From a bacterium (GTDB lineage Bacteria; Electryoneota; RPQS01): a stretch of DNA of 32,114 bases. A program made the position numbers and the translations under genes. This document shows, in pieces, positions 1 through 32,114 of the stretch (positions are counted from its first letter, which is position 1; each line of letters starts with the position of its first letter). The stretch spans positions 1-32,114 of the forward strand of contig JAHIZR010000060.1 in the NCBI GenBank assembly GCA_018814465.1, read 5' to 3'. Under the pieces are notes generated by a model, which ran no database searches, was not told the origin of the DNA, and saw nothing but the letters and a program-made list of their open reading frames with translations.

Positions 1-14
1 GAGAAGATGGATAT

Positions 15-43
15 GAAAGCCCTCGGTTGAGATCGGGGGCTTT
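15..43. terminator. Hairpin terminator-like module, copy 1
   Basis: gAAAGCCCTCGgttgagatCGGGGGCTTTTa. Confidence 0.6.
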
Positions 44-142
44 TAATGTTTGAATGAAGCGGGATTTCGGGTAATCAGTCGCGTACTAATATTTTCTTCC
101 CACTACCCACCCCAGTAAGCGAGTACTCGCGCTTATAAATTT

Positions 143-216
143 GTTCCGGCAGGGTACCGTGCCCGAAAATTCTCGTATTGTCGGAGCTGTTCGGCGCTTA
201 GAGCCTGCGCGGCGGG
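143..216 (+). repeat. Interspersed intergenic hairpin repeat, long form (copy a, diverged)
   Basis: gttccggcaggg...ggcgcttagagcctgcgcggcggg; ends match the other copies and the GCAGG/CCTGC stem is kept. Confidence 0.6.
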
Positions 217-251
217 AAGGTAAAATCTGAAGGAAGAGACCCCCCTTTTGT

Positions 252-271
252 CCCCCCGTGAACGGGGGGAG
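252..271. repeat. TGAA-loop hairpin module
   Basis: tccccccg-tgaa-cgggggga, perfect 8 bp stem, followed by a lone gaaagccctcg arm. Confidence 0.65.
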
Positions 272-338
272 AATATGAAAGCCCTCGGGCGTGTGCGGGC
301 ACCCACCACGGCGAAGCAGACGGAGGGTGATTCAGAGG

Positions 339-366
339 TTGATTAGATGCTGGATTTTACTATATT
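339..366 (+). promoter_or_regulatory. Candidate sigma70-type promoter for metE with palindrome over the -10
   Basis: TTGATT (339-344) - 16 nt - TATATT (361-366); TTACTA-TAT-TAGTAA palindrome at 357-371. Confidence 0.45.
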
Positions 367-477
367 AGTAAGGTTATAGGTGGATTTTCCACCGGGGACG
401 GTGGGAGGTAGTAAATATAACTGTAAGTATTTGTATATATAAGTAATTAGAATTAGATCAGCAGGAGTTGACAGAAA

Positions 478-2775
478 ATGGCACTGGCCACGAATTTAGG
501 ATTTCCGCGGATTGGACCGAAGCGCGAACTGAAAAAGGCGGTGGAAAGCTACTGGGCGGGCAGGATTAATCGCGAAGAGTTGATGAACACGGCGGCGGAA
601 ATTCGGCAGGGAAACTGGAAACTGCAGCAAGAGTCAGGGCTGGACTATGTGCCATGCGGGGACTTCTCATATTATGACCATATGCTGGATACGATCGCGA
701 TGGCGGGAGCCGTGCCGGAACGCTACGGCTGGTCAGGCGGGGACGTCGACCTCGAAACTTATTTTGCGATGGCGCGCGGGATTCAGTCGAAGGGGAAAGA
801 CGGGCTGGATGCGCCGGCGATGGAGATGACAAAGTGGTTCGATACCAATTATCACTATATCGTTCCGGAATTCTCCAGCAAAACCAAGTTCAAGCTCTCG
901 TCAACGAAAGTCATTGATGAGTTCAAGGAAGCGGCAAGTCTCGGCATCAAGGCGCGTCCGGTGCTGGTCGGTCCGGTGACTTTTCTGTTATTGGGCAAGG
1001 CGCATGCGGATGACGTGAAGCCGCCGGCACTGTTAGATGATCTGCTGGAAGTTTATGTCGAAGTCTTAAAGCTGCTGCGTGAAGCCGGAGCGGAGTGGGT
1101 ACAGCTTGACGAACCGTGTCTGGTGCTGGACCTGACGAAGGAGGCGCGCGCGGCCTATCGGACCGCTTATGAAAAGCTGACGAAGGCCGTGCCGGGGCTG
1201 AAGATTCTGCTGGCGACCTATTTTGATGAGTTGCGCGAGAATATGAAGCTGGCGTTCAGTCTGCCGGTGGCGGCGGTGCATTTGGATCTGGTGCGCGCGC
1301 CGCAGCAGTTGGATGCGGCATTGAAAACGATTCCACGAAAAATGGCGCTGTCGGTGGGAGTGGTGGATGGACGGAATGTCTGGAAGACGGAATTCGACAA
1401 AGTGATCAATACGGTTCATACGGCGGCGGATGTGCTGGGAAATGAACGGGTGATGGTGGCTCCGTCGTGCTCGATGCTGCATTCGCCGGTGGATCTGAAG
1501 GCCGAAAAGAAGATGGACGGCGAGATCAAACAGTGGCTCGCTTTCGCGACGCAAAAGGTGTCTGAGATTGCTGTTATTACTAAGGCAGTCAACAAAGGGG
1601 AAGCCGCGGTAGCCGAAGAGCTGAAGGCTAACCGGGAAGCTTGCGCGAACCGTAAGACCTCGCGGAAGATTCATAACGATGCGACGAAAAAGCGTTCAGC
1701 GGCGGTAACTGACGCGATGATGAATCGCAAGTCGCCGTTTGCGGCGCGCCGCAAAGTGCAGCAGGAAGCACTGCAACTGCCGGCGTTCCCGACAACGACG
1801 ATCGGCTCTTTTCCGCAGACGCCGGAAATTCGCGCGATTCGAGCGGATTTCAAGAGTGGGAAGAAGAGCCTTGATGAATACAACGCCGCGATGAAAAAAG
1901 AGATCGAGTACGCAATCCGTTTTCAGGAAGAGATCGGCATAGATGTGCTCGTACACGGCGAAGCGGAACGGACGGATATGGTGGAGTATTTCGGGGAACG
2001 GCTGAACGGATTCGTGTTCACGACCTTCGGCTGGGTGCAGAGCTACGGCTCGCGCTGCGTGCGACCGCCGATTATTTTCGGAGATGTTTTCCGCGAGAAA
2101 CCGATGACGGTGGAGTGGGCGATTTACGCGCAATCGCTCACGAAACTGCCGGTGAAGGGCATGCTGACCGGACCGGTGACGATTCTGCAGTGGTCATTCG
2201 TGCGCGATGACCAGCCCAGAAGCGAAACCTGCCGGCAGATCGGCCTGGCGATTCGCGATGAAGTGGTGGATCTGGAGGCGGCGGGGATTCAGGTGATTCA
2301 GATTGACGAGCCGGCGATTCGTGAAGGATTGCCGCTGCGGAAGGATCGCTGGAACGAGTATCTGGAATGGGCGGTGAATTGCTTCCGGCTGTCGGCGTCT
2401 GGTGTGCGCGATGAAACGCAGATTCACACGCATATGTGCTACTCGGAGTTCAATGATATGATCGAAGCCATCGGCCGGATGGACGCGGATGTGATTTCGA
2501 TGGAGACGTCGCGTTCGCAGATGGAACTATTGCAGGCGTTCCGGGATTATAAGTACCCGAATGAGATCGGTCCGGGCGTCTATGATATTCATTCACCGCG
2601 CGTGCCCTCGGAAGCGGAGATGGAAGCGCTGCTGCGCAAAGCGTGCGAAGTTATTTCCGCCGATCAGCTCTGGGTAAATCCGGACTGCGGCTTGAAGACG
2701 CGCCGCTGGGAAGAAGTGAAGCCGTCGCTACAGCGGATGGTTTCGGCGGCGAAGAAGCTGAGGGCGAAGGGATGA
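478..2775 (+). CDS. metE: 5-methyltetrahydropteroyltriglutamate--homocysteine methyltransferase (cobalamin-independent methionine synthase)
   Basis: 765 aa ORF starting MALATNLGFPRIGPKRELKKAVESYW; FPTTTIGSFPQTPEIR start of the C-terminal domain; IHTHMCYSEFNDMI and VNPDCGLKTRRWEEV zinc/substrate motifs typical of MetE; RBS-like aggag upstream. Confidence 0.98.
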   Translation: MALATNLGFPRIGPKRELKKAVESYWAGRINREELMNTAAEIRQGNWKLQQESGLDYVPCGDFSYYDHMLDTIAMAGAVPERYGWSGGDVDLETYFAMARGIQSKGKDGLDAPAMEMTKWFDTNYHYIVPEFSSKTKFKLSSTKVIDEFKEAASLGIKARPVLVGPVTFLLLGKAHADDVKPPALLDDLLEVYVEVLKLLREAGAEWVQLDEPCLVLDLTKEARAAYRTAYEKLTKAVPGLKILLATYFDELRENMKLAFSLPVAAVHLDLVRAPQQLDAALKTIPRKMALSVGVVDGRNVWKTEFDKVINTVHTAADVLGNERVMVAPSCSMLHSPVDLKAEKKMDGEIKQWLAFATQKVSEIAVITKAVNKGEAAVAEELKANREACANRKTSRKIHNDATKKRSAAVTDAMMNRKSPFAARRKVQQEALQLPAFPTTTIGSFPQTPEIRAIRADFKSGKKSLDEYNAAMKKEIEYAIRFQEEIGIDVLVHGEAERTDMVEYFGERLNGFVFTTFGWVQSYGSRCVRPPIIFGDVFREKPMTVEWAIYAQSLTKLPVKGMLTGPVTILQWSFVRDDQPRSETCRQIGLAIRDEVVDLEAAGIQVIQIDEPAIREGLPLRKDRWNEYLEWAVNCFRLSASGVRDETQIHTHMCYSEFNDMIEAIGRMDADVISMETSRSQMELLQAFRDYKYPNEIGPGVYDIHSPRVPSEAEMEALLRKACEVISADQLWVNPDCGLKTRRWEEVKPSLQRMVSAAKKLRAKG

Positions 2776-2789
2776 GGGAAGAAAGAAGA

Positions 2790-2820
2790 AGGATGAAGGA
2801 TGAGGGATGAGGGATGAAAG
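2790..2820 (+). repeat. GGATGAR low-complexity tract after metE
   Basis: aggatgaaggatgagggatgagggatgaaagg; a similar tract lies at ~11373-11402 after the M32 gene. Confidence 0.7.
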
Positions 2821-2853
2821 GAAGCACCTTCCTCTATAACTATCTAAAATATG

Positions 2854-2924
2854 ATTCCGGCCGGGTTGCGCACTTCCACTCGCTCGTTTACAGGAAGTAT
2901 TCTGTGCTTAACCCGGCTCGGCGA
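2854..2924 (+). repeat. Interspersed intergenic hairpin repeat, long form (copy b)
   Basis: attccggccgggttgcgcac-N-tctgtgcttaacccggctcggcga. Confidence 0.85.
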
Positions 2925-3002
2925 GCCTTTTCGCCAATTCTCCTATGATAATCAGGGGATACGATCCGGTAGAGATTATTATCAACAAAGATAGAATGGA
3001 AC

Positions 3003-3842
3003 ATGAGTAAACGAATTATTGTCGGACTGGACGGAAGCCTGTTCGCGGAAGCGGCGATGGACGCAGCGATCGATCGCGCGTCGCGCTGCGATGGTACGAT
3101 CGTCGGAGTCGCGGTGATCGATCAACCGGGGATCGAGCATTCCGAAGCCGGCGCGGGAGCCGGAGCGGCTTACTTTGCGAGAGACATCATCGACAAGAAG
3201 ATGTCCGAGGCATTGGCGAAGACGCGCGATTTATTGATTCACTTTGCGGACCGGTGCCGAACAGCGGAAGTCAAATATGAGCTGGCCCGCGAGGAAGGAG
3301 TGCCGTTCGATGCGTTGGTGGAATACGGCAGGGCGAGCGATATGATGATCGTCGGTCAGCATACGCACTTTCAATATGACACGGATGCGCGGCCCGGGGG
3401 GACGGTGAAGCGGTTGATGAATCATCCGGTCGTGCCCGTGCTGGCGGTTCCGGAGAAATGGATCGCACCGCAGCACGTGATCATTGCTTATGACAGTTCG
3501 ATCCATACGACACGGGCAATGCGGGCGTTTGTGCATCAACAGAATATCGTTCCGTTCGCCGAAGATGTAACGCTGCTTTATGTCAATGACGAGGATGTAG
3601 ACGCAGTTATCCGGCATGAACTTGATTTGGCTGAGAAGTATTTGCGCGCGCACGGATTGAAAGTAAGCAGGATGAGCCGAAAGGGGAAGGTGGGGCGGCT
3701 ATTAGTGGAAGCCGCGCAGGAATTCAATCCCTGCATGATCGTGATGGGGTCCTCGCGGCAGAGTTGGTTGACGGAGCTGTTGAGCGGATCGGTGGAGGAG
3801 CAGCTGATTAAGCACAGTATCCCGGTGTTTGTGTTCGAATAG
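3003..3842 (+). CDS. Universal stress protein, tandem UspA-like domains
   Basis: 279 aa; N-terminal IIVGLDGSLFAEAAMDAAI, second domain HVIIAYDSSIHTTRAMRAF, C-terminal CMIVMGSSRQSWLTELLSGSVEEQLIKHSIPVFVFE, the UspA nucleotide-binding pattern. Confidence 0.93.
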   Translation: MSKRIIVGLDGSLFAEAAMDAAIDRASRCDGTIVGVAVIDQPGIEHSEAGAGAGAAYFARDIIDKKMSEALAKTRDLLIHFADRCRTAEVKYELAREEGVPFDALVEYGRASDMMIVGQHTHFQYDTDARPGGTVKRLMNHPVVPVLAVPEKWIAPQHVIIAYDSSIHTTRAMRAFVHQQNIVPFAEDVTLLYVNDEDVDAVIRHELDLAEKYLRAHGLKVSRMSRKGKVGRLLVEAAQEFNPCMIVMGSSRQSWLTELLSGSVEEQLIKHSIPVFVFE

Positions 3843-3861
3843 AAGAGATTATTTCCCTTGA

Positions 3862-3881
3862 TCCCTCCGTGAACGGAGGGA
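3862..3881. repeat. TGAA-loop hairpin module
   Basis: tccctccg-tgaa-cggaggga, perfect 8 bp stem directly before the terminator at 3889. Confidence 0.7.
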
Positions 3882-3888
3882 GATAAAG

Positions 3889-3917
3889 AAAGCCCTCGGT
3901 GAAGATCGAGGGCTTTA
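3889..3917. terminator. Bidirectional terminator-like hairpin between convergent usp and beta-helix genes
   Basis: AAAGCCCTCG-gtgaagat-CGAGGGCTTTaattttt, perfect 10 bp stem. Confidence 0.75.
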
Positions 3918-4011
3918 ATTTTTGAGTGAAGCAGGAGTCCGGATAATCTATTCGCGACACGCGGGAGCGTGCTGCTTAGTACTGAATGACATTAGGTAGG
4001 CTCGCGTGAAG

Positions 4012-4084
4012 ATTCCGGCAGGGTTGCGCGCCTACTTGAATCTCGTAATGGAAAAGATGTTCGGCGCTTAACCCTGCTCGGCGG
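4012..4084 (+). repeat. Interspersed intergenic hairpin repeat, long form (copy c)
   Basis: attccggcagggttgcgcgc-N-ggcgcttaaccctgctcggcgg; compensatory CAGGG/CCCTG stem. Confidence 0.85.
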
Positions 4085-4164
4085 ATTTCTTGACGATTAC
4101 GCTCCAACCTTTTGTTCGTCGGCACTAATACTCTGTTTCCCCTATGACAATTGGAGGCGATGCT

Positions 4165-7100
4165 CTATTCGGGAGGGGGAGTGGAATCCGCGATAATCAG
4201 GAAGAATTTCAGATCTTCCTCCGAGATCTGGTGGACATAGAATGTGTCAGAAGTCGTCGTTATTCTGGTGGACGCATCGGGAATGAAATTAAGCGAGTCG
4301 CCCATGTATACATGGTAGCTCTGCGCATCCACAGCAGGCTGCCAGCGCAGAATCAAGTCCGTGTCTGCGACCGCGAGGGTTAAATTCTGAGGCGGATCGG
4401 GGATCAGGATGAAATCAAATTCATCCGCGCCAATGTCGGGAGGATTGCCTCTGGTTTGACCGTCAATATCAACAGTGACGGGAACACTTTCGTCACCAAG
4501 ATCGTCGAAGTCGGGGAAGGAATCGTCTATGTGCAGATCTTCAGCGCTCAGAAAACGCGGATCCAGCGAAACACTGTTCAAATCATAGCCGGTGCTCTGC
4601 CATTCGCTGAGAGTCGGGTACTCCGTGGTACCGACAGCGCCGATTTGAAACAACGGAGAGGTTCCGTAGAGGTTGTTGTAGTCGGAACTCTGCGCGCCGC
4701 CGCCGAGCGCATAGATGCCGCGGGAAGCAACATCCGATTCCAGAGAGACGATGTTGTTATTGCGGATGTCATTGTCGCTGCCGGCGAAGATCAGGATGCC
4801 TGAGATTTCATTCGGGGACGGAGACTCATCGATCAGAATGGAGTTATGATAGATATAACTTGCGCCGACGGATAAATAGATGCCGGCGATTTTCAGCGAC
4901 TGCACGGCGGAGAAATCATAGATGAAATTGTTATAAGCCGTGACGACGCCGCCTGCCGCCGGTGAACTGTAGATGCCGACGGCGCGGTTGGTGACACTGC
5001 CCGAAGCATCGGCGAAACCGTGAATCCGATTGCCGCAGATCTCGACCGAACCGCCGCTGTTCAGGTGGGTGACGAAGATTCCATAACAGACAGCGGAAAG
5101 AGTCGAGGAAGATCCGGGAATGATCTCATTATCGCGGACGACGCAGTCCACCTGATCATCTATATAGATTCCGTACCTTGCATGCTGAATCACGCAATTT
5201 CCGATCTGCGTACCGTAAGCCTGAAAACCGGGTTCTTCGGCTTTCAAGGAAACGCCCGAGTAGGCGCCGGTGATCAGCACACGATCCAACGAGTTGAAAT
5301 CGCAATTCCGGATTTCAAAGCGGGCACCGAAGGATTCGATATTCGCGGAATCGGGGCCGAGTAAAGCCGCGCGGCTAAACTTGTTATGCGAGCTGTTGGT
5401 TTTAATGAGCAATGCTCCTGTACAGGAGCCCTGCGCGACGAGGTTGATACCCTCCATATCCAAATAGCAGGCGCCGTCGAGAGTGACCACCGCCTCACCC
5501 ACTGAAGCTTTGATATAGACAGAGGCGGTGTCGTCATTGGCGGGTTTGATTCGCACGGAAGCGAGAGTGGAAGATCCCGGAAGAGCGGAGATGGAAATGG
5601 ATTCGCAATAGTCGCCGGGAAAGAGTTCAATCACGACAGGATTCTGAACGCCACGGATTTCGAGAGATTGTACCGCCTGACCGAGGCTGGCGAAATCGGA
5701 CGTGCCGCCGCCAATCTGATAGGTTCCCATGAGCGGCGCTCCGGCAATGATGACTTCGAGATCCGTCCGATCATTAGCAGGAACCATATCTCCCATCAGA
5801 AGCGACCGAATCGAGAGCAGTCCGCCCAGCAGTTCGGCCTCGGGTGTGAACCAATCGAAAGCTATCACGGCGGATTCTCCAGCAAGCAACGAGACCAGTT
5901 CTTCATCCTGAACGATGTCATTAAAGAGCAACTGAACCGGGACACCGGTTTGAGCATCGCCGCCCAGATTGGTCACTTCAACACTGAATTGATAAGCAGT
6001 CAAAGCGCTGTATTGTGAGGCGGGTTCGGAAAACCAGCCGACCGAAAAATCGGCAGACGGCACGGAATAATTGTATTCGTCGGCGCCGATGTCCGGCGGA
6101 TTGTCGCGCGGTTCACCGTCGATGTCAAGCGACACCTCGGGAAGGAATTCACCGATGCCGTCGAGCGCAGAGGAATAGGGCTGAATATGCAGATCGGCCG
6201 GGGAAACGAAGCCGGGATTTTCAAACAGGCTTGTCGTATCCAGATTCCGGATTTCCGCCCACTCGGCTAACGTCTGATAGACTGAATCGATGCTAAAGAG
6301 TGCGAAAGAGAATGAATCACCCTCGCAGGGTGAATAATAGACGTTGTTTTGCGACGAGAGGGAGCCATTCTGGTATTTCCAGCAGAAGGCGCGGCTGCCG
6401 CATTCGCTGACTTCGACAGCATTATTGCGGGCATCCATGAAGGTGGAAGAACCATTTACGGAGAGCGCATAGATACCGGCGGCGCCGGGGAGACCGGACA
6501 TGCAGATACTATTATGGTAGACTTTGGAGAATCCGCTGCCGGCCTGAATGCCATAGACCGCGCCTCCGCCCGAAATGTTCCAACCGGCAATAAAATTATT
6601 ATAGATCAGTCCCATGCCATCATTCGCAGCGGAGAAGATACCATGCACATCGGCATCTCCCTGCGCGCCAGTGATGGTATTCCCTTCCACGAGTGTGCTG
6701 TCCCCCGCAAGCAGCGACGCGATATAAACGCCGTAGCCGTGATAGGTCGAGTGCTCGAAGCCGGGGGAAATCGTGTTGCGGAGGATTTCGCAGTTCTTCT
6801 GTCGGAGCAGGAAGATACTGCGAACGGAGTTGGTGATCACGCAGGATTCGATAACCGTGCTGCTGTCAGGATTTGCCGAGGAGCCGTCCAGCTTGAAGCC
6901 GTGATAGCAGTTCGACACTGTCAGATCATCGAAGCGGTTGCCGTGACAGCCGCCGCCGGTTACGCGAGCGCCGATCGTGGAAATGTCCGAGGGTGAGAAG
7001 GATTTCAGAGAGCCGTTGCAAACGGTGTTATAGCTTGCTTCGCCCTGAAGCAACAGAGCGACATTGTTGGGTTCGGCTGCTTCGATGGAAATCCCGTCAA

Positions 7101-9150
7101 GCGTGACAAAGCGTGCGCTGTCAAGAACCATCGTGGCCGGACCGGCATCGGAGATCAGCTTTACGGGGCCTTCGGTGTCGATTGATTTGCGGAATTGAAC
7201 CGGCCGGTCGGGAGCGATGCCGTTGATTCTCGGTATGACAACACTTTCATTGTAGGTCCCTGAAGCAATAAAGAATGTGACTGTGTCGGAGATTCCACGC
7301 TCGCCCAACGCCTGCATGGCAGCGGAAAAAGTCGCGAAGTCCGCATTCAGACCGCCCAGACGGTACGCTCCATGAAGCGGCTGCCCGAGTACGGAGATGA
7401 ATGTCGAAAGCGTATTGTCAGCGGGATTTTGATCATCGGGCAGGATGATTTCGACTCGCAGTTCACCGGAAGAGGGCGCAAATCCGGTTGCCCAAGTGAT
7501 CGAGAACGTGTCTGTTTCCAGAGGAAGCAGTGTGATGAGTGTTTGCGCTTGCGGATTGTCCAGATAATAAACGCGAAGCGGCACATCGGATTGGATCTGG
7601 GAGCCGCGGTTTTGAGCCACGACGTCAACACTTACATTAGAGAGTTCGGGGCAGATCGTGCAGGAGTTTGACAATTCGAGAACCGCAAAATCAGCAGGCG
7701 GGGCGGTAAATCCATATTCGTCCGCTCCCCGGTCGGGCGGCTGGCTGCGCTCATCGTCGTCGATATCGGTGAGAATGTAGGAGATGGGCGTTCCGTTCTG
7801 ATGGGCGAGTCCACCGCTGGCGGCGAGATGCAAGTCCGTTTCACCGGTGAATACAGGGTCGCCAGTCAGACTTTGAAAATCACCGCCGGAGCAGGACTGC
7901 CATGACGTCAGGTCAGGACGATCAACGTTGCCGCACTTGCCCAGGATGTAGCCGATACCCGTACCGTGAAAAATATTGAAATCCGAATTGATAATACCGG
8001 TAGGAGATTGAATGAAGATGCAGTAGGCGGCGCCGGACTGGACATTATTGAAGAGGATGTTGTTGCGAAGCTTGGCAACCAGAGACGGATTGAAGTTGTT
8101 ATGATGAACGCAGTAAGAGCCGCCGGTCGCCGAGACATCGTTGATGTAGATTGAATTCGAATAGATCTCGCACATCCCGGACGCCCAATCCAGCGCTCGA
8201 ATCTGGGAGCCGCCGGTGTTTGCGAAGCCATAGATGAAGTTATTGTATGCTCGCACGAGAGATGTTGTGGAGCCGGCGATGATCTTGACGGCAACCGCGC
8301 GTGAATTGGAGGTGACCAGATCGTGGATGCGGTTGCAGCGGACGGAGACGGTATCAGACGCGGAAAGTGTTCCGACATAGACGCCGTCGATTTCGCCGGA
8401 CAAACCCGCATTTACTTGAATCTCGCATTGCTCGATGACGAGGCGCTGCTGATGATCAAGATAGACTCCGCGCTGAACGCTGTCAATAACACAGTTGGCG
8501 ATTCTTGAATCAAGACCGGAAACGGAAGAGGAGGAAAGGTGGATGCCGTCGGCGGCGTTGATGACAGTCAGATTTTCGAGTAGGAGACTATCGCTGGCAG
8601 ATCCACGGCTCTCGACCGCATATGACGTACTGAGAGCCGTGCCGCTGCCGCGGATCACACCGTTTCCAAACGCGATGTTGGAACAGCCGTTTTCGAAGAT
8701 CAGCGCGCGTTGTCCGGGATCGCCCTGGCAGGTAACAGAGATTCCATGGAAACTGATATATGACGCTCCGGAGAAGGTAATCACACCCGTGTTGTTTGCG
8801 CCGGCGGAAGTTATAGTAACCGTGCTGTCGGGATGGGACGATACGAATTCAAGCCATGCAGCGGGAGAACTGCCTGCAACCGGAGGGAATGTCAGGGACT
8901 CTGTATAAGTGCCGGGATAGACGAAGATCGTGGTCGGACCGGAAATGCCATCAGCTGACAATGTGTCGAGTAAAGCGGCAAATGTAGGGAAGTCATCATT
9001 CCCGCCGCCGAGATCATACGTGCCGGATAACGAGAGAGTGGGGGAGGGGAGCGAGGACGGTAATGACTCTAAGCGGTCAACAGGCGCGCTAACGAGGAGG
9101 AGAGGAAACAGAATGAGACAAATGAACAGCCACTTTACGGCGGAGTTCAT
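4165..9150 (-). CDS. Large exported right-handed parallel beta-helix protein with three tandem beta-helix + CARDB/Ig-like modules and a C-terminal FnIII-like segment
   Basis: The track gives 4165..9192 from a TTG start; an ATG at 9150 (MNSAVKWLFICLILFPLLLVSA signal peptide) is more plausible. Repeated GTYDLGG../GAYRLGG../GTYQIGG.. openings, NxIyNNxI beta-helix rungs and DIDGxxRxNPPDIGADEY closers occur three times. Overlapping plus-strand ORFs are shadows. Confidence 0.9.
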   Translation of the reverse strand: MNSAVKWLFICLILFPLLLVSAPVDRLESLPSSLPSPTLSLSGTYDLGGGNDDFPTFAALLDTLSADGISGPTTIFVYPGTYTESLTFPPVAGSSPAAWLEFVSSHPDSTVTITSAGANNTGVITFSGASYISFHGISVTCQGDPGQRALIFENGCSNIAFGNGVIRGSGTALSTSYAVESRGSASDSLLLENLTVINAADGIHLSSSSVSGLDSRIANCVIDSVQRGVYLDHQQRLVIEQCEIQVNAGLSGEIDGVYVGTLSASDTVSVRCNRIHDLVTSNSRAVAVKIIAGSTTSLVRAYNNFIYGFANTGGSQIRALDWASGMCEIYSNSIYINDVSATGGSYCVHHNNFNPSLVAKLRNNILFNNVQSGAAYCIFIQSPTGIINSDFNIFHGTGIGYILGKCGNVDRPDLTSWQSCSGGDFQSLTGDPVFTGETDLHLAASGGLAHQNGTPISYILTDIDDDERSQPPDRGADEYGFTAPPADFAVLELSNSCTICPELSNVSVDVVAQNRGSQIQSDVPLRVYYLDNPQAQTLITLLPLETDTFSITWATGFAPSSGELRVEIILPDDQNPADNTLSTFISVLGQPLHGAYRLGGLNADFATFSAAMQALGERGISDTVTFFIASGTYNESVVIPRINGIAPDRPVQFRKSIDTEGPVKLISDAGPATMVLDSARFVTLDGISIEAAEPNNVALLLQGEASYNTVCNGSLKSFSPSDISTIGARVTGGGCHGNRFDDLTVSNCYHGFKLDGSSANPDSSTVIESCVITNSVRSIFLLRQKNCEILRNTISPGFEHSTYHGYGVYIASLLAGDSTLVEGNTITGAQGDADVHGIFSAANDGMGLIYNNFIAGWNISGGGAVYGIQAGSGFSKVYHNSICMSGLPGAAGIYALSVNGSSTFMDARNNAVEVSECGSRAFCWKYQNGSLSSQNNVYYSPCEGDSFSFALFSIDSVYQTLAEWAEIRNLDTTSLFENPGFVSPADLHIQPYSSALDGIGEFLPEVSLDIDGEPRDNPPDIGADEYNYSVPSADFSVGWFSEPASQYSALTAYQFSVEVTNLGGDAQTGVPVQLLFNDIVQDEELVSLLAGESAVIAFDWFTPEAELLGGLLSIRSLLMGDMVPANDRTDLEVIIAGAPLMGTYQIGGGTSDFASLGQAVQSLEIRGVQNPVVIELFPGDYCESISISALPGSSTLASVRIKPANDDTASVYIKASVGEAVVTLDGACYLDMEGINLVAQGSCTGALLIKTNSSHNKFSRAALLGPDSANIESFGARFEIRNCDFNSLDRVLITGAYSGVSLKAEEPGFQAYGTQIGNCVIQHARYGIYIDDQVDCVVRDNEIIPGSSSTLSAVCYGIFVTHLNSGGSVEICGNRIHGFADASGSVTNRAVGIYSSPAAGGVVTAYNNFIYDFSAVQSLKIAGIYLSVGASYIYHNSILIDESPSPNEISGILIFAGSDNDIRNNNIVSLESDVASRGIYALGGGAQSSDYNNLYGTSPLFQIGAVGTTEYPTLSEWQSTGYDLNSVSLDPRFLSAEDLHIDDSFPDFDDLGDESVPVTVDIDGQTRGNPPDIGADEFDFILIPDPPQNLTLAVADTDLILRWQPAVDAQSYHVYMGDSLNFIPDASTRITTTSDTFYVHQISEEDLKFFLIIADSTPPPE

Positions 9151-9863
9151 CTGAATCAAGGACGTGGATGATATTAAATTCTTAGTTAACAAACCTATCG
9201 CTGGTCAAAATCTGTTCATCAGGTCGGGTGCAAAATAATCCCGCACAGCAAAAAATGGCATCCGTCAGAAATTGGATATGATCATGATAACCTAAAAGTT
9301 AGCATGATATCCTGTATAGTCATAACTCGACATAATAAGATAATATGGAATAGCGATTCTGTAAAGCGAAATCATAGGAATAATTGAGATTTATTGGCTG
9401 TGAATCTAACACATTCATCCTCACCAATTCCTTGTTTTAGCTTGAAGTTCACAGTAAAAACTATTATCTTAATTGCTTAGAGGTATAGGCTTAAACTATT
9501 GATATCATATAAGTAAGATATGTTCTCGACAGAGAATGATAGCAGATTGCAGCAATCAAGAAGCCGTACAGGCAGGTATTTCAACGAGGATCCGATTAGT
9601 GACCCAGTAAATATCGCTGTTTTCAGAATGCGGGAGAGAATTTTTATGGGAAAGCCTCCTGCCCAAAAGAGCGAGGATCGCGGGTGAGATTGCGAGAGGT
9701 TCAATCCCGGCGCGGAGAGCGGAAGCAGATCGATTGAATTGAGACCACTCACACTTTTCTAATATTTTCATGTTTATTTGACAGGTTGTTTCCTGAATTC
9801 GTTATCGTTAGTCAGATTTGTTAAGGATAGCGATTCAAGGAGACGAAAAAGAAGGATACTTTC

Positions 9864-11372
9864 ATGATGGATACACGCACGGCTTACGAAGCACTGATAA
9901 AGGAATATAAAGCGGTCTCGACGCTCGGATCGATCGAGGGTTTACTGCATTGGGATCTGCAGACGATGATGCCGCGGAAGGGAGCGGTGATTCGCGCGGA
10001 TCAGATGGCGATTATTTCGGGTTTGGCGCACCAGAAGCTGACTTCTGACAAGGTGCGGGATCTGCTGGGGACGCTGAACACCGCGGAGAATACGCTTAGT
10101 GACGAAGAACGCGCGAATCTGCGCGAGATCGACCGGGATTTCACGCGCGCAACGAAACTGCCGCAGGAGCTGGTGGAGGAGCTGACTCGTCAACGGTCGA
10201 AGTGCCACAATGTCTGGGAAGCGGCGCGCGAAGCCGGAGACTTCTCAAAATTTGCCCCGGATCTGGAGAAACTCGTTGACTTGACCAAGCAGCAAGCGGA
10301 GTGTCTCGGATATGAGGATACGCCGCTGGATGCGCTGATCGATGAGTATGAACCGGGAGCGACGGCGGCGTCGCTAACGACGATGTTCAATGAAGCAAAA
10401 AAGACGACGATTCCGCTGCTGAATAAAATTCTGGGATCTGCGGTTAAAGCCAATTTCGATTTTCAGAAGCAAACCTTTCCGCAACCAAAGCAGAAGGCTT
10501 TCGGGGAAGAGATCACAACGGTGATCGGATTTGACAAGTTGGGTAGCCGGCTTGATTCAGCCGTGCATCCGTTCTGCTCGGGAGGCCGGGGCGATATTCG
10601 AATCACAGCGCGCTATAACGAGCATGCTCCGCAGCAGGCGATTTTCGGGATTATTCATGAAACCGGACATGGTTTGTATGAGCAGGGAGTGAGGGAGGAT
10701 ACGCTGGGGACGCCATTGTCACAGCCGCTGAGTTATGGACTGCATGAATCGCAGAGCCGAATGTGGGAGAATATCATCGGCCGCAGTCTGCCGTTTTGGA
10801 AATTAAGCTATCCGATTCTGACGAAGTATTTCGGGGCAGAGTTAAAGGGCGTCAGCGTTGAAGACTGGGTGCTGGCGATCAACCATGTCGAGCAGAGTTT
10901 TGTGCGGGTCGAGGCCGACGAACTTACTTATGATTTGCATATCATTCTGCGGTTCGAGATCGAACGTGAGCTGTTTGCCGGAACGATTTCGGTGGCGGAT
11001 TTGCCGACGGTGTGGAACAAGAAATTCGAGGACTACTTGGGCTTGACTCCTCCGAATAACGGCAAAGAGGGTGTGATGCAGGATATTCATTGGGCGATGG
11101 GAAGCTTCGGATACTTTCCGTCCTATAGTGTGGGAAACATCGCGGCGGCGCAGTTCTGGGCGAAGATGAAGGAAGATATGCCGAAGCTGGAACAGCAGAT
11201 AGAAACAGGCGACTTCAAGGATATTCTGAATTGGCTTATCGTGAACGTACATGAACAGGGCCGCCGCTATTCACGCGATGACCTGATGAAGCGCGCGACG
11301 GGGACTCCGCTGGATGTCAAGCACTATGCGAACTATTTGACGGAGAAGTTCACGAAGCTGTATCGGGTGTAA
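9864..11372 (+). CDS. Carboxypeptidase M32 (Taq-type metallocarboxypeptidase)
   Basis: 502 aa; HETGHGLYEQGV (HEXXH), HPFCSGGRGDIRITARYNE, HESQSRMWENIIGRS and DIHWAMGSFGYFPSYSVGNIAAAQFW are hallmark M32 motifs. Confidence 0.97.
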   Translation: MMDTRTAYEALIKEYKAVSTLGSIEGLLHWDLQTMMPRKGAVIRADQMAIISGLAHQKLTSDKVRDLLGTLNTAENTLSDEERANLREIDRDFTRATKLPQELVEELTRQRSKCHNVWEAAREAGDFSKFAPDLEKLVDLTKQQAECLGYEDTPLDALIDEYEPGATAASLTTMFNEAKKTTIPLLNKILGSAVKANFDFQKQTFPQPKQKAFGEEITTVIGFDKLGSRLDSAVHPFCSGGRGDIRITARYNEHAPQQAIFGIIHETGHGLYEQGVREDTLGTPLSQPLSYGLHESQSRMWENIIGRSLPFWKLSYPILTKYFGAELKGVSVEDWVLAINHVEQSFVRVEADELTYDLHIILRFEIERELFAGTISVADLPTVWNKKFEDYLGLTPPNNGKEGVMQDIHWAMGSFGYFPSYSVGNIAAAQFWAKMKEDMPKLEQQIETGDFKDILNWLIVNVHEQGRRYSRDDLMKRATGTPLDVKHYANYLTEKFTKLYRV

Positions 11373-11411
11373 GGATGAAGGCGGAAGGATGAAGGATGAA
11401 GCCTGAAGAAG

Positions 11412-11486
11412 ATTCCGGCAGGGTTGCGCTGAAAATATGTTGTGCCTGCAAGAAAAAGGAATTGGCTGCTTAACCCTGCTCGGCGG
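11412..11486 (+). repeat. Interspersed intergenic hairpin repeat, long form (copy d)
   Basis: attccggcagggttgcgct-N-tgcttaaccctgctcggcgg. Confidence 0.85.
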
Positions 11487-11496
11487 GAAGGATAGA

Positions 11497-11567
11497 ATTC
11501 CGGCCGGGTTGCGCACCATTACAGATTTGTTTGCTGAACATTCTCTGTGCTTAGCCCGGCTCGGCGG
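11497..11567 (+). repeat. Interspersed intergenic hairpin repeat, long form (copy e), tandem with copy d
   Basis: attccggccgggttgcgcac-N-ctgtgcttagcccggctcggcgg. Confidence 0.85.
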
Positions 11568-11590
11568 AGATGGTTTTTTGAAGGTGGATA

Positions 11591-11851
11591 ATGGCACTCT
11601 ATTTTGTTATCGGTGTATTAGTCGTGGCTGCTGTGATTGGGTGGTTGGCGAACGTGTCAACGCATAATCGGTATCTTGAAGCTGCTCATCTGGGCTTTCC
11701 GCTAATCGTTATTGTGATTTGCTTTCGGTTATTCTTGCAGGGATATCCTTACTATGCAGTCGGGCTCTTCGTTTTTTACGGTGTCATCTTTTCCATATCA
11801 GTAGTACTGCGAGCAAAAAGGCGAAGAGCATATAACCGTACGTGGAAATAA
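11591..11851 (+). CDS. Small hydrophobic membrane protein of unknown function
   Basis: 86 aa with about three hydrophobic segments (ALYFVIGVLVVAAVIGWLA, FPLIVIVICFRLFL, YAVGLFVFYGVIFSISVVL) and a basic C-terminus; GAAGGTGG upstream. Confidence 0.6.
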   Translation: MALYFVIGVLVVAAVIGWLANVSTHNRYLEAAHLGFPLIVIVICFRLFLQGYPYYAVGLFVFYGVIFSISVVLRAKRRRAYNRTWK

Positions 11852-11930
11852 AAAAGAGGTGGGAATTATGAAACCTGAAACTCGAAACGAGAAACTTGAA
11901 AGGATACATCCGATAGATGTATTTCTCCAG

Positions 11931-11963
11931 ATTCCGGGCACCCGGGGACGGGCGCCTCGGCGG
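11931..11963 (+). repeat. Interspersed repeat, short form
   Basis: attccgggcacccggggacgggcgcctcggcgg; same 5' ATTCCGG and 3' CTCGGCGG ends as the long form; near-identical to 24580-24612. Confidence 0.8.
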
Positions 11964-11971
11964 AACATTAT

Positions 11972-12044
11972 GTTCCGGGTAAGGTTGCGCATCTAAAAAT
12001 GATACGATAACCGAGCGATTTCTGCGCTTAGCTCGGCTCGGCGA
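11972..12044 (+). repeat. Interspersed intergenic hairpin repeat, long form (copy f)
   Basis: gttccgggtaaggttgcgcat-N-ctgcgcttagctcggctcggcga. Confidence 0.75.
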
Positions 12045-12050
12045 GAAGGG

Positions 12051-12075
12051 AACCCACACCCCGGAGGGTGTGGGT
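12051..12075. terminator. Hairpin between convergent small membrane protein and symporter genes
   Basis: aacccacaccc-cgg-agggtgtgggtt stem of about 11 bp; no clear T-tract. Confidence 0.5.
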
Positions 12076-12098
12076 TAGTATGGATGAAGGGGAATGTG

Positions 12099-13364
12099 CT
12101 ATTTGATGTTGAAGTCGGGATTGTCTTGATTAAAGATTTTTTCATTGAGCTCGCCTTCGGACTTGGCGATCACGACAGCGGCGGCGGAATCCCCCGTAAT
12201 ATTGACGGCAGTCCGCATCATATCAAGCAAGCGATCCACGCCGATAATGAGCGCGATACCCTCGACGGGAAGGTTAACGGAGATGAGCACCATTGACAGG
12301 GTGATCAGACCGACACCGGGTACTCCGGCGGCGCCGATGGAGGCGAGCGACGCGGTTAAGACTACTGTGACCAGATCGGGGATCGTCAGGCTGATATTAT
12401 AGACTTGAGCGATGAAGGCCGCCGCGACTCCCTGCATGATCGCCGTGCCATCCATGTTGATGGTTGCGCCGAGCGGCAGAGCAAAACTGGCGATGCCGCT
12501 GGAGACACCGTTTCGAGTTTCATTGACTTCCATCGTGACCGGGAGTGTGGCATTGGATGAAGAGGTCGAGAAGGCGACGGTCATCGCGGGAAACATGTTC
12601 TTGTAAAACTGCACGGGAGAGACACGGCCGATTACTGTGAGTAGCGCGGGATAGACAAGAGCAAGCTGCAACAAAAGCGCGGCAATCAGCGTCAAAACAT
12701 AACTAAGCAAGGGCAGGAGCACATCGAGTCCCTGCTCGATAAAAACCTTCGAAATAAGCGCGAACACACCGGGAACAGCCAGCCAGAGAACGATTTCCAC
12801 TACGCGCATCATCATGTCATTCAGTACTTCCAGGATGCGCATCACCGGCTCACTCTTCTTTCCTATCTGAGCCAGTGCAATCCCCACGATCAGTGCGAAA
12901 AAGATAATCTGCAGCATGGAGCCTTCGACCATGGACTGAAAGGGATTCTTGGGAATCATGTCCACGAATACATCCATGATGAAGGGAGCTTCCTTTGGAG
13001 TGAAGGAGGCATCTGTCGGGATCGTTATAGACTCTCCCGGGCGCACAATACCGGCGGCGAGTGTGAGTGCGATAGTCACCGCGATCGCTGTTGTAACCAT
13101 ATAGAGAACAACGACTTTTATACCAACCCTACCCAATTTCTTAGGATCGCCGACGGAAGCAGCTCCATAAGTGAGGGAGATCAGGACAATGGGCACAACC
13201 AGCATCGTAATCGCACGGAGAAAGATGCTGCCGATGGGCTGGAAAAGCCACTTAACCAGACCGTCATTGAATTCGGCTGAAAAAGCGTTGTGGGCCACGA
13301 TGCCGAAAATCAAGCCGGCGCCCAATGCGATTAATATCCAGGATGTAAGAGATAATTTTTTCAT
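12099..13364 (-). CDS. Dicarboxylate/amino acid:cation (Na+ or H+) symporter, DAACS/GltP family
   Basis: Motifs FSTSSSNATLPVTMEVNETRNGVSSGIASFALPLGATINMDGTAIMQG. The track start at 13442 is upstream of the likely ATG at 13364 (MKKLSLTSWILIALGAGLIFGI). Confidence 0.96.
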   Translation of the reverse strand: MKKLSLTSWILIALGAGLIFGIVAHNAFSAEFNDGLVKWLFQPIGSIFLRAITMLVVPIVLISLTYGAASVGDPKKLGRVGIKVVVLYMVTTAIAVTIALTLAAGIVRPGESITIPTDASFTPKEAPFIMDVFVDMIPKNPFQSMVEGSMLQIIFFALIVGIALAQIGKKSEPVMRILEVLNDMMMRVVEIVLWLAVPGVFALISKVFIEQGLDVLLPLLSYVLTLIAALLLQLALVYPALLTVIGRVSPVQFYKNMFPAMTVAFSTSSSNATLPVTMEVNETRNGVSSGIASFALPLGATINMDGTAIMQGVAAAFIAQVYNISLTIPDLVTVVLTASLASIGAAGVPGVGLITLSMVLISVNLPVEGIALIIGVDRLLDMMRTAVNITGDSAAAVVIAKSEGELNEKIFNQDNPDFNIK

Positions 13365-13402
13365 GGAGCCGCTACTCAAGTATTGTAAATCACAACAGCA
13401 GA

Positions 13403-13435
13403 ATTCCGGGCGCCCGAAGACGGGCGGCCCGGCGG
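13403..13435 (+). repeat. Interspersed repeat, short form (variant)
   Basis: attccgggcgcccgaagacgggcggcccggcgg; same layout with a different stem and loop. Confidence 0.65.
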
Positions 13436-13521
13436 ATTCCAATAGACAGGTTCTAAGTTAGAGAACCGAATCATGAATCGCAACAGGAAAGCAGCATAGA
13501 ATTAACTTCAATCGGAGAAAA

Positions 13522-15828
13522 TTGATTTTGAATGCCAACTCGAAGCAGAGGCGCTCGATTCCGGACTCAGCTCGCGCCAACATCCTGAGTTCGATATGCG
13601 TACTATTGGCGCTTCTTCTGGGCGGAGTTTGCCCGAACTCCGCAATGGCGCATGTAACAATTTCCGGCAAAATCCATGATCTGGAGACCGGAGAATCCAT
13701 CCCCGGCGTGGCCGTGATGGTCAAGGGTACGACCCGCGGCGATGCCGCTAATGTGGAGGGATTTTTCTCGATTCCGAATCTGGAGGCCGGCGCAAATACG
13801 CTGATCTTCTCGGCGTTGGGATACGAGCGGAAGGAAATGATGATTGAGCTCGCGGATGGCGAGAGCATTAATATTCTGACCGATATGAAGCCTATGGCAT
13901 TGAAGATGGGCGAGGTCGAGATCGTCACGGAATACGAAAACGAGGATCCGAAGTTTGCTCCCGAGGTCGCGCGAATCCGGGTTTCAGCCAAACAACTAAG
14001 CAAAGTTCCGCAAGTTGCCGAGGCTGATCTGTTTCGCGCGCTGCAAATCATGCCGGGCGTGCTGCCTTCATCCGACTTTTCGGCGGACCTGAATATTTGG
14101 GGCGGCTCGGCGGATCAGAACCTGATTCTATTAAACGGCATCAATGTTTATAAGCCCTCTCACTTGGGCGGATTCTTCTCCATCTTTAATATGGACGCCA
14201 TTAAGGATGTCAAGCTGATCAAGGGAGGTTTCGGAGCAAAATACGGCGGCAGATTATCGGCTGTGGTGGATATCTCCGACCGGGAAGGCAACCGCAACGA
14301 AACACATGGAAAGGTTGGCGTTTCCTTCTTATCTTCGCAGGCAATGTTTGAAGGACCGCTGCCAAAAGGATCATGGATGGTGGCGGGGCGGCGCACCTAT
14401 GTCGATGGCGCGACGAAGCTGCTCAAGGACTGGAAAGTAGTTAGCGACGATTTCCCCTATTATTTTTATGATTTCAATGCGAAAGTTACTCGAGATTTTG
14501 AAAACGGAGATCGCCTGACGCCTTCGGTGTATTATGGAGATGATATCTTTAAGATTACTTCATCCTCGAATGACCGTATTCGGTTGAACTGGGGCAATCG
14601 TACCTATAGTCTGCCCTATGTGCATATTTTCTCGCCGAAGCTTTATTCGAGACACACGCTTGCGGGGAGCCATTTTAATGCCCGTCAGCGCTTTGAAACG
14701 ACAGATGCCTGGTTCGAGTGGGAAAACGAAATGCGGGATTTCACGGCCAAGAGTGAATTCACTTGGTATCCTAATGCGCGGAATACAATTGAATTCGGCG
14801 CGCAGAGCAAGTATATTGATGCCAGTTTATTGGTCCAGGATCAGAATCGCGTGTACTTAGACGCAAATCCTGACGGCAATCTGGCTTCTGTATACGTTTC
14901 CGACAACTATCGGGTAACTGAAAAGTTTACGGTCACTCCCGGTTTGCGATATGAATATTTCTCACTGTCCGATCAGCACGAGCCGCAGCCGCGACTGGGC
15001 TGGCGATATGATTTGAATGATCATTCGACGCTCAGCGCCGCTTGGGGAATGTATACTCAATATCAGCAATTGGTTTCTTTCGGCAGCGGGTTTGTTTCGA
15101 TTTTCGATTCCTATGTTCCATTGGATGAATCGTTTGAACCGAACCGAGGATATCAATATGCGCTGTCTTATGTAAACGAGCGAATCGGACCTTTCCGATT
15201 TACCTGGGACATCTATTATAAGAAGTTCCGGAACGTGATTGAGTTTGAGATTCGGCAGGAAGATGACGGTGACTCCGAACTGAACGACATGTTCATGACG
15301 GGTGACGGCTATGCGTATGGCATCGATGCGCTGCTCGAAGGAACTTGGGGAAGCTACGACGTCTTCATTGGTTATGCGCTTGGGCAGAGCCGGAGGTCAT
15401 TCAGTAAAATCGACAGCGGGCTGGTTTACCCAACACATTTTGACAAGCTGCATAACTCGAATGTTACTTTAAGCCGGAAGATTCGCAAGCGGGCGAAGTT
15501 AGAGGTTCGCTGTTCCTACAGCTCCGGCAAGCCGCAGGATCGTCCGGTGGCGGCTTACAGTCCCGGTTTGGACTTGCCCGGGCACTTCTTCGAACGCGGC
15601 CGGAAGAACGCCTATCGCGTTCCCGATTATTTCAGATTAGATGTGGCCTATCGTCTGCGATATGACTTCAAGCGGTGGAGCTTCTCGCCGTATATCGAGT
15701 TCATCAATCTAACCGGCAGGAAGAACCGGCTGGCAGAACAGATCAGTGTAGAGACCAATCCTCCCACAACGGATTGGATAAACCAGCTTCCATTCATCCC
15801 CTCGATCGGCTTCACGGCGGAGTTTTAA
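13522..15828 (+). CDS. TonB-dependent receptor with N-terminal carboxypeptidase-regulatory-like domain
   Basis: ISGKIHDLETGESIPGVAVMVKGTTRGDAANVEGFFSIPNL followed by the plug LNIWGGSADQNLILLNGINVYKPSHLGGFFSIFNMDAIKDVKLIKGGFGAKYGGRLSAVVDI. TTG start given by the track; the exact start is uncertain. Confidence 0.92.
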   Translation: MILNANSKQRRSIPDSARANILSSICVLLALLLGGVCPNSAMAHVTISGKIHDLETGESIPGVAVMVKGTTRGDAANVEGFFSIPNLEAGANTLIFSALGYERKEMMIELADGESINILTDMKPMALKMGEVEIVTEYENEDPKFAPEVARIRVSAKQLSKVPQVAEADLFRALQIMPGVLPSSDFSADLNIWGGSADQNLILLNGINVYKPSHLGGFFSIFNMDAIKDVKLIKGGFGAKYGGRLSAVVDISDREGNRNETHGKVGVSFLSSQAMFEGPLPKGSWMVAGRRTYVDGATKLLKDWKVVSDDFPYYFYDFNAKVTRDFENGDRLTPSVYYGDDIFKITSSSNDRIRLNWGNRTYSLPYVHIFSPKLYSRHTLAGSHFNARQRFETTDAWFEWENEMRDFTAKSEFTWYPNARNTIEFGAQSKYIDASLLVQDQNRVYLDANPDGNLASVYVSDNYRVTEKFTVTPGLRYEYFSLSDQHEPQPRLGWRYDLNDHSTLSAAWGMYTQYQQLVSFGSGFVSIFDSYVPLDESFEPNRGYQYALSYVNERIGPFRFTWDIYYKKFRNVIEFEIRQEDDGDSELNDMFMTGDGYAYGIDALLEGTWGSYDVFIGYALGQSRRSFSKIDSGLVYPTHFDKLHNSNVTLSRKIRKRAKLEVRCSYSSGKPQDRPVAAYSPGLDLPGHFFERGRKNAYRVPDYFRLDVAYRLRYDFKRWSFSPYIEFINLTGRKNRLAEQISVETNPPTTDWINQLPFIPSIGFTAEF

Positions 15829-15830
15829 TC

Positions 15831-16673
15831 ATGAAAAAAATATACATTGCCTCAATCTTATCAACTCTCTTGGCGCTCAGCTTCACGTCATGCGACAGCG
15901 AACCGGAAGAGAATTTTGTCGAGAAAATTGTTGTTCAGGGAACCATGTATACAGGTCTACCGATGCAGGTTGATCTGGCAAAGTCCCTCTATTGGAATCT
16001 GTACTATGATCAGGATGCGCAAAGACTGACGGGAGCGATTGTGCGCATGATCGTTGATGACGGGACAGAGTACGAACTGACGGAAGAAAATTCCGGCATT
16101 CCCGGAACCTATAAGGCGGCAGCCGACGCGCCGATGGTCGAACAAGGGAGCAAATACGATCTTTATGCAGAGCATGACGGTCGCGTTGTTACTGCCACGA
16201 CCACGGCTGTTGCCGAGTTCAGTTTCGACTGGATTAGTCTGCCGCGAAACGATCCGAACAATCCGGATACATTGATGTTCGGAGTGGATTCACTGGGACT
16301 TGCTGTGCTCTGGACAGACAATCCGGTGAACTTCGGCTACGCGTTTCTGTTTGAGAATCTGGAACCGGATTGGTTTGAGGATTATCGCCAGGCCAGCGAT
16401 AATTTAGGCAAGGCGGAGTCGCCGCTTTCGGCGTGGGTTGTGCAGGATCGCGAGGACTTGCTGATTCCCTGGGTGGCGCTGCTCATTACAGGCAACTACC
16501 GCTTTCGGATGTATTCCTGTGATCCGGCGCTTTGGAATTATTTTGGAACGGTGGCGGTTAACAGCGCAGACAATGAGCCTGTGTCGAATGTCGAAGGCGG
16601 CTTAGGTGTTTTCTGTGCTGTGGGCGCAGATACGGCTTATTTTTATTTGGACAGCCAACTGGGGCCGCAGTGA
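15831..16673 (+). CDS. DUF4249-like lipoprotein partner of the TonB-dependent receptor
   Basis: ATG at 15831: MKKIYIASILSTLLALSFTSCDSEPEENFVEKIVVQGTM, a lipobox-like signal (ALSFTSC) and DUF4249-like opening. It starts 2 nt after the receptor stop. The track ORF start (15675) lies inside the receptor. Confidence 0.8.
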   Translation: MKKIYIASILSTLLALSFTSCDSEPEENFVEKIVVQGTMYTGLPMQVDLAKSLYWNLYYDQDAQRLTGAIVRMIVDDGTEYELTEENSGIPGTYKAAADAPMVEQGSKYDLYAEHDGRVVTATTTAVAEFSFDWISLPRNDPNNPDTLMFGVDSLGLAVLWTDNPVNFGYAFLFENLEPDWFEDYRQASDNLGKAESPLSAWVVQDREDLLIPWVALLITGNYRFRMYSCDPALWNYFGTVAVNSADNEPVSNVEGGLGVFCAVGADTAYFYLDSQLGPQ

Positions 16674-16694
16674 AGGAGAAAGGAGAAAGGATAA

Positions 16695-17246
16695 ATGAAT
16701 AGAGAAGAAGCCTGGGCATTGCTCTGTGAATGGACAGAGAACGATGCCTTAAGAAAACATGCGTTGGCCGTCGAAGCGGCGATGCGCTTCTATGCCCAGA
16801 AGTTCGGCGAGGATCCTGATGAGTGGGGAATCGTCGGACTGCTGCATGATTTCGACTATGAAAAGTATCCGACGATGGAAGAGCATCCCTATAAGGGCGT
16901 CGAGCATCTAAGATCGATCGGTGTGCCGGAAAGCTGGTGCGAAGCGATTTTAGCGCATGCTCCTTATACCGGACAGAAGGCGGAGTCGACTATGGCGAAA
17001 TCACTTCTGGCGAGCGATGAGCTTACGGGATTGATCGTGGCGACAACCTTAGTACAGCCCTCCAAGAAAATCGCCGATTTGAAGCCGAAGTCCGTGAAGA
17101 AGCGCATGAAGGAAAAAGCATTCGCCAAGAAAGTCAACAGGGAAGATATCATTCAAGGGGCGGAGATGCTGGGCATCCCGCTGGAAGAACATATCGAAAA
17201 TGTCGTGAATGCCATGCGCGATTCCGCCGAGGCGCTGGGATTGTAG
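16695..17246 (+). CDS. HD-domain (HDIG-type) phosphohydrolase-like protein
   Basis: 183 aa; ALRKHALAVEAAM...GIVGLLHDFDYEKYP...HPYKGVEHLRSIGVPESWCEAILAHAP; H..HD..H spacing of HD-domain proteins. Confidence 0.87.
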   Translation: MNREEAWALLCEWTENDALRKHALAVEAAMRFYAQKFGEDPDEWGIVGLLHDFDYEKYPTMEEHPYKGVEHLRSIGVPESWCEAILAHAPYTGQKAESTMAKSLLASDELTGLIVATTLVQPSKKIADLKPKSVKKRMKEKAFAKKVNREDIIQGAEMLGIPLEEHIENVVNAMRDSAEALGL

Positions 17247-17271
17247 CAGCAGCTTTCAATCGAACGTAATG

Positions 17272-17302
17272 CCGGGTGGAAGATCAATTCCACCCGGTTT
17301 TT
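17272..17302 (+). terminator. Rho-independent terminator after the HD-domain gene
   Basis: CCGGGTGGA-agatcaat-TCCACCCGG-TTTTT. Confidence 0.85.
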
Positions 17303-17316
17303 GTTGGAAAAGCGCA

Positions 17317-17345
17317 TTGACTTCAAAACCGAAATTTTCTATATT
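17317..17345 (+). promoter_or_regulatory. Candidate sigma70-type promoter for the LVIVD gene
   Basis: TTGACT (17317-17322) - 17 nt - TATATT (17340-17345), 33 nt before the ATG. Confidence 0.65.
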
Positions 17346-17378
17346 AGGATTATCCAATCTTATAAAGCGGGTATAGAA

Positions 17379-19511
17379 ATGAGAAAGATGTTGTCGATTA
17401 CAGTCGTGATGTGCATGTTCATCGGCGCGGCTATCGCACAAGACAGCTTGAACGTGCGTCAGATGAGCAGGCTTGAGGATTATTGGGATGCAACGCAAGC
17501 ACTCGAAATCGTCGACACTCTGGCCTTCGTGGCAACCGGCCGGACGGGATTACGGATCGTCAGCTTTGCGGACACAGCGAATCCGATAGAGGCAGGTTAT
17601 ATTCTTTTTCCGACAAGTGTCGTCGATGTAGCGGTGAGGGGCAATTATGCATTTGTAGCCAACTATCGATTTACAGTTGTTGATATATCGAATCCAGCCT
17701 CACCGACCGAAATAGGAAGCCTGCAGTCCGTATCAGCGGAAAATATCTGCCTGTCCGGTGACTACGCATATGTCTCTGATAACTGGGGCGGTCTGAATAT
17801 TCTTGATATTGCCGATCCCGCTAATCCATCGTTAGCAGGTTCCTTAAACCTTCCGGATGATGCAATGGATTTTGATGTGGCGGGAAGTCTGTTGTATTCA
17901 GCAACCTCGGATGCAGGACTGTTAATTATCGACATAAGCGATCCGGCTAATCCGGAACAAATCGGCGCTTTCGATACTCCCGGTTCGGCGATGGGGGTTA
18001 CTGTGGAAGGCAATTACGCTTTTATCGCTGACTATAATGAAGGTCTTCGGATTATTAGCATCTCTAATCCATCCAATCCACAGGAGGTGGGTTATATCGA
18101 TGACATCGGCAGTGCAAACGATGTAGCGGTATCTGGAGCGTATGTATATGTTGCCGACCGCAACTGGCAGAGTGGCCTTTATATTATTGACATCACGAAT
18201 CCCGCGGCACCGGAAGAAGCTGCCTTGCTTGAGCTGCAGGACTTCACACTCAGCCTGGAAGCTGCCGGCAATACTGTTTTTATCGCCGAGGAGTTTTCCG
18301 GCTTGCGGATTATCGATGTGTTCTCACCATCAACTCCTGCGGAAGCAGGCTGCTTCTGGGGAAAGGGACGTGCCAATGCAGTCGCAGTCTCAGGCGATTT
18401 TGTGTATTTGGGAGGAGGGAGCGAGTTGCGAATTATCAGTATTGCCGATCCCGAGGCTCCGCTGGAAATCGGAAACTGTGAAACGCCGGGTGCAATTGGC
18501 GGGATTGCCGTATCGGGGAATTTTGCCTATGTTGCAGACAACAGGGAAGGACTGCGAGTGATCGATATCTCAAATCCGGCGCTTCCATCTGAGATCAGTT
18601 TTTCTTCGGCGGGGAACGAAGCAAATGATGTAGCGGTGCAAGGCAATTATGCCTACGTTGCTGATGAGGAAAGAGGTCTAATAGTGATAGATATTACCGA
18701 TCCTCATGCGCCGATAGAAGCAGCTTGTATCGGAACGCCCAATATTACGCAGGATGTTGCGGTATCAGGAAATTATGCATATCTCGCGGACGGTCTGGGA
18801 GGGCTTCGCATAATCGACATGACAAATCCATCCAGTCCCTTCGAAGCAGGCGCTTTCGAAGACATCCATAATGCGTGTGGTGTGGCGGCATGCGGCAACT
18901 ATGCATATGTGGCGGATCGAGGTCTGACGAGCGGTCTTTGGATTATTGATGTGACGAATCCCGCGACTCCCTTCGAGACCGGACGATATCAGACTTCCGG
19001 GCATGGCAACGACGTTGCAGTACTCGGCCACTATGCCTATATCGCTGATGATGATGAAGGTTTGAGAGTTATTGACATTTCTGATCCAACAGCTCCTTTT
19101 GAATCCGGCTATTACGATACTCGAGGAACGTCCATGGATTTAGCCGTAGCGGGCGACTATGCGTATGTAGCGGATTATATCTATTTCGGAATCTACGATT
19201 GTTCGGAGGCTTTAGTCGAATCAGGCAGCAACGAAATCCCGAGCCCCAACTCCGTAAGGCTTTATCAGAGTTATCCGAATCCATTTAATCCGACAACGAC
19301 AATTCGTTTTGACCTAACGATGACAAGCGAGGTGTCGCTGGAGGTCTATAACATAGCAGGGCAAAGAGTGGAGACTCTTGCCGAAAGTCCGATGCTGCCG
19401 GGAACACATGTGTTTGAGTTTGATGGGTCACAAGTTTCTTCAGGGACGTATTATTATACTCTGCGAACAGGCGCGTTTCTGGAGACGAAACAAATGGTGC
19501 TGATTAAATGA
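17379..19511 (+). CDS. Exported LVIVD-repeat beta-propeller protein with C-terminal T9SS-type sorting domain
   Basis: ATG at 17379: MRKMLSITVVMCMFIGAAIAQ signal peptide; 14 repeats of ~42 aa (VAVSGNYAYVADxxxGLRIIDISNPxxPxExG); C-terminus YQSYPNPFNPTTTIRFDL...MVLIK. Confidence 0.92.
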   Translation: MRKMLSITVVMCMFIGAAIAQDSLNVRQMSRLEDYWDATQALEIVDTLAFVATGRTGLRIVSFADTANPIEAGYILFPTSVVDVAVRGNYAFVANYRFTVVDISNPASPTEIGSLQSVSAENICLSGDYAYVSDNWGGLNILDIADPANPSLAGSLNLPDDAMDFDVAGSLLYSATSDAGLLIIDISDPANPEQIGAFDTPGSAMGVTVEGNYAFIADYNEGLRIISISNPSNPQEVGYIDDIGSANDVAVSGAYVYVADRNWQSGLYIIDITNPAAPEEAALLELQDFTLSLEAAGNTVFIAEEFSGLRIIDVFSPSTPAEAGCFWGKGRANAVAVSGDFVYLGGGSELRIISIADPEAPLEIGNCETPGAIGGIAVSGNFAYVADNREGLRVIDISNPALPSEISFSSAGNEANDVAVQGNYAYVADEERGLIVIDITDPHAPIEAACIGTPNITQDVAVSGNYAYLADGLGGLRIIDMTNPSSPFEAGAFEDIHNACGVAACGNYAYVADRGLTSGLWIIDVTNPATPFETGRYQTSGHGNDVAVLGHYAYIADDDEGLRVIDISDPTAPFESGYYDTRGTSMDLAVAGDYAYVADYIYFGIYDCSEALVESGSNEIPSPNSVRLYQSYPNPFNPTTTIRFDLTMTSEVSLEVYNIAGQRVETLAESPMLPGTHVFEFDGSQVSSGTYYYTLRTGAFLETKQMVLIK

Positions 19512-19602
19512 GCACAGTGTAACCATTGTGCGCAGTATTATTTCATAATAGCGATTCTCTTCGCCTTTTTCGATTCCTCTACGGCGCGGAGGGCAATGAG
19601 AA

Positions 19603-19640
19603 AAAAGTCAAGCACTCAGGGATGGGTGCTTGACTTTTCT
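19603..19640 (+). terminator. Terminator-like hairpin after the LVIVD gene
   Basis: AAAAGTCAAGCAC-N10-GTGCTTGACTTTT, perfect 13 bp arms, then cttatt. Confidence 0.75.
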
Positions 19641-19658
19641 TATTAGAGTACCTATACT
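19630..19658 (+). promoter_or_regulatory. Candidate sigma70-type promoter for the BNR-like gene
   Basis: TTGACT (19630-19635) - 17 nt - TATACT (19653-19658); the -35 lies in the right arm of the upstream terminator hairpin. Confidence 0.6.
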
Positions 19659-19720
19659 GATAATCCGGGTCCCACCTGCATAGACGAAATCGAGTAAATT
19701 CACCACGTTCGGAGGCTGAC

Positions 19721-21691
19721 ATGAAGTCTGCACCTCTTGCCTTTCTGCTTGTTCTAACTTTAACAATTTCAGCATTTTCAGTAAATTATCCGGAGCATGC
19801 CCGGATTAAAGGACCCGTCCTGCTGACCGGAATGGAAGACACTTCATTCCCCGAAAACTATCAGGCGCCGCGCTCGATGAATTTCACCCTGGATGAGGGC
19901 ACACCGGGATCCGTGTATTATACGGTCGGAACCACTTATTATGACAATCAGCACAACGGCACCGCCGGGAAACAGCTTGCGGTGGATCAGGGTGGTTTTG
20001 TGCATCATGTCTGGACAAAGGGATTGGAGGCCGGTTCAGCGACCCGGCACGTTTATTACCGGTGCTGGGAGCCGTCAAGTGGCGAGTTCATTCAAGGTGA
20101 TGAAACTCAAATCGATGCTTCCAATCGCGCCGGTTTTGTCACGGTGGCGGCGCGGCCGGACGGATTCGCATTTCCGGCTTTTCATCAGATTCTGGTTCCG
20201 GGCGGCGATCCGCATGCAGCGGTGGCGATAGATTTCTTGCCCAGATCCGGCGCATATCTGTCTTCACAGATTCCACTGCTGCCGAATGAGGCAATGGTGA
20301 TCTGGCCGAAAATCGATATCGATATTGAAGGAAATGTGCATACGGTCAGCACGGAAAGCGAAGGGGATGGATTAGAGTATTATGCGAAGGGATTTCCGCA
20401 GTACGATGAATTCGGTTTCGGCGAGGGCATTCTGTGGCCCGATGGTTTTATGCAATGGGATTCTTCGACTTTCATCACGCTGGATGTCTCGACTTCCTGG
20501 CATTCCAACCGCGTCGCCGTGGCTTGGATTAAGGATCCTATCGGACTGCAATTTGCCGATTACGGCGACTATGACGGCTATAATGTCTGGCTGAAGATTT
20601 CGGAAGACGGCGGAGTGAATTGGGGAGAATCGATTCCGGTGACGAATATTCCGCCGATTGATACGATGTGCGTCTTGCTGGGCGGAGATCCGACAATCTG
20701 CAATGCCGATACGATGCACCCCTGGCTGGACTGTTCAGTGCTGCTGGACGATAACGATGTCGCACATGTGGCGTTTTCCGCCTCCGGCAATTTCTATTGG
20801 GATGACTCGGGGGCTGTCAATGTTAATGCGGGGCTGGTATTCAGCAGTATCTGGCACTGGGGAGAGGATCGCGAAGAGTTCAACATCATCAACGAAGCAT
20901 GGTTCAGTCACACTTCCGTGTCGCTCGGTGTGAATAATCTGATGACGCACCGCCCGAATCTGGCCATTGATACCATCACGGGATATCTATATTGTTCGTT
21001 TGTGGAATTCGACAGCGTGCAAATCAGCTTGGGCGGCTATCCCAGCGGCGATTCCTATATGTCGGTGTCAACCGACGGGGGGCAAACGTGGGCGGAGAAG
21101 ACCAATATCTCTAATACCGTCGGATCCAATGGCGGCATTGATACTCCGGCGGGTGAGTGCGCGAGCGAGCGTGACGTGATGCTGGCGAAGTTTGTCACGG
21201 ATGGAATCATTCATGTGCAGTACCAGCTTGATCTTGACAACGGGACTTCGATCATGGATACTCCGGAAGGAGTGCCGACAAACAACCCGATTATTTATCA
21301 GAGAATTCCGGTCGAAGATATTCCGACAACTCCGATTATCAATCCGTTCCGCGCGTTTCGTGCGGATTCCACCGGCTATCCGTGGGTGTTGGGGATCGCG
21401 GAAAGGAATCGTGAAGCTGTTCCGCACGATTTCACCTTGTATCAGAATTATCCGAATCCGTTCAATCCGACAACTCATATTCAGTTCGACCTGCAAAGTC
21501 AGACACAGCCTGTCCTGACCGTGTTCGATGTGATGGGCCGCGAGGTCGCCAGACTACTGAACGGGCAGACGATGTCCGCGGGAACACATGTCGTGGAATT
21601 CGACGCGACCGGATTGTCCTCGGGAGTCTATTTCTATCGTCTGGAGACTCCGCTGCACAATACGACACGGAAGATGATGCTGATAAAGTGA
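19721..21691 (+). CDS. Exported BNR/sialidase-like protein with C-terminal T9SS-type sorting domain
   Basis: Signal peptide MKSAPLAFLLVLTLTISAFS; SxDGGxxWGE/STDGGQTWAEKTN Asp-box motifs; C-terminus LYQNYPNPFNPTTHIQFDL...KMMLIK. Confidence 0.82.
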   Translation: MKSAPLAFLLVLTLTISAFSVNYPEHARIKGPVLLTGMEDTSFPENYQAPRSMNFTLDEGTPGSVYYTVGTTYYDNQHNGTAGKQLAVDQGGFVHHVWTKGLEAGSATRHVYYRCWEPSSGEFIQGDETQIDASNRAGFVTVAARPDGFAFPAFHQILVPGGDPHAAVAIDFLPRSGAYLSSQIPLLPNEAMVIWPKIDIDIEGNVHTVSTESEGDGLEYYAKGFPQYDEFGFGEGILWPDGFMQWDSSTFITLDVSTSWHSNRVAVAWIKDPIGLQFADYGDYDGYNVWLKISEDGGVNWGESIPVTNIPPIDTMCVLLGGDPTICNADTMHPWLDCSVLLDDNDVAHVAFSASGNFYWDDSGAVNVNAGLVFSSIWHWGEDREEFNIINEAWFSHTSVSLGVNNLMTHRPNLAIDTITGYLYCSFVEFDSVQISLGGYPSGDSYMSVSTDGGQTWAEKTNISNTVGSNGGIDTPAGECASERDVMLAKFVTDGIIHVQYQLDLDNGTSIMDTPEGVPTNNPIIYQRIPVEDIPTTPIINPFRAFRADSTGYPWVLGIAERNREAVPHDFTLYQNYPNPFNPTTHIQFDLQSQTQPVLTVFDVMGREVARLLNGQTMSAGTHVVEFDATGLSSGVYFYRLETPLHNTTRKMMLIK

Positions 21692-21762
21692 TTCCGGCCT
21701 GGTTGCGCACATCAAATGACTCGATGGTTGTACGATCTCTGTGCTTAGCCCGGCTCGGCGGA
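21691..21762 (+). repeat. Interspersed intergenic hairpin repeat, long form (copy h)
   Basis: attccggcctggttgcgcac-N-ctgtgcttagcccggctcggcgg; its first base is the last base of the upstream stop codon. Confidence 0.85.
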
Positions 21763-21795
21763 TATTGTTGCACAACGATTTCTTATTTGGGATAG

Positions 21796-21816
21796 GTGCT
21801 TAGCCCGGCTTGGCGA
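21796..21816 (+). repeat. Half copy (right arm only) of the interspersed repeat
   Basis: gtgcttagcccggcttggcga matches the right arm of copies h and i; no left arm. Confidence 0.65.
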
Positions 21817-21859
21817 ATTACACCGAACGATTACCGCAAACATCAGATGAGGTTACACC

Positions 21860-23224
21860 ATGAACTGCCGACTGCCTGCTGCCTTACTGATCGCGCTTCT
21901 TATACTAAATCATACGGAGACCGAAGCACGACCGATACCGTCCGCCCTTGACTCAACAGACCGAGTAACTTATGTGTATGACGGCCCGCCGGTATTTTTC
22001 GGACCGACCAACGCGACTGTTGAAATCGAAGTGGCGGACGTCTTTGACATCAATGATGTAGACGTCCTCGTTTCCATCCAGCATACTTGGGATTCCGATG
22101 TCACGCTGCGATTGGAAAATCCCGCGGGAGAAACAGTTGTTTTAGTGGATTTCGCCGGGGAAAGCGGCCATAACTTCACGAATACCGTCTTCAACGATGA
22201 TGCGGCGCAGTCGATTATGCAGGGTTCCGCTCCCTTTACCGGAAGTTATCGGCCCTTAGAGCCGCTTTCGCGATTCAACGGAGGAAGCGGAACGGGAACC
22301 TGGATTCTGCATCTCGAAGATACGTTCCCGAGTGTGGATGACGGAATGCTGTCGGTTTTCGAACTGACACTCGGGGGACGAATCGGGGGAGTTGTCCGCG
22401 GCCGCGTGACTGAGCTGGCAACACAACTGCCAATGAGCGGAGTGCGGCTCGAGTATATTGACACACCCTATTCCACGATCACGGACGAACAGGGATATTA
22501 TCTGCTGAATTCGGCGGAAGGCACATTTGATCTGCTTGTTTCCTATCCCTTCTGGTGCTCGGAAGAGGTGGCCTCGATTGAGGTGACGGAGGATGATACG
22601 CTCGATTACGACTTCCAATTAGGGAAACCGGAAGCGGAATTGTCGATCAGTTCTCTGAATATTCTGGCGATACAGAACGAGATTTCGACCGAATCCTTTG
22701 AAATCAACAACACGGGCAACTGTCCGCTTGACTGGTCACTGTTGATCGAGGAAGACTGGATCACTTCGAACACGATGAGCGGAGCGATCCCCGGCGAAAC
22801 AGGTTGGGATTTCGAAATAAATGTCGATGCAAACGATCTGGAAATCGGAGACTACCTTTCGCGCATCGTGATCACTCATAACGCTGAAGGGTCTCCGCAT
22901 TCGATACCGGTCTTTGTCAGCGTGATTGCGCTGGAGGCAGGCGATTCGCATGCGATTCCGCAGGGCTTTGCTTTGCTGGGCAGCTATCCGAATCCTTTCA
23001 ACGCAGCGACATCCATACGTTACGCGCTTCCGTCACAGAGTGATGTGCGGCTTCTGTTGTATACGAATACGGGCCGGCTGATCAAGGAGATGACGGAGAA
23101 CCGTGCAGCGCCGGGGATTCATGAATTCCGACTCGATCTTTCGACCGCGGCGAGCGGGCTGTATTTCGCTCAACTGACGGCGGGCGATTTTTCAGCTGTG
23201 CAGAAACTTATCCTGATTAAATAG
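21860..23224 (+). CDS. Exported protein with proprotein-convertase P-domain, carboxypeptidase-regulatory-like domain, BACON-like segment and C-terminal sorting domain
   Basis: VDVLVSIQHTWDSDVTLRLENPAGETVVL...FNGGSGTGTWILHLEDT (P-domain); GVVRGRVTELATQLPMSGVRLEY...TDEQGYYLL; C-terminus GSYPNPFNAATSIRYAL...KLILIK. Confidence 0.87.
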   Translation: MNCRLPAALLIALLILNHTETEARPIPSALDSTDRVTYVYDGPPVFFGPTNATVEIEVADVFDINDVDVLVSIQHTWDSDVTLRLENPAGETVVLVDFAGESGHNFTNTVFNDDAAQSIMQGSAPFTGSYRPLEPLSRFNGGSGTGTWILHLEDTFPSVDDGMLSVFELTLGGRIGGVVRGRVTELATQLPMSGVRLEYIDTPYSTITDEQGYYLLNSAEGTFDLLVSYPFWCSEEVASIEVTEDDTLDYDFQLGKPEAELSISSLNILAIQNEISTESFEINNTGNCPLDWSLLIEEDWITSNTMSGAIPGETGWDFEINVDANDLEIGDYLSRIVITHNAEGSPHSIPVFVSVIALEAGDSHAIPQGFALLGSYPNPFNAATSIRYALPSQSDVRLLLYTNTGRLIKEMTENRAAPGIHEFRLDLSTAASGLYFAQLTAGDFSAVQKLILIK

Positions 23225-23250
23225 CCAACTACTGTTACCATTTAAATGTT

Positions 23251-24354
23251 GTGCCTATGATATCCATTTCTTCAAACATCGAATCTCTGATTCCTTACCA
23301 GCCCGGACGCAGCGTCGAGGAAATCCGGGAGTTGTATGGTCTCGAGCATATCGTCAAGCTGGCTTCGAATGAGAATCCGCTCGGGCCCGCGCCCAAGGCG
23401 CTGCTGGCCGCCGAAGAGGCGCTGCTGAATATGCATTTATATCCGCGAACGGGAGTGCGGCTGCGGGAGAAGCTCGCGGCGATCCACGGAGTTGCGACCG
23501 ATAATGTGATGGTCGGCGCCGGCTCGGAGTCCGTGCTGTTGAGCCTGATTCGCGCCTACCTGACACGGGATGATGAGGTGCTGACGGCGGAGGGAACTTT
23601 TATTGCCATCTACGTTCAAACGAAATCACAGGGAGTGGGTCTGCGGACAGTGCCCCTGAAGCAATATCGTTTCGATCTGGATGCTTTAGCGGATGCCATA
23701 ACCGATAAGACGAAGCTGATTTATTTTGCGAATCCGAATAATCCCACAGGGACGATTTTTACCCGCGCCGAGTTCGAGAAATTCATCGAGCGTGTTCCGA
23801 AGCATATTCTGGTCGTTTTCGACGAAGCCTATTTCGATTATGCGAAGGAAAATCCGGACTATCCGAATTCGCTGGAGTACCGCCTCGATAATGTGGTCAC
23901 ACTGCGGACTTTTTCGAAATCCTACGGATTGGCGGGAGCGAGAATCGGCTATGGATTCGCGCATCCGGAAATCTGCCGCAACGTGAGAAAAGTACATTTG
24001 CCGTTCGATCCGTCTTTGCTCGCGGAAGCGGCGGGGGTCGGGGCGCTGGATGACGCGGAATTCCTGGAGCGAACGATTCAGGTAAATCGAGCGGGGAAAG
24101 CGTTTCTGGAAGAGTGCTTTAAGGAGATCGGTTTGCCGGTTGTACCGACGGAGGCGAATTTCTTCATGGCTGCGTTCGGAACCGAGGCGGAGGCGATAAA
24201 CTTTACCGAGGACCTGCTGAAGCAGGGTGTGATTGTGCGTTATCTGAAGGCGTTCCGGCTGCCCAACTGCGTGCGGATCACCATCGGAATCCAGGAAGAG
24301 AATGAGTTTCTGATGGAGGCCATGAGAAAGGTTTATAGTCCGGTGACGGTGTGA
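23251..24354 (+). CDS. hisC: Histidinol-phosphate aminotransferase-like class I/II PLP aminotransferase
   Basis: LIPYQPGRSVEEIRELYGLEHIVKLASNENPLGPAPKALLA; FANPNNPTGTIF; TLRTFSKSYGLAGARIGYG (PLP lysine). GTG at 23251 or ATG at 23257. Confidence 0.92.
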   Translation: MPMISISSNIESLIPYQPGRSVEEIRELYGLEHIVKLASNENPLGPAPKALLAAEEALLNMHLYPRTGVRLREKLAAIHGVATDNVMVGAGSESVLLSLIRAYLTRDDEVLTAEGTFIAIYVQTKSQGVGLRTVPLKQYRFDLDALADAITDKTKLIYFANPNNPTGTIFTRAEFEKFIERVPKHILVVFDEAYFDYAKENPDYPNSLEYRLDNVVTLRTFSKSYGLAGARIGYGFAHPEICRNVRKVHLPFDPSLLAEAAGVGALDDAEFLERTIQVNRAGKAFLEECFKEIGLPVVPTEANFFMAAFGTEAEAINFTEDLLKQGVIVRYLKAFRLPNCVRITIGIQEENEFLMEAMRKVYSPVTV

Positions 24355-24390
24355 TTCTACCCCCCTTTTCCGAGTCTATTCCAAAATAGG

Positions 24391-24461
24391 ATTCCGGCCG
24401 GGTTGCGCACCTCAAATGACTCGATTACTGGACGATTTCTGTGCTTAGCCCGGCTCGGCGA
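24391..24461 (+). repeat. Interspersed intergenic hairpin repeat, long form (copy i)
   Basis: attccggccgggttgcgcac-N-ctgtgcttagcccggctcggcga. Confidence 0.88.
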
Positions 24462-24531
24462 ACCTTTTTACACGGCGATTTCTTGTTATGATATAGGTTC
24501 TTTGTCCCTCCGTGAACGGGGGGGAGATAAG

Positions 24532-24559
24532 AAAGCCCTCGCAGATGCGGGGGCTTTTT
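24532..24559. terminator. Terminator-like hairpin between hisC and the TolB-like gene
   Basis: AAAGCCCTCG-cagatg-CGGGGGCTTTTT, preceded by tccctccgtgaacggggggga. Confidence 0.75.
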
Positions 24560-24579
24560 CAATAATATATCGCCATAGG

Positions 24580-24612
24580 ATTCCGGGCACCCGGGGACGG
24601 GCGCCTCGGCGG
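24580..24612 (+). repeat. Interspersed repeat, short form
   Basis: attccgggcacccggggacgggcgcctcggcgg, near-identical to 11931-11963. Confidence 0.8.
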
Positions 24613-24619
24613 GCAAGGA

Positions 24620-25516
24620 TCACTCGGTCAAATCAATCTGGAAGATGCGGCCGCCGTCGGTGAATACGAGCTTGGTGCCGTCGGGATTGAGCGCGGGATA
24701 TTCGGGATCGTAGTGCGTGGGAATCTCGAGCGCGACATGCTCGTGTTTTTCGATATCGTGAACGCGGATGATGGTTTCATCGCGAATATCAACGAGGCAG
24801 GCCAGATACTTGGAATTGAGCGACCAGCTCGGCCAGCGTCCGGCGCCGAGTTCGGTGCGGTCTCCGGTTTTCAGCGCGACCAGATAGAGAATCGGTTCGG
24901 GAGTGGTGGCGACAATTGCGACATAATTGCCATCGGGAGATATTTCGAAGCCGCGCACCGGTTCGTTTTCCGGAGAGGTAAAGATGCGAGTGCTATCGGC
25001 TGACTCGACCCAAAGGACTTGTGTTTCGCGATTCCAATAGGGTCCGGCGGTGCGGGGCCGGTCCTGATAATCATAGAAGGGACCGTCCGGTGAAAAGCGG
25101 TACCATACTGAATTTTCAAACAGATAGGGGCCGAGAATCTCACCCATATTGTTCGTGCGCGTGACCGGATCAAAGAGGTGAATGGATGTGGAGAGCAGGC
25201 GCAGCGGTTCTGCCGGGTGAGCCTTGATGCGGATGCGATAGACGATACGGTCATCCTGACTATTCGGCTCAAAAACGAAGCGGCGACCGATGGAATCTCC
25301 CCGCGCGGCCCGAGAGGGCTTAAAGGAGTGCAGCAGGTCGAAACTCCAGATTTCGTTCTGATTCAAAGCCGAGAAAGCCAGTGAGTTGCCGTCGTTCGAG
25401 TAGATCGGATTCAGCCAGTGAAAAGGTTTGGCATCGACGATAAGCTGCGGCTCGGCGGCTTGAAGGAGTGAAGCAAGAAGGCTGAAGGTGATAAAAAATA
25501 ATCGTTTCATGGTCAT
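24620..25516 (-). CDS. Exported TolB/PD40-like beta-propeller protein
   Basis: Signal-like MTMKRLFFITFSLLASLLQAAEP; NPIYSNDGNSLAFSA, FEISPDGNYVAIVA, PSWSLNSKYLACL, PALNPDGTKLVFTD PD40 repeats. Start may be 25510. Confidence 0.82.
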   Translation of the reverse strand: MTMKRLFFITFSLLASLLQAAEPQLIVDAKPFHWLNPIYSNDGNSLAFSALNQNEIWSFDLLHSFKPSRAARGDSIGRRFVFEPNSQDDRIVYRIRIKAHPAEPLRLLSTSIHLFDPVTRTNNMGEILGPYLFENSVWYRFSPDGPFYDYQDRPRTAGPYWNRETQVLWVESADSTRIFTSPENEPVRGFEISPDGNYVAIVATTPEPILYLVALKTGDRTELGAGRWPSWSLNSKYLACLVDIRDETIIRVHDIEKHEHVALEIPTHYDPEYPALNPDGTKLVFTDGGRIFQIDLTE

Positions 25517-25658
25517 TCCGGCGCGATAGAAGAGCTTGAATTTCGGTGGGAACGCTGATAAGATAAGGATAAGTTCGCAGAGTCGCTATTGCTATATCAA
25601 ATTCCCTCGTAAGTCGCTCCTGTCCAATAAGTAAGGAGGGTTTTAAACGTTTCATAGC

Positions 25659-25687
25659 TTGACTGGAGCCTAAAAATGTTTTATCTT
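25659..25687 (+). promoter_or_regulatory. Candidate sigma70-type promoter for the giant FnIII-like gene
   Basis: TTGACT (25659-25664) - 17 nt - TATCTT (25682-25687). Confidence 0.5.
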
Positions 25688-25770
25688 ACATTTACTATTC
25701 CTTTTCTGCGCGCCTGCGCGATTTTTTCGATTTCTAAATAATTAATAATAAAAACCATGCCAAGGTACTG

Positions 25771-25810
25771 AGCCAAGCGGAGCCGACCGGAGCCGACCGG
25801 AGCTACTCGC
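25771..25810 (+). repeat. 10-bp tandem repeat in the 5' leader of the giant gene
   Basis: agccaagcgg / agccgaccgg / agccgaccgg / agctactcgc: four consecutive 10-mers, two identical. Confidence 0.75.
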
Positions 25811-25949
25811 CGTATTTTGTGTATCGGCGAATAGCGGTTGGTTAGTTTATGGTAACTTCAATACTGCTCTCGGTTTATACCGCTGTCAGTTCCGATGGTT
25901 CCACACCCAAGCCGGTTCAAGTGGATTGGTCTCTTGAGGAGGAGAACAA

Positions 25950-28900
25950 ATGATACGAATGAAAAGTCTTTGGATTATCGCCTGTATGCTGGCGCTCGCG
26001 ACGGGCATGGCTTTCGGCCAGGGCGCGGTTTTTAATTTTGTCTGGACGGATGTAAACAGTCCTGGATGGTATGAACTCACCTATTGTGATACGCCTCCCG
26101 AGTGGGATGTTGTCCTGCAGGACGGAACTCCGGTCCGCCTTATGAAGGACCGTGACAACAGCGGTACTACAGGTCTATCTTATTCTCCTGCTGATACTGT
26201 CTGCACGATTGGTACACTCGGTGTTCAAGGCGAAGTGACAATCAATGAGTTTGTCTTCAATTCCGCCACCATCCCCCGCGCTTTGGGCAGCTTTCTATCC
26301 CCGTACATTCAATACATGGGTGGCGTCCCCGCGTTCCAGCCTGTATATTTGTTAGTGGGGTGCTATGACACTACCGGAGTGGATTCTGTCTTTGTGCCGA
26401 TGTGGGCTTCGTGTGATTTCTTGTTTTCTTCCGGTCCTTCTCAAGAAATTATTTCGTGTCCTAATGACGGCGCGTTTGGCCGCCCCTGCTGGACTCGTGT
26501 GGGCTGCTGTGAGCCGCCGCCGTCGTGCGAAGCCGTGCAAGACAGTCTTGTGAGGGGATTTGAAGCGTCGACCACGGATTGTGATTCCATTCGCATGACG
26601 TGGGATGCTTACGATTCCACTGCCACCGCGGCTTTGGGGTATGACGGTGTGGATTCGCTGATCATCAAGCGGGCCGGAACAAAGATCGGAAGCGTGCCAT
26701 GGTGGGCGACATATTTCGCACACTATCCTCCCGCCGAACAAACCTACTATGATTTCACGATCCAAGTGAAAAGATACTGCTCTGAGACGCTGCTATCGGA
26801 AGCCGATACATCACGGGGAATCATGCCGCGATATCCATCGGGTACCCCTGTCCTGCAGGACGCGAGCGATAGTTATTGCGATTCGGTTGTCTGTTACTAT
26901 GACATGCCAGCCGGCACTCCACAGGGCTGGGATTCCACCGCGCTCTTGCGCAACGGCCTAATCGTGACATACGCACCGGAGGGCTTCGGAGGCCAGACCG
27001 GCATCAGAATTGTACATTATAATGCGCCGATCGGTCCGGCGAACTATACGGTCGCCGGCTGGAACCATACTTGCGGCATTGGCGCGCAGTCGAACGCCTC
27101 GTCCGGTGAAGCGGGCGGTGCGCCGCCGGAAGTGCAGAATGTGAACGCGAGTGACAGCGACTGCACGCATCCGACCTATGTATCGATTACCTGGACTGAT
27201 TTGAACGTAAATGAAACGGGCTACCGGGTGTATCGCGATGGAAATCGAATTGGTCCATTGCTTTCTGCCAACGCAAATTCCTACTACGATTATAGCGGCG
27301 CTGCAGGACAACCCTATTCCTATTCAGTGCGCGCGTTCAGTGCCTGTGATTCGAGCCAGACGGTAACGCCGAACACTGGCACGCTGCCGGTACTGCCGCC
27401 GCAAGTGACGGGTTTCGCGGCATCGGATACGCTCTGCGACATGATCCGTCTTACTTGGAACGATGTGTCGGACGAGACGGGCTATGCGGTGATCAAGTCT
27501 GCGCCTGCGCTGGCGGAGACGGTTTATGTCGGACCGAATACGACGCAGTATGATGTAGTCGGAACATTTGGCACTACGACCATTGTGCCGCTAACGGCAT
27601 ACACTTTCAAGGTGGCGGCGGGGAATGCGTGTGGTTTTGGAACGGCCAGTACGACCAATACGGGCACGCTGCAGCGCAGGCCGAACCCGGTGACGAATCT
27701 TCTGCCGGGGACAAGCACATGTAATTATGCGAGGATCACGTGGAGCCAGACCGGCATTTCGAATGAGAAGGGTTTTAAGATTTATCGCGATGCAGTGGAG
27801 ATTGACACGGCAAATATAGACGCAACCTTCTACAACGACACAAATGCAACGCCGGGAGTGGCGCACAACTACACCGTAGCGGCTTATAACCAGTGTGGCG
27901 ATACGACGGCTGTGGGGCCGGTAGCGGCAACCAGACTCGCGCCGCCGGATGCTCCGACGACTTTTAATGCGACAGACGCCGAGTGCGGGATGGTCACGTG
28001 TACGTGGGACGATGTGGCCGATGAAACCGGGTATACGGTCTACCGGGATGATGGCGCTGCGCGAACCGTGACGACTTTCCCCGTCAATCCGAATATTACA
28101 ACTTATAACGACGTAACCGCACAAGCGGGCGAGGTGTACACCTATTGGGTAACGGCAACGAATGCCTGCGGGGAGAGCGACAGCAGTAATTTCGATGACG
28201 GCGCGCTGCTGCCGCTGCCGGGACAGCCGGTGATTGCGTCGAGCGACGTGGACTGCGATTCGGTTTATTTCTGCTGGAATTATCTTACGGAAGTGGATTC
28301 CTTCAATGTCTTCGATGACGGTGTTTATATCGGTACGACAACCGATACTTGCTTCGCCTATGCTCCGACCGACAGCCTTGACCATTTTTATCAGGTGGTC
28401 GCTTACAACGACTGCGGCAATGGCGACAGCTCGCTGGTGACGACGCTGGCGAGACTGGGTCTGCCGGGAATGCCCACCGGATTCGGCACGATGCAAGGCT
28501 ACAACTGCGACAATGTGACGTTGATTTGGATGGGAGACGCCTACGGACACGATGGATTCCTGATCTATGAAGGGGCGCTGCTGCGAGCGACTTTAGGTCC
28601 GACGGATACGTTCTGGGTGGATGACACAATCGCTCCCGGTGAATGGAGAGCATACTGGCTGAAGGTATTCAACGCCTGCGATACAATTGCTTACAGCGAG
28701 GTGGCCGGTCAGCGTTTGGCGCCGCCCGTCATGGTGGAAGATGTTGCGGCAACAGACGATATCTGCGCACAGGTGACGATTACCTGGACCGATCCGAACG
28801 ACACGGAAGAAGGCTTCCAGATCGTGCGCGATGACATGATTGCGCGCACCGTGGATACGGTCGCGACCATTACCGATCCGGATGCCGTAACCTATGATGA

Positions 28901-31900
28901 CCTGACCGCTTCATCGGGAACTTGGTATGAGTATACCGTGTTTGCCTATAACGAATGCGGATTGAGCGATCCCAGCGAAGCGGACAGCGGAGTCGTGCTG
29001 CCGCTGCCGGACGCGGTGACCGGATTCACGGTTGCTGAGCAGTGCAGTCTACTCTGGTTCGGTTGGGATGTTTCGGAGTTTGCAGAGTATTACCAAGTCT
29101 ACAGAGATCTTGGCGAATTAGTTGCCACGGTAACTGATACCTTATATGGAACGACGGATCTCGGTCAGCATAACTGGCATGTGATCCCGCAAAATACCTG
29201 CGGTTTGGGCGTGTCCTCAGATACCTTGAATCGAACCGCGTTAACGGCACCGCTGGCGATTGATGACCTGCTGGCGAATGATGACGGCGGTGCAAGAACG
29301 CAGGTTGACAACTGCGATCACGTGACGCTGACCTGGACCGATCCGGCGAATGCGGATACGATCTTTATCTATCGCGACGCCACGCAGATTGATTATGTGC
29401 TCTTCGGAGTGGAGACGTATACCGATGACCTGCTGGCTCCGGCGGATTATGAGTACTATGTCATCGCGAATAACGAATGCGGCGCAACGGGCGAATCCAA
29501 TCACGTCAATGCGACGGTGTACCCGCCGCCGACGGCTCCGACGAATGTCGTTGCTTCCGACACATCATGCGCGCAGGTTTATATTACATGGGATGCGGCG
29601 ACGGGAACGTTTGATGAATACATTATCTATGCGGATAGCGTAGAAATCAATCGTGTGTTTGCCGGCACGACCGCACTCTTCCACACGACTGCCATTCCCG
29701 GTGACACGGCGCTCTATCAAGTCTCAGCCTACGATGATGTCTGCGGTGAATCCGAGTATTCCGCAGGTGATGAGGGAACTCGTCTTGAAGGTCCGTCGAT
29801 TCCGGCGGACGTAGCCGCGTCGGATGATCTTTGCGATATGATCACCGTGACTTGGACGGCGTCCACCGGTACTTTCACGGAATACCGTATCTATCGGGAT
29901 GGAACGCTGGTCGGAACGGTTGACGGAGCGACGACGACATTCGATGATGATACGTTGTCGGCTTCAGGAACCTACAGCTATACGATTACGGCTTGGAGTG
30001 CCGAGTGCGGCGAGACAGCGGATTCCGATCCGGATGACGGTACGATGCTGCCGCAGATGGGTCAGGCGACCGGCTTGACGGCTTCCATGGATGACTGCGA
30101 TGGTGTTGTGTTGAATTGGGACGCGTATGAAGGCGCAGACGAGTATTATGTCTATCGTGAAGGCACCGCAATCGATACCGTTGACACAAATGAAGCGTTT
30201 GACGACGATGTGGTACGCGGCGTGACTCATTCGTATACTGTCAGTGCGGTTAACCGCTGCAACGAGGGAACGCAATCCGAAGCAGCGAATGGAATGCGTA
30301 AGGACTTCCCGGCCGCGATTACCAACCTGACGGCGAGCGATACACTCTGTGATGAAATCTGTCTCGAATGGGATGATGTCGAAGAAGAGACCGGATATTA
30401 TATCTATCGCGAAACGCTGCTGCTTGACTCGACCGTGATGGATGACGCGGACTTCTGCGATACGACGGTTGTTCCCGGAACGACTTATAATTATGTCGTG
30501 CGAGCGAAGAATGAATGCGGTGAAGGCGATCCTTCCGAGAGTATTCCGGGAGTCGGGATTGCCGGTCTGCTTCCCGTGAGCAATGTGATCACGACGCCAT
30601 CCTGCGATGATGTTACTCTTACATGGGATGACATCGAAGGAGAGACAGGTTATCAGCTCTATTACAGCATTGACGGATCCAATTTCTTAGAATTGGCAAC
30701 CGTTGAAGCGGACGTCGTGACTTACGTTGACACCGCAATCGTCGCCGGAGAGTGCCATGAATATACCGTTGCCGGCATCAACATCTGCGGAGTCGGCGCG
30801 GAATCGAGTGTAGTCGAAGGCTGCCGTAAGGATGTGCCGATTATCGTTCCCAATGTTGTCGCATCGACGACTGTCTGTGATTCGGTTCTGATTTCATGGG
30901 ATGATGTCGGTACCGAAACAAGCTTCGACATTCAAAGAGATTTTGTTGATCTTATAATCGGATTGCCTGCCGACTGCCTGAGCTACTATGATGCGACAGC
31001 AGAACCTAACGTTTCCTATTCCTATGTTGTGCGCGGTGTCAACGAATGCGGTGTAGGTTTCTTCTCCGACGAAGCATTCGGTATGGCGGCGGATATTCCG
31101 GCGCAGGTGCAGAATGTTCAGGCCACATCGGATCAGTGCTCGACCGTGGTGATCACTTGGGATGACCTTCCCGATGAAACCGGCTATTCGATCTCTTATG
31201 GTTCCGATCCCTACACAGGATTGGGAAGCGTTGGTGCGGACGTCACGGAATTCACTGCTGTCGGTTTCGTGGGCGCGGAGAATTTCTCCGTTGTCGCATC
31301 GAATCAGTGCGGTACGAGTATACGGTCCGCGCTGGCACCCGGTGAAGGGTTGGATGTGCCGCCTGTTGTAATGAATCTCGCGTTTACCGTCAATTGCGGA
31401 GCGGTGAATCTGACGTGGGACTTCCCCGCAACGGCGGACAGCTTCAGAGTGTTGCGCAGAGCGGACGGTATCACCGACTTCGATACATTGGCAACCACTC
31501 CGTTGAGCAGTCATTCGGATGAACCGGGTGTCGGGACTTGGGAATACGCGATTCTGGCTCTGAACGAATGCGGTTTTGCCCCTGATATTTCGAATATCGT
31601 CAGTGTGGAAATCATTCCGGCGCTGGATCAGGTGGTTAATTTCACCGCATCGCATGACAGTTGTCATTGTGTTTATCTGTCGTGGGATGATGTCGAGAAT
31701 GAGACTCAATATCAAATCTACTGTGATGCGGAACTGATTGCTACAACAGTGGCGAACAACACGGACACATCTATCTGTGATGGGACTACGCCTTGCAGCT
31801 ATCAAGTAAGAGCCATCAACGAATGTGATGAAGGTCCGTTCTCGGATGCCGTCATCGGTTCGTATGATGTAGAGCCGGAGGCGCCGACGGGTGTAAGCGC

Positions 31901-32114
31901 GTCGGATGATAACTGCGATCACATTATGGTTATCTGGGATCCGGTTGACTTCTGTGACGGTTACCTTGTTTTCTGTGACGACGATTTCGTTGATACTGTT
32001 TTAAGCACAGCCGATGAGTTCTTGGAGCACGATACGACAGCGGGCACCTATGATTATCACGTTGTTGCCTACAACCACTGCGGCAACTCGCCCAATAGCG
32101 CAACCGATTCGGGA
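25950..32114 (+). CDS. Giant exported protein with at least 21 cysteine-paired FnIII-like repeats; partial, continues beyond the window
   Basis: ATG at 25950 (alternative 25959) after GAGGAGG; MIRMKSLWIIACMLALATGMAFGQGAVFNF signal peptide. The frame appears open to base 32114 (2055 codons, read by eye). A Cys codon opens each repeat at 26580, 26877, 27162 ... 31662, 31914, all in one frame. Absent from the ORF track because there is no in-window stop. Confidence 0.93.
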   Translation, partial: MIRMKSLWIIACMLALATGMAFGQGAVFNFVWTDVNSPGWYELTYCDTPPEWDVVLQDGTPVRLMKDRDNSGTTGLSYSPADTVCTIGTLGVQGEVTINEFVFNSATIPRALGSFLSPYIQYMGGVPAFQPVYLLVGCYDTTGVDSVFVPMWASCDFLFSSGPSQEIISCPNDGAFGRPCWTRVGCCEPPPSCEAVQDSLVRGFEASTTDCDSIRMTWDAYDSTATAALGYDGVDSLIIKRAGTKIGSVPWWATYFAHYPPAEQTYYDFTIQVKRYCSETLLSEADTSRGIMPRYPSGTPVLQDASDSYCDSVVCYYDMPAGTPQGWDSTALLRNGLIVTYAPEGFGGQTGIRIVHYNAPIGPANYTVAGWNHTCGIGAQSNASSGEAGGAPPEVQNVNASDSDCTHPTYVSITWTDLNVNETGYRVYRDGNRIGPLLSANANSYYDYSGAAGQPYSYSVRAFSACDSSQTVTPNTGTLPVLPPQVTGFAASDTLCDMIRLTWNDVSDETGYAVIKSAPALAETVYVGPNTTQYDVVGTFGTTTIVPLTAYTFKVAAGNACGFGTASTTNTGTLQRRPNPVTNLLPGTSTCNYARITWSQTGISNEKGFKIYRDAVEIDTANIDATFYNDTNATPGVAHNYTVAAYNQCGDTTAVGPVAATRLAPPDAPTTFNATDAECGMVTCTWDDVADETGYTVYRDDGAARTVTTFPVNPNITTYNDVTAQAGEVYTYWVTATNACGESDSSNFDDGALLPLPGQPVIASSDVDCDSVYFCWNYLTEVDSFNVFDDGVYIGTTTDTCFAYAPTDSLDHFYQVVAYNDCGNGDSSLVTTLARLGLPGMPTGFGTMQGYNCDNVTLIWMGDAYGHDGFLIYEGALLRATLGPTDTFWVDDTIAPGEWRAYWLKVFNACDTIAYSEVAGQRLAPPVMVEDVAATDDICAQVTITWTDPNDTEEGFQIVRDDMIARTVDTVATITDPDAVTYDDLTASSGTWYEYTVFAYNECGLSDPSEADSGVVLPLPDAVTGFTVAEQCSLLWFGWDVSEFAEYYQVYRDLGELVATVTDTLYGTTDLGQHNWHVIPQNTCGLGVSSDTLNRTALTAPLAIDDLLANDDGGARTQVDNCDHVTLTWTDPANADTIFIYRDATQIDYVLFGVETYTDDLLAPADYEYYVIANNECGATGESNHVNATVYPPPTAPTNVVASDTSCAQVYITWDAATGTFDEYIIYADSVEINRVFAGTTALFHTTAIPGDTALYQVSAYDDVCGESEYSAGDEGTRLEGPSIPADVAASDDLCDMITVTWTASTGTFTEYRIYRDGTLVGTVDGATTTFDDDTLSASGTYSYTITAWSAECGETADSDPDDGTMLPQMGQATGLTASMDDCDGVVLNWDAYEGADEYYVYREGTAIDTVDTNEAFDDDVVRGVTHSYTVSAVNRCNEGTQSEAANGMRKDFPAAITNLTASDTLCDEICLEWDDVEEETGYYIYRETLLLDSTVMDDADFCDTTVVPGTTYNYVVRAKNECGEGDPSESIPGVGIAGLLPVSNVITTPSCDDVTLTWDDIEGETGYQLYYSIDGSNFLELATVEADVVTYVDTAIVAGECHEYTVAGINICGVGAESSVVEGCRKDVPIIVPNVVASTTVCDSVLISWDDVGTETSFDIQRDFVDLIIGLPADCLSYYDATAEPNVSYSYVVRGVNECGVGFFSDEAFGMAADIPAQVQNVQATSDQCSTVVITWDDLPDETGYSISYGSDPYTGLGSVGADVTEFTAVGFVGAENFSVVASNQCGTSIRSALAPGEGLDVPPVVMNLAFTVNCGAVNLTWDFPATADSFRVLRRADGITDFDTLATTPLSSHSDEPGVGTWEYAILALNECGFAPDISNIVSVEIIPALDQVVNFTASHDSCHCVYLSWDDVENETQYQIYCDAELIATTVANNTDTSICDGTTPCSYQVRAINECDEGPFSDAVIGSYDVEPEAPTGVSASDDNCDHIMVIWDPVDFCDGYLVFCDDDFVDTVLSTADEFLEHDTTAGTYDYHVVAYNHCGNSPNSATDSG

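What the first reader, a model, noticed from the sequence alone, without database searches (positions are those of the whole stretch)
2854..4084. Compensatory stem change between repeat copies
Copies b, e and i read GGCCGGGTT...AACCCGG or AGCCCGG, while copies c and d read GGCAGGGTT...AACCCTGC. The C-to-A change in the left arm is matched by G-to-T in the right arm, so pairing is kept. Copy a retains GCAGG/CCTGC even though the inner stem has decayed. This suggests selection on pairing rather than on primary sequence.
Basis: seen in the sequence. Interest (0 to 1): 0.6.

Follow-up and report, generated by a model that had tools for sequence, protein, structure and literature searches.

The report
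REP hairpin repeats with matched stems
The matched stem changes are real and mark a large family of scattered DNA hairpins (REP elements) that a transposase-like enzyme has probably spread through an uncultured bacterial order; such matched changes are typical of REPs, but this lineage has its own end sequence, lies in one direction relative to GC skew (a sign of replication direction), and is arranged head-to-tail.

Summary
Copies b, e and i carry GCCGGG/CCCGGC arms; copies c and d carry GCAGGG/CCCTGC. Genome-wide (at least 132 long copies) that pair is C-G in about 86, A-T in 20, G-C in 3, and not Watson-Crick in about 20. Covariation also holds at other pairs and in related genomes, above every shuffle. 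The two arm types mostly mark two inherited subfamilies, but copy d, the G-C copies and the relatives are further events.

The elements are REPs: intergenic, palindromic, over 100 copies. Termini are constant (TTCCGG...CTCGGCG); stems vary but stay paired. In related genomes, RAYT genes (REP-associated tyrosine transposases) are flanked by inverted copies with the same termini, and those RAYTs form one clade. The mid-stem AA/GC mismatch equals that of E. coli REP.

Differences from described REPs: the foot is CCGA, not GTAG; all 22 close pairs in this genome are direct repeats; orientation follows GC skew (p about 1e-10). Best reading: non-autonomous hairpins spread by RAYTs on single-stranded DNA at replication forks, the stem kept for recognition. 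Clear RAYT flanking by this family is shown in relatives only; this genome's one RAYT has a divergent REP. Mobility was not shown directly.

The parts
144..214 (+). copy a, long REP, A-T arm type with GTACCG inner stem (subfamily mark)
2855..2923 (+). copy b, long REP, C-G arm type, between metE-like ORF and UspA-like ORF
4013..4083 (+). copy c, long REP, A-T arm type, between convergent ORFs
11413..11485 (+). copy d, long REP, A-T arm type in a different loop subfamily; head-to-tail with copy e
11498..11566 (+). copy e, long REP, C-G arm type
11932..11963 (+). short 32-base REP with the same termini (TTCCGGGCACCCGGGGACGGGCGCCTCGGCGG)
11973..12043 (+). copy f, long REP with an unpaired left arm (GGGTAAGG)
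21692..21760 (+). copy g, long REP, C-G arm type with one mismatch; the GA before TTCCGG is part of the stop codon TGA of the upstream ORF
21799..21815 (+). copy h, right half of a REP only
24392..24460 (+). copy i, long REP, C-G arm type
24581..24612 (+). short 32-base REP with the same termini

Best explanation
These are REP elements of a RAYT/REP system. Read on the strand that carries the foot, each is 5'-CGCCGA + imperfect hairpin (GCNGGGTT-AA-GC ... GC-GC-AACCCN'GC) + CGGAA-3'. A Y1 HUH transposase (RAYT) of one clade is inferred to recognise the CCGA foot, the paired lower stem and the unpaired AA/GC bulge in single-stranded DNA, and to spread the hairpins as non-autonomous copies. The stem therefore must stay paired although its sequence drifts between subfamilies, which gives the compensatory changes. 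Orientation that follows GC skew points to insertion or retention on one template strand at the replication fork. Shown: hairpin family, covariation, intergenic location, constant termini, RAYTs of one clade flanked by inverted copies in relatives, skew-linked orientation. Inferred: cleavage, transposition, which strand is cut, and that pairing is kept because the RAYT needs it.
For: About 132 copies in this genome, 131/133 intergenic. Covariation far above shuffles and slid registers. Constant termini with varying paired stems in long and short forms. RAYT genes in G001, G005, G009, G010, G011 and G012 carry copies in the outward inverted arrangement, mostly at 1-25 bases. Ten such proteins match NCBIfam NF047646, nine over cut-off and one at it; nearest solved structure is E. 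coli TnpArep 4er8. All REP-flanked RAYTs lie in one 24-member clade, support 100/99. The mid-stem AA/GC mismatch equals that of E. coli REP (PMC8266576). Orientation tracks GC skew inside + genes, - genes and intergenic DNA separately. G006 has no Y1 match and only one marginal repeat hit; its genus-mate G010 has 3 and 35.
Against: In the window's own genome no RAYT is flanked by the long family; the one RAYT found (C405) is flanked by inverted copies of a divergent REP. With strict matching only 9 of 24 clade RAYTs (1 of 21 others) have a copy in the expected orientation within 150 bases, Fisher p = 0.012, and 5 of 26 nearby copies lie the other way. No empty site could be read. The GTAG foot of known RAYT substrates is absent. 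In G011 alone the skew association is not significant.
Confidence: 0.8

Rival explanations
1. The hairpin acts in RNA, as a 3'-end stability, processing or terminator element of transcripts, and selection on RNA pairing keeps the stem.
For: Copies lie near gene 3' ends, median about 90-100 bases. The stem is long and stable. Known REPs do stabilise or end transcripts (general knowledge; PMC3733652).
Against: Copies occur in both orientations to genes, and orientation follows GC skew rather than gene direction, with genes slightly more often opposite. No Rfam match. G:T departures at the outer pairs do not clearly exceed A:C. Constant termini and RAYT flanking are not explained.
Confidence: 0.1
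2. The stem change is only shared ancestry: two subfamilies with different stems and no selection on pairing.
For: A-T arms sit mainly in one loop subfamily.
Confidence: 0.05
3. Integron attC sites or another recombination site.
For: Imperfect palindromes of similar length with constant ends, in one orientation along a contig.
Against: attC has AAC in the 5' arm and GTT in the 3' arm (general knowledge); here it is GTT then AAC, and so on either strand. Genes between copies are ordinary chromosomal genes in both directions.
Confidence: 0.01

Closest known systems
GTAG REP / RAYT systems (REPtrons), above all RAYT group 2 (TnpA subclass 2.2) with bulged REPs as in E. coli (PMC2817692, PMC3733652, PMC8266576)
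   Same: Many intergenic imperfect palindromes near gene 3' ends; RAYT genes with two inverted REPs, foot outward; DHLH and Y..xNP motifs, about 160 residues; same AA/GC mid-stem mismatch; stems with complementary changes between subfamilies.
   Different: Foot is CCGA, not GT(A/G)G; the RAYT residues that read GTAG (Q95, H101, R104) are mostly replaced; loops up to about 40 bases and more; direct rather than inverted close pairs; orientation linked to GC skew.
TnpA_Y1 class 3 elements with CnGA foot (PMC6006769)
   Same: 5' tetranucleotide foot fits CnGA; hairpins in high copy number.
   Different: The proteins here have the class 2 signature Y---NP, not class 3 Y----Q.
REPINs (PMC3116915)
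   Same: Non-autonomous REP-derived hairpins thought to be moved by RAYTs.
   Different: A REPIN is two inverted REPs; here single hairpins occur alone or head-to-tail.
CGTC-tagged REPs (PMC3733652)
   Same: Palindromic, non-GTAG tag.
   Different: Tag is CCGA next to the stem; CGTC repeats have no RAYT association, these do.

Membership tests
REP elements (broad sense) | High-copy palindromic repeat, mainly intergenic | tested here: met
   At least 132 long copies, 131/133 intergenic
REP elements (broad sense) | Stem pairing preserved by complementary changes | tested here: met
REP elements (broad sense) | Copies flank a RAYT gene in inverted orientation | tested here: met
   Met in relatives, e.g. 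L234, L208, L221, L228, L230; in the window's own genome the one RAYT has a divergent REP
GTAG REP superfamily | 5' GT(A/G)G foot next to the stem | tested here: not met
   Foot is CCGA in nearly all copies
CGTC REP superfamily | CGTC tag, no RAYT association | tested here: not met
   Tag CCGA; RAYT association present
RAYT (class 2 TnpA_Y1) | HUH motif, Y---NP motif, match to the curated RAYT model | tested here: met
   nine of ten proteins over cut-off, one at it
TnpA_Y1 class 3 | Y----Q signature | tested here: not met
   Proteins carry Y--xNP
REPIN | Two REPs in inverted orientation as a unit | tested here: not met
   22 of 22 close pairs in G000 are direct
REP/RAYT mobile system | RAYT cuts the single-stranded hairpin; copies move | not testable with these tools
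   Needs biochemistry or strain-level polymorphism; one empty-site attempt failed
Integron attC | AAC in the 5' arm and GTT in the 3' arm | tested here: not met
   Arms read GTT then AAC

The most novel reading that the evidence does not exclude
A separate RAYT/REP lineage, mostly confined to one uncultured order, reads a CCGA foot instead of GTAG. It spreads as single hairpins laid down in one orientation relative to the replication fork and added head-to-tail, rather than as inverted pairs. The changed foot-reading residues of the RAYTs, the shared AA/GC bulge (or its covarying CA/GT form) and the skew-linked orientation make foot recognition and fork coupling directly testable.
Probability: 0.45. 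Interest if true: 0.6.

Novelty: new variant of a known kind. Interest (0 to 1): 0.45.

Why it matters
How REPs spread is still unsettled. The replication-linked orientation and the direct-repeat arrangement argue for a single-stranded, fork-coupled process and against the inverted doublet as the only mobile unit. The lineage also offers a natural swap of foot (GTAG to CCGA) together with a change in the RAYT residues that read the foot, while the AA/GC bulge is kept, so recognition rules can be tested by exchange experiments. The original point, matched stem changes, is on its own an expected property of REPs.

Tried and rejected
Integron attC: core orientation is wrong. Rfam at gathering threshold: no match. 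Strand test by G:T against A:C departures: not decisive at the outer pairs; the large T:G excess at one pair may be inherited by subfamily. Empty-site test, G010 against the REP-poor genus-mate G006: flanking genes align at 76-80% but the intergenic DNA does not, so no boundary or target duplication could be read. Cognate RAYT in the window's own genome: only C405, 47% identical to the G010 RAYT; the weak C381 hit is a response-regulator-like protein. Polarity of the leading strand from rpoB and L2 genes: conflicting weak skews, left open. Naming the phylum: matching contigs are mostly labelled only 'bacterium' MAGs.

Full report
Observation. The window carries seven good long copies and two damaged ones, all on the + strand. 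Copy a also has GCAGG/CCTGC. Its inner GTACCG is shared by several other copies elsewhere in the genome, so it is a subfamily mark and not decay.

Genome-wide test. The window is contig C261 of a 3.29-Mb, 513-contig MAG. A covariance model built from the seven copies finds about 132 copies; only 150 candidates were scored, so this is a lower bound. Over the whole structure 98 cells show a change on both sides against 31.5 in shuffles, and slid registers collapse. In relatives 9 of 16 pairs change on both sides. These controls do not remove relatedness of copies, and the alignments were fitted to the model. The A-T arms mostly belong to one subfamily, so the b/c contrast is largely one inherited event. 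Copy d, the G-C copies and the relatives show further events.

What the element is. The ends are constant (TTCCGG...CTCGGCG, often with GA before and A or G after) and the stems vary while staying paired. Forms of about 32, 41-51 and 69-85 bases share the ends. Interiors include GCAGGG..CCCTGC, GCGGGG..CCCCGC, GGCAGATC..GATCTGCC and CCGGGTT-GC..TT-AACCCGG. Copies are intergenic (131/133 by a simple ORF call) and close to gene 3' ends, in both orientations to genes. The model finds the family in all ten same-family genomes (24-96 copies in nine, one marginal hit in G006), in both same-order genomes and in one genome of another family of the phylum, and mostly not elsewhere in the phylum. An exact-pattern scan of about 85,000 species genomes found it only in a handful of environmental MAGs.

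The transposase. Y1 transposase genes of about 160 residues occur in these genomes. Several are flanked, mostly at 1-25 bases, by inverted copies: the upstream copy lies opposite to the gene, the downstream copy in the same sense, so the CTCGGCG end is outermost. Clear cases are L228 (G001), L221 (G005), L234 (G010), L208 (G011) and L230 (G012); L218 (G005) and L243 (G009) have at least the upstream copy. L234, L243 and L221 carry the CCGGGTT..AACCCGG core itself. Ten tested proteins match the NCBIfam REP-associated tyrosine transposase model, nine over its cut-off and one at it; the nearest solved structure is E. coli TnpArep. A tree of 45 proteins puts all those labelled with such flanks in one 24-member clade at 100/99 support. 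With a strict automatic rule the association is 9/24 against 1/21 (p = 0.012). That clade has W followed mostly by R and then F/Y-D-D-V-P-V-P-G, where GTAG-reading RAYTs keep Q95 and R104 (PMC6006769).

Parallels with E. coli. On the foot-bearing strand the hairpin reads GGGTT-AA-GC...GC-GC-AACCC. The AA/GC mismatch is that of E. coli REP (A12A13-G26C27), for which the unpaired state matters for cleavage (PMC8266576). In the second family of the order it is mostly CA/GT, changed on both sides together and still unpaired. The foot CCGA fits the CnGA foot reported for TnpA_Y1 class 3 (PMC6006769), but the proteins carry the class 2 signature.

Strand and arrangement. Repeat orientation follows GC skew: 45:8 against 15:45 by intergenic skew, p about 1e-10; the same holds inside + genes and inside - genes separately; one vote per locus without the window gives p = 5e-5. 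Other relatives agree (p = 0.001), G011 alone does not reach significance. Genes lie slightly more often opposite to the repeats. Close pairs are all direct in this genome (22/22; some are tandem duplicates, so not all independent), unlike the inverted doublets usual for REPs (PMC3733652; PMC3116915). Both features fit a DNA process tied to replication, as known for the related IS200/IS605 elements (PMC6006769), better than an RNA function. Which template strand is involved is open.

Limits. Transposition was not observed; the empty-site comparison failed. The window's own genome shows only one RAYT, with a divergent flanking REP. The MAG is about 91% complete, so a cognate RAYT may be missing or lost, or C405 may act on this family. 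The ORF calls are simple, and E-values from the short-calibrated model are rough.

Verdict. Such changes are a recognised property of REPs (PMC2817692: 'selection for complementary mutations'; PMC3733652). The added interest lies in the CCGA-footed lineage, its RAYT clade, the head-to-tail arrangement and the replication-linked orientation.

Noticed in passing
window 15-83, 251-288, about 3860-3916, 24505-24557: A second repeated module, CCCTCCGTGAACGGAGGG hairpin followed by AAAGCCCTCG..CGAGGGCTTT with a T-rich tail; it looks like a repeated intrinsic terminator, seen several times in the genome BLAST.
   Followed up: no
window 11973-12043; L067:9533, L072:1839, L079:4151, L113:1533, L090:1606, L091:1576, L064:1573, L089:276: A recurring variant replaces the left arm CCGGG by GTRAGG, or the right arm CCCGG by RTAAGG, which breaks the stem; the same replacements recur in different copies. 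Unexplained.
   Followed up: partly
L100, L102, L112, L115, L117, L120 (loop of the long REP): A short hairpin like CCGGGCGGGTGAGGGCACCCACCACGGCG sits inside the loop of several long copies, as if one REP had inserted in another.
   Followed up: partly
window 21689-21694: The stop codon TGA of ORF 19721-21691 overlaps the GA before TTCCGG of copy g; several other copies also start within a few bases of a stop codon.
   Followed up: partly
L093 / G000:C405 around 2900-3340: The only RAYT found in the window's genome is flanked by inverted CCGGGCAGGTGAAGACACCTGCCGCGGC; no further copies of this REP were found in the fetched stretches.
   Followed up: partly
L253-L289 (record titles): Contigs carrying the repeat include records labelled Candidatus Puniceispirillum (DYHQ01), probably a mislabelled MAG.
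   Followed up: no
window 17301-19511, 19721-21691, 21860-23224: Secreted-looking proteins ending in a YPNPFN motif, typical of C-terminal sorting signals in FCB-group bacteria (recognised from memory).
   Followed up: no
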